Positions 1 to 64,000 of a DNA stretch of 64,000 bases are shown here, piece by piece. The notes beneath the pieces were generated by a model, which made no database searches, had not been told where the DNA came from, and saw only the letters and a program-made list of their open reading frames with translations. How positions within the stretch are numbered: position 1 is the stretch's first letter; each line of letters opens with the position of its first letter. Location: positions 186,001 to 250,000 of the forward strand of contig NZ_BDCG01000017.1 in assembly GCF_001613385.1 (NCBI RefSeq). The letters are read 5' to 3'. A program made the position numbers and the translations under genes. Source of the DNA: Nocardia flavorosea NBRC 108225. GTDB lineage: Bacteria; Actinomycetota; Actinomycetes; Mycobacteriales; Mycobacteriaceae.

Positions 1-308
1 GGTCTCAGGTAGCCGGTGACGAAGCCGACAACACGGCCGTCGCTCTCGGCAACCACCGAGGAAGCGGCGAAATCTCGGCACCACAAAAGATAGGAATAGC
101 TCGAATTGACGTCCAGGACCTGCGACTCGTCGGCGATCTGCCACAATCGCGCGGCGTCCGTGATCCGCGGTGAGCGCAAGCTCACGCCGGTACTGGCGGG
201 CTCCGCATCGGTCGCGGCGGACGCGGTGGTCGAGCCGGTGCCGGTCGGACCGGCGGTCTGCGTGCCGGTCGAGCCGGCAATCTGCGTGGACTCAGTGTGT
301 AAAGACAT
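1..308 (-). CDS. ectA: L-2,4-diaminobutyrate acetyltransferase, partial (C-terminus off left edge)
   Basis: First committed enzyme of ectoine synthesis: it acetylates the gamma-amino group of L-2,4-diaminobutyrate with acetyl-CoA in the cytosol. About 102 residues are visible. After a low-complexity Thr/Gly/Ser-rich leader of about 40 residues comes the GNAT-type EctA start: LRSPRITDAARLWQI, then VLDVNSSYSYLLWCRDF and VVAESDGRVVGFVTGY, which match the family's conserved N-terminal block. The ATG at 308 is the first start in the frame. The rest of the gene, and probably ectB/C, lie beyond the left edge. A two-component pair sits directly upstream on the same strand, which suggests but does not prove osmotic control. 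Confidence 0.85.
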   Translation of the reverse strand, partial: MSLHTESTQIAGSTGTQTAGPTGTGSTTASAATDAEPASTGVSLRSPRITDAARLWQIADESQVLDVNSSYSYLLWCRDFAASSVVAESDGRVVGFVTGYLR

Positions 309-380
309 ACAACTCCGATGTCTGCTTGCAGTACTTTCCCAGGCTTACGAATCAACTTTGAGGTAGCCCGGTCGAGTTCT

Positions 381-1475
381 TTACGATTGTGTTACAGGCT
401 GATGACGCCCCTCTCGATCGATGGCAGGAAGCCGGATGACGAATCGGGCGCCCCCTCCGGGGCGTTCCATGCATTCGACCCGGCCACGGTGAGTGGCCAC
501 GGTCTCGGCGACGAGCGCCAGACCGATTCCGGTACCACGGGTGCTGGACCGGCGGCTGTTACGGGAAGTCGCAAAACGTTCGAATATCCGGTCGCGATCG
601 GCGACCGCGACCCCGGGACCGGCGTCGTCGATTTCGATGACGGCCTCCGCGCCGTCGCGGCGCACGGTCACCGCCACCACGCCCCCGCCGTGCCGGTCGG
701 CATTCTTCAGCACATTCAGCAGGGCGCGCTCCAGTTCCAGTTTACGGCCCAGCACCGTGACGGGCTCGGCGACTGTGAGCAGTTCGGCAGGCCGGTAGCT
801 GTCGCGCAGCGTGTGTACCAGCAGATCTCCCACTGAAACGGGATCCACATCACCGTGATGCATCCCCGCCTCCACCCGAGCCAGGGCGAGGAGGTCGTCG
901 AGTAGCCGGCGCAAATGTTCCACCTCGGCGCTCACCAGATCCAGGGCCTGCCGGGACCGCGGCGGAAGCTCCGCACGCGAGCGTTCCAGCACTCCTACCG
1001 CGGTGGTCAGAGTGGTCATCGGGGTACGCAGTTCATGGCTCACATCCCCGAAGAGCCGGTGTTCGCGATCGATCCGGCGTTGCAGCGAATCGACCATCCG
1101 ATTGAAGGATGCGACCGTACTGGCGAGATCCTGGTCGTTGCTGTCCGGCAGGCGGGTGCCCAGTTCGCCGGAGGCGATGAGAGCCGCCGCCTCGGCGACG
1201 TCGCGTAGCGGTTTGAGCATGCGCCGGCTCACCCCGACCCCGACCGCGGCGCCGACCAGCGCCGCGGCGACGGCGCATCCCACCAGCAATGCCGGACGGT
1301 GATGCAGCCGCTCGCTGAAGGTACGGCTCTCATCGCTGACCACAGCGAACACTGACAAGACCAGGACCAGCGCCATCAGGCCGGAGGACGCCGCGAACGC
1401 GGTCGTCACCCGGCTGCGCAGGCTCCAGTGCCCCGGATCGCGTTCGACCCGGGCCGTATCCGTTGTGCCGACCAT
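381..1475 (-). CDS. Two-component sensor histidine kinase (HAMP-HisKA-HATPase)
   Basis: A 364-residue membrane kinase. Two hydrophobic helices (about residues 24-46 and 62-83) are separated by an extracytoplasmic loop of only about 15 residues, so the kinase lacks a real periplasmic sensor domain and may sense within the membrane. A HAMP segment (about 84-135) leads to the HisKA box GDVSHELRTPM with the phospho-accepting His at about 147. An ATPase domain follows, with an N-box (LLNVLKNADRHGG) and G-boxes (DDAGPGVAVAD, GTGIGLALV). The response regulator gene lies immediately upstream with a gap of 3 nt, so the two are co-transcribed. The stimulus is unknown; ectA downstream makes osmotic or envelope stress a reasonable guess. 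Confidence 0.9.
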   Translation of the reverse strand: MVGTTDTARVERDPGHWSLRSRVTTAFAASSGLMALVLVLSVFAVVSDESRTFSERLHHRPALLVGCAVAAALVGAAVGVGVSRRMLKPLRDVAEAAALIASGELGTRLPDSNDQDLASTVASFNRMVDSLQRRIDREHRLFGDVSHELRTPMTTLTTAVGVLERSRAELPPRSRQALDLVSAEVEHLRRLLDDLLALARVEAGMHHGDVDPVSVGDLLVHTLRDSYRPAELLTVAEPVTVLGRKLELERALLNVLKNADRHGGGVVAVTVRRDGAEAVIEIDDAGPGVAVADRDRIFERFATSRNSRRSSTRGTGIGLALVAETVATHRGRVECMERPGGGARFVIRLPAIDREGRHQPVTQS

Positions 1476-1478
1476 CGT

Positions 1479-2192
1479 TCAGCGCTGCACGTCCAGCCGG
1501 TAACCGAGGCCCCGGACGGTGACCACGATCTGCGGATCGGAGGGGTCGCGCTCGATCTTGGTGCGCAATCTTCGCATATGGACATCCACGATTCGCTCGT
1601 CACCGAAGAATCCCCGGTCCCAGACGCGCTCCAGCAGGACATCGCGGCTCAGGACCCGGCCCGGTGCATCTGCGAGTTCGCACAGCAGCCGGAATTCGGT
1701 GATGGTGAGGTTGATCTCTTCGTCGCCGCGCCGCACTGCGCCGCCCTCGGGCGAGAGGATCAGGGGTGTCACGGGGTCGGCGTCCAGAACGACCTCGATC
1801 GGCGCCGTCTCCCGTTCCACCGATAGCCGCGCGCGGCGCCGCAGGGCGCGCATCCGCGCGGTGATCTCCTTGATCTCGAACGGTTTGGTGACGAAATCAT
1901 CGGCGCCCGCCTCGAGGGCAGCCACCACATCGTGAGTATCGTCACGCGCACTCACCACGATGATGGGCACGTCGTGATCCCGGCGAATCTCCCGGATACA
2001 GGTGAAACCGTCCATTCCGCCGAGCATCAGATCGACGATCATGACGTCGGGTACACCGATCGTCCGCAGATGGGTGAGCGCGGCCTCGGCTTCCTCGGCC
2101 TCCGCGACGTCGTAGCCTTCGTCCTCCATGGCCAGGCGTAAAGCACCCCGGACCCGGTCGTCGTCTTCCACGATCATCAGGTTCGCGCTCAA
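1479..2192 (-). CDS. OmpR/PhoB-family response regulator
   Basis: A 237-residue DNA-binding response regulator and partner of the adjacent kinase. The receiver domain (1-120) has the acidic pocket MIVEDDD, the phospho-acceptor Asp at about 54 in VDLMLGG and the conserved Lys at about 103 in TKPFE. The C-terminal winged helix (about 140-237) ends in the typical RIVDVHMRRLRTKIE and VRGLGYRL motifs. The likely start is the TTG at 2192, preceded by AAGGG about nine bases upstream; a start at the internal ATG (2177) would cut into the first beta strand. A dyad at 2277-2306 lies in its upstream region. Confidence 0.92.
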   Translation of the reverse strand: MSANLMIVEDDDRVRGALRLAMEDEGYDVAEAEEAEAALTHLRTIGVPDVMIVDLMLGGMDGFTCIREIRRDHDVPIIVVSARDDTHDVVAALEAGADDFVTKPFEIKEITARMRALRRRARLSVERETAPIEVVLDADPVTPLILSPEGGAVRRGDEEINLTITEFRLLCELADAPGRVLSRDVLLERVWDRGFFGDERIVDVHMRRLRTKIERDPSDPQIVVTVRGLGYRLDVQR

Positions 2193-2276
2193 TTTTCAAT
2201 CCCTTGCAGACGCACGTGGCGTGCCGCGGCGCGGGTTTCGCATCCCCAAACCGACGCGACAGCCCGCTACTCAGTT

Positions 2277-2306
2277 TACTCGAGCAACCTTCCGGTTATA
2301 CGAGTA
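2277..2306 (-). terminator. Imperfect stem-loop, possible terminator of the small gene or regulator operator
   Basis: TACTCG-AGC-AACC pairs with GGTT-ATA-CGAGTA around a TTCC loop: outer 6 bp and inner 4 bp, with a 3x3 internal mismatch. It lies about 50 nt past the stop of the small gene at 2353-2658 and about 85 nt before the response regulator start. It could terminate the first or be an operator of the second; the sequence alone does not decide. Confidence 0.35.
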
Positions 2307-2352
2307 GCCGCAATGCCTGCGAAGTAAACCCCCCAAGTGAAATGGCTCACTG

Positions 2353-2658
2353 TCAGATGTTGTGCGCATGCTCCAAACGGAAGAAGTTGCTCGGAGTGCC
2401 GTCGGCGCGGAGCTCCTGGTAACGGAAGCTCAGCTTGCGTGCGTCGAAGGTGGCGAACCAGTCGGTCCAGCTGACCGGCTGGAGGACCGCGCCACCGTAG
2501 TGCGGGAAGTCCAGGCGCAGGACCCCCACCTCGCCGTTGTACTGACTGCCGGGCGTCGTCGCCGGATTAGCACCGCGCCGCTGGGCCCACTGGCGGATGA
2601 TCTCATGATTCGTGGTGACCATGGTTGTTCCGGGAGCGGCGGAAAGGCCACCCTTCAT
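2353..2658 (-). CDS. Small conserved protein of the family often labelled '1,4-alpha-glucan branching enzyme'
   Basis: A 101-residue soluble protein. The pattern EIIRQWAQRRGANPATTPG, then GVLRLDFP, then SWTDWFATFDARKLSFRYQE, and finally SNFFRLE matches a small family found in many bacteria. That family is commonly mis-annotated as a branching enzyme because of one early label; it is far too short for a glycoside hydrolase and carries no catalytic motif. The start at 2658 is chosen over longer in-frame options because AAGGAGG lies just upstream at good spacing. Its role is unknown. It appears monocistronic, with a hairpin following. Confidence 0.7.
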   Translation of the reverse strand: MKGGLSAAPGTTMVTTNHEIIRQWAQRRGANPATTPGSQYNGEVGVLRLDFPHYGGAVLQPVSWTDWFATFDARKLSFRYQELRADGTPSNFFRLEHAHNI

Positions 2659-2867
2659 GACGAACCTCCTTGCGGTAGGTGCGTACGTGCTCGCCGTGCA
2701 ACCCTCGGTGGTCACAGCGGCTTTCCGGACTTGTACCCGGCTTCGCACTCTTGCAAACACAGCAGACAGGCAAATGTCCTGCGTGTCCGCACCGCCGAAC
2801 GGCGACCGGAGCTCACGCCGCCGGCGCTCCTCGGGTTTGCCGAGGATTCGCCGAGACGGGAAAACGG

Positions 2868-3977
2868 TCACCTGCCGCCGGAAATCGGAGCCAGAGCCAC
2901 CGTGATGTTATCGCTCCCCCCGCAGACCACCGCGTAGTCGACGAGCGCCCGCGCGCCGTCACTCGTCGGCATCCCGAGGGCTCGTTGCGACAGCTCGACC
3001 GGCCCGGGCAGATAGTTCCACAGGCCGTCGGTACACAGCAGCAGCGACCCCGGGCCGTCCAGATAGTAGGAACGGATACTGTCGCCCGACCAGGGCTGCT
3101 GCCCGGCGTCCGCTCCCAGCCAGCGCATCAGGGTATGTGCCCGGGGATCGGCCATAGCTGCCTGCTCGTCCATCGCACCCGCTTCGATCAGCGTCTGCGC
3201 CCACGAATCGTCGACCGTCAGCTTCTGCGGACCGGCGAGCGGACCGGGATGCCCCGGCCGCGCCGGCTGTTCGGAAATCCGGTCCCCGGCCGCCAGCCAG
3301 TAGGCACGGCTGTCGCCGATATTGGACACGGTGACCGATACCCGGCCGTCGGCCTCGGTGCGCACGATCGCCGACACATAGGTGCACGACGGAGCGTCCC
3401 CGTCCGGCCCGACCAGATTGCGCACCGCCTCCGACGCGGCCGCCATTCCTGCGGCAGTGGCCTCCTCGGCCGTCCGGTCCTCGGCGAGGGCCGCGAGACA
3501 GGCATCCACGCCGGTGCGAACGGCGGTCCCGGAGGCGGCCTGCGGATCCGGCGACGACGACACTCCGTCGCACACCACCAGAACGAGAGTTTCCGGCTGC
3601 CCGCTGCCGTCGGACACAACCGCCGCGGCCACGGCATCCTCGTTCCGTGCATGCACGATTCCGCGGTCGGTGACCAGTCCGGCCACGCCCAGATCGGCTT
3701 CGAACCGATCCTGAAGCCGATGCGGATGGTCACAGACGGGGCAGCGCGGGCCGCGCCCCTGGGTCCCGCAGTGCACGCAAACCACTTCCGCCAGACCGTC
3801 GTCAGGTAGCGCCACCCGGTGGATCCCCGGCGTGACCGCCTGGCGCGGAACTGTTCGTTCCGCCGCCGCGGCCCGGCGGCGGGTATCCAAGGTATCGCGC
3901 ACCGCCGGCATCGGTTCGGTCACCGCGTCGAGGATATCGCCCGGCTCGGCGCTCCCGGGGTTCGTCTCCGGGTTCAT
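2868..3977 (-). CDS. PP2C-family serine/threonine protein phosphatase with N-terminal zinc ribbon
   Basis: About 369 residues. The C-terminal PP2C domain (about 95-365) carries the metal-binding and core motifs GLVTDRGIVHARNEDA, VVCDGVSSS, SNIGDSRAYWL, LLLCTDGLWNYLP and GGSDNITVAL. It should dephosphorylate pSer/pThr proteins using two Mn/Mg ions. Ahead of it is a CxxC-x8-CxxC zinc-ribbon-like motif (Cys 67, 70, 79, 82) after a variable leader. No membrane segment is visible, so it is cytosolic, unlike PstP. The ATG at 3977 is chosen because longer forms run back into the neighbouring flavoenzyme gene. No protein kinase or FHA gene is adjacent, so its substrates cannot be inferred. Confidence 0.88.
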   Translation of the reverse strand: MNPETNPGSAEPGDILDAVTEPMPAVRDTLDTRRRAAAAERTVPRQAVTPGIHRVALPDDGLAEVVCVHCGTQGRGPRCPVCDHPHRLQDRFEADLGVAGLVTDRGIVHARNEDAVAAAVVSDGSGQPETLVLVVCDGVSSSPDPQAASGTAVRTGVDACLAALAEDRTAEEATAAGMAAASEAVRNLVGPDGDAPSCTYVSAIVRTEADGRVSVTVSNIGDSRAYWLAAGDRISEQPARPGHPGPLAGPQKLTVDDSWAQTLIEAGAMDEQAAMADPRAHTLMRWLGADAGQQPWSGDSIRSYYLDGPGSLLLCTDGLWNYLPGPVELSQRALGMPTSDGARALVDYAVVCGGSDNITVALAPISGGR

Positions 3978-4110
3978 CCGGCCACCACACTCTCGACTAG
4001 TTCCCGGCGCCCCCCGACCCGGATACCGCGAGTCCGCACACCGCCCCCCTTCATTCGACCCGTTCCGTTCTGACGATCGACGATAGTACGCGGTGACCGG
4101 GCAGACGCGT

Positions 4111-5484
4111 TCATCCGCGCTCCCCAACCGCGCGAACGGCTTTGCGGGCCGCGACCAGCACCGGATCCCAGACCGGTGAGAACGGCGGGGCGTACCCGAG
4201 ATCGAGTGCTGTCATCTGCGCGACGGTCATTCCCGCGGTCAGCGCGACCGCGGCGACATCGACCCGCTTACCGGCGCCTTCCCGGCCGACGATCTGCACA
4301 CCGAGCAGGCGTCCGGTGAGGCGTTCGGCCAGCATCTTGACCGTCATCGGCGCCGGGTCCGGATAATAGCCGGCCCGACTGGTGGATTCGATCGTCGCCG
4401 TGACGTATTGCAGACCGGCGGCCCGGGCGTCCTTCTCCCGCAACCCGGTACGCGCCACCTCGAGATCGCAAACCTTGCTGACCGCGGTGCCGACCACACC
4501 GGGGAAGGTCGCGTAACCGCCACCGATATTGGCGCCGATGATCTGGCCGTGCTTGTTGGCATGGGTGCCCAGGGGGATATGGCGGCGCATCCCCGAGACG
4601 AGATCGAGTACCTCCACGCAATCACCTCCGGCCCAGATATTTTCGTACCCGAGAACCCGCAGGGCGGTATCGGTCAGGATCCCACCGTGCCCGCCGATCG
4701 GTAGTCCGGCCGCGCGGGCCAGTTCGGTCTCCGGGGCGACTCCGATCCCGAGCACCACCACATCCGCGGGATATTCGCTACTTCCCGCGGCCACCGCGTG
4801 GGCCCGGCCGTCGGCACCGGTCCGGATCGCGGTCACCTCCCGGTCGCCGGCCACCGCGATGTCCAGCCCGCCCAGCGCATCCCGAACCAGGGCGCCCATA
4901 TCGGGGTCCAGCGTCGACATCGGCTCGACCCCCCGGTGTACGACGGTGACCTCGAAACCGCGGCGGATCAGTGCCTCCGCCATCTCGACACCGATATATC
5001 CCGCACCGACCACCACGGCGCGGCGACCGCTGGTTGCTGCCAGAGCCGCGATGAGCGCCTCGCCGTCGTCCAGGGTCTGTACTCCGTGCACACCGGGTGC
5101 ATCGATACCGGGCAGAGGCGGCCGGATCGGCCGGGCGCCGGTGGTGAGCACGAGTTGGTCGTAGCCGGTCCAGGTTTCGACACCGGTCGCCAGATCGCGG
5201 CTCCGCACCCGGCCGCCCGCGATATCGAGTTCGACCACCTCGCTACGCAACCGCACATCGATCGCCCGCGCCCGGTGCTCGGCCGGTGTCCGCGCGACCA
5301 ACTGGTCTCTGTCACGGACCTGCCCGCCGACCCAGTACGGAATCCCGCAGGCCGAGTACGAGGTGAAATGCCCGCGTTCGAACACCACGATCTCGAGGTC
5401 GCCGGCCTCCCGGTACCGGCGTGCCTGGGAAGCCGCCGACATACCGGCCGCATCACCGCCGACGATCACCAACCGCTCGGTCAT
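4111..5484 (-). CDS. FAD-dependent pyridine nucleotide-disulfide oxidoreductase, CoA-disulfide reductase/NADH oxidase type
   Basis: A 457-residue flavoprotein. The N-terminal FAD site is IVGGDAAGMSAASQ, and the single redox Cys (about 46) lies in SYSACGIPY, the signature of the CoA-disulfide reductase, NADH oxidase and peroxidase family rather than the two-Cys glutathione reductase group. A second Rossmann motif (VVVGAGYIGVEMAEAL) binds NAD(P)H, and GYENIWAGGDCVE is the FAD-closing motif. The C-terminal third is the dimerisation domain. The substrate could be a low-molecular-weight disulfide or O2; the sequence does not decide. The PP2C gene follows on the same strand after about 130 nt. Confidence 0.88.
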   Translation of the reverse strand: MTERLVIVGGDAAGMSAASQARRYREAGDLEIVVFERGHFTSYSACGIPYWVGGQVRDRDQLVARTPAEHRARAIDVRLRSEVVELDIAGGRVRSRDLATGVETWTGYDQLVLTTGARPIRPPLPGIDAPGVHGVQTLDDGEALIAALAATSGRRAVVVGAGYIGVEMAEALIRRGFEVTVVHRGVEPMSTLDPDMGALVRDALGGLDIAVAGDREVTAIRTGADGRAHAVAAGSSEYPADVVVLGIGVAPETELARAAGLPIGGHGGILTDTALRVLGYENIWAGGDCVEVLDLVSGMRRHIPLGTHANKHGQIIGANIGGGYATFPGVVGTAVSKVCDLEVARTGLREKDARAAGLQYVTATIESTSRAGYYPDPAPMTVKMLAERLTGRLLGVQIVGREGAGKRVDVAAVALTAGMTVAQMTALDLGYAPPFSPVWDPVLVAARKAVRAVGERG

Positions 5485-5826
5485 ACGATCAACCTACCCA
5501 GTCGGCCGTGTTCCCCGCGGTATCACCGGCGGCCGCTGCTCCCCACCCACCGGCCGACAGGCACCGCCGGCAGTCCTGCCACTCACCGTTCCACCGAGAG
5601 CGACGTGCAGTGAGCACCCACACCTCGCGAGTGGATACCCCCGGGACGGTGTCACCGCGGCACGGCTGCCGGGGACATCTGCGCCCGGCCTCCACTGCGC
5701 CGCACGCGAGTGCGCCCGGCGCGTACACGCCGTCCGCGCCCGGGCCGAACTCCTGCCCGGGCGCCGCCGGCGTCCGCGGACCGGGCTGTCACGAGCCGGG
5801 GCCGTAGCCGATAGCGCCTGCCGGCT
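5485..5826. other. Intergenic region with no gene
   Basis: A GC-rich spacer between the monooxygenase stop and the flavoenzyme start, both on the minus strand. It holds the hairpin listed at 5736-5764 and presumably the promoter for the flavoenzyme gene. Reading frames here lack any recognisable motif. Confidence 0.6.
5736..5764 (-). terminator. GC-rich hairpin downstream of the monooxygenase gene
   Basis: A perfect 10-bp inverted repeat (GCGCCCGGGC and its complement) with a 9-nt loop, starting about 60 nt after the monooxygenase stop. It has no U-tract, as is common for actinobacterial terminators. Confidence 0.5.
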
Positions 5827-7362
5827 TCAGGCGGTGCGCGAGCCGATCAACGGCATCCGGTCCAGGGCGGTGCGGGCGCGAGAGCCGGTGGTCGAGCGGC
5901 CGTTGCTGTCGGTGAAGGTCAGGATGCCGTCCTCGATCGGGCTCTTACGCAGGTAGGCGCGGTCCCGGAAATAGCTGTTGACCACCTTCCACGGTCCGCC
6001 GGTGCCCTGTCGCGGCATCACCGCGTCGCCGCGCTGGATATAGCCGGAACTGAGCGCACCGCCCATCACCGAGACTTCGGAGCGGTCGCTGTCGCGCGCG
6101 TTCACCACGAACCGTGTGTAGCCGCGGTCCCGCATCCGGTTGAGCACCTTGCAGAAGTATTCCGCGGCGAGATCGGCCTTCAGGGTCCACGAGGCGTTGG
6201 TGTACCCGAGAACCATCAGCGCGTTCGGTACACCGTCGAGCAGCGACCCCTTGTACATGACCCGCTCCCGTGTCACCACCGGTTCCCCGTCGACGTCCAG
6301 GGTGGCACCACCCAGGATCTGGATGGTCAGGCCGGTGGCGGTGACGACGATATCGGCGTCGATCTCGGTCCCCGAGGAGAGACGGATGCCGTTCTCGGTG
6401 AACGTGTCGATGGTGTCGGTGACGACGGACGCGTGCCCGCGGCGAAGAGCTTTGAACAGGTCGCCGTCGGGCACCACGCACAGCCGCTGGTCCCAGGGGG
6501 CATAGTCCGGGCTGAAATGCCGCATATCGATATTCGGCCCGACCGCCATCCGGACCCAGTTCAGGAACATCTTCCGGGCCAGAGCCGGCTGTTTGCGCGA
6601 AAGCTGATAGCTGGCCTGCTGGACGGCGATATTGCGCGCGCGACCGACGTGGTAGGTGAGGCCGGCAGGAGATTTGACCTTCGTGAGGCCGATCGCGACC
6701 GGATCGTCGGCCGGGATCGAGGCGATATAGGTGGGCGAACGCTGCAGCATCGTCACATGGGCGGCGTCGGGCACCATCGACGGCACCAGCGTGATGGCGG
6801 TGGCCCCGCTGCCGATCACCACGACCTTCTTGCCACGGTAGTCGAGATCTTCGGGCCAGTGCTGGGGATGGACGATCTGTCCGGTGAAGTTCTCCTCCCC
6901 GGGGAACGACGGCCGATGGCCCTTGTCGTAGTCGTAGTAGCCGGTGCAGCCGACCAGGAAGCCGGCGGTCCACACTTCTTCGGCGCCGGTCGCTTCCTCG
7001 AGGCATCGGACGGTCCACCGGTTGTCCGCACTGGACCAGCTCGCCGAAACCACCTTCCGGCCGAAGTGGATATGCGGGGTGACCCCGTACTCGTCGGCGG
7101 TCTTCTCGATATAGCGGCGGATACCGGCGCCGTCGGCAAGCATCTTGGTGCCGCGCCAGGGCCGGAAGCCGTAGCCGAAGGAGTACATATCGGAGTCCGA
7201 TCGGATCCCCGGGTACCGGAACAGGTCCCAGGTTCCGCCGATGGCGGTTCGTCGTTCCAGGATCGCGTAGCTGCGCCCGGTGTTCTCCTTCTCCAGGTGA
7301 CAGGCCACATCGATACCGGACAGACCGGCTCCGATGATCAGTACGTCGACATGCCGCGTCAT
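5827..7362 (-). CDS. Flavin-containing monooxygenase, Baeyer-Villiger (EthA-like) type
   Basis: A 511-residue FAD/NADPH monooxygenase. It has the N-terminal FAD motif IIGAGLSGIDVA and RRTAIGGTWDLFRYPGIRSD, which is highly characteristic of EthA-like enzymes. The Baeyer-Villiger fingerprint appears as FPGEENFTGQIVHPQHWP (FxGxxxH...WP), and the NADPH Rossmann motif as VVIGSGATAITLVP. The family inserts an oxygen atom next to ketone carbonyls; EthA also S-oxidises thioamide drugs. The true substrate is not predictable. No TetR regulator adjoins it, unlike ethA-ethR in mycobacteria. The ATG at 7362 aligns with the usual family start. Confidence 0.9.
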   Translation of the reverse strand: MTRHVDVLIIGAGLSGIDVACHLEKENTGRSYAILERRTAIGGTWDLFRYPGIRSDSDMYSFGYGFRPWRGTKMLADGAGIRRYIEKTADEYGVTPHIHFGRKVVSASWSSADNRWTVRCLEEATGAEEVWTAGFLVGCTGYYDYDKGHRPSFPGEENFTGQIVHPQHWPEDLDYRGKKVVVIGSGATAITLVPSMVPDAAHVTMLQRSPTYIASIPADDPVAIGLTKVKSPAGLTYHVGRARNIAVQQASYQLSRKQPALARKMFLNWVRMAVGPNIDMRHFSPDYAPWDQRLCVVPDGDLFKALRRGHASVVTDTIDTFTENGIRLSSGTEIDADIVVTATGLTIQILGGATLDVDGEPVVTRERVMYKGSLLDGVPNALMVLGYTNASWTLKADLAAEYFCKVLNRMRDRGYTRFVVNARDSDRSEVSVMGGALSSGYIQRGDAVMPRQGTGGPWKVVNSYFRDRAYLRKSPIEDGILTFTDSNGRSTTGSRARTALDRMPLIGSRTA

Positions 7363-7588
7363 TGCGTTCCTCGTCTGTTCGTGCCGGGTTCGCCGTCGAT
7401 CATGACAGACGGCCTTTTACCTGTAACCGAGAGTAGCCGATATCGATGGAGGTACCGGGCACGTCCCGCACATCCGGCCGGCGACTCCCTGCATTGCCCC
7501 CGCAACCGCCTCGATCAACGTGATATTTACCTCTATTTTCCCTTCTTCTCATTAGGGTCCGCGACGGTATTCGACCGCCCTTTCCCGG

Positions 7589-8470
7589 TCACCGGAACTC
7601 GGCGATGACCGGGGCGAAAGTCTCCAGGTCGGGTTCGAGCACGGTGAGGTATCCGAATCCGAAACGTTCCCGGTTGACCCGCAGCCGCTCGGCGATCTCC
7701 CGGGAACTGCCCAGCAGCACTGTCGGCAACTCATCCACCGCGGCCAGCACCCCGGGCTCCACGAACGACCGGTATCTGTCGAGGAATTCGGCGCGCCGCC
7801 CGGGGGGCACCACCGACTGGACCAGGACGTTCAACTCCACTTCCCCGGCACGCTCCCCCAGCGCGGCGCGGACGAACCGGACCCGCTCATCGATCTCGGC
7901 GGGCCCGGCAAGCCGCAGCGGGCCGGCGCCCGTGGTCGCGGCCCCGGTCAGCGCGACGACCGACGCGTAGCGGGCGGCGAGCGTAAGCATCCGATCACCC
8001 CAGCCGCCGATGAGCAACGGCGGGCCGCCGGGCCGGGCGGGCCGCGGTTCATAGCCCGGATCGGCGAACAGATCACGCAATGTCCGCACTGTCTGCTCGA
8101 GATATGCCACCCTGTTCGCACCGCTACCGAACGGGATACCGGCGGTATCGAATTCTTCGCGCACATACCCCGCGCCCAGCCCCAGCTCGAGCCGACCTTC
8201 GACGAACCGATCCGTCCCGGCGATCTCCCGGGCCAGCAGCACAGGATTGTAGAAGGGCGCATTCAGGACGAACGTGTTCAGCTTTACCCGTTCGGTGTTC
8301 TCGGCCGCCAGTACCAGCGCCGGAAACGGCGGCGCGAGGCCGAGGTGGTCGGCTACGCCGATCACGTCGTACCCCAGTTCCTCGGCCCGGCGGCATTTAC
8401 GTACCCAGTCGTGGCGCGAATCCGGCACGACCATGTTGACGCCGAACCGGAACTCCGTCGATGAGCTCAT
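7589..8470 (-). CDS. LLM-class F420-dependent oxidoreductase (MSMEG_2516-like)
   Basis: About 293 residues, a luciferase-like TIM-barrel hydride transferase predicted to use coenzyme F420. Family marks are FRFGVNMVVP near the start, RRAEELGYDVIGVADHLG, the NAPFYNPVLLAREIAGTDR stretch, GRLELGLGAGYVREEF and GGWGDRMLTLAARYA. The ATG at 8470 is preferred over a much longer upstream frame because the family begins here and the extra residues are low-complexity Arg/Pro-rich sequence. The substrate is unknown. It lies about 230 nt downstream of the monooxygenase start on the same strand, so the two are probably separate units. Confidence 0.85.
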   Translation of the reverse strand: MSSSTEFRFGVNMVVPDSRHDWVRKCRRAEELGYDVIGVADHLGLAPPFPALVLAAENTERVKLNTFVLNAPFYNPVLLAREIAGTDRFVEGRLELGLGAGYVREEFDTAGIPFGSGANRVAYLEQTVRTLRDLFADPGYEPRPARPGGPPLLIGGWGDRMLTLAARYASVVALTGAATTGAGPLRLAGPAEIDERVRFVRAALGERAGEVELNVLVQSVVPPGRRAEFLDRYRSFVEPGVLAAVDELPTVLLGSSREIAERLRVNRERFGFGYLTVLEPDLETFAPVIAEFR

Positions 8471-8591
8471 ATCTTCTGCATACCCCGCGTGGGTTCGCCG
8501 CGCCGCCTCCGCACCGGCGAGTCGGCGCACATAGGCTGGTACACGTCCCGGGCAGGCGCGGCGCCGGTCCGAGCCACCAGGAGGATTGTCG

Positions 8592-8900
8592 ATGAACGCC
8601 ACGAAAGCCCGGTTCGGCCTGCTGATCGCGGCCACTGCACTCGCCCTGGCCGGGTGCACCGAGATCGAACAGGCACTGAACAAGGGCGGCGACACACCCT
8701 GCCGCGAGTACATCGGACAGGACCCCGAAACCAAGCGCGTCACCATCACGAAGTTCCTCGAGGAACAGCACGGGCAAGCACCGACCGGCACCAATGTGGA
8801 TCTGTCCATGGCCGCCGTCGACGGCCTGTGCACGGTCCAGGCCAATGCCGATACCCCCATCGAACGGGCCGATCTGGCCGGAATCTTCATCCGGAAATAG
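8592..8900 (+). CDS. Small secreted lipoprotein, HdeA-like spacing
   Basis: A 102-residue protein with a lipoprotein signal peptide: basic N-terminus, hydrophobic stretch and the lipobox ALAGC. The mature part has two Cys (TPCREYIG and GLCTVQ) about 45 residues apart with a helical pattern between them, reminiscent of the HdeA/acid-stress-chaperone fold and of other small actinobacterial lipoproteins; that resemblance is tentative. AGGAGG at 8579-8584 sits 7 nt before the ATG at 8592, better than a TTG two codons earlier. It is divergent from the F420-dependent enzyme gene. Confidence 0.65.
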   Translation: MNATKARFGLLIAATALALAGCTEIEQALNKGGDTPCREYIGQDPETKRVTITKFLEEQHGQAPTGTNVDLSMAAVDGLCTVQANADTPIERADLAGIFIRK

Positions 8901-9213
8901 CCGGCTGCCACGCCTTCACCACCCCGGCGCCGGGACGAGTCGCGCAGCCGATCGCTCCCCCGCGACCATATGCCCCATACCACAAGAGTTTTCGCCGGAC
9001 CTACGACACCCCCTCGCCCCGGAAAACGGGATACGCAAGAATGTGTTCGCAAAAGTGCTGGCGAAGTAGCGATCCGGATACCGGGCTGCGGCGAGCCGGA
9101 ATCGGTGCGTCCGGCCGGTGCCGGCGCCGGAAACCTAGGTACAAGGAGCGCGCAATGTTTCATCGGATCGGATCGGTAGCGCCACGGTGCCGTGGCGTGG
9201 CACGGAGTTCCTG
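8901..9213. other. Intergenic region with no gene
   Basis: Spacer between the lipoprotein and the DUF779-like gene, somewhat less GC-rich around 8975-9060. No coding motif, tRNA or strong hairpin was seen. It probably carries the promoter of the downstream gene. Confidence 0.5.
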
Positions 9214-9606
9214 ATGGCGTATCGCAGCGACCGGGTGGCGGTAACCGACAGAGCCCGTAACGCGTTACGCGAATTGATCGAACAGCACGGCCCCATCCTG
9301 CTCTACCTGCCCCACCACGACACGGGCGAAGCGGCACCCGACTGGCTGCCCATCCGCGATTTCCGGGCGGCCGAAGACGATATCCTCTTCGGCCGGTTGG
9401 CCTGGCATACCGAACTGTGGATGAGCGCGCAGACATACAAACAATTCGAACGCGACCACCTGACCGTGGACATCCCCGCCGACACCGGTCCACAGGCGGG
9501 CGGCGACGAACCCCCGGCGGATACCGCGGTTTTCCTGTTACGCGCCCGCCGGCTCAGCGCCGCCGAGGCCGCCGCCTCCGAGACCCGCAAACGTAGCCGG
9601 GGCTGA
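9214..9606 (+). CDS. DUF779-like protein lacking the family cysteines
   Basis: A 130-residue protein. Its layout follows DUF779: VAVTDRARNALRELIEQHGPILL, then a loop, DILFGRLAWHTELWMSAQTYKQFERDHLTVDIPADTG, then FLLRARRLSAAE. In the family, a Cys-rich loop (about HQSGGCCDGSSPMCYP) follows HGP; here it reads YLPHHDTGEAAPDWLP with no Cys at all. DUF779 genes often sit beside aldehyde dehydrogenase genes; none is adjacent here. The ATG at 9214 with GGAG at 9205 is chosen over a GTG further upstream. Its function is unknown; loss of a possible metal or redox site is an inference. Confidence 0.6.
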   Translation: MAYRSDRVAVTDRARNALRELIEQHGPILLYLPHHDTGEAAPDWLPIRDFRAAEDDILFGRLAWHTELWMSAQTYKQFERDHLTVDIPADTGPQAGGDEPPADTAVFLLRARRLSAAEAAASETRKRSRG

Positions 9607-9790
9607 ATCCCGATCACGGGCTCCGCGGGCCGGGCAAGAATTCCGGCCCGCGCGAACGGTCCTCGGCAGAGGCCACCCCGACCCGATCCCGGATAGGTCC
9701 ACACCGTTTACCCCGCTGTCGGTCGCGAGGTCGACGGAAGTCCTGTTCAATGGGATCCGATGTGCCGGAAGCGGGTCGAGAGGTTACCTT

Positions 9791-12145
9791 GTGGCGATGT
9801 TCAGAGCGAGGCTCGGTGTCCGCGCCCGGATCCTGGCGATCGCGCTCATCCCGAGTTTGACCCTGTTGGTGGCCGGTGTGGGCGCGACCGGCTATCTGAT
9901 CGACCAGGGCCAGCACGACCGCCAGGTGACCGAAGCGATGCGGGCAGCCTCCGGACCCACCCGCACGGTGTACGAGATCGTTCAGAACGAACGCCGGCTC
10001 ACCCTCGCCTACCTCGCCGGGGACTCGACCGCCGCCGATGCGCTGGACGCCGTACGACCCGACAGCGAACAGGCGCTACGCGGCCTCCTCGACGCCTCGC
10101 ACCAGCTACGTAGCCTGCAACCCGACCAGATCACCGATGATGTCGGCTCGTTCGCCACACTCATCCAGCAACTGGGCAATATCCGGGGCGCCGTGGACAG
10201 CCGTGCGGTCTCCGCGGGTGACGCCTACACCTTCTACGCGCGTCTGCTCGACGCACTCGCGGCCGGTGCGCAGATCTCGCAGTCCTTCGCGCCGGATGCA
10301 CATTCGGCCACGCAACTCACCCTCACCACCCGCATCATGCATATGCTCGAGGCGACCTCCCGCAGCCATGCCCTGGCCGGGGCTGCGCTGCGGTCCGGCC
10401 GGCCGGTGGCGCTGCCCGAGGAATACATCCAGCAGACCGGCTTCTACCACACCGAAACCGCTCTGCTGGCTCGCGAGCTCGCCCCAGAGCTCGGTGAGCG
10501 GCTGAACAATCTGCTCAGCAGCCCGCAGTGGCAGCTGCTGACCCGCACCGAGAACACCCTCATCGCCCGCAGCCTCCCGAGCGCGGACGACGACAGCGCC
10601 TCGGCCCTGCCGCCCGCCCAGTTCGCCGCCTGGCAGGACGCGGCCGAGCATCTCGATCACGAGATGCTCGAACTATGGGACGCGCAGAACGTGGTCATGC
10701 AGGAGGCCTCGCTGGACGCGGCGGCCCGCACCACGACGCAATCGCTGCTGATCGGGCTCGCCGTGCTGGTGATCTCCGCGGCGGCGTTCGGGATATCCCT
10801 GGTACTGGCCAACCGGTTCATCCACCGCCTGGTGCGGTTGCGTGACCATACGCTGGCCCTGGCCGACGAGCGACTGCCGGATATGCTCGACCGGCTCCGC
10901 GCCGGGGAGGACGTCGACGACACCGCGGCCGCGGCGAAACTCGATTTCGGCCGTGACGAACTCGGCGCGGTGGCCACCGCATTCGAGCATGCGCACGCAG
11001 TAGCCGTGACGGCCGCCGTCACCGAAGCCCGCAACCGGGAAGGCGTCAAATCGATCTTCCTGAACATCGCGCACCGCAGCCAGATCGTGGTGCACAAACA
11101 GCTCGAGATCCTCGACGAGGCCGAACGGCGCGAAGAGGATCCGGCAATGCTGGACGTATTGTTCAAACTCGACCATCTGGCCACCCGCGAACGCCGTAAC
11201 GCGGAGAACCTCATCGTGCTCGGCGGCGGGAAACCGGGCCGCCAGTGGCGCACCCCGGTACCGCTGGTGGATCTGGTGCGCAGCGCGGTCGGCGAAACCC
11301 AGGACTATCCGCGGGTGCGCCTGGCCCGGCTGCCCGAGTTGCGGGTGGCGGGCAGCGCGGTCGGCGATCTCATCCACCTGCTCGCCGAACTCGTCGACAA
11401 CGCGACCTCTTTCTCACCGCCGCAATCGCGAGTCCAGGTGACCGGGTCGGTCATCGGCAAGGGCGTGGCCGTCGAGATCACCGATCAGGGCATGGGGATC
11501 CTGGCCGACAGCCGTGACCGGCTCAACGAGATCCTGGAAAGCCCGCCCGATTTCGAGGTCGCGTCACTGCAGCGGGATTCGCGGCTGGGGATCTTCGTCG
11601 TCGCGCAGCTGGCCCACCGGCACGGTATCTCGGTACGGCTGTGGGAATCGGAGTACGGCGGTGTGCGCGCGGTCGTGATCGTTCCGTCTGCCCTGCTCAC
11701 CGACCCCGCGGAGGAGACCGCACCGCTGACGGGATTGGCGCGACCGGCCGCCCCGGTCCCGCCCCCGGCACCCGAGGAGCGCGCCGAAGCCCCGGCGGCC
11801 ACCCTCGTCGAGGACCGCCCGCGGCCGCCCGGCCGCCCCGATCCGGCGCCTCCGGACGCCGCGCCGGCGGAGAGCGGCACGTCCACCACCGAACCGAAGG
11901 TGCTGCCCGACGGTCGTCCGGCTTTACCACGCCGCACCAGGCAGGCTAAAGTCGCACCGCGACCGGAAGATTCGGGCGCCCAGCAGGCCGCAACGGCGCG
12001 GCCGCGCTCGGCCGAACAAGCCCGAGATCTGATGGCGGCGATCGAGAACGGTACCCGGCAGGGCCGCAGGCCTCTGCCCGCCACGGATTCCGGCACCGCG
12101 ACCCCGGTGCCGGACGGCGCATCCCCGGATGAACAGGAAGGCTAA
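9791..12145 (+). CDS. cvnA: Conservon sensor histidine kinase (CvnA-type) with nitrate/sulfonate-sensing domain
   Basis: A 784-residue membrane kinase and first gene of a four-gene conservon. A helix at about 12-35 and another at about 315-340 flank a 280-residue extracytoplasmic helical domain of the NIT type. A HAMP-like linker follows. The dimerisation helix has HRSQIVVHKQLEILD and RRNAENLIVLGG, and the ATPase domain has LAELVDNATSFSPPQ and EITDQGMGI. The last 150 or so residues are Pro/Ala-rich and probably disordered. The GTG at 9791 is preceded by GAGAGG at 7-nt spacing. Cvn systems are thought to work as membrane-associated, G-protein-like signalling complexes; the signal is unknown. 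Confidence 0.88.
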   Translation: MAMFRARLGVRARILAIALIPSLTLLVAGVGATGYLIDQGQHDRQVTEAMRAASGPTRTVYEIVQNERRLTLAYLAGDSTAADALDAVRPDSEQALRGLLDASHQLRSLQPDQITDDVGSFATLIQQLGNIRGAVDSRAVSAGDAYTFYARLLDALAAGAQISQSFAPDAHSATQLTLTTRIMHMLEATSRSHALAGAALRSGRPVALPEEYIQQTGFYHTETALLARELAPELGERLNNLLSSPQWQLLTRTENTLIARSLPSADDDSASALPPAQFAAWQDAAEHLDHEMLELWDAQNVVMQEASLDAAARTTTQSLLIGLAVLVISAAAFGISLVLANRFIHRLVRLRDHTLALADERLPDMLDRLRAGEDVDDTAAAAKLDFGRDELGAVATAFEHAHAVAVTAAVTEARNREGVKSIFLNIAHRSQIVVHKQLEILDEAERREEDPAMLDVLFKLDHLATRERRNAENLIVLGGGKPGRQWRTPVPLVDLVRSAVGETQDYPRVRLARLPELRVAGSAVGDLIHLLAELVDNATSFSPPQSRVQVTGSVIGKGVAVEITDQGMGILADSRDRLNEILESPPDFEVASLQRDSRLGIFVVAQLAHRHGISVRLWESEYGGVRAVVIVPSALLTDPAEETAPLTGLARPAAPVPPPAPEERAEAPAATLVEDRPRPPGRPDPAPPDAAPAESGTSTTEPKVLPDGRPALPRRTRQAKVAPRPEDSGAQQAATARPRSAEQARDLMAAIENGTRQGRRPLPATDSGTATPVPDGASPDEQEG

Positions 12146-12565
12146 GTGTCAACTTCCACTCAAGGTGACCTGAACTGGCTGCTCGACGATCTCGTCGAGC
12201 GACTCGCGGGGGTCCGGCTGGCGGTCGTACTGTCCACCGACGGAATGCTGCTCGGCCACTCCTCGAAAATGGATCGCACCGAAGCAGAGCATTTCGCCGC
12301 GATGTCGTCGACCCTGCACGGCCTCGCACGTAGCGCGGGCGCACGATTCGAGGGCGGTAACGTCCGGCAGGCGGTGATCGAACTCGATCGAGCTGTCCTG
12401 TTCGTGACCTCCGCCGGCGATAACGCCTGTATCGCGGTCCAGGCGGCCGCGGACGCCAACCTCGGCATGGTGGCCTACGAGATGAACCTGACCGTACAGC
12501 GCGTCGGTACCCATCTCTCGACCAGTTCCCGCAGCGGAACCGGGGACCGACCACAGCAACCGTGA
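12146..12565 (+). CDS. cvnB: Roadblock/LC7 domain protein (CvnB-type)
   Basis: A 139-residue roadblock/LC7 protein, second in the conservon. It begins immediately after the kinase stop with a GTG. Typical motifs are LNWLLDDLVERLAGVRLAVVLSTDGMLL near the start (a helix plus a strand) and NACIAVQAAADANLGMVAYEM near the end. Proteins of this family act as regulators or scaffolds of small GTPases, here presumably the CvnD GTPase encoded two genes downstream. It is tightly coupled by translation to its neighbours. Confidence 0.92.
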   Translation: MSTSTQGDLNWLLDDLVERLAGVRLAVVLSTDGMLLGHSSKMDRTEAEHFAAMSSTLHGLARSAGARFEGGNVRQAVIELDRAVLFVTSAGDNACIAVQAAADANLGMVAYEMNLTVQRVGTHLSTSSRSGTGDRPQQP

Positions 12566-12581
12566 GAACAGCGATACGGCG

Positions 12582-12956
12582 ATGACCGGTACACGGGATT
12601 CCTGGTTCGACGACGATGCCGGACCGCTGGTGCGGCCGTATGCGATCACCCGGGGCCGGACCGTCGGTGCCGGACACGATCTGGATATGCTCACGATCGT
12701 GGTCAGAGCTCGCGGAGCCCCGCCACTACGTCGTACCGAACCCGAATATCTCGATATCGTGCAGTTGTGCACGGAACCACAGACAGTGGCGGAGGTGGCA
12801 GCCGCCTTGAAACTGCCGCTGGCGGTGACCAAGATTCTCGTCGGAGATCTGATCGGTGACAGCCATCTGATCTTCCGGACTCCGGTGCAGATGGAGTCCG
12901 GCCCCGGCGACTTCAACATATTGCGAGCGGTACTGGATGGAATCCGAAAAATTTGA
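12582..12956 (+). CDS. cvnC: DUF742 protein (CvnC-type)
   Basis: A 124-residue protein matching DUF742. The conserved N-terminal motif is WFDDDAGPLVRPYAITRGRT and the middle reads EPEYLDIVQLCTEPQTVAEVAAALKLPLAVTKILVGDLI, a winged-helix-like region. It ends LRAVLDGIRKI, as in many CvnC proteins. It is third in the conservon, and its last 20 nt overlap the start of the GTPase gene. Its biochemical role is not established; the helix-turn-helix-like pattern hints at nucleic acid or protein binding. Confidence 0.92.
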   Translation: MTGTRDSWFDDDAGPLVRPYAITRGRTVGAGHDLDMLTIVVRARGAPPLRRTEPEYLDIVQLCTEPQTVAEVAAALKLPLAVTKILVGDLIGDSHLIFRTPVQMESGPGDFNILRAVLDGIRKI

Positions 12957-13557
12957 CCCTGCCCGGATCGACCCCGCGGCGCCGGCCCTGGCCGCGTCGG
13001 TCAAGGTCCTCATCGCCGGCGGCTTCGGCGTCGGTAAAACCACCATGGTGGCCTCGATCAGCGAGATTCCGCCGCTGCGGACCGAGGAGATGATCACCGA
13101 ACTCAGTACCGGGATCGATGATCTGTCGGGTGTCGAATCCAAGACCACTACGACGGTGGCGCTGGACTTCGGCCGGATCACCATCGACAAGGACCTGGTG
13201 CTGTACCTGTTCGGGACGCCCGGCCAGGACCGGTTCTGGTTCCTGTGGGACGAACTGGCACGGGGCGCGCTGGGGGCGGTGGTCCTGGCCGATACGCGCC
13301 GGCTCGGGAACTCCTTCGCCGCCATCGACTATTTCGAACGCCGCGGCCTGCCGTTCCTCGTGGCGGTCAACTGTTTCGACGGTGCCCCGCGCTACACCGT
13401 GGACGAGGTCCGGGATGCTCTCGATCTCGACGGCTCGATGCCGGTGATGCTCTGCGATGCCCGTGATCGGGTATCGGCGAAGAATGTGCTGCTCAGCTTG
13501 ATCGAGTACCTGATCGATCGGGCCACCCGGCCGGATCTGACGGCCAATCCCGGGTGA
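12937..13557 (+). CDS. cvnD: Conservon small GTPase (CvnD-type)
   Basis: A 206-residue ATP/GTP-binding protein. The P-loop is GGFGVGKTTMVASI (from about residue 28), the switch II motif is LFGTPGQDRFWF, and the guanine-recognition strand appears as VAVNCFD. This is the small Ras-like GTPase that completes the conservon. It likely cycles between the membrane kinase and the roadblock partner. Its start lies inside the DUF742 gene (20-nt overlap), which implies translational coupling. The P450 gene found after some conservons is absent; a NUDIX gene converges instead. Confidence 0.93.
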   Translation: MESEKFDPARIDPAAPALAASVKVLIAGGFGVGKTTMVASISEIPPLRTEEMITELSTGIDDLSGVESKTTTTVALDFGRITIDKDLVLYLFGTPGQDRFWFLWDELARGALGAVVLADTRRLGNSFAAIDYFERRGLPFLVAVNCFDGAPRYTVDEVRDALDLDGSMPVMLCDARDRVSAKNVLLSLIEYLIDRATRPDLTANPG

Positions 13558-13645
13558 TCCGCCGACGGAGTCGCTCGCCGGCTCCGCCTGAGCGCGTCAC
13601 CTTCGCCGCAATCCGAGGGCTGCCGATCGGCACCCCTCGGCGTTC

Positions 13646-13692
13646 ACGGCCGGCACGGTGCGGGAAAGCGCCGCGTAACCGTGCAGGGCCGT
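13646..13692. terminator. Bidirectional hairpin between cvnD and the NUDIX gene
   Basis: ACGGCC-GG-CACGGT (13646-13659) pairs with ACCGTGC-AG-GGCCGT (13678-13692): about 13 bp with a small bulge and an 18-nt loop. It lies between two convergent genes, so it probably ends both transcripts. Confidence 0.55.
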
Positions 13693-13713
13693 CGCAACAG
13701 ACGCAGCCGGTAC

Positions 13714-14118
13714 TCAGTGCAGGGCGCCCGCCGTGTGTAGTTCGTCGAACAGCAGCTGGTCCACGGGTGGTACATGCGGTCGATCCGCGTAGCCGAACCA
13801 GGCGATTTCGGCGATTTCGCTGCTCGCGGTCAGCTGTCCCCGGTACTCGGCGCGGTAGCAGCTCATCCGCACCCGGGCCGTACCGTCGACGGCCTCGTAG
13901 ACGCCCACCGGTTCGACGGTTTCGGTGACCAGTGCGACGGTGAGCTCTTCGGCGATCTCGCGCACCAGCGTCTGTTCATCGGATTCGCCCGCTTCGCGTT
14001 TTCCGCCCGGAATGTAGAAGATCTCCTTACCCGACGGGCGAGCGCACAGGATCCGCCCGTCCACGATCAGGACCCAGGCCACCGTATCGATGAGCTCACC
14101 GACCAATTCGTCCATCAC
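13714..14118 (-). CDS. NUDIX hydrolase
   Basis: A 134-residue protein with a complete NUDIX box, GKREAGESDEQTLVREIAEE (Gx5Ex7REUxEE), which binds Mg and hydrolyses a nucleoside diphosphate linked to another moiety. The N-terminal segment VAWVLIVDGRILCARPSGKEIFYIPGG and the late tryptophan in EIAWFGYADRP fit small MutT-like housekeeping enzymes. The substrate is not predictable. It is convergent with the conservon and divergent from the receiver-domain gene. Confidence 0.9.
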   Translation of the reverse strand: MMDELVGELIDTVAWVLIVDGRILCARPSGKEIFYIPGGKREAGESDEQTLVREIAEELTVALVTETVEPVGVYEAVDGTARVRMSCYRAEYRGQLTASSEIAEIAWFGYADRPHVPPVDQLLFDELHTAGALH

Positions 14119-14202
14119 GCCGGCAGCTTAGACCAGCGCCGCGCGCGGACCATCTCGGCCAAGCCGGCCCCAACCGCGCGGTCGCGGACGTACCATGCGG
14201 AC

Positions 14203-14613
14203 GTGGCCGATGTGAATCCTCCCGCCGTGTTGCGAGTCCTGGTCTACAGCAACGATGCCGACACCCGGAGTCAGGTGATGCTGGCGCTCGGGCGCCGCCC
14301 CCATCCGGATCTCCCCCCGCTCGAGTACCTCGAGGTCGCCACCGCTGCGGTGGTACTGGAGCGGATGGATGCCGGCGCGGCCGATCTCGCCGTTCTGGAC
14401 GGAGAATCCGCCCCGGTCGGCGGGATGGGGCTGGCCAAACAGCTCAAGGACGAGCTCGCCGAATGCCCGCCGCTGATCGTGCTCACCGGCCGCGCCGACG
14501 ATGCGTGGCTGGCGAACTGGTCGCGTGCCGAGGCGGTCGCGTCCCATCCCATCGATCCGCTGCGGCTCACCGAGATCGTGGTCGACCTGCTGCGCCGACG
14601 CCCGGCCGCCTGA
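14203..14613 (+). CDS. Atypical receiver-domain protein upstream of nuo (Rv3143-like)
   Basis: A 136-residue stand-alone receiver domain with no output domain. The phospho-acceptor position is kept (DLAVLDGESAP), but the first acidic pair is altered (VLVYSNDADT) and the usual Lys near the end is replaced by His (ASHPIDPLRL), so phosphorylation chemistry may be impaired. Conserved blocks GMGLAKQLKDEL and LTGRADDAWLANWSRAEA resemble mycobacterial Rv3143, which also lies just upstream of nuoA. That synteny suggests a role tied to complex I or respiration. GTG 14203 is chosen; GTG 14212 is an alternative. Confidence 0.78.
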   Translation: MADVNPPAVLRVLVYSNDADTRSQVMLALGRRPHPDLPPLEYLEVATAAVVLERMDAGAADLAVLDGESAPVGGMGLAKQLKDELAECPPLIVLTGRADDAWLANWSRAEAVASHPIDPLRLTEIVVDLLRRRPAA

Positions 14614-15034
14614 GCGCGTCGAACCCGGCAGCGGTAGCGGAGCATCGGCGTGCGCAGGACTGGAGTTCAGCGCTCTGGATAAGCCTGAGCACGTCGCGGT
14701 CGCAGCGTCACCGAGTAGGGCTCACACTCCAGGCGCAATCTGATACAGCCCGAGCCGATTAGGTTCATTCGCTCATAAATCTCAGTCCCGAATTCGATCA
14801 AACCGGTCTGTGAATCCCCGTTCTCCCTGCCGCAACAGTTGTAGGCTGTGCTGTAGCTCACATGAGCGCGGGAGATGATATATACCCGCGACGCCTGAAT
14901 CTGCCCCCAGCCCATTCTCGTTTCCGGGGCAGCTCCCGGCGGCGCGGGCCGTACCCATCGACCGCCCGGCCCCGTACGCGGGCCCCGCGGCACAACCGCC
15001 GGGTCCGGAGTTCACAAGGAGGGGAAGCGCAGTC
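14614..15034. other. Leader/promoter region of the nuo operon
   Basis: About 420 nt without a gene. It is notably less GC-rich from 14740 to 14890 and contains the CRP/GlxR-type site at 14847-14862 and an AT-rich GATATATACC stretch (about 14877-14886) that could serve as a -10 region. AAGGAGG at 15016-15022 precedes the nuoA GTG by 12 nt. Confidence 0.65.
14847..14862. promoter_or_regulatory. CRP/GlxR-type binding site upstream of nuoA
   Basis: The 16-mer TGTGCTGTAGCTCACA matches TGTGA-N6-TCACA with a single mismatch (C for A) and also has the central TA of the GlxR/mycobacterial CRP consensus. If transcription starts near 14893, the site is centred about 38 bp upstream, close to a class II activator position. 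cAMP control of nuo is an inference. Confidence 0.6.
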
Positions 15035-15415
15035 GTGAACACCGAACTGCCGATATTGGTCCTCGGCGCGGTTGCCGCCGCGTTCGCGGTCATCTCGGTC
15101 CTGATCGCCGGCCTCATCGGCCCGAAACGCTATAACCGCGCGAAACTACAAGCCTACGAATGCGGTATCGAACCGACCCCGCATGCAGTGGCCGGGGGTG
15201 CGGGAAGCACTACCGGGCAACGTTTTCCGGTGAAGTACTACCTCACCGCGATGCTTTTCATCATTTTCGATATCGAGATCGTGTTCCTCTACCCGTGGGC
15301 GGTCCATATCGATGCGCTCGGGGTGTTCGGCCTGGTCGCGATGGCATTGTTCATCGTCAACGTCTCGGTCGCCTACGCCTACGAATGGCGGCGCGGCGGC
15401 CTCGGCTGGGACTGA
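15035..15415 (+). CDS. nuoA: NADH-quinone oxidoreductase subunit A
   Basis: A 126-residue membrane subunit of respiratory complex I, which passes electrons from NADH to menaquinone and pumps protons. Three helices are visible (about 5-27, 67-90 and 95-116). The conserved loop [15 protein letters not shown] between TM1 and TM2 holds the Cys involved in the active/deactive region, and [25 protein letters not shown] is diagnostic. The start is GTG with AAGGAGG upstream. It is the first gene of the 13-gene operon; nuoB follows after 68 nt. Confidence 0.97.
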
Positions 15416-15483
15416 GCCGCGAACCTCCGATCAGCCGCGGTCCGCGTTCCGGCGCGGGCCCATAGCCCAGGGAGTAGTCGGAT

Positions 15484-16038
15484 ATGGGTTTGGAAGAGAA
15501 ACTGCCCAGCGGGTTCGTACTCAGCACGGTCGAGGCCATGGCGGGGTACATGCGCAAGGGATCGCTGTGGCCGGCGACGTTCGGTCTGGCCTGCTGCGCC
15601 ATCGAGATGATGGCAACCGGCGGCGGCCGGTTCGATTCGGCTCGTTTCGGTATGGAGGTTTTCCGCGCCTCGCCGCGGCAGGCCGATCTGATGATCGTCG
15701 CGGGCCGGGTCAGCCAGAAGATGGCGCCGGTACTGCGACAGGTCTACGACCAGATGACCGAGCCGAAATGGGTACTGGCCATGGGAGTCTGCGCATCATC
15801 GGGCGGAATGTTCAACAACTACGCGATCGTGCAGGGTGTGGACCACGTGGTGCCGGTCGATATCTACCTGCCGGGTTGCCCTCCGCGACCGGAGATGCTG
15901 CTCAACGCGATCATCGCCCTGCACGACAAGATCCAGCACACCCCGATGGGGGTGAATCGCGCCGAGGCGATCCGGGCTGCGGAGCAGGCCGCCCTCGCCG
16001 CGACCCCGACGATCCGGATGGAGGGTCTGCTGCGATGA
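15484..16038 (+). CDS. nuoB: NADH-quinone oxidoreductase subunit B
   Basis: A 184-residue peripheral subunit that carries cluster N2, the last Fe-S centre before quinone. Key residues are the tandem Cys in [12 protein letters not shown], the Cys in [15 protein letters not shown] and the Cys in [13 protein letters not shown]. The frame begins at ATG 15484 after AGGGAG. Its stop overlaps the nuoC start (ATGA). Length and motifs are typical of actinobacterial NuoB. Confidence 0.98.
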
Positions 16039-16760
16039 GCACCGACCGTCCCGAATCCACCGACAGCCGAGCCGTCGAACCGGAACAGCCCATCGGGCCG
16101 AACGACGAGGTGATCGGCCGCCGCCGCGGTATGTTCGGCATCTCCGGTAGCGGTGACACCTCCGGGTACGGGCGCCTCGTGCACGAGATCGCCCTGCCGG
16201 GTGGTACTCCCCCGCCCTACGGGGGCTATTTCGATACGGTCGTCGACCTGTTGCGCACCGCACTGGACACCGGCGCCGGTTTCGACGCGGCGATCGAAAA
16301 AGTGGTCGTGGACCGCGACGAACTCACCCTGCATGTGCGCCGGGACCATCTGGTGGCGGTGGCACGGGCGTTACGCGACGATCCCGCCCTGCGTTTCGAA
16401 CTGTGCCTCGGAGTCAGCGGCGTGCACTACCCCGACGAAACGGACCGCGAACTGCACGCCGTCTACCACCTGAACTCGATCACCCACGGCCGGCGGCTGC
16501 GCCTCGAGGTGGCGGCACCCGATACGGATCCGCATATTCCCTCGCTGTATCGCGTGTACCCGACGTGCGACTGGCACGAACGGGAAACCTACGACTTCTT
16601 CGGTATCCGGTTCGACGGGCATCCCTCGCTGACCCGGATCACCATGCCCGACGACTGGCGCGGTCACCCACAGCGCAAGGACTACCCGCTCGGCGGGATA
16701 CCGGTCGAATACAAGGGCGCGCGCATTCCGCCGCCCGATGAGCGGAGGGCCTACAGCTGA
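16035..16760 (+). CDS. nuoC: NADH-quinone oxidoreductase subunit C
   Basis: A 241-residue subunit of the hydrophilic arm. It has an acidic actinobacterial N-terminal extension of about 60 residues and then the core, ending in the family signature [31 protein letters not shown] plus [16 protein letters not shown]. The start ATG at 16035 overlaps the nuoB stop by 4 nt; a longer upstream frame is out of keeping with the family. It is separate from NuoD, unlike the fused NuoCD of E. coli. Confidence 0.96.
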
Positions 16761-18142
16761 TGAGTGAAATCGATATCCGGCCCGGTGTTTCCGGTGGGCC
16801 CGACCACGACGACTCCGGTACCGGTACCACCCCGGCCGCGCCGGGCACGGACACCGACCACCAGGTGGTAACGGTCGCGGGCCAGGACTGGGACGATGTC
16901 GCCGATGCGCTCCGCGGCGCCGGCGAGGAACGCATCGTCGTCAATATGGGGCCGCAGCATCCGTCCACGCACGGTGTGCTCCGGCTCATCCTGGAGATCG
17001 AGGGCGAAACCGTGGTGGAGGCCCGCTGCGGAATCGGCTACCTGCACACCGGGATCGAGAAGAACCTGGAGTTCCGCACCTGGGCCCAAGGCGTCACCTT
17101 CGTCACCCGGATGGACTATCTGTCCCCGTTCTACAACGAAACCGCCTTCTGCCTGGGAGTGGAACGCCTGCTCGGGATCACCGACGATATCCCCGAGCGC
17201 GCCACCGTGATCCGGGTACTGCTCATGGAGCTCAACCGCATCTCCTCACATCTGGTGGCACTCGCTACCGGAGGTATGGAGCTCGGCGCGCTCACGCCGA
17301 TGCTGTTCGGATTCCGGGAGCGGGAACTGATCCTGGATGTTTTCGAGGCCATCACCGGCCTGCGGATGAATCACGCCTATATCCGGCCCGGTGGTGTCGC
17401 CCAGGATCTCCCCGACGACGGGGTCACGAAGGTGCGGGAACTGCTGGAGCTGATGCCGAATCGGCTCCGGGATATGGAACACCTGCTCACGCACAACCCG
17501 ATCTTCAAGGCCCGCACCCAGGGCATCGGCTATCTGGATCTCACCGGATGTATCGCGCTCGGTGTCACCGGACCGGTGCTGCGGTCCACCGGGCTCCCGC
17601 ACGATCTACGCAAGGCCATGCCCTACTGCGGATACGAGACCTACGAATTCGATATCCCCACCACCGATACCTGCGACTGCTACGGCCGCTACCTCATCCG
17701 GATCGAGGAGATGAAGGAGTCGCTGAAGATCGTGGAACAGTGCCTGGACCGGCTGCGTCCCGGCCCGGTGATGGTCTCGGACAAGAAGATCGCCTGGCCG
17801 GCGGATCTCACGCTGGGCCCCGACGGCCTCGGTAACTCACCGCGGCATATCGGCAAGATCATGGGCACCTCCATGGAGGGGCTCATCCACCATTTCAAGC
17901 TGGTCACCGAGGGTATCCGGGTACCGCCGGGGCAGGTCTACGCGGCGGTGGAATCGCCGCGCGGCGAGCTGGGGGTGCATATGGTCAGCGACGGTGGTAC
18001 CCGGCCGTATCGCGTGCACTATCGCGATCCGTCCTTCACGAACTTGCAGGCGGTGGCGGCGATGTGCGAGGGCGGCATGGTCGCCGATGTGATCGCCGCT
18101 GTGGCGAGTATCGATCCGGTGATGGGCGGGGTGGACCGATGA
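16760..18142 (+). CDS. nuoD: NADH-quinone oxidoreductase subunit D
   Basis: A 460-residue subunit that forms the quinone cavity with NuoB. Motifs include [18 protein letters not shown] (the conserved His of the quinone site), [43 protein letters not shown], and at the C-terminus [15 protein letters not shown] and DPVMGGVDR. An N-terminal extension of about 55 residues precedes the core. It overlaps nuoC by 1 nt and nuoE by 4 nt. Confidence 0.98.
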
Positions 18143-18858
18143 CCGAGATCCTGCTGCGCCTTAGCACGCGGCCGCAACCCTATCCGGACGAGGTCCGGGC
18201 CCGGTTGGAACCGGAGGCGAAGGAGATCATCGGCCGGTATCCCCAACCGCGCTCGGCCCTGCTGCCCCTACTGCATCTGGTGCAGTCGGAAGAGGGCTGT
18301 GTGAGCAGCACCGGTATCGAGTTCTGCGCCGAACTGCTGGGCCTCACCGGCGCCGAGGTGACGGCGGTGGCGACCTTCTACTCCATGTACCGGCGCACGC
18401 CCACCGGCGACTATCACGTCGGTGTCTGCACGAATACGCTGTGCGCGGTTCTCGGCGGCGATGCCATCCTCGCCACACTGCGCGAGCATCTGGGAATCGC
18501 GCACGGAGAAACCACCGACGACGGCAAGATCACCCTCGAACACATCGAATGCAATGCCGCCTGCGATTATGCGCCGGTCGTCATGGTGAACTGGGAATTC
18601 TTCGACAACCAGACACCCGAATCGGCGAAGACCCTGGTCGACGATCTCCGCGACGGCCAATCGGTCCGGCCGACCAGGGGCGCCCCGCTGTGCACGTTCC
18701 GCGAGACCGCGCGCGTGCTGGCCGGATTCCCCGATACCCGTCCCGGCGTACTGGACGGTGATCCCGGCGGTCCGACGCTCGCGGGACTGGATATCGCGCG
18801 GGAACAGGGGATGCGTGCACCCGAGGTGCCGGAGACCGGTGAGGACGGTGCACGATGA
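18139..18858 (+). CDS. nuoE: NADH-quinone oxidoreductase subunit E
   Basis: A 239-residue thioredoxin-fold [2Fe-2S] subunit of the NADH dehydrogenase module (cluster N1a). The four Cys ligands are seen in [11 protein letters not shown] and [13 protein letters not shown]. The helix ahead contains [20 protein letters not shown] and [19 protein letters not shown], as in the family. A C-terminal tail of about 50 residues, common in actinobacteria, extends past the core. The ATG at 18139 overlaps the nuoD stop. Confidence 0.96.
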
Positions 18859-20183
18859 CCTTGACTCCGGTACTGACCAGATATTGGAACCTGCCGAACT
18901 CCTGGACACTCGACACCTACCGGGCGCATCAGGGGTACGAGGCACTGCCGACCGCGTTCGCCATGACGCCCGACGAGGTCATCGCCACGGTCAAGGACGC
19001 GGGCCTGCGCGGCCGTGGCGGAGCCGGCTTCCCCACCGGAATGAAATGGGGTTTCATCCCGCAGGGCCCCGAGCCGGACGGCACGGTGAAACCACATTAT
19101 CTCGTCGTCAACGCCGACGAATCCGAACCGGGCACCTGCAAGGACATCCCCTTGATGCTCGCTTCCCCGCATTCGCTGATCGAAGGCGTGATCATCGCGG
19201 CCTACGCCATCCGCGCCGCGCATGCGTTCATCTACGTACGCGGTGAGGTCGTGCCGGTGCTGCGCCGGTTGCAGGCCGCGGTCGCCGAGGCGTACGCCGC
19301 CGGGCTGCTGGGCACCGATATCCTGGGGTCGGGATACGATCTCGAACTCACCGTCCACGCGGGCGCCGGCGCGTATATCTGTGGTGAGGAAACCGCGCTC
19401 CTGGATTCGCTCGAGGGCCGCCGCGGCCAGCCCCGGCTGCGGCCGCCGTTTCCCGCCGTCGCCGGGCTCTACGCCAGCCCGACGGTAGTCAACAATGTCG
19501 AGTCGATCGCCAGCGTGCCGCCCATCCTCCGGAACGGGCCGAGCTGGTTCCGTGCCATGGGCACCGAGAAATCACCGGGTTTCACCCTGTACTCGCTGTC
19601 CGGACACGTCACCCGGCCGGGGCAGTACGAAGCGCAGCTCGGGGTGACGCTGCGGGAACTTCTCGGTTACGCGGGGGGTGTCCGGGCGGGCCACCAGCTG
19701 AAGTTCTGGACACCCGGCGGCTCCTCGACCCCACTGTTCACCGCCGAACATCTCGACGTACCACTGGATTACGAGAATGTCATGGCACACGGATCTATGC
19801 TCGGCACCAAAGCGTTGCAGATCTTCGACGACACCACCTGTGCGGTCCGGGCCGTTCTGCGCTGGACGGAGTTCTACGCGCACGAATCGTGCGGGAAATG
19901 CACGCCGTGCCGGGAAGGCACCTACTGGCTGGTGCAGCTGCTCACCCGGCTCGAAGCCGGTCTCGGCACCCCGGCCGACCTGGACAAACTCCTGGATATC
20001 GCCGACACCATCAACGGTAAATCGTTCTGCGCGCTCGGCGACGGCGCCGCCAGCCCGATCGTGTCCTCCATGAAGTATTTCCGCGACGAATACATCGCCC
20101 ATCTGGAACGAGGTGGCTGCCCCTTCGACCCGGCACGCGCCACCGCCTGGGCCTCCACCGCGGCCGGAGAGGTAATCCGATGA
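18855..20183 (+). CDS. nuoF: NADH-quinone oxidoreductase subunit F
   Basis: A 442-residue subunit that binds NADH, FMN and cluster N3. The NADH/FMN site shows [18 protein letters not shown] and [32 protein letters not shown] follows; the [4Fe-4S] motif is [15 protein letters not shown] with the distant Cys in SFCALGDGA. It overlaps nuoE and nuoG by 4 nt each, so translation of the dehydrogenase module is coupled. Confidence 0.98.
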
Positions 20184-22663
20184 CAGCTACCGTCCGTTCC
20201 GATTCGGCCGATCTGCAGCCCGCCGACCTGGTCACCCTCACCATCGACGGCACCACGGTGAGCGTTCCGGCCGGGACACTGCTCATCCGCGCCGCCGAGC
20301 TGATCGGCGTCCAGATCCCCCGATTCTGCGACCATCCGCTGCTCGCGCCCGTGGGCGCCTGCCGGCAATGCCTGGTGGAAGTGGAAGGTCAGCGCAAACC
20401 GGTGGCGTCCTGCACGATGGCGGTCACCGAGGGCATGGTGGCCCGCACCCAGTTGAGTTCACCGACCGCGGAGAAAGCGCAGCAGGGGGTGATGGAACTG
20501 CTGCTGATCAACCATCCGCTGGACTGCCCGGTCTGCGATAAGGGCGGCGAATGCCCCCTGCAGAACCAGGCCATGTCCACCGGGCGTACCGAGTCCCGGT
20601 TCGAAGGCGTCAAACGCACGTTCCCCAAACCTATTCCGCTGTCGAGCGCGGTGCTGCTCGACCGGGAACGCTGCGTGCTGTGCGCGCGCTGCACCCGTTT
20701 CTCCCAGCAGATCGCCGGAGACCCGTTCATCGAACTGCTCGATCGCGGTGCGCTGCAGCAGGTCGGCACCGCCGAGCACGAGCCGCTCGACTCGTATTTC
20801 TCCGGGAACACCGTGCAGATATGCCCGGTCGGTGCACTGACCGGGACCAGTTACCGCTTCCGGGCCCGCCCCTTCGACCTGGTGTCCAGCCCCAGTGTCT
20901 GCGAACACTGCGCCTCGGGGTGCGCGCAGCGCACCGATCACCGGCGCGGGAAGGTGATGCGCCGTCTGGCCGGTGACGACCCGCAGGTCAACGAGGAATG
21001 GAACTGCGACAAGGGCCGGTGGGCATTCGCCTACGCCACCGAACGGGACCGGATCACCACGCCGCTGCTCCGTCGCCCCGACGGCGAACTGGCGTCCTGT
21101 TCGTGGTCGGAGGCCCTGGCCGCGGCCGCGCGCGGTTTGCGTGCCGGAGTGGGGAATGCGGCGGTGCTACCGGGCGGACGGGTCACCGAGGAGGAGGCCT
21201 ATGCCTACGCGAAGTTCGCCCGGGTGGTCCTCGGCACCAACGATATCGATTTCCGCGCCCGCGCCCATTCCGCGGAGGAGGCCGAGTTCCTCGGCGCGTG
21301 GGTCGCCGGCCATCCCGACTCCGTCGGCTACGACAGTCTCGACACCGCACCGGTGGTGCTGCTCGCGGGATTCGAACCCGAGGAGGAATCGCCCATCGTC
21401 TACCTGCGGCTGCGGAAGCAGGCACGCACCCGGGCCATGCCCGTCTACTCCCTCGCCCCATATGCCTCCCGCGGTCTGGAACGCATGTCGGGCACCCTGC
21501 TTCCGACAGTGCCGGGTGCCGAAGCACAGACCCTCAGCGCACTCGGCGGAACCGGCGGATCGGCAACCTCGGCGGTAGCGGACTCTGTTTCGGCGGACCT
21601 GGCGCGGCTGCTGCGCCGGCCCGGCGCGGTGATCCTGGCAGGCGAACGATTGGCCGCAGTCCCCGGGGCGCTGTCGGCGACGATCCGGCTGGCCGCCGAT
21701 ACCGGTGCCGCGCTTGCGTGGGTGCCGCGCAGAGCGGGTGAACGCGGCGCGGTGGAAGCGGGTGCGCTGCCCGGCCTGCTCCCGGGCGGGCGGACCGTCA
21801 CCGACCCCGACGCCCGGCGCCAGGTCTGTCAGGTATGGAACGTCGACGAAATACCGGCCGGGCCGGGGCGTGATACCGGGACGATCCTCGACGGCAGCGG
21901 CCGGGTCGGCACCCTCGTCGTCGGCGGTGTCGAACTCGCCGACCTGCCCGATCCGGCCGCGGCCCGGGCCACGCTCGACCGGGCGGATTTCGTGATCTCC
22001 CTGGAACAACGGCACAGCGAGGTGACCGCGTACGCCGATGTGGTGTTCCCGGTGGCGACGGCGATGGAGAAATCCGGTACCTACCGCACCTGGGAGGGGC
22101 GCCCACGGCCGTTCACCGCGGCGTTGACCGACAGCACGGTGCGCCGTACCGCGGCACCGATATCGGACCAGCGGGTGCTGCACAGCCTCGCCGCGGAACT
22201 CGGTGTTGCGCTGGGCCTGCCCGATACCGCCGCCGCCCGGGCCGAACTCGACCGGCTCACCGGCTGGTCCGGGACCACCACCACGGCGCCTGCGTATCCG
22301 GCCGGCCCGGTGCCGGCGCCGCCCGCCGGGTCCGCGGTCCTGGCCGGCTGGCGGATGCTGCTCGACCGCGGCCGGCTACAGGACGGTGAGCCGAATCTCG
22401 CGGGTATCGCCCGGGCGCCGGTCGCCCGTATGTCGGCGGACACCGCCGCGGAATCGGGCGTGGCCGACGGCGAGCAGGTCACGGTTGCCACCGGAAACGG
22501 CACGGTCACTCTGCCATTGGTGGTTACGCCCATGCCCGACAGGGTGGTGTGGCTGCCGATGAATTCACCCGGCTGCTCGGTGCACACCGCTCTGGGCGCA
22601 GGACCGGGCAGCGTCGTCACCGTGCGGCGCGCCGAACGGACGGAGGCCTCCGACCATGACTGA
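20180..22663 (+). CDS. nuoG: NADH-quinone oxidoreductase subunit G
   Basis: An 827-residue subunit with several Fe-S clusters. The N-terminal [2Fe-2S] ligands are in RFCDHPLL and [12 protein letters not shown]; the His-ligated cluster is in [19 protein letters not shown]; a tandem [4Fe-4S] motif is in [13 protein letters not shown] and [12 protein letters not shown] further CEHCASGC with Cys in [10 protein letters not shown] fits the extra N7 cluster. The C-terminal half is the molybdopterin-oxidoreductase-like domain without a recognisable cofactor role. It overlaps nuoH by 8 nt. Confidence 0.97.
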
Positions 22664-24467
22664 TCTGTCCCTTTTCGGCCTGGACCCGCTGTGGCTGGTC
22701 GCCGCCAAAGCCGTCGCCGTTTTCGTGTTCCTGCTGCTGACCGTCCTGTTCGGGGTCCTGGTGGAACGCAAGGTCGTCGCGTGGATGCAGATGCGGGTGG
22801 GGCCCAACCGGGTCGGCCCCAAGGGTCTGCTGCAGAGCGCGGCCGACGGGGTGAAGATGGCGTTCAAGGAGGACATCGTCCCCGCGATCGTCGACAAACC
22901 CATTTTCGTTCTCGCCCCGGTCATCTCGGTGGTCGCCGCCGTGATGGCCTTCGCGGTGATCCCGTTCGGGCCGGAGGTGTCGATCCTCGGGAACCCCACC
23001 GCGCTTCAGCTCACGGATCTACCCGTGGGGGTGCTCTACATTCTGGCGATCACCTCGATCGGGGTGTACGGAATCGTGCTGGCCGGCTGGGCCTCCGGTT
23101 CGACCTACCCGCTGCTGGGCGGCCTTCGCTCCACCGCCCAGGTGATCTCCTACGAAATCGCCATGGCGCTGTGTTTCGCGGCCGTATTCCTGCTCGGCGG
23201 CACCATGGCGACCTCGGGCATCATCGCTGCCCAGCAACCCACCTGGTATGTGTTCCTGCTGCTGCCGTCGTTCCTGATCTACTGCATCTCCATGGTCGGT
23301 GAGACCAACCGCGCGCCATTCGATCTGCCCGAGGCCGAAGGCGAACTGGTCGGCGGTTTCCACACCGAATATTCGTCGCTCAAGTTCGCGATGTTCATGC
23401 TCGCCGAGTACGTGAACATGGCGACGGTCTCCGCGCTCGCGACCACCATGTTCCTGGGCGGCTGGCGCGCCCCGTTCCCGGTCAATCTGTGGGAGGGCGC
23501 GAATTCGGGCTGGTGGCCGCTGCTCTGGTTCACCGCCAAGGTATGGATGTTCCTGTTCGTCTTCATCTGGCTGCGCGGCACCCTGCCGCGGCTGCGCTAC
23601 GACCAGTTCATGAACCTCGGCTGGAAACTGCTGATTCCGGCCTCGCTGGCGTGGGTGATGGTCGTGGCCACCGCCCGCGTCCTCGATCTCGAAGGTTATG
23701 CGGCGGCCACGCCGATTCTGGTGATCGCCGGTCTGCTGGTGACCGCGCTGCTGGTGGGGTTGTTCCTGCGGGCCGGCCGAATCCCCGCGCCGGCTCCGGA
23801 GTTCCCGCCCGACGACGATATCGCCGCCCCCACCGCGGGTTCGCCGAGCGGTTCCGAGGTTTTCCTCGGCTTCCCCACCCCACCGCTTCCCGAGCGGACC
23901 TCCACCATTACCTCCTCGCCCGGTCTGTTCGAACCCCTGGCGGGTTTCGCGGTCACCGCGGGCACCATGTTCAAGAAACCCAATACCGAGTTCTATCCCG
24001 AGGAAAAGGTGCCCACCGCGCCGCGATATCACGGGCGGCACCAGCTCAATCGGCACCCGGACGGGCTGGAGAAATGTATCGGATGCGAACTGTGCGCCTG
24101 GGCCTGTCCGGCCGACGCGATCTACGTCGAGGGCGCCGACAACACCGAGGAGGAGCGTTTCTCTCCCGGTGAGCGCTACGGCCAGGTGTATCAGATCAAC
24201 TACCTGCGCTGTATCGGCTGCGGCCTGTGCATCGAAGCCTGCCCGACTCGGGCCTTGACGATGACCAACGACTACGAACTCACCGACGACAACCGGGCCG
24301 ACCTCATCTACGAGAAAGACCGGCTCCTCGCGCCCCTGGCACCGGATATGCAGGCCCCGCCACACGCCATGCAGCCGGGCACCACGGAGGCCGACTACTA
24401 CCTCGGCCGGGTACACGGCGATACGGAGCGCCCCGTCGCCGGCGCGGGACAAGGAGGCCCCCGATGA
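22656..24467 (+). CDS. nuoH: Fused NADH-quinone oxidoreductase subunits H and I
   Basis: One uninterrupted 603-codon frame. Residues 1 to about 375 are NuoH: nine predicted helices, the quinone-site loops [21 protein letters not shown] and [20 protein letters not shown]. After a Pro/Ser/Thr-rich linker (about 378-418), residues about 419-603 are NuoI: the amphipathic anchor [19 protein letters not shown] and two [4Fe-4S] motifs, [12 protein letters not shown] (from 474) and [12 protein letters not shown]. These subunits are normally separate. No stop, and no ATG/GTG/TTG start, lies between TM9 and Met 438 that would keep the NuoI anchor. The ninth helix would leave the C-terminus in the cytoplasm if NuoH starts outside, where NuoI must be. 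Confidence 0.9.
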
Positions 24468-25360
24468 GCCCCGCAACCGCATTCCTGGCAGCCACTCCCC
24501 TCACCGAGACCGGCACCGGCGAGGCCGTCCAGTTCTGGATCCTTGCGCCGCTGGCGGTACTCGGTGCGCTGGGTATGGTTTTCGCGGCCAAAGCCGTGCA
24601 TTCGGCGATCTGCCTGGCTGCCACCATGATCAGCCTGGCGGTGTTCTATATCGCCCAGGATGCACTGTTTCTCGGTGTCGTCCAGATCGTCGTGTACACC
24701 GGCGCCGTCATGATGCTCTTCCTGTTCGTCCTCATGCTGGTGGGCGTCGATTCCGCGGAATCCCTGCGCGAAACCCTGCGCGGGCAGCGTATCGCCGCCG
24801 CTGTGGTCGGGGTCGGCTTCGGCATCCTGCTGTGCACCGGGATCGCGCACGGTATCCGGCGTTCCGATATCGTCTTCCCCGCCACCGGTTTCCCCGGTCA
24901 GGACGTGATAGGCGCGCTCGCCGAGTTGATCTTCGTGCGTTATGTGTGGGCGTTCGAGCTCACCGGGGCCCTGCTCATCGCCGCCACCATCGGCGCCATG
25001 CTGCTCGCGCACCGTGAGCAGTTCGTCCCCAAGCTCGGCCAGCGCGAACTGTCCCGGCGGCGGTTCCGCGTTCCCGGGCACCGGCCGACACCGCTGCCGA
25101 CACCCGGTTTCTACGCACGGCACAACGCCGTCGATATCCCCGCCCGGCTCCCGGACGGCTCCTTCGAGGAACTGTCCGTCTCCACCATCCTGCGGCATCG
25201 CCGCACCCGGGCACTCACCGATGCGGCGATCCTGTCCGTCGGTGCGCCGACCGCGGAACGTCCCGCCGGCGAAACCGCACCACCCGGTATCGGAGATACC
25301 CCGACGCCCGGCGCCGGACACCCCACCACTCGCCCGGCCGACGAGGAAGGTCCCCGGTGA
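24464..25360 (+). CDS. nuoJ: NADH-quinone oxidoreductase subunit J with long C-terminal tail
   Basis: A 298-residue membrane subunit of the proton-pumping arm. Five helices lie in residues about 20-185; the segment [23 protein letters not shown] is the conserved TM3 with the pi-bulge region. The family core ends near HREQFVPK. The remaining 100 or so residues (from about 190) are Arg/Pro-rich and cytoplasmic in character, much longer than in E. coli but known in actinobacteria. AAGGAGG precedes the ATG at 24464, which overlaps the previous stop. Confidence 0.95.
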
Positions 25361-25656
25361 ATCCCGAGAACTACCTGTTCCTGTCCGCGCTGTTGTTCAC
25401 GATCGGCGCCGCGGGAGTGTTGTTGCGGAGCAACGCCATCATCGTGTTCATGTGCATCGAGCTGATGCTCAACGCGGTCAATCTCGCGTTCGTGACCTTC
25501 GCCCGGATGCACGCGAACCTCGACGGTCAGGTGTTCGCCTTCTTCACGATGGTGGTCGCCGCGGCCGAGGTCGTGGTGGGACTGGCCATCATCATCACCA
25601 TTTTCCGCGCCCGCCGCTCGACCTCGGTCGACGACGCCAACCTGCTGAAGTTCTGA
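25357..25656 (+). CDS. nuoK: NADH-quinone oxidoreductase subunit K
   Basis: A 99-residue, three-helix membrane subunit. The helices carry the conserved glutamates of the proton path: [13 protein letters not shown] in TM2 and [16 protein letters not shown] in TM3. It starts with GTG overlapping the nuoJ stop (GTGA). It is followed by an unusually wide 77-nt gap before nuoL that contains a stem-loop. Confidence 0.97.
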
Positions 25657-25719
25657 CATGTTCGGGTCGAGCACGGAGGTAGCAGCGCAGTGTAGCCACG
25701 CAGCGCTCCCGAGCATGTC
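25655..25719 (+). other. Long stem-loop in the nuoK-nuoL gap
   Basis: GACATGTTCGGG (25655-25666, starting inside the nuoK stop) pairs over 12 bp, with one G-U pair, with CCCGAGCATGTC (25708-25719). Inside, AGCGC (25684-25688) pairs with GCGCT (25703-25707), and GTG with CAC around a TAGC loop. The right outer arm ends just before GAAAGGA, the nuoL ribosome binding site. Most junctions in the operon overlap, so this gap is an exception; it could tune nuoL translation, protect mRNA or cause partial termination. Confidence 0.55.
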
Positions 25720-25733
25720 GAAAGGACGCTGAT

Positions 25734-27620
25734 ATGGATACAGCAACGCTGTGGCTGCTGCCCGCCCTGCCCCTCGCCGGCGCCGCCGTACTGCTGCTCA
25801 CCGGCCGTCGTGCCGATGCCTGGGGCCATCTGCTCGCGACCTTCGCGGCGCTCGCCTCGTTCGCCGTCGCGATCGTGGCGTTCGTGGGGATGCTGGGCCG
25901 CGCCGATCCCGACCGGGCAGTAACGGCGGATCTGTTCAGCTGGGTTCCGGTGGCCGGGCTGCAGGTCGATTTCGGGCTGGCGCTGGACCAGCTGTCGATC
26001 TGTTTCGCCCTGCTCATCACCGGCGTCGGCTCGCTGATCCATATCTATTCGGTCGGATACATGCGCGAAGACACCGGCCGCCGGCGCTTCTTCGCCTATC
26101 TGAACCTGTTCCTCGCGGCCATGCTGCTGCTGGTCCTGGCGAACAACTACCTCGTGCTGTATCTGGGCTGGGAGGGTGTCGGTCTCGCCTCGTACCTGCT
26201 GATCGGGTTCTGGTATCACAAGCCGACCGCGGCGACGGCGGCCAAGAAGGCGTTCGTGGTGAACCGGGTCGGCGATATGGGGCTGGCGCTGGCCATGATG
26301 GTCATGTTCGCCACCTTCGGCTCGGTGGATTTCGACGCGGTCTTCGGATCCGCTTCCGCCGCGAGCGATACCACCCTCACCGCGATCGGGCTGCTCCTGC
26401 TGCTGGCGGCCTGTGGTAAATCCGCCCAGGTCCCCTTGCAGTCCTGGCTCGGGGACGCGATGGAGGGCCCCACCCCGGTATCGGCGCTCATCCACGCCGC
26501 CACCATGGTCACCGCCGGGGTGTACCTGATCGCTCGCTCCAACCCGGTGTACAACCTCGCACCCACCGCGCAGGTCGCGGTGGTGCTGGTGGGTGCGGTG
26601 ACCCTGCTGTTCGGCGCGATCATCGGCTGCGCCAAGGACGACATCAAGAAGGCGCTCGCCGCGTCGACCATGAGCCAGATCGGCTATATGGTGCTGGCCG
26701 TCGGCCTGGGGCCCGCCGGTTACGCGGTGGCGATCATGCATCTGCTGACCCATGGCTTCTTCAAGGCCGGCCTGTTCCTGGGCGCCGGCTCGGTCATGCA
26801 CGCCATGGACGACGAAACCGATATGCGCCGCTACGGCGGTCTGCGCACGCTGCTGCCGATCACCTATATCACCTTCGGACTCGGGTACCTCGCGATCATC
26901 GGCGTACCGCCGTTCGCCGGGTTCTTCTCCAAGGACCGCATCATCGAGGCCGCATTCGCCGCCGAGGGGGTCGCGGGACCGATTCTGGGCACCGTCACCC
27001 TGATCGGCGCGGGACTCACCGCCTTCTATATGACCCGGGTCATGCTGCTCACCTTCTTCGGTGAGCGTCGCTGGAAACCCGATACCCACCCGCACGAATC
27101 CCCCGGTGTGATGACCGGCCCGATGATTCTGCTCGCGCTCGGTTCCGTCGGCGCCGGTGCGGTCTTCGTCTGGGGTTCGTCACTGCAGAACTGGCTGGCC
27201 CCGGTCGTCGGCGAACATCACGGCGAACCTGCACTGCCGGTGCCCGTGATCACCGCGCTCGCGCTCGGTGTGGTCGCGGTCGGCATCGGACTCGCCTACC
27301 GGCAGTACGGTCGCGCGAAGATCCCCGCCACCGCACCGGCCACGGTTTCCGCACTGACCGTGGCCGCCCGCCGTGACCTCTACGGGGACGCGGTCAACGA
27401 GGCGGCGTTCATGCGGCCCGGCCGGCATGTCACCCGGGCACTGGTTTTCCTCGACAACCGCGGTATCGACGGACTCGTCAACGGCTGCGCCGCCCTCATC
27501 GGCGGACTGTCCGCACGGGCCCGCCGGATCCAGACCGGGTTCGTCCGTTCGTATGCCCTGTCCATGTTCACCGGCGCGGCCCTGGTGGCCGCCGCCCTGC
27601 TGGCCGTAAGGATCTGGTGA
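25734..27620 (+). CDS. nuoL: NADH-quinone oxidoreductase subunit L
   Basis: A 628-residue antiporter-like proton-channel subunit with the long lateral helix at its C-terminus. Typical motifs are [81 protein letters not shown], and [19 protein letters not shown]. Conserved Lys and Glu of the channel lie in these segments. AAAGGA lies 7 nt upstream of the ATG. It overlaps nuoM by 4 nt. Confidence 0.97.
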
Positions 27621-29239
27621 GCGCCGTGCCCTGGTTGACCGTGCTCTGGCTGCTCCCCGTGGTGGGCGCGGCAGTCGTGCTTCTGCTGCCCGCCGGCCGG
27701 TCGACCCCGGCCCGCTGGACCGGGCTGGTGTTCGCGGTGGCGACCCTGGCCGTAGCGCTCGGCGTCGCCATGGCCTTCCAGCCGGGCGGGGAACAATTCC
27801 AGTTCGTCGAATCCCATACCTGGATACCGGCGTTCGGCGCGGGCTATACGCTCGGCGTCGACGGAATCGCGCTGGTACTGACGCTGCTCACGGCCGGTCT
27901 GGTGCCGCTGCTGATACTCGCGGGCTGGCACGACGATCGCGAAGTGGGCTCCGGGAAACGCGCAGCGCATATCTATATCGCCCTCACGCTGCTGGTCGAG
28001 GGCATGGTGCTGGTCTCCTTCCTGGCCCTCGACATTCTGCTGTTCTATGTGTTCTTCGAGGCGATGCTCATTCCGATGTATTTCCTCATCGGCGGATTCG
28101 GGCCCCGCACCGACAGTGCGCCCGCCCGGCAGCAGCGTTCGCGGGCCGCGGTGAAGTTCCTGCTGTACAACCTGCTCGGCGGATTGATCATGCTGGCGGC
28201 GGTGATCGGTCTCTACGTGCTCACTGTCCAGCAGGGTCTCGGCACCGACGGGGCGGGCACGTTCGATCTGCGCACGGTGGTGGCGGCCGCGAACGCGGGC
28301 GAGCTCGGCGCCGGGCCGGTCGTGCTCAATGCCCTGTTCCTGGGGTTCATGTTCGCGTTCGCGGTGAAGGCGCCGTTGTGGCCGCTACATACCTGGCTGC
28401 CGGATGCCGCGGTCTCCGCGACACCGGCCAGCGCGGTGCTGATGATGGCGGTGGTGGACAAGGTCGGCACCTTCGGTATGCTGCGCTACTGCCTGCTGCT
28501 GTTCCCGGTCGCCTCGGATACCTACGCGCCCTTGGTAATCGCCCTCGCCGTGATCGGCATCCTCTACGGCGCGCTGCTGGCCATCGGCCAGACAGATGTG
28601 ATGCGGCTGATCGCCTACACATCGATCTCCCATTTCGGTTTCATCGTGCTCGGTATCTTCGCGATGACCAGCCAGAGTCAGACCGGCGCAACCTTGTACA
28701 TGGTGAACCACGGCATCTCCACCGCGGCGTTGTTCCTGGTGGCCGGATTCCTGGTGTCGCGCCGGGGTAGCCGGCTCATCGCCGACTACGGCGGCGTACA
28801 GAAGGTGGCGCCGGTGCTGGCCGGAACGTTTTTCATTGCCGGCCTGGCGACGCTGTCGCTACCCGGTCTCGCACCGTTCGTCAGTGAGTTCCTGGTGCTC
28901 ATCGGCACATTCAGCCGCTACCAGCTGGCCGCGATCCTCGCCACCGGCGCCCTGGTGCTGGCCGCGATCTACGTGCTGTGGCTCTACCAGCGGATGATGA
29001 CCGGGCCGGTGGCGAAGGGCAACGAGGGGATTCACGATCTGGTTCCCCGGGAACTGGTCGTGGTGGTGCCACTGGTCGGTGCGCTGATCTTCCTCGGGGT
29101 GTATCCGAAGCCGGTCCTCGATTTCATCGATCCGGCAGTGCATCAGACCCTCACCACCATCGGCAGTGTCGATCCCCCACCGCCGGTCCCGGTCCAACCG
29201 GAGGCGGCGAATACCGGAGGTGTCCCCCATGAGCGCTGA
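27617..29239 (+). CDS. nuoM: NADH-quinone oxidoreductase subunit M
   Basis: A 540-residue antiporter-like membrane subunit. It has the channel motifs [18 protein letters not shown] (TM5 glutamate), [41 protein letters not shown] and [20 protein letters not shown]. The start GTG overlaps the nuoL stop (GTGA), and its 3' end overlaps nuoN by 11 nt, indicating coupled translation. Confidence 0.97.
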
Positions 29240-30851
29240 TCCACGCGGCAGTGAGATCCTGGCCGCCTCGATACCCGCGCCGAGTATCGAATACCACGCA
29301 CTGGCCCCGATTCTGATCGTGTTCGGTGCGGCGGTACTGGGCGTTCTCGTGGATGCGTTCCTCCCCCGCTCGCGCCGGTATCCCACCCAGGTGGCGCTCA
29401 CCCTCACCGCGCTCGTCGCCGCGTTGATCGCGGTGGTGCTGCTGTCCGGAACCAGGATGACCGCCGTCGCCGATGCGGTCGCCGTCGACGGAGTGACACT
29501 ATTCCTGCAGGGCACGCTGCTGGTCGTCGGAATTCTCGCGGTGCTCTTCGTCGCCGAACGTGGACCGCTGCCCCGGCCGCGGTCGGGCCCCGGCACCTGG
29601 AGTCGCGCCGCCGCCGTACCCGACTACGGTATGGACGCGTTCACTCCGCAGGCGTCCGCGGTGCCCGGTAGCGGCGCCGAACGATCCGCGGCGACGGCGG
29701 GTGTCACTCCTACCGAGGTATTTCCGCTGCTGCTCCTGGCCCTGGGCGGCTTGCTGCTGTTCCCGGCCGCGAACGATCTGCTCACGATGTTCGTTGCGCT
29801 CGAGGTGCTCTCACTGCCGCTCTACCTGTTGTGTGGGCTGGCACGCCGGCGTCGGTTGCTCTCGCAGGAGGCGGCGCTGAAGTACTTCCTGCTCGGGGCG
29901 TTCTCGTCGGCGTTCTTCCTGTACGGGGTGGCGTTGCTCTACGGCCAGGCCGGTACCGTCCGGCTGAGCGGTATCGCCGAGGCGCTCGCGGCCGAATCCG
30001 GTGCGCCCACACTGGCGCTGCTCGGTGTCGCGATGCTGGCGGTGGGTTTGCTGTTCAAGATCGGTGCGGTCCCGTTCCAGGCGTGGGTGCCCGATGTGTA
30101 CCAGGGTGCGCCCACGCCGATCACTGCCTTCATGGCAGCGGCCACGAAGATCGCGGCGATCGGCGCTCTGCTGCGGGTGCTGCAGGTGGCCGTCGCCGAG
30201 ATCGCCGGCGATTGGCGTCCGGTGCTGGCCGCCGTCGCCGTGGCCACGATGGTGGTCGGTGCCGTCTTGGCCATCACCCAGACGGATATGAAACGGATGC
30301 TCGCGTATTCCTCGATCGCGCATACCGGTTTCCTGCTCACCGCACTGGTCGCCGCGAACGACCGCGGTATCTCCTCGACGCTGTTCTATCTGTTCGTCTA
30401 CGGACTGGGCACGCTGGGCGCCTTCGCTGTTGTAAGCCTGGTGCGCGAACCCGACGGTACCGAAGCCACCGCATTGGCGCGCTGGGCCGGCCTCGGCCGC
30501 CGCGCGCCCTGGCTCGCGACGGTATTCGCCCTTCTCCTGCTGTCGTTCGCGGGGATTCCGGTCACCGCCGGTTTCGTCGCCAAGTTCGCGGTGTTCCAGG
30601 CGGCGGCCGCCGGTGATGCCGGGTTGCTCGTGATCGTGGGTGTGCTGGCCAGCGCGGTGGCTGCGTTCTTCTATATCCGAGTGATCGTGCTGATGTTCTT
30701 CACCGACCCGCCTGCCGATGCGCCGGTCGTGGTCAGGCCGCCGGCCACCCTGGCGTCGATCGTGGTTGCCGCGGCGGCCACACTGGTGCTGGGTATTGCG
30801 CCACAACCGCTGCTCGATATGGCCGGCCGCGCCGCGGAGTTCGTCGGCTGA
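29229..30851 (+). CDS. nuoN: NADH-quinone oxidoreductase subunit N
   Basis: A 540-residue antiporter-like subunit and the last gene of the operon. Features include the TM5 motif MFVALEVLSLPLYLLCGL, KYFLLGAFSSAFFLYG, KIGAVPFQAWVPDVYQGAPTPITAFMA and DMKRMLAYSSIAHTGFLL. An extra segment of about 60 residues at 110-170 (Pro/Arg-rich, between helices) is typical of actinobacterial NuoN. The ATG at 29229 is the first after the family start and overlaps nuoM. No clear strong terminator follows. Confidence 0.96.
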   Translation: MSADPRGSEILAASIPAPSIEYHALAPILIVFGAAVLGVLVDAFLPRSRRYPTQVALTLTALVAALIAVVLLSGTRMTAVADAVAVDGVTLFLQGTLLVVGILAVLFVAERGPLPRPRSGPGTWSRAAAVPDYGMDAFTPQASAVPGSGAERSAATAGVTPTEVFPLLLLALGGLLLFPAANDLLTMFVALEVLSLPLYLLCGLARRRRLLSQEAALKYFLLGAFSSAFFLYGVALLYGQAGTVRLSGIAEALAAESGAPTLALLGVAMLAVGLLFKIGAVPFQAWVPDVYQGAPTPITAFMAAATKIAAIGALLRVLQVAVAEIAGDWRPVLAAVAVATMVVGAVLAITQTDMKRMLAYSSIAHTGFLLTALVAANDRGISSTLFYLFVYGLGTLGAFAVVSLVREPDGTEATALARWAGLGRRAPWLATVFALLLLSFAGIPVTAGFVAKFAVFQAAAAGDAGLLVIVGVLASAVAAFFYIRVIVLMFFTDPPADAPVVVRPPATLASIVVAAAATLVLGIAPQPLLDMAGRAAEFVG

Positions 30852-30996
30852 TCCGGCAACGAGTGCGGTATCTGCCGCTCTTGTGGGGCGAGGTGGCAGG
30901 AGGGTCAGGCGTATACGGTCCGCGGCCGGCGGGAGTCGACACCTATTTACGACTCTATGTAGTAGCCGACCTCCGGATCGAGTAGCGTTCGGTCGT

Positions 30997-31347
30997 ATGG
31001 AACTCGTCTACAACGTTGTGGTCGTCACCCATCTGCTCGGGATGGCGGCCGTGGTCGGCGGATACGCCGCCGGGCGGCCCGCGGTCAACGAGGTGATGGT
31101 CTGGGGCGCACGGGCCCAGCTCATCACCGGGATAATCCTGGTCGGGCTCGCCGAATCGGTGTCCTCGCTGGACAAGGACCTGAACATGATGAAGATCGGG
31201 ATCAAGCTGGTGATCTCGGTACTGGTGGCGGCGTTCGCGGAAATGGCTCGGGCCGACGCGAAACGGGGCAAGGACGCGGGCTGGATGCCGGACGCGGCCG
31301 GCGGGCTCGCGATCGTCAATGTGCTGATCGCGGCGCTGTGGACCTGA
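30997..31347 (+). CDS. Small membrane protein of unknown function
   Basis: A 116-residue protein with four hydrophobic segments (about 3-27, 35-50, 67-85 and 100-115) and a basic loop, ARADAKRGKDAGWMPD, between the last two. The first helix carries THLLGMAAVVGGY, a pattern seen in small actinobacterial membrane proteins. I do not recognise a named family. It lies 145 nt after nuoN in the same direction and may have its own promoter. ATG 30997 is chosen as the first start of the hydrophobic helix. Confidence 0.6.
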   Translation: MELVYNVVVVTHLLGMAAVVGGYAAGRPAVNEVMVWGARAQLITGIILVGLAESVSSLDKDLNMMKIGIKLVISVLVAAFAEMARADAKRGKDAGWMPDAAGGLAIVNVLIAALWT

Positions 31348-31424
31348 TTCCGCCGTGCGGTAACAACAACAGTAATATCTTCGAAAGGCGAGTGCGGCGC
31401 CCGGCCGCACGGTAGCGTTCGGCC

Positions 31425-32492
31425 ATGGCGGACCCTCCGGACCTCGCGGTCGTCTCGCAGCCGGCCGACCTCACGAATGCTTGGCTGACAGCCGTGCTGG
31501 GCGCCGCCGTTCACGGCTTTTCGTACGAACGCATCGGCACCGGGCAGGTCAGCGATTGCTATCGGATCGCAGTCCGCTACGCACCCGGCTCGGCCGGGCC
31601 GGCGTCGGTGATCCTGAAAGTCGCCTCGGCAGACCCGACCAGCCGGCAGACCGGGGCGGCGATGGGGTTGTACGACAGCGAGGTGCGCTTCTACCGCGAG
31701 CTGGTACCGCACCTCGGCTCCGGGCCGGCTCCAGGTTGCTATCACGCCGCCATCGATGCCGGTTCCGGCGCCTTCGATCTCGTGCTGGAAGACGCGGCGC
31801 CCGCCGTAGCCGGTGACGAGATCCGTGGCGCCACCGTGGAACAGGCGCGGCGCGCGGTGACCGAGCTCGGCCGGCTGCATACTCTCACCGCGGGGCGGCC
31901 GTCGCTGATCGAAGCCGGCTGGCTCGAACGCGGTTCCCTGTTGAATGCCGAACTGCTGACGCAACTGTATACGCTGTTCCTCGCGCGGTACCGCGAATAC
32001 CTGTCGGGCCCCCAGCGTTCGGTATGCGATTCACTGGTCACCGCGTTCGACCACTATCTCGCACTGATGAGTGCGGAGCAGCGCGGTCTCGTGCACGGCG
32101 ACTATCGCCTGGACAATATGTTGTTCGGGGCGCGGGAGTCGGCGCGGTCACTGACGGTCGTGGATTGGCAGGGGGTGATGGTCGGGCCCGCACTCACGGA
32201 CCTGGCCTATTTCCTGGGCGGCGCCCTACCCGCCGACCTCCGCCGGGCACACTACGACGAACTCCTGCTGACCTACCATGCGGCACTGGGCCCGGAACCG
32301 GCACGGACACCGGAGCAGATCCGGGAGGCGGTGCGCCGCCAGAGTTTCATGGGCGTGATCATGTCGATCGCCGCCTCGGTCGTGGTGGAACGCACCGACC
32401 GAGGCGACGAGCTGTTTCTGACCATCCTGTCCCGGCACTGCGACCATATTCTCGACACCGGCGCACTCCCCCTGCTGATCACCGGCGGCTGA
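31425..32492 (+). CDS. Aminoglycoside/choline-kinase-like phosphotransferase (EcKinase-like)
   Basis: A 355-residue cytosolic kinase-fold enzyme. The catalytic loop is LVHGDYRLDNMLFG (Brenner HGDxxxxN motif) and the metal-binding Asp lies in LTVVDWQGVMVGP. The N-lobe strand SVILKVASAD supplies the ATP-binding Lys. The acidic block FDLVLEDAAP before the hinge is typical of the EcKinase/DUF1679 branch, which phosphorylates small hydroxylated molecules in bacteria and insects. The substrate cannot be predicted. It converges with the PucR gene with only 14 nt between stops. Confidence 0.8.
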   Translation: MADPPDLAVVSQPADLTNAWLTAVLGAAVHGFSYERIGTGQVSDCYRIAVRYAPGSAGPASVILKVASADPTSRQTGAAMGLYDSEVRFYRELVPHLGSGPAPGCYHAAIDAGSGAFDLVLEDAAPAVAGDEIRGATVEQARRAVTELGRLHTLTAGRPSLIEAGWLERGSLLNAELLTQLYTLFLARYREYLSGPQRSVCDSLVTAFDHYLALMSAEQRGLVHGDYRLDNMLFGARESARSLTVVDWQGVMVGPALTDLAYFLGGALPADLRRAHYDELLLTYHAALGPEPARTPEQIREAVRRQSFMGVIMSIAASVVVERTDRGDELFLTILSRHCDHILDTGALPLLITGG

Positions 32493-32506
32493 CCGGCGCC
32501 GGCAGT

Positions 32507-33706
32507 TCACGCCTCCCGGCCGGCACCCAGCAGCGACCACGCCTCCAGCGCCAGATACAGCTCGGCGGACTGGCGCGGATCGGTGGTGTCGCGGCCGGTG
32601 AGATCGCGGATCTTCCGCAGCCGGTAACGCACCGTATTGCGGTGGCAGTGCATCGTTTCGGCCACCGCCGCGGCCGAACCGCCGCAGCGGTACCAGGCAT
32701 CGAGGGCCGCGATCAGATCGTCACGTTCGGGATCGGGGAGCTCGAGGACGGGCCCCAGGATCTGCGTGGCGGCCCGTCGTCCCGCCGCGGGCACGGCGAT
32801 GAGCAGGTGACCGACGGGTTCGTCACCGAAGCGCACCACACCGGTGGCGCCGGCGCGGACCGAACGCGCGGCCAGCCGAGCCTCGGTGAGCCCCGCGGGA
32901 ATGGCCTGGGACGCCCAGAACACGGTACTGATACCGACCCGGTCGGCGACGATCGAGGAAATCGTCACGGCCGCGCGATCGATTGCGGCCGGCGCGGCCG
33001 CGGACATCAACCCGATATACGCGTCGATCTGCGCATCCCAGACCGACCTGATACCGAGGCCGTCCAGCGCCGCCGCGAGTTTCGCCGGTAAGGGCGCGGT
33101 GGATTCGGTATCGATCGCGACGACGGCGAACGCACCGCGTTCGGGGAACCCCAGCGTCCGCAGTACGTCGAGCACCCGGGCCGGGTTTCCGGAATGGTCG
33201 TCGAACAGGGTCCGGATGAGCCGGCTCTGGACCTGGGCATCGGAATGCGCGAGCAGGACTTCGGTATCGCGGTAGGCCTCGACGGCGGCGTCGGAGTACA
33301 GGTCGATGAGTTCCCACAGATGCGTGGCCAGATCGTGCAGCCGCGGATCACCGGGCCCGTCCGAGCGTGCGGTCAGTTCTTCCCAGATGAGCCTGCCGCC
33401 GAGCCGGTAGGCATGCAACAGGGCAGCGATCGGAATGCCCTGTTCGGCCTTCAGGCGCCCGGCCGCACGGGCCGGTTGCAACCGGAACGGGTGCGTACCG
33501 GCCAGGGCGCCGATCACCGATCCCAGGTTTTCCCGGCAGGTGTGGGCCAATTGGTCCTCGGTCAGCAGCCCGGATTCTCCATAGGAGGGGTCGGCCGCGG
33601 CGATGCGACCCACGAGGATATCGGTCAGCACCTCGACAGCATCCGACAGCCGGGCGGCCAAGGCCGACGCTTCGGGGGCGGGAGTCACAGGCGCGGGCGT
33701 GGTCAT
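32507..33706 (-). CDS. PucR-family transcriptional regulator
   Basis: A 399-residue regulator. The C-terminal PucR helix-turn-helix domain shows LIAALDAWYRCGGSAAAVAETMHCHRNTVRYRLRKIRDLTGRD, the diagnostic motif. The N-terminal half has a helical sensor region (about 20-160) followed by a GGDEF-like/CdaR middle domain (about 170-290). PucR regulators usually act on the neighbouring catabolic operon. Here the divergent aldehyde dehydrogenase and GMC oxidoreductase genes are the obvious targets, and two dyads lie in the shared region. ATG 33706 is chosen; an in-frame start six codons earlier is possible. Confidence 0.88.
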   Translation of the reverse strand: MTTPAPVTPAPEASALAARLSDAVEVLTDILVGRIAAADPSYGESGLLTEDQLAHTCRENLGSVIGALAGTHPFRLQPARAAGRLKAEQGIPIAALLHAYRLGGRLIWEELTARSDGPGDPRLHDLATHLWELIDLYSDAAVEAYRDTEVLLAHSDAQVQSRLIRTLFDDHSGNPARVLDVLRTLGFPERGAFAVVAIDTESTAPLPAKLAAALDGLGIRSVWDAQIDAYIGLMSAAAPAAIDRAAVTISSIVADRVGISTVFWASQAIPAGLTEARLAARSVRAGATGVVRFGDEPVGHLLIAVPAAGRRAATQILGPVLELPDPERDDLIAALDAWYRCGGSAAAVAETMHCHRNTVRYRLRKIRDLTGRDTTDPRQSAELYLALEAWSLLGAGREA

Positions 33707-33751
33707 ATCCGGCAGTGTACGCATCCGGTAGTGACTCAGGCCACGCCCCGG

Positions 33752-33767
33752 TTGTGCGCATGCACAA
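33752..33767. promoter_or_regulatory. TTGTGC-N4-GCACAA dyad in the pucR-aldehyde dehydrogenase promoter region
   Basis: A perfect inverted repeat of 6-bp arms separated by four bases, about 45 nt upstream of the pucR start. It is a good candidate operator for autoregulation; the binding protein is inferred. Confidence 0.5.
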
Positions 33768-33810
33768 ATATTGCCCGCCGTGTACGCAACGGTGACACAT
33801 ACCCTTCGGT

Positions 33811-33826
33811 CGTGAGCACAGTCACA
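33811..33826. promoter_or_regulatory. CRP/GlxR-like site upstream of the aldehyde dehydrogenase gene
   Basis: CGTGAGCACAGTCACA fits TGTGA-N6-TCACA with one mismatch at the first base, although the central TA is absent. It lies about 50 nt upstream of the aldehyde dehydrogenase GTG and could bring carbon-source (cAMP) control. Confidence 0.4.
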
Positions 33827-33874
33827 CTCATCAGTGTCCGGATAACCGCGCGATTCTCGTCAACGGAGTGCACC

Positions 33875-35590
33875 GTGCAGAAAGAACAGGCCGCCGCCGC
33901 CGATACCGTGATCGACGCCGCCGTCTCCGACCTTGCCCGCGGCGAGCAGAAATGGTCCCGGCTACCGCTCACCGGCAGACGCGCCCTGCTCGACCGGGTC
34001 CGCGCGCTCACCGGGCAGCACGCCCAAGAATGGGTCGACGCCGCCGCCGGGATCAAAGGCCTGGATACCTCGTCGCCGCTGGTGGGCGAGGAATGGATGT
34101 CGGGTCCCTATGGGTTCGCAACCGCTCTCGCCACCGTCTCGCGCACTCTCGAATCGCTGGAGCAGGGCAGGAGCCCGCTCGCGAAGACGAAGTTCGGTGC
34201 AGCCGGTAATCAGGTGACTGTCCAGGTACTGCCCACGGGCCTCTACGACGAACTGCTGCTCAGCGGATTCAGCGCCGAGATCTGGCTGCAGCGCGGGGTG
34301 AGTTCGGCCGCGGCGCGAGCCAATGCGGGTCTCGCTCAGCTGGATCCGACCCGCACGCACGGTATCGGCGCCGTACTCGGCGCGGGCAATATCACCTCGA
34401 TCGCGCCGCTGGACACGGTGTACGAGCTCATCGCGCACAATCGGGTGGTTGCGCTCAAACTGAACCCGATCACCGATCCGCTGCTGCCGGTTTTCGAGAA
34501 GATCTTCGCACCGCTGATCGACCTCGGGGTGGTGCGCATCCTCACCGGTGGCGCCGATATCGGCGGGCGCCTGATCGCCCATGAGAAAGTCACCCACGTC
34601 CACATGACCGGTAGCGCCGCAACCCACGACGCGATCGTCTGGGGCACCGGCCCGGATGCCGCGGCCCGGAAGGCCGCCGGAACGCCACTGCTGGACAAGC
34701 CGATCAGCAGTGAACTCGGCGGCGTCTCCCCGACGATCGTGCTACCCGGCCGGTGGAGTGCGGCCGATGTGCAGTTCCAGGCCGAACATATCGCGACCCA
34801 GCGGCTGCACAACGGCGGCTACAACTGTGTGGCGGCGCAGGCGGTGATCGTCTCCGCCGACTGGCCGCAGAAGGACGAATTCCTGAAAGCCCTGGCCGCC
34901 GCCTTGGACCGCGCTCCGGCCCGCCGCGCCTACTACCCCGGCAGCGACGACCGCGTGGCCGGGGCGCGCGCGACTTACCCCGACGCCCGCCGGCTGGGCC
35001 CCCAGGGCGAACGTGCACTGGTGACCGGACTCGATCCCGCCGCCGCGGAGGCGCTGTACACGACCGAATACTTCGCACCGGTTCTCGGCGTCGTGGAACT
35101 GCCGGGAACCGGCGCCGCCTTCGCCGGCGCGGCGGTGGATACCGCCAACGAACGGCTCACCGGCACTCTCGGGATCAATATCGTCGCGCATCCGGACACC
35201 ATCGCCGACCTCGGCGCCGGGTTCGAGGACCTGATCGAGCGGCTGCGCTACGGCACCGTCGCGGTCAACGCATGGACTGCGGTCGGCTATCTGACCCCAA
35301 CGGCGAGCTGGGGCGCCTATCCCGGCCATACCCTCGACGATGTCCAGAGCGGAATAGGTGTCGTGCACAACGCCTGGCTGATCGACCGGATCGAACGCAC
35401 CGTCGTCCGGGGACCGTTCCGGCCCGCGCCGCGTTCGTTGCTGAACCGGGAATGGTCGCTGACCCCGAAACCGCCGTGGTTCGTCACCAACCGGACCGCC
35501 GCGCAAACCGGTCGCCTGCTCACCGCTTTCGCCGCCGAACCGCGCTGGTCGCGGCTGCCCGCTATTTTCGCTTCCGCCCTGCGCGGCTGA
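33875..35590 (+). CDS. Aldehyde dehydrogenase family protein
   Basis: A 571-residue NAD(P)-dependent dehydrogenase that should oxidise an aldehyde to an acid. The catalytic Cys is in NGGYNCVAAQAVIV and the general-base Glu in SSELGGVSPTIV; the nucleotide-binding region includes ALKLNPITDPLLPVFEK and VHMTGSAATHDAIVWG. It is longer than classical enzymes (about 490), with about 50 extra C-terminal residues. The GTG at 33875 follows GGAG with 6-nt spacing. With the GMC oxidoreductase 20 nt downstream it forms an alcohol-to-aldehyde-to-acid pair controlled by the divergent PucR regulator (inference). Confidence 0.88.
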   Translation: MQKEQAAAADTVIDAAVSDLARGEQKWSRLPLTGRRALLDRVRALTGQHAQEWVDAAAGIKGLDTSSPLVGEEWMSGPYGFATALATVSRTLESLEQGRSPLAKTKFGAAGNQVTVQVLPTGLYDELLLSGFSAEIWLQRGVSSAAARANAGLAQLDPTRTHGIGAVLGAGNITSIAPLDTVYELIAHNRVVALKLNPITDPLLPVFEKIFAPLIDLGVVRILTGGADIGGRLIAHEKVTHVHMTGSAATHDAIVWGTGPDAAARKAAGTPLLDKPISSELGGVSPTIVLPGRWSAADVQFQAEHIATQRLHNGGYNCVAAQAVIVSADWPQKDEFLKALAAALDRAPARRAYYPGSDDRVAGARATYPDARRLGPQGERALVTGLDPAAAEALYTTEYFAPVLGVVELPGTGAAFAGAAVDTANERLTGTLGINIVAHPDTIADLGAGFEDLIERLRYGTVAVNAWTAVGYLTPTASWGAYPGHTLDDVQSGIGVVHNAWLIDRIERTVVRGPFRPAPRSLLNREWSLTPKPPWFVTNRTAAQTGRLLTAFAAEPRWSRLPAIFASALRG

Positions 35591-35609
35591 CCACGACTGG
35601 AGCACACCG

Positions 35610-37208
35610 ATGAAAGCAGATACGGCTCTGCCGGCCACCGCCGATTACGTCGTTGTCGGCACCGGTTCGGCCGGGGCAGTCCTCGCCGCCCGGCTGAGCG
35701 AGAGTCCGGGAAGCCAGGTCGTCGCGCTCGAGGCCGGCCCGGAGGACACCAACCGGTTCGCTCATATCCCGGCCGCGTTCTCCAAACTCTTCGGAGGCGA
35801 ATGCGATTGGGGCTACCTCACCACCGCGCAACCCGAACTGGGCAACCGTCAGATTCTGTACCCGCGCGGGAAGTTGCTCGGTGGCTCGTCGTCGATGAAC
35901 GCCATGATGTGGGTGCGCGGTTTCGCCGCCGACTACGACGAGTGGGCGACCGCGGCCGGCGATACCTGGTCGTTCGCCCATATCGTCGAGTATTTCAAGA
36001 AGATCGAAGCCGTGGAGGGCGCGTCCGAACCCGACGAGGGCCGGTCCGGGCCGCTACAGGTCTCGCACCAGCGCACCGCGAACCCGTGGACCGGGAAATT
36101 CCTGGCGGCTGCCGAATTGGCCGGTTTCAAGAACGAGCGGGCCAATACGGCGCAGCCGGAGGGCTTCTGCCAGACGATGGTCAACCAGAAACGCGGAGCG
36201 CGGTGGAGTACCGCCGACGCGTATCTGAAGCCGGCCCGGCGCCGGCCGAATCTGACCGTGCTCACCGAGGCGCACGCGAACAGAGTCATCTTCGAAGGTA
36301 CCCGTGCCGTCGGCGTCGAATATCGCAAAGGCAATCGAGTTTTTACCGTCCGGGCCCGGAAGGAGATCGTGCTCTGCGGCGGCGCGATCAACACTCCACA
36401 ATTGCTGATGCTCTCCGGTATCGGGGACGAACAGCAGTTGCGTGCGCATAATATTCCGGTGTTGCGCCATATTCCGGATATCGGCCGCAATATGAGCGAT
36501 CACCTGGTTTCACTCATCGGTTTCGGCGTCGATTCCGGGAGCCTCTTCGACGCGGAGAAACCGCGCCAGTTGCTCGATTATCTGCTACGCCGGCGCGGAT
36601 TGCTCACCTCGAATGTCGGCGAGGCCTACGGTTTCGTACGGAGTCGGCCCGATCTCGAATTACCCGACCTCGAGCTCATTTTCGGCCCCGCGCCGTTCTT
36701 CGACGAAGGGATCGGGGTGGCCCCGGGCCATGCCGTCGCACTCGGGCCGGTCCTGCTGCGCCCACGCAGCCGCGGAACGGTCACCCTCACCGGGGCCGAC
36801 CCCGCCGCCAAGGTCCTCGTGGACCCGAGGTATCTGTCCGACAGCGACGGCGCCGATCGTGCCGCGATGCTCGAGGGTCTGCGGATTGCGCACCGGATCG
36901 CCCGCACCGCACCGTTGGGGCCGTCGCTCGGCGCGTTCCTCCAGCCCAAACGGGAGCGCGAAACCCTCGACGAGACCCTCGAAGAGGCGCTCACCTGGCA
37001 TTCTCATACCTTGTACCACCCGGTGGGTACGTGCCGGATGGGCAGTGATTCCGGCAGTGTGGTGACGCCGGAGCTGAAGGTGCGCGGCGTCGATGGGCTG
37101 CGGGTGGCCGATGCTTCGGTGATGCCGACGATTATCCGTGGCCATACCCATGCACCCGCGGTGGTGATCGGCGAAAAGGCGGCCGATCTACTGGCAGCCA
37201 CTCGCTGA
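35610..37208 (+). CDS. GMC-family FAD-dependent oxidoreductase (choline dehydrogenase-like)
   Basis: A 532-residue flavoprotein. The N-terminal ADP-binding motif is YVVVGTGSAGAVLAARLSE; GMC signature 1 appears as GGSSSMNAMMWVRGFAADYDEW and signature 2 as GGAINTPQLLMLSGIGD. The active-site His pair lies in LYHPVGTCRMG and RGHTHAPAVVIGEKAADLL. It oxidises a primary or secondary alcohol to an aldehyde or ketone with FAD. It follows the aldehyde dehydrogenase gene by 19 nt after a GGAG site, so both are co-transcribed. The exact alcohol is unknown. Confidence 0.92.
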   Translation: MKADTALPATADYVVVGTGSAGAVLAARLSESPGSQVVALEAGPEDTNRFAHIPAAFSKLFGGECDWGYLTTAQPELGNRQILYPRGKLLGGSSSMNAMMWVRGFAADYDEWATAAGDTWSFAHIVEYFKKIEAVEGASEPDEGRSGPLQVSHQRTANPWTGKFLAAAELAGFKNERANTAQPEGFCQTMVNQKRGARWSTADAYLKPARRRPNLTVLTEAHANRVIFEGTRAVGVEYRKGNRVFTVRARKEIVLCGGAINTPQLLMLSGIGDEQQLRAHNIPVLRHIPDIGRNMSDHLVSLIGFGVDSGSLFDAEKPRQLLDYLLRRRGLLTSNVGEAYGFVRSRPDLELPDLELIFGPAPFFDEGIGVAPGHAVALGPVLLRPRSRGTVTLTGADPAAKVLVDPRYLSDSDGADRAAMLEGLRIAHRIARTAPLGPSLGAFLQPKRERETLDETLEEALTWHSHTLYHPVGTCRMGSDSGSVVTPELKVRGVDGLRVADASVMPTIIRGHTHAPAVVIGEKAADLLAATR

Positions 37209-37217
37209 ATCCGCCGC

Positions 37218-38315
37218 TCAGGCCGATAGGCCCGTCCACTGCGTGGCAGTGTACGGGCCGGAGCCGGCGATACCGGTCCACCGGCTGATCACCGCGGTCA
37301 GGTTGTCGGGCGAGGACGACCCCGGGTGCAGATAGCCACCGTAGAGGTTCGGCAGTTGCGGGCGGCCGGCGTGCGCCGGCGAGGCCGTTGCGTCGTGCAC
37401 CACCTGCGTTTTCGCGGCGGACCACAGCGCGTCCGGGCGCGGCGCGGTACGGGTGCGAATGCTCAGGTCGGAGCAGTCGAAGTACGACATCACATAGACC
37501 GGACCGATACGTTCGACGGAGAATTCGCCGAGGTTGTTGCCGGGACCGAAGATCGGGGTCGGGGCTTGCCGGGCGGCGGGATACCAGCCCCATTCTCCGT
37601 CGATATGGGCCCAGTTCTGCTGGGCGGCGAAATCGCCGTGGAAGAAGGCGGCGGGGTCGTATCGGAAGAGGTGGATACCCCCGCGATCGTGGCGGAAATG
37701 GTGGCTGCCGTTCCACGGCTTGGCGAAGATATACAGGTAGCCGTCGGGATCGATACCGGCGAATGTCCACATACCGTAAGGATTCCCGTTGATACCGAGC
37801 GCGGCACCGGGCCAGTGGTGCGGGAAGTCCTGCCACGTGATGCCGTAATCGTCGGAGTAGGCGATACCCGAGAACGCGGAGCCGTCGGTATCGGAGTCCG
37901 GCGGGACCCAGGTGTGCACGGAGGTGTACTGAACGAAGGTGCGACCACCGAATTCGATGGCGTCGTTGGGGATACGCGAGACCTCCGTGACACCGAATCC
38001 GTTGTCCGCGTGGTGCCGGTAGTCGAACAGTTGTCCGGCCGGCCGGTCTCCCGGAAGCGGGCGCGTGAATTCGATGGCGCGGGCACCGGACGGATCGAAA
38101 TCGTCCTCGACCAGAATCAGTGGGGAACCGAGATAATCACCCGATTGTCCCGGCCCGCGCCAGCAGTCCCCCCACAGATAGCCCCAAGTGCCGTCGTGGA
38201 CGCGCCGATACGGGATACACAGATCACCGGACCCGAGTCCGCATCTGCCGGCCGAGTCGGCGGGTTCGTCACACAGCGGCGTACCGCTTCGAGCAAAGTC
38301 GTCGATTCCGGACAT
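37218..38315 (-). CDS. DUF4185 domain protein without visible signal peptide
   Basis: About 365 residues of a beta-propeller-like fold with family marks such as GSPLILVEDDFDP, GIAYSDDYGITWQDFPHHWPGAALG, GIDPDGYLYIFAKPW and GPVYVMSYFDCSDL. DUF4185 proteins resemble glycosidase-like, often secreted enzymes; none of the visible starts gives a signal sequence. ATG 38315 is used; a TTG at 38384 would add 23 residues but has a weak ribosome site. It converges with the GMC gene (9 nt between stops). Confidence 0.75.
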   Translation of the reverse strand: MSGIDDFARSGTPLCDEPADSAGRCGLGSGDLCIPYRRVHDGTWGYLWGDCWRGPGQSGDYLGSPLILVEDDFDPSGARAIEFTRPLPGDRPAGQLFDYRHHADNGFGVTEVSRIPNDAIEFGGRTFVQYTSVHTWVPPDSDTDGSAFSGIAYSDDYGITWQDFPHHWPGAALGINGNPYGMWTFAGIDPDGYLYIFAKPWNGSHHFRHDRGGIHLFRYDPAAFFHGDFAAQQNWAHIDGEWGWYPAARQAPTPIFGPGNNLGEFSVERIGPVYVMSYFDCSDLSIRTRTAPRPDALWSAAKTQVVHDATASPAHAGRPQLPNLYGGYLHPGSSSPDNLTAVISRWTGIAGSGPYTATQWTGLSA

Positions 38316-38411
38316 CTGCCCCAGCGTAGCCGGTGCCGCTCTGGACCGAATATCCGGCAGCCCCAACAGTATTGACTCCGACAATTTTCCAGGCGACTTC
38401 GGCAGATATGA

Positions 38412-38448
38412 GAACAGCCCGCCGGATTTCCGATCCGGCGGGCTGTTC
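38412..38448 (-). terminator. Strong 16-bp hairpin terminator of the 32-residue peptide gene
   Basis: GAACAGCCCGCCGGAT (38412-38427) pairs perfectly with its complement at 38433-38448 around a 5-nt loop. It starts 33 nt after the stop of the small peptide gene and lies just upstream of the DUF4185 gene. It has no U-tract, as in I-shaped actinobacterial terminators. Confidence 0.85.
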
Positions 38449-38480
38449 CTGCAGGTCTACCTGCGTACACGAGCCACTTG

Positions 38481-38579
38481 TCACTCGGCGGAGAAGCTCG
38501 TCAGATCGCCGAATCCACTGAAAATGCTCCCGAACGCACCCAGCAGAGTCCCGAGGTTTCCCAGGTCGACAGAACCCAT
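38481..38579 (-). CDS. 32-residue amphipathic peptide, possible channel-forming or surface-active peptide
   Basis: A short gene with ATG at 38579 and TGA at 38483. The peptide starts MGSVDLGNLGTLLGAFGS and ends in IFSGFGDLTSFSAE. Hydrophobic residues at 6, 9, 12/13, 16, 19/20, 23 and 26 form one face of a helix, and Gly at 7, 10, 14 and 17 another. It has no signal peptide and is slightly acidic. GGAGAAGGA stands before the ATG; a promoter (38645-38672) lies upstream and a 16-bp terminator downstream, so the unit is complete. It resembles in size and style the PorA/PorH mini-porins of corynebacteria, but there is no clear sequence identity; that function is a guess. Confidence 0.65.
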   Translation of the reverse strand: MGSVDLGNLGTLLGAFGSIFSGFGDLTSFSAE

Positions 38580-38644
38580 TTCCTTCTCCAATCAATCATC
38601 CAACCGATGACGCCCTGCGCGCCGTCCACATTGGTAGTGCCGTA

Positions 38645-38672
38645 ATCCTAACGTACTCGTTCCGTTTTGCAA
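38645..38672 (-). promoter_or_regulatory. Predicted promoter of the 32-residue peptide gene
   Basis: On the minus strand a -35 TTGCAA (38667-38672) and a -10 TAGGAT (38645-38650) are 16 bp apart, close to the housekeeping sigma consensus. Transcription would start near 38638, giving a leader of about 59 nt and a total transcript of about 230 nt. Confidence 0.6.
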
Positions 38673-38789
38673 ACGTGATACGAAACCGAGGTTAATAGAA
38701 ATCAAATCAGAGCGCGATCCAAATTCGATCGATGGAATTACACGAGTGTATTACATCGAATTATCTTGCGCGCCCTGATCACTCGGATA

Positions 38790-38818
38790 ATTACGGAAAT
38801 ACCGGACATTTCCGTAAT
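38790..38818. repeat. Perfect 11-bp inverted repeat
   Basis: ATTACGGAAAT (38790-38800) and ATTTCCGTAAT (38808-38818) are separated by 7 nt. It lies about 120 bp upstream of the peptide's -35 box. It may be an operator for a dimeric regulator or an AU-rich hairpin ending the methyltransferase transcript, whose stop is about 190 nt away. Confidence 0.65.
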
Positions 38819-39010
38819 ACTGCGGCCACCCCGAGCCGCGAGTGCGCCGGCACCTGCCACCGGGCGAGCGCACGGGTCACCGCCCTCCACCACAGAAGGT
38901 GACGAACCGGTCGTTCAGCAGATATCCGTTGCCGCCCGGCACCGGCCGGGAATCCGTAGCGCCCGCCCACCCGGCCCGGCTCTCACACCACGGGCCGGGT
39001 ACGAGCAGGA

Positions 39011-40186
<1,176 letters not shown>

Positions 40187-40936
40187 ATGGACATGCTTCA
40201 CCTGGAACACTTCGCGCTGGGCTGGCTCACGCCGGCGCTGGCGTATTTTCTCTCGGCCACCGGCTGCGCCATCGGACTACAGTGCACCAAACAGGCGCGC
40301 CGGGGCCGGCGCCGGCTCGGCTGGCTGATCATGGCCTCGATCGCCATCGGGGGAACCGGTATCTGGGTCATGCATTTCGTTGCGATGCTCGGCTTTTCGA
40401 TCGACGGCGCCCAGATCCGCTTCGACGTCCCGCTCACCGTGCTCAGCGCGGCCCTCGCGATCGGGGTCGTCGGCGTCGGCCTCTATCTGGTGAGCACACC
40501 CGGTTCCGGGCTCGCCATCCTGCTCACCGGCGGAGTGATCACCGGCCTGGGAATCGGTGCCATGCACTACACGGGTATGGCGGCGATGCAAACCGACGCC
40601 CAGATCGATTACGACCCGGTTCGTATCGCCCTCTCCCTGGTGATCGCCATGGGCGCGGCCACCGTCACCCTGTGGTTCAGCCTGCGCTCCTGGGGTGCGG
40701 TCTCCACGGTGGGTGCGGCACTGGTGATGGCGGCAGGTGTGGCGACCATGCACTACACCGGTATGTCCGCGATGCACGCCCATGCCGCCGCCCACCCCGC
40801 GGAACCGCAGGGCGCCGAAGCGCTGGAGGTACTCGGCCCGCTGATCGGCGCGATCAGTGTCGTCACCGTCGGGCTCCTGATCGGCATCAGTATGACGCTG
40901 ACGGACCCACACCGGACGTCGGCGCCGGAACGCTGA
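40187..40936 (+). CDS. MHYT-domain membrane sensor protein
   Basis: A 249-residue integral membrane protein with seven predicted helices. Three repeats of the MHYT motif are visible: MHFVAM (62-67), MHYTGM (126-131) and MHYTGM (188-193). These are predicted to bind copper near the outer membrane face and to sense O2, CO or NO. Most MHYT proteins carry a GGDEF, EAL or kinase output domain; this one stops after the membrane domain, so any output must be through a partner. The ATG at 40187 is followed by a second one two codons on. Confidence 0.88.
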   Translation: MDMLHLEHFALGWLTPALAYFLSATGCAIGLQCTKQARRGRRRLGWLIMASIAIGGTGIWVMHFVAMLGFSIDGAQIRFDVPLTVLSAALAIGVVGVGLYLVSTPGSGLAILLTGGVITGLGIGAMHYTGMAAMQTDAQIDYDPVRIALSLVIAMGAATVTLWFSLRSWGAVSTVGAALVMAAGVATMHYTGMSAMHAHAAAHPAEPQGAEALEVLGPLIGAISVVTVGLLIGISMTLTDPHRTSAPER

Positions 40937-40987
40937 GGGCCGCATCCGGATTCACTCGGCGAACGCGCTTCGACCGGGGCGCAGCCG

Positions 40988-41326
40988 TCAGCCGAGCAGT
41001 TGTCTTTTCGCCGCGGCGAATCCGTCATCGGAGAGCACACCCGAGGCGTGGAGTTCACCGAGTCTGTGCAGCTTGTCGACCAGGTCCTCCGATTCCGCCG
41101 CCGCGGGCGCCGGAGCCGGCCGAGCGTAGGGATCCGGCTGACCGTACTGCTGCGAAGGGGGCGGCGGTGCCTGTTGCGCCCCGTAGGCCCGGCTCTCCGC
41201 GGCGCGCCGCTGCGCATGCCGATCGACCGCGTTCGCCGTCGCACGGGCGGTACCCGCCACCACCGCAGTGCGGGCCACCGTGCCGAGCAGCCCAGGCCGG
41301 CCGATACGTCCTGCACGGAACACCAT
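40988..41326 (-). CDS. SHOCT-domain protein
   Basis: A 112-residue protein. The N-terminal part is basic and Ala-rich (MVFRAGRIGRPGLLGTVART), the centre is Pro/Gln/Tyr-rich and probably disordered, and the last 30 residues form a SHOCT domain: EDLVDKLHRLGELHASGVLSDDGFAAAKRQLLG. SHOCT domains are short C-terminal oligomerisation motifs. ATAAGGAGA precedes the ATG at 41326, and the DUF6325 stop lies 10 nt upstream, so the two are co-transcribed; they are a recurrent pair in actinobacteria. Confidence 0.85.
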   Translation of the reverse strand: MVFRAGRIGRPGLLGTVARTAVVAGTARATANAVDRHAQRRAAESRAYGAQQAPPPPSQQYGQPDPYARPAPAPAAAESEDLVDKLHRLGELHASGVLSDDGFAAAKRQLLG

Positions 41327-41336
41327 GTGATTCTCC

Positions 41337-41765
41337 TTATCGAGTGACTGCCGACGATGCCGCCGCCACAGCATCCCGGGGAATCTGCACATGCAGCGCG
41401 ACCTCGCCCCCCGCACCGCGGACCATGCCGGCCAGCTTGCAGGCCCAAGTCTGCTCGTAGGCGATCACGACGGCGGAAGTCCCGGGTTCCATCGCCGCCC
41501 GTACAACGTCGAGATCCTCGTCGCTGACCAGACCGCGGGAATCGACGGTGAGCCCGTCGAGCCCGATATCGGTGAGCGATTCGTCGACTTCTACCTGGCC
41601 GAGCTCGCCCTTCTCGTCCATGGCCAGATAGATGAGGTCGAGGACCGTGACATAGCCGCGGTCCACCACCTCGGCCAGCGCGGATGTCACCGACCGGTCG
41701 ATCCGTGCACCGGGGAAGGAGAGAACGACCAATTCGACCGGGCCGAGATCCGAGGTGTAGGTCAT
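41337..41765 (-). CDS. DUF6325 family protein
   Basis: A 142-residue protein of the DUF6325 family. Features are GPVELVVLSFPGARIDRSVTSALAEVVDRGYVTVLDLIYLAMDEKGEL, an alpha-beta start like a ferredoxin-fold domain, and SAVVIAYEQTWACKLAGMVRGAGGEVALHVQIPRDAV near the end. It lies upstream of the SHOCT gene in the same transcript. Members are thought to be envelope or stress-related proteins; their role is unproved. ATG 41765 is used; an upstream frame extends it by 15 residues without support. Confidence 0.8.
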   Translation of the reverse strand: MTYTSDLGPVELVVLSFPGARIDRSVTSALAEVVDRGYVTVLDLIYLAMDEKGELGQVEVDESLTDIGLDGLTVDSRGLVSDEDLDVVRAAMEPGTSAVVIAYEQTWACKLAGMVRGAGGEVALHVQIPRDAVAAASSAVTR

Positions 41766-41868
41766 CACGTCATGGTGGCGTCCCGGCCTCGCAAACGCAT
41801 CACCCGCCACGGATGAGGTCGCCCGGACCGACGACAGAGCCAGCGCACCCGGGGCACGCCGCCCCGGC

Positions 41869-42282
41869 TCATCGCCGATCCGGGGTCCAGGTGGTCACAG
41901 CCCAGATCACCACGATGTCGAGAACGATCACGAGAATCGACCACCACGGGTAGTACGGGAGCCACAGGAAGTTCCCGATGATCGACAGGGCGGCCAGGAA
42001 TACCGCGGTGACCCGCGCCCAGACCGCCCCGGCCAGCAGGCCGACTGCCGCGATCACGATCAGCGCGCCCACCACGATATGCACCCAACCCCAGGTCGTG
42101 GTGTCCAATTGGTACAGGTAATCCCGTCCTTCGACGAAAAGGTCGTCGCCCGCGACGGCGGAACCGCCCGCGAGAATGGACAGTACCCCGACCGTGAGCA
42201 GGAGCACCGCTACCCCGAGCGAGGTCACGGCCGCCACCCCTTGTGCGACCGGATTGCGGGGCGAACCAGTCGTATGCGCCAT
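41869..42282 (-). CDS. DUF7144-like membrane protein
   Basis: A 137-residue membrane protein with four helices (about 15-40, 66-83, 86-101 and 106-128). Motifs GRDYLYQLDTTTWGWVHIVVGALI and FLWLPYYPWWSILVIVLDIVVIWAV are characteristic of this small four-helix actinobacterial family. It lies about 100 nt upstream of the DUF6325-SHOCT pair in the same direction, and these genes are often found near each other. Its function is unknown. Confidence 0.8.
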   Translation of the reverse strand: MAHTTGSPRNPVAQGVAAVTSLGVAVLLLTVGVLSILAGGSAVAGDDLFVEGRDYLYQLDTTTWGWVHIVVGALIVIAAVGLLAGAVWARVTAVFLAALSIIGNFLWLPYYPWWSILVIVLDIVVIWAVTTWTPDRR

Positions 42283-42370
42283 GAGTCCTCCTCATCCGAT
42301 CCCCCATGAACAGGTATGCCGTATCCGCGACGGCGGCCGCGTCACCCGGTGCGGATGAAGTCGCCGGGCC

Positions 42371-43336
42371 TCAATTCGCGATCCGGCTGCCGACCGTATG
42401 CACGAGCACGACATCGGGATGCCAGGGCACCAGATCGTGCACCGACCGTTCGAGGCTGCCGGTCGGGGGTAGCTCGCCCGGTGACAGCACCTGGATCGTC
42501 GCGGTATCCGATTGCAGGCTGACATCGGTTACCTGCGCGCCGGGCACATCTGCCAGCCAGTTCCGGGCCGCATCGGCGATCTGGTCGGCCCAGAGCGAGG
42601 ACAGCGAATTCACCATCATCGGGACGGCCACCACGATCAGCCCGGCCGCCAGCACCGCATACGCCCGCCCGCGCCGCTGGGCACCCGCCCCGGCTTCGGC
42701 CGGATACCCGGTGACCACCAGCACCACGGTGGCGGTGATGACCATGGCGACCATATTCGATGCGAACAGGACGAAAGCGCCCAGCGCCAGACCCGGCGCA
42801 CTCGACCCCAGGCACACCCCCACCACCGCCAGCGGCGGGACGAGCGAAATCGCGATGGCCACCCCGGGCAGAACATCACCGACATCGCGCCGGATGATCG
42901 CCACCACACCCACCAGCCCGGTGGCCAGCGCGGCCGTGAGATCCATCAGTTTCGGTGATGTACGGCCGACCACCTGCGAGTTCGACAGCACATTCGTCGG
43001 GTTCGGCAATACCTGTGCGAACAGGAAACCCACGAGAACGACCAGGACGATCCCCGCCAGGACGAGCAGTAGGCTGCGGGCGACCAGTTCTCCACGGCCG
43101 GTGGCGATACCGAGCCCCACACCGAGGATCGGCACCGACAACGGGGCAACGATCATCGCGCCGATCACGGTCGCGGTCGAATCGCCGACGACCCCGGACG
43201 CGGCGATGATGCCGGACAGGGTCAGCATGATCCAGAACGCGGAACGCTTCGTGGTCGTTTCCCCGATCCCCAGGTCGAGCCGGTCGGTGAGTTCGTCGAG
43301 TGTTCGTCGTTGACCAGCGGGGACCAGCAGTGACAT
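42371..43336 (-). CDS. DUF389 membrane protein
   Basis: A 321-residue membrane protein with about seven helices. The conserved DUF389 segment is TKRSAFWIMLTLSGIIAASGVVGDSTATVIGAMIVAPLSVPILG, then ALATGLVGVVAIIRRDVGDVLPGVAIAISLVPPLAVVG. The C-terminal 90 or so residues form a soluble domain (VTDVSLQSDTATIQVLSPGE). The family is widespread and of unknown function. ATG 43336 begins the hydrophilic lead MSLLVPAGQRRTLDELTD after GAGG. It lies upstream of the DUF7144-like gene with 88 nt between. Confidence 0.85.
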   Translation of the reverse strand: MSLLVPAGQRRTLDELTDRLDLGIGETTTKRSAFWIMLTLSGIIAASGVVGDSTATVIGAMIVAPLSVPILGVGLGIATGRGELVARSLLLVLAGIVLVVLVGFLFAQVLPNPTNVLSNSQVVGRTSPKLMDLTAALATGLVGVVAIIRRDVGDVLPGVAIAISLVPPLAVVGVCLGSSAPGLALGAFVLFASNMVAMVITATVVLVVTGYPAEAGAGAQRRGRAYAVLAAGLIVVAVPMMVNSLSSLWADQIADAARNWLADVPGAQVTDVSLQSDTATIQVLSPGELPPTGSLERSVHDLVPWHPDVVLVHTVGSRIAN

Positions 43337-43682
43337 GACGTGACCTCGATCCGGTTCGCGCGGCGCACGAGCAGCGTCGTGCCCGACCGCCGGCCTGCTC
43401 GAATATCCGTCGATCGTGCCCAGCGGTCCGCGGGACGACCTCATCCACGAAGGGTGAAACCACCCGCGCAACCACCCGGCACGACATATGGCCGGCGCGG
43501 CCCGGCCCGCTGTTTCCCGACGTTGTATGACGTCACCGTCACGCACAGCCGGCCGACGCAGCCCCCCGGCATGGCCCGTACAGGGTGTGTTTGCCCGGCA
43601 CCGGGCCGGGTACGGCGCCGATGACACCCGGTCGGTGGCACGGTCCGGCACCGGCCGACAACGCCTGGGAGGTGTGTGGACG
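43337..43682. other. Divergent promoter region with no gene
   Basis: About 345 nt between the DUF389 gene (minus) and the Cys-rich protein gene (plus). Direct GTCACCGTCACG repeats (about 43531-43542) lie roughly in the middle, possibly a regulator site. No coding motif was recognised. Confidence 0.45.
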
Positions 43683-43916
43683 ATGGCCATCTGTGTTACC
43701 TGCGGCAACGACTACGACAAGACGTTCACTGTCAGCCGTGACGGGCAGTCGTGGACATTCGACAGTTTCGAATGTGCCGCGAGCGAGCTCGCCCCGGTCT
43801 GCGCGCATTGTGGCTGCCGGGTGCTCGGCCACGGTGTCGAGGCGGCGGAACAGATATTCTGCTGTGCGCACTGCGCACGCCGGGCCGGGCACGGGGCCCT
43901 GGCCGATCACGCGTAG
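43683..43916 (+). CDS. Small cysteine-rich metal-binding protein
   Basis: A 77-residue protein with nine Cys: 4, 7, 31, 40, 43, 45, 60, 61 and 64. The first part, ICVTCGNDYDKTFTVSRDG, and FDSFECAASELAPVC look like a TRASH/zinc-ribbon unit; the second, CAHCGCRVLGHGVEAAEQIF followed by CCAHCARRAGH, resembles the Cys/His cluster of prokaryotic metallothioneins (CxxCxC...CCxxCAxxxGH). It probably binds Zn, Cu or Cd as a metal buffer. ATG 43683 is preceded by GGGAGG. No metal-sensing regulator adjoins. Confidence 0.75.
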   Translation: MAICVTCGNDYDKTFTVSRDGQSWTFDSFECAASELAPVCAHCGCRVLGHGVEAAEQIFCCAHCARRAGHGALADHA

Positions 43917-43951
43917 ATCAGCGCTAGGGCGGCGGCGAGGGCCGGGAGCGC

Positions 43952-44803
43952 TCACTCCAACCGCCGGCGTGCCCGTTCCAGTTCGGTGGTCGCGCTGCGG
44001 ACCTCTCGACGAGAGGCACGTTCGGCGTGCCGCGCGAAACGATGCTGTTCTTCGGCCGCGGCCAGTTCGGCCCGGAGTTCCGCGAGCCGCTCTTCACTGC
44101 GCCGGAGTTCCTCGGCGGCCCGCCGGGCGTTCTGTTCGGCGGCTTCCAGTGCACTTTTCGCCTGCTGCTCGACGGCCGGGAACTCCTCCGCTCGGCGTTC
44201 GCGTCGCCGCGCCTCGCGGTCGTCGTGATGCTTACCGCCCGCGCGTTTCGAGGATGCTTTCCGACTGGAGGACTCGTCCTGCGCTTCGGCGGTGACTTCG
44301 TCTTCCCGCACGACGGCGAGATCCGGTCCCACCGGGCCGAAACCCGAGTAGTTCGCCGCCGATGCCAGCGTCGCCGTACGAACCCTTTCGGCGATCTCGG
44401 GGTCGGCGAGGGCGGCGGTGAGGGTCTCACCGACCTGGCGGAGAACGGCGTCGTTCACCGGCTGTCCCTGCTCGGCGGCGACCGTGCCGGCCCGGGCGGC
44501 GAGTGCGTCGACCACCTGCCGCCGCTGCGCGGTGAGCGATCGCAGTTGTTTCCCGGACAGCTCCCGCTGCGCGGTACGCAGATCAGCACCCAGCCGCAGG
44601 AGTGCGGCGATTTCGTCGGGTGCCGCGCGCACCAGCATGTTCACCGTCCAGGCAGCCACTGTGGGTTTGCGCAGGGCAGCGATATCGGCGGCCAGTTTCT
44701 TGTTCCCTGCCTCCTTCGCGGCACGTACCTGTTCGTTGCGCGCGGCCACGAAGTCCGCGGGTGTTCGCCCGTACAGCTCCGCGGCCACTTCGCCCAGGCT
44801 CAT
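43952..44803 (-). CDS. Coiled-coil protein of unknown function
   Basis: A 283-residue cytosolic protein. The N-terminal half is helical with LGEVAAELYGRTPADFVAARNEQVRAAKEAG and RKPTVAAWTVNMLVRAAPDEIAALLRLG, a pattern shared by a conserved actinobacterial family without a name. The C-terminal 110 residues are a charged coiled coil (REARRRERRAEEF, then long Glu/Ala/Arg-rich heptads). No catalytic motif. It is divergent from the PAP2 gene with about 110 nt between. Confidence 0.65.
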   Translation of the reverse strand: MSLGEVAAELYGRTPADFVAARNEQVRAAKEAGNKKLAADIAALRKPTVAAWTVNMLVRAAPDEIAALLRLGADLRTAQRELSGKQLRSLTAQRRQVVDALAARAGTVAAEQGQPVNDAVLRQVGETLTAALADPEIAERVRTATLASAANYSGFGPVGPDLAVVREDEVTAEAQDESSSRKASSKRAGGKHHDDREARRRERRAEEFPAVEQQAKSALEAAEQNARRAAEELRRSEERLAELRAELAAAEEQHRFARHAERASRREVRSATTELERARRRLE

Positions 44804-44915
44804 ACCGCCCGAGCCTAATGCGCGCGTCGGCCGGGATGGCCGCGACTGGGCGGTGGATGCCATTTCCCGGTGGCCGCCCGTTCACCTTGCGGACGGCTGG
44901 TGGAAAACTGGTGAG

Positions 44916-45875
44916 ATGGGTGCCCCCGCAATCGAGGCGCCGGCCGGGCAGCGGCCGCGCTGGCTGCTGCGCAGCAGTGTGTGGTCGGCCTATCTGCTGG
45001 CATTGGCGGTTGTCACCGTCATGTTCGGACTGCCGACCGACCGGATATATCAGGCCGTCTGGATCATCGTCGGGATCGCCGCGTTCAATCCGGATCGGCC
45101 GTGGCGTGACCATATGCGCACGCTGATCGATTGGGTTCCGCTCATCGCTGCGCTGGTGGTCTACGACCACACGCGCGGTATCGCCAATACGCTCGGAATG
45201 CCGGTGCGGGTCGAGGAATTGGTGACGGCGGAGAGCTGGTTGTTCGGTGGCACGATCCCGACGGTGTGGTTACAGGACCACCTGATCCACGAGGGTGTGC
45301 AACCGTGGTGGACCCTGTTGACCGGTATCGTCTACACGAGCCATTTCGTTCTTCCCTGGCTTATCGCGGCGATCTTCTACGTACAGGCGCGCGAACGCTG
45401 GTCGAAGTATATGCGCCGGATCGTGCTCCTGTCCTATCTCGGTCTGCTCACCTATGTGCTGTTACCGGCGGCGCCCCCGTGGTACGCGGCCCGTGAGGGT
45501 GTCCTCGGCGCCGAGGTCTACCGGGGCACCGGGTTCGGGTTCCATCTGGTATCGGTGGATGTCAGCGGGGACTGGCTTGCGGCCCAAGGCAACCCGGTGG
45601 CGGCCCTGCCGTCGTTGCACTCCGCGTTCGCCCTGCTGGTGACGGTGGCGTTGTGGCCGCTGGCGCGGAACTGGTGGTGGAAGATCCCGCTGGCGCTGTT
45701 CCCCTTGGCGATGGCTTTCACGCTTGTCTACGGGGGCGAGCACTATGTGGTCGATGTGCTTGCGGGGTGGGGGTATGTCGGGCTGACGATTCTGCTGGCC
45801 CGCGCCTGGGAGCGCCGGCGCAAACCGGCCGGACCCCCGGCGGAGCAGGAGTCCGACGCGCTGCCGGCCCCGTGA
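44916..45875 (+). CDS. PAP2-family membrane phosphatase / inositolphosphotransferase-like
   Basis: A 319-residue membrane protein with six or more helices. The phosphatase motif parts are seen in NPVAALPSLHSAFALLV (PSxxH) and YGGEHYVVDVLAGW (the His-Asp segment). The length and the HFVLPWLIAAIFYVQARERWSKYMRR block fit the Aur1/inositol-phosphotransferase-like branch found in mycolate-containing bacteria. It likely acts on lipid phosphates at the outer face of the membrane. ATG 44916 is used. It converges with the TetR gene (15 nt between stops). Confidence 0.85.
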   Translation: MGAPAIEAPAGQRPRWLLRSSVWSAYLLALAVVTVMFGLPTDRIYQAVWIIVGIAAFNPDRPWRDHMRTLIDWVPLIAALVVYDHTRGIANTLGMPVRVEELVTAESWLFGGTIPTVWLQDHLIHEGVQPWWTLLTGIVYTSHFVLPWLIAAIFYVQARERWSKYMRRIVLLSYLGLLTYVLLPAAPPWYAAREGVLGAEVYRGTGFGFHLVSVDVSGDWLAAQGNPVAALPSLHSAFALLVTVALWPLARNWWWKIPLALFPLAMAFTLVYGGEHYVVDVLAGWGYVGLTILLARAWERRRKPAGPPAEQESDALPAP

Positions 45876-45890
45876 TCCGGGGCAGCGTGC

Positions 45891-46484
45891 CTACTCCTGT
45901 CCCGCCCACGGGGCCAGCAGCAGATTGCAAGCCCGGCGCATATCGGCCGCGGCCTCCTCCGGCTCCAGGAGCCCAGCAGTGGCCCAGGTCATGATGCCGT
46001 ACGCGGTTTGTTCCGCCAGCCGCGCGAGCTGGAGGTCGCCGGCATCCGGGTCGGTGATACCGGCGACGGCGATGATGCGGTCCCGCATCGTGACGATGCC
46101 CACGCCCGTCTCGGCCGATCGCACGGCATTGGCCGACACCAGCATGGCGCGGCCGAGCTGGGGACGCCGGAGCAGTTCGACCACCGCGTTCTCCAAGAAA
46201 TCCGCCACGGCGCCCACCGGGTCACCGGGGTCTCGCGGCGGCGCGGGCAGCTTTTCGACAGCAGTCGCCAGTACCCCCCAATACAGGTGATGTTTCGACG
46301 GGTAGTAGCGGTACAGTGTGCCGAGCGCGACCCCGGCGGCCGTCGCGATCTCCGACATCTGGACCCGTTCCAGACTCGATTCCGCACCGAGGCGGGCGGC
46401 CGCGCGCAGGATGGCGCGCCGACGTTCCTGCTGCCCGGCGGTGGACGGTTGCCCTGGCTCGCGGGGCTCCGCTATCCGTGGCAC
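45891..46484 (-). CDS. TetR-family regulator (KstR-like)
   Basis: A 197-residue repressor-type regulator. The helix-turn-helix part reads QQERRRAILRAAARLGAESSLERVQMSEIATAAGVALGTLYRYYPSKHHLYW, and the C-terminal ligand domain is helical. The sequence is similar in style to KstR and its relatives, which sense lipid-derived acyl-CoA esters. The GTG at 46484 follows GGAGG by six bases; longer frames would run through a palindrome that is more likely the operator. It lies 100 nt downstream of the acyl-CoA carboxylase gene on the same strand. Confidence 0.85.
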   Translation of the reverse strand: MPRIAEPREPGQPSTAGQQERRRAILRAAARLGAESSLERVQMSEIATAAGVALGTLYRYYPSKHHLYWGVLATAVEKLPAPPRDPGDPVGAVADFLENAVVELLRRPQLGRAMLVSANAVRSAETGVGIVTMRDRIIAVAGITDPDAGDLQLARLAEQTAYGIMTWATAGLLEPEEAAADMRRACNLLLAPWAGQE

Positions 46485-46506
46485 GGCCCACCTCCGATTC
46501 GAAAAA

Positions 46507-46522
46507 CTAGAATTCACTCTAG
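46507..46522. promoter_or_regulatory. Operator-like dyad before the TetR gene
   Basis: CTAGA-ATTCAC-TCTAG is a palindrome with 5-bp arms and a 6-nt spacer, located 23 bp upstream of the GTG and overlapping the likely -10 region. This placement and form fit autorepression by a TetR protein. Confidence 0.55.
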
Positions 46523-46584
46523 CAGGCGCGGGTTCGGGGTGGGCCATAATCCTCTCGGGCGGCGCCGACGCCAGGACACGTCGG

Positions 46585-48132
46585 CTACAGCGGCATGAGG
46601 TGATGTTTGCGCGGCCCGTGCCGGACAGACTTATCACGGAGCAGGCGCAACGCCCGGCGGATCTCCAACCGGGTCTGCGATGGTTCGATCACTGCATCGA
46701 TATATCCGCGTTCGGCCGCGGTCCACGGCGTCGCCACGGCCGTGTTGTAGAAGTCGACCATCTGCTGCCGCAGCGCCGGACGCTCCTCCGCGGATACGGC
46801 GGCGAGTTGCCGGCGTTGAGTGAGCCCCACGGCGGCCTCGGCACCCATGACGGCGATCCGCGCGGTCGGCCAAGCGAGGTTGATATCGCCACCGAGTTGT
46901 TTACAGCCCATCACCGCATAGCCGCCGCCGTAGGCCTTGCGCACCACCACGGTGACGATCGGGACGGTGGCCTCGACCACGGCATAGAAGAACCGGCCGC
47001 CGCGTTTGATCACACCGATCTTCTCCTCCTCCACCCCGGGGAGGACACCCGGGGTGTCGACGACGAAGACGAGCGGGAGGTCGAACGCATTGCACAGCCG
47101 GATGAAATGCGCCGCCTTGTCCGAAGCACGGGCATCGATCGCGCCGCTGGACACCAGCGGCTGATTGGCCACCACACCGACACTGCGGCCGTCGACCCGG
47201 GCGAAACCGGTGATCATATTGCGCGCCGTCGCATCGCCGACCTCGTGGAACTCACCGTCGTCGAAGATCCGCAGCAAAACGTCGTACATGTCGTAACCGG
47301 CGCGATCGGAATCTGGGATGATCGAATCGAGTGCGCGATCGGAATCGGTGAGTTCTGGTTCGAGACCGGGGTTGATCAGCGGCGGCCGGTCGAAGCAATT
47401 GGACGGCATGAAGCTCAGATAGCTGCGCACCCACGCGAACGCCGCCTCCTCGTCCGCGGCAACATGGTGGATATTGCCGTTCTGCGCCTGGTTGTGGGCA
47501 CTGCCGAGTTCTTCGAGCGTGATCTCTTCACCGGTGGTCTCCCGGATGATGTCCGGGCCGGTGACGAACATATAGGCGCCTTCGGTCGCAACCAGCACAT
47601 CGGTGTTGATCGGTGAGTACACAGCACCGGCCGCACATTTACCGAGCATCACCGAAACCTGCGGCACCACCCCGGACAAGCCCAGCTGCCGTCGGCTCAT
47701 GGCGGCATACCAGGCCAGCGATGTGACCGCGTCCTGTACCCGGGCGCCCCCGGAATCGTTGATCGCCACGAACGGGCAGCCGATCTCGGCGGCGAGATCC
47801 ATCGCCGCCGCCACCTTGCGGCCGAACATCTCGCCGACGGAACCGCCGAACACCGACTGATCATGGGCGATGACCACGACGGGGCGGTCCTCGACCGTGC
47901 CGCGCCCGGTCACGACACCGTCGCCGTAGAGGCTGCCGGGATCACCGGGTTGACGGACCAGCGCACCGATCTCGACGAAACTCCCCTCGTCGAGCAACAT
48001 ATCGATACGCTCGCGGGGGCTGCGTATACCTTTGGCGGCCCGTTTGGCGACACCTGCCCCGCCGGCCGGTTCGTGCGCAACCGCCAGATTCTCCCGCAGT
48101 TGTTTCAGTTTTCCAGCGGTTGTCGCCTCCAC
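46585..48132 (-). CDS. accD: Acyl-CoA carboxylase beta subunit (biotin-dependent carboxyltransferase)
   Basis: A 515-residue carboxyltransferase. The N-terminal half has [32 protein letters not shown] and [11 protein letters not shown]; the C-terminal half has [31 protein letters not shown] and [10 protein letters not shown]. It moves the carboxyl group from biotin to an acyl-CoA such as propionyl-CoA, supplying methyl-branched or mycolic acid synthesis. The region around [21 protein letters not shown] differs from the usual H...SG pattern, so it may be a special-purpose AccD. No biotin carboxylase is adjacent. It starts divergent from the oversized TetR-like gene. Confidence 0.88.
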
Positions 48133-48151
48133 TGTGTACGCCCTTCGTCGT

Positions 48152-48169
48152 CTCGATCGAGCTCTCGAT
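48152..48169. promoter_or_regulatory. Clustered CTCGAT half-sites between accD and the oversized TetR-like gene
   Basis: CTCGATCGAG (48152-48161) is a perfect palindrome and overlaps ATCGAG-CT-CTCGAT (48156-48169). Three half-sites in 18 bp in the 110-bp divergent region make a candidate operator for the TetR-like protein. Confidence 0.45.
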
Positions 48170-48242
48170 ATCGGTATGCCGTGACGACCCTAGCTCCGAT
48201 AGACGCGTTCACAGCGCTGTGCACCGCAATAGACTTTCCGGC

Positions 48243-49928
48243 ATGTCGTCTACTGCAATACATCGCGTCCCGGGACCCAGCTATCAGCAGCGCAGTGGCC
48301 GAGCGCTCGAAGAACGGACGCAGGCGATGATCGTGGCAGCGGCCGAGCAACTGATGACAGAACGGCTCGCCGAGCGCGATACCGATGACGCGCTCGCCCA
48401 TCTCACGACCGCAGATATCTGCGCCCGGGCCCGTGGCTATATTCGGCGTGACGGCACCGAGGGACCGATTCCGAAGGCCACGATGTGGAAACACTTCAGA
48501 ACTGTCGAGGCCCTGGCCGCGGCGGTGGCCGACAATATGGCTGCCGCCGACCGGGTGGTTCCCGACCAGGTGCTCCGGCTGGCTGCGGGCCGCACATCCA
48601 TTCCGCCGGCAGGTGTGGATACCCGGAGACTGGAAGCCAGACTCGCGGGCCGGCACTACGACCTGGATCAACTGGCGGACCAGTTCGATCGCGCCGCTGC
48701 CGCGTCCGACCACGCCGATATGCTCTACTGGGCCGCCGAACTCGCCGAACGTGGACTGCGCGAGCGCCGTCGCGGCGACCGGCCCCGGGTCGAGGCCGCC
48801 CGCGATTGGGCCCGGCGCGGACTGGAACTCGCCGATCCGGCCTCCCGTCTCGATTGCATGATGGGTATCCGCTGTGCGCGGGCGGCGGCCGCTGCCGAGA
48901 CGGTGCTGTCGCGGAACCTCGACTACGAACCGACCGGCCTCAGCCGCATCCGCACGATCAGGGAAAGCGAGCTCGAATTCGCCGAGGCACTCGGCTGGGA
49001 CCTGCACTGCCTGCTGGCCCGGTTCCATATCGAACACGCACGTGCTCTCGCCGAGGAGGATCCGCGGCGTGAGATGCATTCCGTATATACCGTCGCCCGG
49101 GCGCTCCCTGCGCTCTGCGCGCCGGGAACGGACCGGCGCCACGAACCCCAGGATCGCCTGCAAGCCGGTGAACTGGCGGAAATCATTGCCGCCCTGTGCC
49201 GAATCGATATGGCCTACGGCCGCACTCCCGAACACGGCGAGCAGTTCGCCGCACTGTTCGGCGACGGCGTGCCGACACTGATCCAGGAGCTGCTGGCCTG
49301 CTTCCCGGTCACCACCGGCGAGCGCCGGCGGCACGAGGGCAATATCCGAGCGCTGTTGCGTCTGAGCGGATTCGTGCACCATACCGGCCATGCCCACGAT
49401 CCCGCGGCGGTGGCCACCGCCGTCGAGAACTACCGGCATGCCGCCGTGGATCTGCTGCGCACGGCCGAATACGGCCCACTGCGAGACGTCCTGGTGGCGC
49501 AGTACCTGACCGCCAAGGCGCAGTCCCTCGCCCCGGCGGACTCGGATACGGGCCCGGCCGGGCATGGCACCGGAGCGGCACCCGGATCGCTCGTCCACCC
49601 GCGACCCGAAGGCCTGCTCCAGGCCGCGGTCCAGTTCTACGATCACGCCGCCCGGGTGACCAGCCCGCGCGGATCCGCCGGTGTTCTCCGCGCCCGGGCC
49701 GCACAGGCCGGCACCGAATTACGGCAATCGATTCCGGCGCCGGGTGATCCGGCCATCGCAGCGACAGGAGTTGTGGCCGGGGATGAGTTCGACAGCATCG
49801 CCCGAGCCATCAACGATCTCGTGCTGATCATCATCAGCCGCCGCAACAGGTTCACCGATACCGAAGTCGCGCGATTGCTCGAACTGGTCGACCCGATGTA
49901 CGACTACATCACCGCGGGCCGGAATTGA
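48243..49928 (+). CDS. Oversized TetR-like regulator with long helical C-terminal domain
   Basis: A 561-residue protein. The first 110 residues look like a TetR DNA-binding domain with an insertion: EERTQAMIVAAAEQLMTER, then HLTTADICARARGYIRR and IPKATMWKHFRTVEALAAAVADNMA. The rest is a long, mostly helical region with repeated Ala/Arg/Leu patterns (for example LYWAAELAERGLRERRRGD and LQAAVQFYDHAARV), which could be TPR-like; it contains no known catalytic motif. TetR proteins are usually about 200 residues. Divergent from accD, so it may control it; this is an inference. ATG 48243 is used. Confidence 0.55.
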   Translation: MSSTAIHRVPGPSYQQRSGRALEERTQAMIVAAAEQLMTERLAERDTDDALAHLTTADICARARGYIRRDGTEGPIPKATMWKHFRTVEALAAAVADNMAAADRVVPDQVLRLAAGRTSIPPAGVDTRRLEARLAGRHYDLDQLADQFDRAAAASDHADMLYWAAELAERGLRERRRGDRPRVEAARDWARRGLELADPASRLDCMMGIRCARAAAAAETVLSRNLDYEPTGLSRIRTIRESELEFAEALGWDLHCLLARFHIEHARALAEEDPRREMHSVYTVARALPALCAPGTDRRHEPQDRLQAGELAEIIAALCRIDMAYGRTPEHGEQFAALFGDGVPTLIQELLACFPVTTGERRRHEGNIRALLRLSGFVHHTGHAHDPAAVATAVENYRHAAVDLLRTAEYGPLRDVLVAQYLTAKAQSLAPADSDTGPAGHGTGAAPGSLVHPRPEGLLQAAVQFYDHAARVTSPRGSAGVLRARAAQAGTELRQSIPAPGDPAIAATGVVAGDEFDSIARAINDLVLIIISRRNRFTDTEVARLLELVDPMYDYITAGRN

Positions 49929-50300
49929 ACCTCCGGCGCAGGGCGCCGGGAACACAGCGCAGGTATCCGGCTTCGGGTTCGCACAGCGAACCACACGGTT
50001 GCGGGGCGGCCCCGGACTCGCACCGGTTCTGCCTGCGGACAGCGCCGGCATCACCGAAGCGCAAGCCGCGGAACCATACCGCCGCCGCGGCCGCACCCTC
50101 CGACCGGCCGGCACAGCGGTCGGCCACGGCGGATCACCACATATTCTGTGAGCCACGACATGTGATCCAGGCCGCGATCGGCCAACGTTTGCCCACCGGC
50201 ACCACGGGTAGTCAACCAAGGGAATGCTCTCGTCGTGGTCCAGCCCTCGGGATGGTGCGGGGAGGGGGCGGAATGGGCAACAGGTGGCTAGGAGAGTCGG
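49929..50300. other. Intergenic region with no gene
   Basis: About 370 nt of GC-rich sequence with Arg/Pro-rich random frames. It carries GGAGAG (50291-50296) immediately before the glycosyltransferase start. No hairpin of note and no RNA gene was seen. Confidence 0.45.
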
Positions 50301-51278
50301 GTGTCGGTAGTTCTCGTGCTTCAGGCACGCGGTCTCGGTGAGCTGCTCACCGCTGTTCCGGCGTTGCGTGCCCTGCGGCGGGCCCGGCGAAACGATCACC
50401 TCGTTCTCGCCACCCCCCATCGTCTGCGCCCGATGGTCGAACTGATCGCACTCGTGGACGAGATGGTGCCGATCGCCGACCCGCAGGGGTTGCGCTGGGA
50501 CGGACCGGCACCCAAGCTCGCCATCAATCTGCACGGCGCCGAGGCCACGCCGATCGTGGAACTCGCCAAGACCGGCGCCGAACGTATCCTCACCTACCGC
50601 AATCCGGCATTCCCGGAAATTCCCGGCCCGGACTGGCACGACGATCGGCATCCGATCGACCGCTGGTGCCATCTGCTGGAATTCGACGGGATCGGCGCCG
50701 ACCGGCGCAATCTCGGGCTGGTACCGCCCGTGGCCACCACCAGCCACCGCGACAGTGTGGTCGTGCACGTCGGCGCGGGCGCCACCGCGCGGCAGTGGCC
50801 GGCCGATCGCTTCGCCGCGGTGATCCGGCACCTGCTGGTTCTCGGCCACGAAGTGGTCCTCACCGGCGACGAGGGCGACCGTGAACGCGCCCACGGGATC
50901 GCTGCCCGGGCGGGGCTGGCCGGACAGCGGGTACTGGCGGGTAACCAGAATCTGATCGAATTGTCGGCCACGGTGGCCGAAGCCTCGGTGCTGCTGTGCG
51001 GCGATACCGGTGTCGCCCACCTCGCGACCGCGTTCGGGACCCGCACGGTGCAACTGTTCGGGCCCACCCCCCCGGCGCAGAGCGGGCCGCCCGGACACCT
51101 GCTCAACCGGCACGAAGTGCTGTGGGCGGGTCGTACCGGTGACCGGGAAGGCACCACACCCGATCCCGGTCTCCTGCAGATCGGCGCCGCCGAGGTGATC
51201 GCGGCACTGGATCGGCAGCTGAGCAAGCGCCGCTCCGAGGCCGGGGTGACGAGCGCCGCGTACCGCCGGGTGGGCTGA
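50301..51278 (+). CDS. Glycosyltransferase family 9 (heptosyltransferase-like)
   Basis: A 325-residue GT-B enzyme. It has LQARGLGELLTAVPALRALRRA near the N-terminus, VVVHVGAGATARQWPADRFAAVI at the nucleotide-sugar domain boundary and VLLCGDTGVAHLATAFGTRTVQLFGPTPP, the typical GT9 acceptor/donor loop. GT9 enzymes transfer heptose or related sugars in Gram-negatives; in actinobacteria the donor and acceptor are unclear, but envelope glycan is likely. It begins with GTG after GGAGAG. Isolated gene. Confidence 0.88.
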   Translation: MSVVLVLQARGLGELLTAVPALRALRRARRNDHLVLATPHRLRPMVELIALVDEMVPIADPQGLRWDGPAPKLAINLHGAEATPIVELAKTGAERILTYRNPAFPEIPGPDWHDDRHPIDRWCHLLEFDGIGADRRNLGLVPPVATTSHRDSVVVHVGAGATARQWPADRFAAVIRHLLVLGHEVVLTGDEGDRERAHGIAARAGLAGQRVLAGNQNLIELSATVAEASVLLCGDTGVAHLATAFGTRTVQLFGPTPPAQSGPPGHLLNRHEVLWAGRTGDREGTTPDPGLLQIGAAEVIAALDRQLSKRRSEAGVTSAAYRRVG

Positions 51279-51305
51279 CCACGTCCGGGGGCCCAGCCCC
51301 CGGTC

Positions 51306-51623
51306 TCATACGCGTCCGCGTGCCTCGTTCACTGCGGCAGCATAGGCAGCGAGGGCACTCGGCCAGAACTGCTCGAGGTAGTCACGGGCGTCCCCGAGGC
51401 CGCGTGGGTCCAGGGAGTAGAGCCGGCGGTTGCCGATCGGGCGCACCATCACCAGGCGCGCTTCGCGCAGTACGCGCAGATGCTGCGATACGGCCGAGCT
51501 GCTGATCCCGACCTGTTTCGCCAGCTCGCCCACCGAGCGCGGGCCCGAAGGCAACGCTTCGAATATCGCCCGCCGGGTGGGATCGGCGAGGGCGATCAGC
51601 GGCGCAACTCTGTTAGCGACCAC
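51306..51623 (-). CDS. ArsR-family transcriptional regulator
   Basis: A 105-residue winged helix-turn-helix repressor. LADPTRRAIFEALPSGPRSVGELAKQVGISSSAVSQHLRVLREARLVMVRPIGNRRLYSLD is the classical pattern. There is no Cys, so metal sensing through the usual ELCVCDL motif is unlikely; this group (similar to those controlling AHSA1/SRPBCC genes) responds to other signals. Starts with GTG at 51623. It converges with the glycosyltransferase and is divergent from the M23 peptidase gene. Confidence 0.88.
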   Translation of the reverse strand: MVANRVAPLIALADPTRRAIFEALPSGPRSVGELAKQVGISSSAVSQHLRVLREARLVMVRPIGNRRLYSLDPRGLGDARDYLEQFWPSALAAYAAAVNEARGRV

Positions 51624-51712
51624 TCATACAGTGTCTCCATCGGGCAACCCCTCGGTCAAACCCCCGCCGAATGTCTCATTTGTGCAGCTCGACGCGGGAA
51701 ATTCCGGGTTTC

Positions 51713-51766
51713 GTTACCGTACGGTTATAAGCGACCTGGGCTTATGCACCCGTGGTGACGGTAACC
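51713..51766. promoter_or_regulatory. GTTAC-type repeats upstream of the M23 peptidase gene (possible MtrA box)
   Basis: GTTAC-N6-GTTAT (51713-51728) is a direct repeat with an 11-bp period, and GTTACCGT also pairs with ACGGTAAC (51758-51765). MtrA of actinobacteria binds direct GT(A/T/C)AC repeats before peptidoglycan hydrolase genes, so this is a candidate site, with low certainty. Confidence 0.35.
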
Positions 51767-51810
51767 ACATGCTTGCTGACTCGGCCTGCAAGTCCCCTAG
51801 CTTGTAACTC

Positions 51811-52524
51811 ATGCCCGTGACCCTTCCGTTACCTCTCCGCAAGCTCACGGTGCCGTCGATCGGCCGTCGCCGCGTAACGACGCAGGTTGTCGCCACCACG
51901 ACTGCGCTGTGTGCCGGTTTCGGTCTCCTCGCCGCAGGGGCCGATTCCGATAACGAAACGATCAAGAACGTGGCGGCCACCGCGCCCGCCCCGGCCGTCA
52001 CCGACGCGGCCACCGCCGAACAGCAGGCCCACTCCCACGATCCCGCGGCGTGGGACCCGAACAAGCCCGCTGCGGACAATCAGCCCATCGCGTTCCCCTT
52101 CCCGCCTCCGCCGCCGCCCCGGCCCACCACCGTGCGTCCGGTCGATGCGGTCGTGAGTTCCGGTTTCGGCCCGCGCTGGGGCGCCAACCACTTCGGTATC
52201 GACTTCGCCGGACAGCAGGGCGTGCCGATCCGTTCGGTCACCGACGGCGTGGTGATCGAGGCCGGCCCGGCCACCGGTTTCGGCCTGTGGGTGCGCGTCC
52301 AGCAGGACGACGGAACCGTCGGCGTGTACGGCCATATGCAGGACATCCTGGTCCATGTCGGCCAGCCGGTGCAGGCAGGCGATGTGATCGCCACCGTCGG
52401 CAGCCGTGGCCAGTCCACCGGACCGCATCTGCACTTCGAGGTGCATCAGCCGGGTGTCGGCAAGGTCGACCCGATGCCGTGGTTCGCCGGGCGCGGCATG
52501 GACGTCATGAACTTCCCGGGCTGA
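51811..52524 (+). CDS. Secreted M23-family metallopeptidase (LytM domain)
   Basis: A 237-residue envelope protein. A hydrophobic segment at 22-43 after a basic lead acts as a signal anchor or signal peptide. Then comes a Pro-rich linker (FPFPPPPPPRP) and a LytM domain (about 108-230) with zinc ligands in HFGIDFA (His 127, Asp 131) and HLHFEV (His 206/208). It should cut peptide cross-links in peptidoglycan, or act as an amidase activator. The catalytic residues are complete. ATG 51811 has no clear Shine-Dalgarno. Confidence 0.88.
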   Translation: MPVTLPLPLRKLTVPSIGRRRVTTQVVATTTALCAGFGLLAAGADSDNETIKNVAATAPAPAVTDAATAEQQAHSHDPAAWDPNKPAADNQPIAFPFPPPPPPRPTTVRPVDAVVSSGFGPRWGANHFGIDFAGQQGVPIRSVTDGVVIEAGPATGFGLWVRVQQDDGTVGVYGHMQDILVHVGQPVQAGDVIATVGSRGQSTGPHLHFEVHQPGVGKVDPMPWFAGRGMDVMNFPG

Positions 52525-52759
52525 CCCTACTTCCCGGCGGACCGGAAAACACCGGCCGCCCCACAACCTCCGATCTTCGTCGGGTGATCGGATGCCTGCA
52601 CCGGCCATTGCTGCTCTGTACCGCAGCGATGGCCGGTCTGGTGTCTTTGGGCCCCCGGTGGCCATCGTTGTCGATGATGAGCAGCCGGTGAGGTCCGGGC
52701 CACCCGCGCCTTTCGCGGCGAATCCACCGCCCGCCGTAACCGTTTCGATACGGCTGGAG

Positions 52760-53083
52760 TCAGCGCAACCGTTCGGCGTCGCGGGCGAGTTCCACCAGCA
52801 CCGCACTGAGACGCGCGAGTTCGTCGTTACCGGCGCCCTCGTCGATGGCGGTCGCCACATCCTCGGCCGCACAGCGCGCCGCGAACCAGCGGTCCGCGAG
52901 GGCGGTGGCCTCGGCGGCACTGAGCACTACCGAATCGGCGGGGATACCAGTGCCCTTCACATTGTTGCGGTGCTCATACGCGCGCTGACGGCAGGACTGC
53001 CGGCAATACCGGCGCCGCCGCCCCGCTTCCGTATCAACGATTTCCCGACCACACCACAGACAGGACTGCAACCGGCGCGACAT
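52760..53083 (-). CDS. Small zinc-motif protein
   Basis: A 107-residue protein. The N-terminal motif CLWCGREIVDTEAGRRRRYCRQSCRQRAYEHR (Cys pairs around residues 8, 11, 27 and 31) is a zinc-finger-like unit conserved in actinobacteria; RNA or DNA binding is plausible. A helical C-terminal half contains AAEATALADRWFAARCAAEDVATAIDEGAGND. ATG 53083 was chosen because the motif starts here. It lies upstream of, and divergent from, rbpA. Confidence 0.7.
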   Translation of the reverse strand: MSRRLQSCLWCGREIVDTEAGRRRRYCRQSCRQRAYEHRNNVKGTGIPADSVVLSAAEATALADRWFAARCAAEDVATAIDEGAGNDELARLSAVLVELARDAERLR

Positions 53084-53506
53084 GACCCGACACCCTAATA
53101 GGCCTTCGCGCAGCGGTACACACCGCACACCGCGCAGAGTTCCCGGGCCGACGCCGTACAATTACAAGGCTCTCCCGAACTGGGAACGGATCGACCCTCG
53201 CGAACGTTGACAAGAAACAGGGCGCAAGGCCGCAACCGGCACGAACCGCGGTTCGTGCGCAGGTATCGGCCGGCAGACGTGACCCGAACGGTCGGCGGAA
53301 GGCAACGGCCGGCGACATGCGAACCCACGAAGTTCGTAACAGCACAACCACAGGGGTCAACCCACCGGTTCGCCCCGGGCGGGTTCCGGTGCACCGCAGC
53401 GGATCGCCGAAAGGTGTTTCCGATCCGGTGATCCGGAACCGAATGTCCGGGAACCCGCGGACCTGCGCGCGGTAACGCGCCGACAACACAGAGAGGACCT
53501 GTACAG
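53084..53506. other. Divergent promoter region upstream of rbpA
   Basis: About 420 nt without a recognised gene. It includes the rbpA ribosome site GAGAGGA (53491-53497). GGAAC-type sequences at about 53437 and 53456 were inspected for a SigE/SigR-type promoter, but none has a GTT at the expected distance. Confidence 0.5.
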
Positions 53507-53842
53507 ATGGCAGATCGCGTACTCCGGGGCAGCCGGCTCGGAGCGGTGAGCTACGAAACCGACCGCGACCATGATCTGGCTCCCCGCCGGATCGCCCGGT
53601 ACCGGACCGACAATGGTGAAGAATTCGATGTCCCGTTCGCCGACGAGGCCGAGATCCCACCGACCTGGCTGTGCAAGAACGGCCAGGAAGGTGTGCTGCT
53701 CGAAGGCACCTCGCAGGAGGCCAAGAAGGTGAAGCCGCCGCGCACGCATTGGGACATGCTGCTGGAACGGCGCAGTAAGGAAGAACTCGAGGAGCTGCTG
53801 AAGGAGCGCCTGGAGCTGCTCAAGACCCGCCGCCGGGGCTGA
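53507..53842 (+). CDS. rbpA: RNA polymerase-binding protein RbpA
   Basis: A 111-residue transcription factor that binds RNA polymerase and the housekeeping sigma factor and helps open promoters in actinobacteria. The sequence is nearly the mycobacterial one: MADRVLRGSRLGAVSYETDR, then LAPRRIARYRTDNGEEFDVPF, TWLCKNG, and the sigma-interaction domain PPRTHWDMLLERRS...EELLKERLELLKTRRRG. Only one of the usual pair of Cys positions is visible. GAGAGGA precedes the ATG. Confidence 0.98.
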   Translation: MADRVLRGSRLGAVSYETDRDHDLAPRRIARYRTDNGEEFDVPFADEAEIPPTWLCKNGQEGVLLEGTSQEAKKVKPPRTHWDMLLERRSKEELEELLKERLELLKTRRRG

Positions 53843-53897
53843 GTCACAGCTCTTCGGGAGTCTCGGTTCGGGCTCGGAACCCGGACACCGGCTGATG

Positions 53898-53934
53898 AGG
53901 CCGTACCCACCGGATCATCCGGTGGGTACGGCCT
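53898..53934. terminator. Bidirectional terminator between rbpA and the ABC permease gene
   Basis: AGGCCGTACCCACCGGAT (53898-53915) and its exact complement (53917-53934) form a stem of 16 or more base pairs with a minimal loop, followed on the plus strand by TTATCGTTTTC. It lies between two convergent genes. Confidence 0.9.
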
Positions 53935-53967
53935 TTATCGTTTTCGGCGGCGAAAGCCGGCGTGGCT

Positions 53968-54876
53968 TCAGCGGCTGGCCACCCGGCGGTAGCGCAGCAG
54001 TGCCAGCGGCATCGCGATGAGCAGGATCACCACCGAGCAGATCACGGCGTATTCGACACAGTGTTCGGCCGGCCATCCGGTCGGCGCCTCGAAGGTCGGC
54101 GGCGCACTGTTCTCGAACAACTTCCGGCCGCTGGCCGCGACCGCGGTGATCGGATTCCATTCGGCGATGGTGCGCAACGGCCCGGGCAGAGTCGCCGCGG
54201 AGATGAACGCCGAGGAGATGAACGACAGCGGGAACAGCCAGATCAGCCCGGCGCTCTGCGCGACCTCGACATTCGGTGCGAGCAGGCCGGTGAGTGCGCC
54301 CACCCACGACATGGCGAAGGCGAACAACAGGATCACACCGTAGGCCAGTACGGCATCGGCCACGCTGCCCTCGATACTCCAGCCGACGATATATCCGCAG
54401 ACGGTCATCACCAGCAGGCTCAGCATGCTCACCACGAGATCCGACAGGGTCCGGCCCATCAGCACCGCCAGCCGGGACATGGGCAGCGCACGCATCCGGT
54501 CGATGATGCCCTTCTCGAGGTCACCGGCCAGACCCACGGTGGTGAACGCGGCACTGAACGCGACCGTCTGCGCCATGATCCCGGCGATCAGGAATTCCCG
54601 GTACTCACCGCCGCCGAGGGAAGCGCCGAATACGTAGGCGAACAGGAAGACGAACATCAGCGGCTGCACGGTGGCGGTGACCAGCAGTGTGGGCACCCGC
54701 ATGATGGTGAGCAGGTTGCGGTGGGCGACGATCGCGCTGTCGCGAATGATCCGCAGCCGGGGCTCGGCCGATTTCGGGATCCGGTGCGAGGCGGGCGCGT
54801 GTTCGGTATCCGCGGTGTCCTCCTCGGTCCGGTCAGTGGTTTCGGTGTTCTCGACCGCCACTTCTGCGGTACTCAC
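53968..54876 (-). CDS. ABC-2 type transporter permease (DrrB-like)
   Basis: A 302-residue permease with six helices after a Glu/Thr-rich N-terminal tail of about 45 residues. LRIIRDSAIVAHRNLLTIMRVPTLLVTATVQPLMFVFLFAYVFG and GGEYREFLIAGIMAQTVAFSAAFTTVGLAGDLEKGIIDRMRALPMSRLAVLMGRTLSDLV are typical of DrrB-like drug and lipid exporters. Its start overlaps the stop of the ATPase gene by 4 nt. Placed behind the NRPS gene, it probably exports the NRPS product or confers self-resistance (inference). Confidence 0.92.
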   Translation of the reverse strand: MSTAEVAVENTETTDRTEEDTADTEHAPASHRIPKSAEPRLRIIRDSAIVAHRNLLTIMRVPTLLVTATVQPLMFVFLFAYVFGASLGGGEYREFLIAGIMAQTVAFSAAFTTVGLAGDLEKGIIDRMRALPMSRLAVLMGRTLSDLVVSMLSLLVMTVCGYIVGWSIEGSVADAVLAYGVILLFAFAMSWVGALTGLLAPNVEVAQSAGLIWLFPLSFISSAFISAATLPGPLRTIAEWNPITAVAASGRKLFENSAPPTFEAPTGWPAEHCVEYAVICSVVILLIAMPLALLRYRRVASR

Positions 54877-55862
54877 GACATGATCTCCTCGGGTACATCG
54901 CTGGTTTCCGGCTCGGCGTCCGGGGTCGCCGAGGTGCCGGTGAGGGACAGGAAAACGTCGTCGAGGCTGGGCCGGTGCACGCGGGCATCGACGGCCGCCA
55001 CATCTGCGTTGTCGAGGCGGCGCAGCGCTTCGACCATGGTGCGGGAACCGTCGGCGACCACCACCGACACCTCGTCGGCACTCGCTTCGTGCGCAGGTTC
55101 GCCGAGACCGACATCGGCGAGTACCCGCAGCGCGGGCGCGGGATCCTGCCCGGGCGCCAGGGTGACGGTGAGACGGTCCCCGCCGATCGAGGATTTGAGT
55201 TCGTCCGACGATCCGCGCGCGATGACACGGCCCTTGTCGATCACCGTGATCTGATCGGCCAGCCGGTCGGCCTCCTCCAGATACTGGGTGGTCAGCAGGA
55301 CGGTGGTGCCGTCGCGCACGAGATCACCGATCACCCGCCACATATCGGTGCGGGCGCGCGGGTCCAGGCCGGTGGTCGGTTCGTCGAGAACCACCACCGG
55401 CGGTCGGGCGATCAGTGCGCCGGCCAGGTCGAGCCGGCGGGTCATACCGCCGGAATAGGTTCCGGCGCGGCGGTCGGCGGCATCCTCGAGCCCGAACTGC
55501 ACCAGCAGTTCCCGGGCCCGCTCGGTGGCGTTGTCGCGGCTCATACCGTAGAGCCGCGCGACCATGCGCAGGTTCTCGTAGCCGGTGAGGTTGGCATCGA
55601 CTGCCGCGTACTGGCCGGACAACCCGATCAGTCGCCGGGCGGCCGCCGGATCGTGCAGTACATCGACCCCCGCGACCCGCACCGTTCCGGCGTTGGGCCG
55701 CAACAGCGTGGTCACGATGCGGACGGTGGTGGTTTTGCCGGCACCGTTGGGTCCGAGTAGACCCATGACAGTGCCGGCGGGTATTTCGAGATCGACATCG
55801 TCCAAAACGCGGACCCGGCCGTAATTCTTCACCAGGCCGGTGATCTGTACCGCGGGCTTCAC
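54873..55862 (-). CDS. ABC transporter ATP-binding protein (DrrA-like)
   Basis: A 329-residue ATPase. Walker A is GLLGPNGAGKTTTVRI, the signature is YSGGMTRRLDLAGAL, Walker B is VVVLDEPTTGLDPRA, and the H-loop sits in LLTTQYLEEADRL. A C-terminal regulatory extension of about 100 residues is typical of the DrrA family. The GTG at 55862 follows AAGGAG. It is 55 nt downstream of the NRPS stop and overlaps the permease start, so the three genes form one operon. Confidence 0.95.
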   Translation of the reverse strand: MKPAVQITGLVKNYGRVRVLDDVDLEIPAGTVMGLLGPNGAGKTTTVRIVTTLLRPNAGTVRVAGVDVLHDPAAARRLIGLSGQYAAVDANLTGYENLRMVARLYGMSRDNATERARELLVQFGLEDAADRRAGTYSGGMTRRLDLAGALIARPPVVVLDEPTTGLDPRARTDMWRVIGDLVRDGTTVLLTTQYLEEADRLADQITVIDKGRVIARGSSDELKSSIGGDRLTVTLAPGQDPAPALRVLADVGLGEPAHEASADEVSVVVADGSRTMVEALRRLDNADVAAVDARVHRPSLDDVFLSLTGTSATPDAEPETSDVPEEIMS

Positions 55863-55917
55863 TGAGCGTTCTCCTTCGTTTCGGTACCGGGCTGGGGGCG
55901 AACTCCTGCGCGCACGG

Positions 55918-58900
55918 TTACGTGCGCAGGCGCGCGCGGAGGTGTTCACGCAGTACGGGTCCGATCACCGCGAGGGATTGCGCCGTGGTCATCTCCGCGT
56001 GTGTGCATTCGATCTCGTGGGCCGTCACCGTGCCGGTGACGAATTCTGTCCACGCGCCGGGGTGGCGATCTGCTGTGGCACGGTTCACCGGGTCGGCGGC
56101 AGCAGCGAAGAACAGCAGGTCGCCGTCGAAGATCCCGGGCCGGAACCCGTTGGCCTGCACTGTGCCGTCGGCATAGCCGGCGTAGAGCCGTTCCAGATGG
56201 TCGAGGGTGAGTGCGGCGAACGGTCCCGGCCGTGAGCGCAGCATTTCGGCGGCCTCGGCCAGGGTCGGCTCCGCACCGTCGACGACGAGGTCACCACCGA
56301 ATTCGCCGATGATCTCCGTGATGGTCGGCATCGCATGTTCGGCCAGATCGTCGGAGAGACGGTAGCTGTCCAGCATGGTCAGCGATTCGACTTCCTCGCC
56401 CTCCTCTTGTAACCGCACGGCGATCTCATGCGCAATGAGACCGCCCAGCGACCAGCCGAGCAACTGATACGGCCCGTGCGGCTGCACCGACCGGATATGG
56501 GTCAGATAGTGCTCGGCGACCTCGGCGATCGACGAGAACCCGGGCTCGCCCGCCGCCTGCGGTGCCTGCAGTCCGTACACCGGCTGATCGGCGGGCAGTT
56601 CGGCGAGCAGGCCGGCATAACACCAGGACAGCCCGATGGCGGGGTGGATGCAGAACAACGGAGCGCGGTCCGATCCGGACTCGGGCCGCAGCGGCAGCAG
56701 CGGTGCGAGCGCGAGATCCATCGCATCGCTTGCGGTGCCGTCGCCGAGCCGGGCGGCCAGGGCGGCCGGGGTGGATTCACCGAACAGCAGCTGCATCGGC
56801 AGGTCGAATCCGGCGTCCCGGGCCTGCGCGACCACCTTGGTGGCGAGCAGGGAGTTGCCGCCCAATTCGAAGAACCCGTCCGCGGTGCCGACCCGCTCGA
56901 CTTCGAGGACATCGGCGAAGATATCGCACAAGGCGGCTTCGATGGGGTTGGCAGGCGCCCGGTAGCCCTCGACTGCGGAGAACACCGGTTCGGGCAGGGC
57001 CGCGCGGTCGAGTTTGCCCACGGGGGTCAGCGGCAACCGGTCGATCAGCATGATCGACTGCGGGACCATGTAGTTGGGTACGAATTCGGACAGGTGTGCG
57101 GTCAGGTCGGCCGCGGTGGTGTGCGATGCGGCCTTCACATACGACACCAGCGCGGTGGCGCCCGCCGGCGTGCGATGCCCGGCGGTATGCGAGAACTCCA
57201 CCGCCGGATGCCGGCTCAAGGCGGCGTCGATTTCGCCGAGTTCGATCCGGAATCCGCGGATCTTCACCTGGTGGTCGGTACGGCCGACGTATTCGATATC
57301 GCCGGGGCCGCCGTCGGCGCCGGTCCGGATCCGGACGAGATCGCCCGTGCGGTACATCCGTTCGCCCGGCTTCCCGAAGGGGTTGGCGACGAACCGCTGC
57401 GCGGTGAGACCCGGGCGGTCGTGGTAGCCGCGGGCCAGCGCGCCGCCCGCGAGGTACAGCTCACCGGTGACGCCGAGCGGAGCCGGCCGCAGCCGGGAAT
57501 CCAGCACCATCGCGGCGACCCCGCGGATCGGTTCCCCGATCGGGATCGGGCCCGCCGGTACCAGCGGCGGCGAGATCACCGTGACGATGGTGGTCTCGGT
57601 GGGACCGTACACATTGTGCAGGTTACGACCCGGTGCCCAGCGGGCCACGACCTCGGCGGGCAGTGCCTCACCGCCCACCAGTACATGCTGGAAATCGGTG
57701 ATACCGGTCGGATCCACCGTGGCCAGAGCGGCCGTGGTGATGAACGCGTGAGTGATGCGTTCGGCGATCAGAACCCGTGCCAGTTCCGTTCCACCGACCA
57801 CACCGGGCGGGGTCAGCACCAGGGTGGCCCCGCCGCCGAGCGCGAACAGCAGATCCAGCATGGCGGCGTCGAAACTCGGCGTCGCGAAATGCAGGATGCG
57901 GCTGTCGGGCCGGACGTCGAAGCGCTGTGCGGTTTCTGCCGCGAAGTTGGACAGACCGCGATGGGTGACGACCACACCCTTCGGCGTACCGGTGGATCCG
58001 GAGGTGTAGATGACGTAGGCCGGGTTGTCCATCCGCAGCGGGCCGTTACGCTCCGCTTCGGCGAGCGGTGCGCTGGATGCGTCCAGCACTTCTTCCCGGA
58101 AATCGGGATCGTCGAGGGCCAGCCATTGGACTTCACCCACCAATTGCGGCCGGTACTCGGCGAGCGTGAGCCCGAGTGCGGCACCGGAATCGGTGAGCAT
58201 ATGGCTGATCCGGGCAGCCGGGTACCCGGGGTCGACCGGGACGAAGGCCGCACCCGTCTTGGTCACCGCCAGCACTGTCGCCACGGATTCCACGGTGCGG
58301 GGAATACCCAGCGCCACAAGTGTTTCCGGGCCGACACCATAACCGATGAGGACCCGCGCGAGCCGGTTGCTCCAGCGATCGAGCGCGTCGTAGGTGACCT
58401 CCACACCCGCAGCAGCCAGCGCGACCGCGCTCCTGTCGACCGACGCCGCCGCCGCGAAAACCTCCGGCAGCGTGACCGGCTGATCGGCATCTGCCCGGCG
58501 CAGCGGGGCCAGCGCCGACCATTCCGCCGGTTCCAGCAACTCCAGCTCGCCGATGACCACGGCCGGATCGGCTGCGATCGCGGCGAGCAGCCGGACCAGC
58601 CGGCGGCCGAGCCGGGCGGCGGTCGGCTCGTCGAACAGGTCGGCGCTGTAGTTCACCGCGACGGATATACCGTCCGGCGATCGATCCGCGCCCCGGCATT
58701 CGGTGAGCGTGAACTGGAGATCGAATTTCGCGATACCGGCGTCGATATCCATCGCCTCGATACTCAGCCCCGGCAGTTCCAGGGCCCGCACCGGTTCGTC
58801 GCGAACCGACAGCATCACCTGGAACAGGGGGTGATGCGATTGCGACCGCACCGGGTTCAGCACCTCGACGAGCCGTTCGAACGGCAGTTCGGCGTGCGCG

Positions 58901-61900
58901 AAGGCGTCGAGATCGGCCTCTCGCACCGTCTCGAGCAGTTCGGTGAACTGCCGGCCGGAATCGACCGGTGTCCGCAGAACCAGGGTGTTGACGAACATAC
59001 CGATCATCCGGTCGAGCTCGGGGTGGCCGCGGCCCGCGACCGGGGAACCGACAGCGATATCACCGGATCCGGTGAGGCGGTGCAGCAGTACCGCCAGCGC
59101 GGCGTGCAGCACCATGAACACGCTCACGTTGTGGCGGGCCGCGAGATCGCGCAGATCCCGGTGGGCGCGGGCGTCGAGCCGTTCCTCCACGGTGCCGCCA
59201 CGATAGGACGGAACCGGCGGCCGGGGCCGGTCGGCGGGGACGGCGAGAAGTTCGGGCAGTCCGTCCAGTGCGTCGCGCCAGTAGCCGAGCTGCCCGCTGA
59301 TCACCGAGTTCGGATCGTCCTCGTCGCCGAGCAGTTCCCGCTGCCACAGCGTGTAGTCGATGTACTGCAGCCGTTCGGTGTCGGGGCGAGGCTCGGCACC
59401 GAGCCGTACCGTCCGGTACGCCTCTGCCACATCGGCAGCGAGCGGTTCCAGCGACCAGCCGTCCATCGCGATGTGATGCACCACGAGAACGAGGATGTGG
59501 TCGTCCGGGGCTACGACGAACAGCCCTGCCCGCACAGGGATCTGGGTGGACAGATCGAAGCCGGGTGCGATGAACCGCTCGATATCGGGACGCGGGTCGC
59601 CTTCGGTCGCCGGAGTCTGCAGCTCGACCGCGGCGCCGGGGAGATCGCGGACCAGCTGGGCGGGTTCCCCGTCGATCTCCGGGAACACCGTGCGCAGGGT
59701 TTCGTGCTGCTGCTGCACCGTGTGCAGGGCGGTTGCCAGGGCTACCCGGTCGAGCGGACCGCGCAATCGCAGCACCACCGGAACGTTGTAGGCGCCGGGG
59801 GCCGCCGCCGGATCGGCCCCACCGAACCGGTTCAGGAACCACAGCCGCTGCTGGGCCGGGGACAGCGGAATCCGTGCGGGGCGTTCGCGGCGTTCCAGCG
59901 CGGGTCCGCTCCCGCCGGCGTTCTCGCCGTCCAGCCGGGCAGCCAGTTCGGCGACGGTCGGTGCGGTGAATACCGAACGCACCGCCAGCCGTACCCCGGT
60001 GGCCGCTTCCAGGCGCCCGACCAGCTGGGTCGCCAGCAGCGAGTTACCGCCGATCTCGAAGAAATTATCGCCGGTATCGGTGACCGGGGCATCCACCAGA
60101 TCGCCCATCACCGCCGCTACCAGGCGTTCGGTGGCGGTCTGCGGGGACCGGCCGGTGGATCCGGTGGGCAGTGCCTGCGGTTCCGGCAGTGCCGCGATAT
60201 CCAGTTTGCCGACCGGGGTCAGCGGGATCTCGTCCAGCAGTGTGAACGCGGTGGGCACCATATGCCGGGGCAGCCGCTGCGCCAGGTATTCGCGCAGTTC
60301 CTCGGGTTCGGGACGGCGGGCGGCATCGGCCGGATGAACATAGGCCACCAGCCGATCCACGCCGGCGACCCGGCGCACTTCGGTATGGGCGAAATGCACC
60401 GCCGGGTGGGCGGTGAGCGCACCGGTGATCTCACCGAGTTCGATCCGGAAACCGCGCATCTTCACCTGGCTGTCGCTGCGGCCCAGATAACGCAGGTCGC
60501 CGTCGAGCGTCCAGCGCACCACGTCACCGGTGCGGTACATCCGGGCGCCGGCGGGACCGTACGGGTCGGCGACGAAACGTCCGGCGGTCAGGCCGAACCG
60601 TTCGTGATAGCCCTGGGCCAGCCCGGGGCCACCGAGATACAGCTCGCCGGGGACACCGGTGGGTACCGGTCGCAGGCGTTCGTCGAGGACCACCGCGCGC
60701 ACCCCCCGGATCAGCGAGGCCAGACCGGCCGGGCGGTCCGGTACCACCGGGGTCACCGAGACCACGACGGTGGTTTCGGTGGGCCCGTAGGCATTGAACA
60801 TCCGCCGGCCCGGCGCCCAGCGTGCCACCAGTTCCGGGCCGACATGTTCACCGCCGACCATCAGGCCGCGCAGCCGCGGCAACGGCCACCTGTCCGGATC
60901 GATGGTGGCGAGGGCCGCCGGGGTGATGAAGGTGTGGGTCACCTCGGTGCGGGTCATGAGTTCGGCCAGCTCGTCACCGCCGTACACCTCGGGCGGGACG
61001 ATCACCATGGCGGCACCGGGGCCGATGGCGAGCAACAGGTCCAGGACCGCGGCATCGAAGCTCGGCGACGAGAAATGCAGTGTCCGGGCGCCGGGGGTGA
61101 TGGCCAGCCGGTCGCGGAATTCGTCGGCGAGATCGGCCAGCGAACCGTGGGTGGCGGTGACGCCCTTGGGTTTGCCCGTGGATCCGGAGGTGTAGATCAG
61201 GTAGGCCGGATCGGTGACCCGCACCGGGCGGACCCGGTCGACGTCGGTGACCGGATCGGCCGGGACACCGGTTTCCCGCCGGCCGGCCGGGGTATCGAGC
61301 AGCAGCCAATCGATATGGTCACCACCCGCGGCACGCAGTGTTTCCGCATGCCCCGCGCGGCTGATACCGACGGTGCAACCGGAATCGGCGAGCATATGCG
61401 CGACCCGTTCGACCGGATAGTTCGGATCCACCGGAACGAACGCGGCCCCGGACTTGGCGATGGCCAGCATGGCGGTGACGGAATCGGCGGACCGGGTGAG
61501 CCCCAGCGCGACCCGGTCACCCGCGCCCAGACCGCGCGCGATCAGGGCCCGCGCCAGCCGGTTGGCCCGGCGGTCCAGTTCGGCGTAGGTGAGGACGGTG
61601 TCCTCGGCGTAGAGCGCCGGGCGCGCACTGTGCGCGAGGACTGTCGAGGCGAACAGACCCGCCAGAGTGCGCGGGATTCCGGGAACCGGACCGCGGGCTG
61701 GGCTGTAGGTGGCCCGTTCGGAATCGGTACGCGTATCGATATCGCCCACCGCGATATCGGGTCGTGCGGCGACGGCGGCCAGTACGCGCAGGAAGCGATC
61801 TGCCATGGTATGTACCGTGGCCGCGTCGAACAGTTCGTCGGCGTAGACGAATTCGAGTTCACCGGCATCGAGATCACCCGCCCGGAGTTCGAGATCGAAT

Positions 61901-64000
61901 TTGGCGCGGGCGATATCGAGCGCAGCCGCGTCCACCGCGAGTCCGGGCAGTTCCAGCGTCGGCACCGGGGTGTCCTGCACGGTCAGCGCAACCTGGAACA
62001 GCGGATGCCGTCCGGTGGCGCGCGGATCGTTGCCCAGGGCCGAAACCACCTGTTCGAACGGGATATCGGCGTGGGCCAGCGCGGCGAGTTCGGTATCCCG
62101 GTCGGCCCGCAGCAGATCGGTGAAGGAGCGGGCCGGGTCGACGTCGGAACGCAATACGAGCGTGTTGACGAACATGCCGACCAGTTCGTCGAGCCGCCGA
62201 TCGGTACGCCCGGCTACCGGCGTGCCGATGGCGATATCGCGGCCGCCGGTCACCGAACGCAGCAGCACAGCGAGCGCCGACCGCAGCAGCATGAACGGGC
62301 TCACGCCCTGTGCACGCGCCAGTTCCGCGAGTGCCTGCCGCGTCGGCGCCGGGATCGTGTATCGCACGGTCCCCGCGGTCTGCTGTGGTTCGGCCGGACG
62401 GGGCCGGGTGTAGGGCAGGGGCAGTTCCTCGGGCAATCCGGCGAGCCGTTCACGCCAGTAACCGAGTTGCCGGGCGGCGAGGCTTTCCGGGTCGGTGGCG
62501 GCGCCGAGATGCTCGCGCTGCCAGAGTCCGAAGTCGGCGTACTGCACCTCGAGCGGGCTCCACTCGGGCGCGGAGCCGGCACACCGGGCCTGGTAGGCGA
62601 CGGCGAGGTCGCGGGTGAGCGGTGCGAGCGACCAGCCGTCCGCGGCGATATGGTGCACCACCACACCGAGCCGGTAGCGGTGCGCACCGGTCCGCAGCAG
62701 GATCGCGCGCAGCGGGGTACCGGTGGTGAGGTCGAAACCGGTGGTCGCCGTTTCGTGCAGCGCCGCGGCGGCACCGGCCGGATCGGTATCACGGACTTCC
62801 AGGGCGGGCAGCGCCCACGTGACGGGCAGGATCCGTTGCTGGGCACCGTTTCCGTCGTCGGGATAGGCGGTGCGCAGGACCTCGTGCCGTTCGACGATAT
62901 CGCCGAGCGCCGAACGCAACGCCGCCACATCGAGATCGCCGTCGATATCGAGGACGAAGGCAATGTTGTAGGCACTGGATTCGGGGGCGAAGCGGTTGAG
63001 GAACCACAGCCGCTGCTGCGGCAGCGACAACGGGATCCGGCCGGGCCGCGGATCCCGGGCGGCCAGCGGCACCCGGACCGTCACGGGAGTGCGGGTGACG
63101 TGGTCGGCCAGCGCCGCCACGGTCGGTGCCTCGAATACCGTCCGCACCGGCAGGTCCACCCCGAAGCGGTCGTACAGACCGCCCACCAGCCGAGTCGCCA
63201 GCAGCGAATTGCCGCCGAGATCGAAGAAGCCGTCCTCCACGCCGTTGACCTCCCGGCCCAGCACCTCGCTGAACACCTCGGCCACCCGCCGTTCGATATC
63301 TGTGGCCGGCGGCCGGGAGTTCGTGGTCGCGCCGGCGAAGTCCGGTTCCGGCAACGCCTTCCGGTCGAGCTTGCCCGAGGGGGCGGTGGGGAATTCCGGC
63401 AGCACGGTGACAGCGTCGGGAACCATATAGCCGGGCAACCGGCCGCGGACCGTGGCCCGCACCCCGGCCGGGTCGACGCCCGCGTCGGCGACGATATAGG
63501 CGGCGAGACGTTGCCGGCCCTGCGGATCCGTGTGCACCACGGTCAGCGCGCGACGCACCCCGGGATGGGTGCGCAGGACGTGGTCGACCTCGGACAGTTC
63601 GATCCGGAAGCCACGCAGTTTCACCTGATCGTCGGCGCGGCCCAGGAACCGCAGCCGGCCCGACCGGTCGGCTACGACCAGGTCACCGGTGCGGTACATC
63701 CGTTCACCGCGACGGCCGTACGGGTTCGCCGGGAACCGTGCGGCAGTGAGCGCATGCCGCCCGTGATATCCGCGGGCCACGCCCGGCCCGGACAGGTACA
63801 GCTCGCCGGGCGTCCCCGGCGGTACCGGCCGCAACCGGGAGTCCAGCACGAAAAGCCGCATACCACGCACCGGATGGCCGAGCGGTACCGGCCGGCCGGG
63901 CCGCATCGGCCCGGACATGGTGGCGGCGACGGTGGCCTCGGACGGACCGTACATATTGTGCATGCGGTACCGGCCGGCCCAGGTGTCGACCAGTTCGGGG
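55918..64000 (-). CDS. Non-ribosomal peptide synthetase, C-terminal part (N-terminus off right edge)
   Basis: About 2,690 residues are visible, open to the right edge. Domains from N to C: A (partial, ends MYGPSEATV..., [11 protein letters not shown]), PCP ([14 protein letters not shown]), C ([15 protein letters not shown]), A ([14 protein letters not shown]), PCP ([14 protein letters not shown]), C ([15 protein letters not shown]), A ([14 protein letters not shown]), PCP ([14 protein letters not shown]) and a thioesterase ([15 protein letters not shown]). It thus adds at least three amino acids and releases the peptide by hydrolysis or cyclisation. No epimerase or methyltransferase domain is present here. 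By hand alignment both full A domains have Asp 235, so they load alpha-amino acids. The exporter genes follow. Confidence 0.95.

Follow-up and report, generated by a model that had tools for sequence, protein, structure and literature searches.

Does the 32-codon frame on the minus strand near position 38,500 of the window (the whole 64-kb stretch of DNA analysed here) encode a genuine protein, and if so, to which class does so small a product belong? The first-pass annotation had described a self-contained transcription unit at this locus, with its own promoter, ribosome site and hairpin, and had compared the product with the PorA/PorH mini-porins of corynebacteria.

A conserved 32-codon gene and its flanking elements

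The frame (38481-38579, minus strand; peptide MGSVDLGNLGTLLGAFGSIFSGFGDLTSFSAE) runs from an ATG at 38579 through 32 codons to a TGA ending at 38481 and is preceded by the ribosome-binding site GGAGAAGGA (38581-38589, minus strand), with GGAG upstream of the start; ribosome site, start, codon count and stop agree with the first description. The locus also lies in an AT-richer island, as had been noted, the GC content being 0.42-0.56 across most of 38500-38850 versus approximately 0.60-0.73 in the surroundings. The full-length peptide was found in 27 of 152 Nocardia genomes, which takes the gene beyond chance; a search with a broad profile (A3) returned no further convincing peptides in the remaining 125 Nocardia genomes, and no relatives were found on plasmids or phages. 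The peptide is identical in N. carnea, N. flavorosea and N. speluncae, and among the six genomes that share it all eight variable bases fall at third-codon positions. Across 25 distinct genes the pooled pN/pS was 0.25 and the pairwise differences at codon positions 1, 2 and 3 numbered 1887, 801 and 3718, respectively, while the start codon, the GGAG and the stop are kept among the orthologues. Two checks on the proposal had been named in advance, namely that related genomes keep the frame and that substitutions follow the codon positions, and both came out in its favor. We conclude that 38481-38579 is a real protein-coding gene with selection acting on the protein.

The stop codon is followed by a perfect 16-bp GC-rich hairpin (38412-38448, minus strand; stems 38448-38433 and 38427-38412) with no U-run, which we presume to be a transcription terminator. 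It is the hairpin of the first-pass annotation, and its predicted stability (dG -34.9) corresponds to a z of -6.8 relative to shuffled sequences. Perfect stems of 11-18 bp, with compensating sequence changes, occur 3' of the stop codon in 21 of the 27 orthologues; stems in random 120-nt pieces of the window are typically 4-7 bp.

The assignment of a promoter proved only partly right. The hexamers TTGCAA (38672-38667) and TAGGAT (38650-38645) are present on the minus strand with the 16-bp spacer originally given; however, they match the sigma-70 consensus at 8 of 12 positions together, which is under the threshold of a consensus scan, TTGCAA is found in none of the orthologues beyond the six that share the identical peptide, and the TANNNT-like TAGGAT is replaced by TTCGGAT, TTCAGAT or TTTGAAT in relatives. 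What is conserved instead is a cis module, ACGTTAGGATTACGGCACTACCAA (38631-38654, minus strand), which includes the TAGGAT and for which the aligned upstream regions give the consensus ACGTTnnnATwACn5TACCAA. In nearly all orthologues ACGTTnnnATnAC is present, with TACCAA or something close to it after it; the upstream sequence of N. albiluteola is without this module. A related ACGTT is frequent 22 bp further upstream among the orthologues; in the window it lies within ACGTTTGCAA (38667-38676, minus strand), which overlaps the proposed -35 hexamer (38667-38672). We considered whether the module marks a regulon and rejected this idea: in the four genomes tested an exact match occurs once per genome, at the peptide gene only, with none elsewhere at up to one mismatch and a single site at two mismatches.

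The peptide gene has one set of neighbors in the carnea group and others in the cyriacigeorgica and testacea/fusca/rhamnosiphila groups, and the neighbors change again in N. donostiensis, N. vermiculata, N. mexicana and N. albiluteola. Since its own module and strong hairpin stay with it in seven or more unrelated neighborhoods, the gene is a self-contained, portable unit, and this part of the original description stands. In the window, the gene is followed by one for a DUF4185 protein (37218-38384, minus strand; E 1e-53), which not all members of the carnea group have at this position. Two genes upstream in the carnea group is a membrane protein with repeated MHYTGM motifs (40187-40936, plus strand), an MHYT-type sensor by inspection.

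Properties of the peptide and its relatives among mycolic-acid bacteria

The two faces attributed to the peptide hold throughout the family. Positions 6, 9, 13, 16, 20 and 23 are always Leu, Phe or Ile in all 14 distinct 32-residue family peptides, and positions 10, 14, 17, 21 and 24 are Gly, Ala or Ser in the same 14, with position 7 small or, as the sole alternative, Leu. The window peptide has a net charge of -3 with no Lys, Arg or His, and by inspection a signal sequence is absent, again in agreement with the initial description. Among the Nocardia peptides S3 and S30 are invariant and S28 nearly so. AlphaFold2 predicted a single helix for residues 6-31 (mean pLDDT 78), in which a hydrophobic ridge beside a ridge of small residues spaced by 3 and 4 would suit a lipid-facing, self-packing helix. 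At 100 degrees the peptide has no more than a moderate hydrophobic moment (p 0.14 versus shuffles), which alone is unconvincing. A Pfam search of the peptide gave nothing above cut-off, including for the MspA profile PF09203, and an Rfam search of the 64-kb window was empty.

Relatives were sought with a profile (A2) built from the Nocardia peptides and searched over 401 genomes of the mycolic-acid family (f1). The matches comprised DnaJ-like and other long frames, plus short frames, each of which has a ribosome site of its own and, in most cases, a hairpin after it. The closest relative outside Nocardia was the peptide MPDFSTLGDLFSAIGDIFGGIGTLSSLSA (E 1e-11) of genome G226, in genus g16. Convergent with its gene is an esterase-family gene (L075:418-1437) whose product looks like a mycoloyltransferase. 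Mycoloyltransferases are the class of enzymes that acylate PorA and PorH.

Genus g6 has peptides of 31-34 residues ending in FFS, and next to some of their genes a second small gene lies in tandem. At three g6 loci (L089, L090 and L099) there are tandem pairs of 31-34 residue peptides, both Phe/Ser-ended and arranged like porH-porA, and the sole g6 locus for which the neighbors were read (L088) has aminopeptidase-like and amylase-like genes, not groEL. In genus g4, small-gene clusters directly adjoin groEL at all eight loci examined, which argues that A2 finds true family members and not DnaJ-like convergence. Five g4 loci (L078, L084, L093, L094 and L107) encode several different signal-less peptides of approximately 45-55 residues, with their own ribosome sites, adjoining groEL, and the g4 clusters are apparently an expanded porA/porH-like locus. 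The peptides of genus g3 belong to the PorACj family by model NF038022 (E 4e-12 to 5e-16) and are encoded between groEL and ppk2, a match and position by which g3 is Corynebacterium. A 40-residue peptide from this corynebacterial groEL-ppk2 interval (L114:1483-1605) scores 46.6 bits for PorACj and, weakly, 22.6 bits for porH_2, and so links PorACj and PorH with the Nocardia peptides. The broad profile A3, which includes members from several genera and therefore served as a background control and not as independent discovery, matched none of the short frames in 299 genomes sampled from the order outside f1.

Comparison with corynebacterial and MspA-type porins

Neither PorACj (40 aa) nor PorACur (37 aa) has a signal sequence; both are amphipathic helices, and their oligomers make water-filled channels (PMC3792995, PMC5944148). 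The Nocardia peptide is like the members of family NF038022 (C. jeikeium PorACj and C. urealyticum PorACur) in its size class, absence of a signal sequence, amphipathic helix and Gly/Phe-rich core, but differs from PorACj in having 32 residues and no basic ones, in its subthreshold score, in being encoded away from the groEL-ppk2 locus and in its host, which is not Corynebacterium. The window peptide scored 13.1 bits (E 0.073) against NF038022, below the curated cut-off of 28 bits, and is therefore not a formal member of the PorACj family. A direct search of Nocardia with this model returned background only, with no genome above cut-off, and is not used as evidence; nor did the window peptide match the porH models directly.

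We aligned the Nocardia alignment with hhalign to seven Corynebacterium PorACj-locus peptides that had been found with NF038022 and are absent from the Nocardia profile, obtaining a probability of 92% and a score of 32.4. The controls reached at most 17.9 in 300 column shuffles and 29.0 in 300 shuffles that kept the hydrophobic/small/polar pattern, so that none of 600 attained 32.4. BLASTP aligned the window peptide with two members of the PorACj-locus set, MDIDAITELLGNLSTFFGGFSDVFSGLGDIFTGGAALSSE (20 residues, 60% identical) and MIDQITEIFGQLGTFLGGFGNIFKGLKDVIETIVKWTAAK (16 residues, 69% identical). The shared core is a Gly/Phe-rich helix of approximately 21 residues, to which DnaJ models also match weakly, and convergence of so short a helix is the doubt that remains for this reason. 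Based on these similarities we conclude distant homology of the Nocardia peptide to PorACj. To the extent of a family resemblance, the mini-porin comparison of the first-pass annotation is thus largely supported, by the profile and BLASTP matches and, for the g4 intermediates, by groEL synteny.

The resemblance extends to PorA and PorH of C. glutamicum and relatives (porH_1, porH_2), which are small signal-less alpha-helical mycomembrane proteins of less than 60 residues; the Nocardia peptide, also shorter than 60 residues, signal-less and predicted to be helical, is of the same kind as PorACj, PorA and PorH. Some corynebacterial proteins are matched by both the porH_2 and the PorACj model. 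PorA (45 aa) and PorH (57 aa) act as a pair from one operon, and their surface assembly needs mycoloylation of at least one partner, while the type VII system is dispensable (PMC12632848). In contrast to this tandem pair, the Nocardia gene is single, without a tandem partner, although tandem genes do occur in the g4 and g6 relatives. The published position of porA/porH is between groEL and ppk2 (PMC5944148). The Nocardia peptide gene is not between groEL2 and ppk2, its neighbors being unrelated, and a separate porA-like gene at groEL was discounted, as no such peptide is encoded beside or downstream of groEL in the three Nocardia genomes checked.

Mycomembrane channels of another type are present in Nocardia, the MspA-type porins (PF09203; NfpA/NfpB of Nocardia farcinica), whose approximately 20-kDa beta-barrel subunits have signal peptides (PMC9233653) and have no sequence relation to the Nocardia peptide. 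We found them in all 152 Nocardia genomes and accordingly rejected the idea that the peptide replaces them.

Proposed function, rival readings and significance

Our preferred explanation, which we consider probable, is that the gene encodes a miniature mycomembrane protein, a distant homolog of the corynebacterial channel subunits PorACj, PorA and PorH, with an oligomerizing helix that forms a small pore. The peptide would be made without a signal sequence and exported via the same route as PorA/PorH. It may be O-mycoloylated at its Ser-rich C-terminus (S30, S28) or at S3, a modification that takes place in flexible Ser/Gly/Ala-rich stretches with no strict motif (PMC11066868); the C-terminal end of the peptide resembles such stretches. 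Helix 6-31 would sit with its Leu/Phe ridge towards the lipid, while the Gly/Ser ridge at 7-10-14-17-21-24 (spacing 3-4-3-4-3) could pack into a homo-oligomer and so form the small pore. The acidic, Lys/Arg-free composition suggests that such a pore would prefer cations. With MspA porins in every one of the 152 Nocardia genomes, the peptide need not serve as a general porin, and it is more likely to be an accessory channel or a structural peptide of the mycomembrane than the main porin.

As an alternative, a peptide of this family with a structural or anchoring role, perhaps mycoloylated and comparable with ProtX, would sit in the mycomembrane without forming a pore. The family arguments (the A2 relatives and the hhalign result) apply to it equally, an accessory role is plausible for a peptide found in only 27 genomes when MspA porins are in all 152, and the LSSFSAE end of relatives resembles the stretches that receive O-mycoloylation (PMC11066868); but the best-matching characterized relatives, PorACj and PorACur, form channels, and we regard this reading as rather unlikely. 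We think it improbable that the product is a secreted surface-active or antimicrobial peptide of the leaderless-bacteriocin or modulin type. Such an assignment would fit a short, amphipathic, signal-less product with a patchy distribution and a portable, self-contained gene, yet a charge of -3 to -4 with no basic residue is unlike most membrane-attacking peptides, the neighborhoods have no conserved exporter or immunity gene, the gene was absent from the plasmids and phages searched, and the similarity to PorACj would be left aside.

That same similarity counts against a small regulatory peptide of the inner membrane, or a type I toxin, that targets the producer's own cytoplasmic membrane, a reading which we judge very improbable even though a single helix with a hydrophobic face, as predicted by AlphaFold2, and the small size would be compatible with it. 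There is no Lys or Arg for orientation in the inner membrane, the Gly/Ser ridge is constant, no known antisense partner was seen by Rfam in the window, and the gene is single-copy with changing neighbors. Conservation of the upstream module and hairpin could also be expected of a noncoding RNA in which the open frame is incidental. We give this almost no credence and reject it on the codon pattern, as amino acids are kept while third positions vary, with the low pN/pS and the retained start, GGAG and stop.

For Nocardia, Rhodococcus, Tsukamurella and Dietzia, the channels of the mycomembrane have been described as MspA-type, and small helical porins as corynebacterial (PMC9233653, PMC5944148). 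There is about an even chance, in our estimation, that small alpha-helical channel peptides are an old family across mycolic-acid bacteria (Nocardia, Corynebacterium and several further genera), working beside the MspA porins and overlooked at approximately 27-55 residues, with the Nocardia branch a portable, singly transcribed mini-porin. The gene also draws attention to a class that escapes gene finders. At 32 residues its product would rank with the smallest channel subunits in nature, the smallest being, by one description, PorACur (37 aa). Both the permeability of such drug-tolerant envelopes and the still unsolved route by which mini-porins without a signal sequence are exported would become testable in new organisms.
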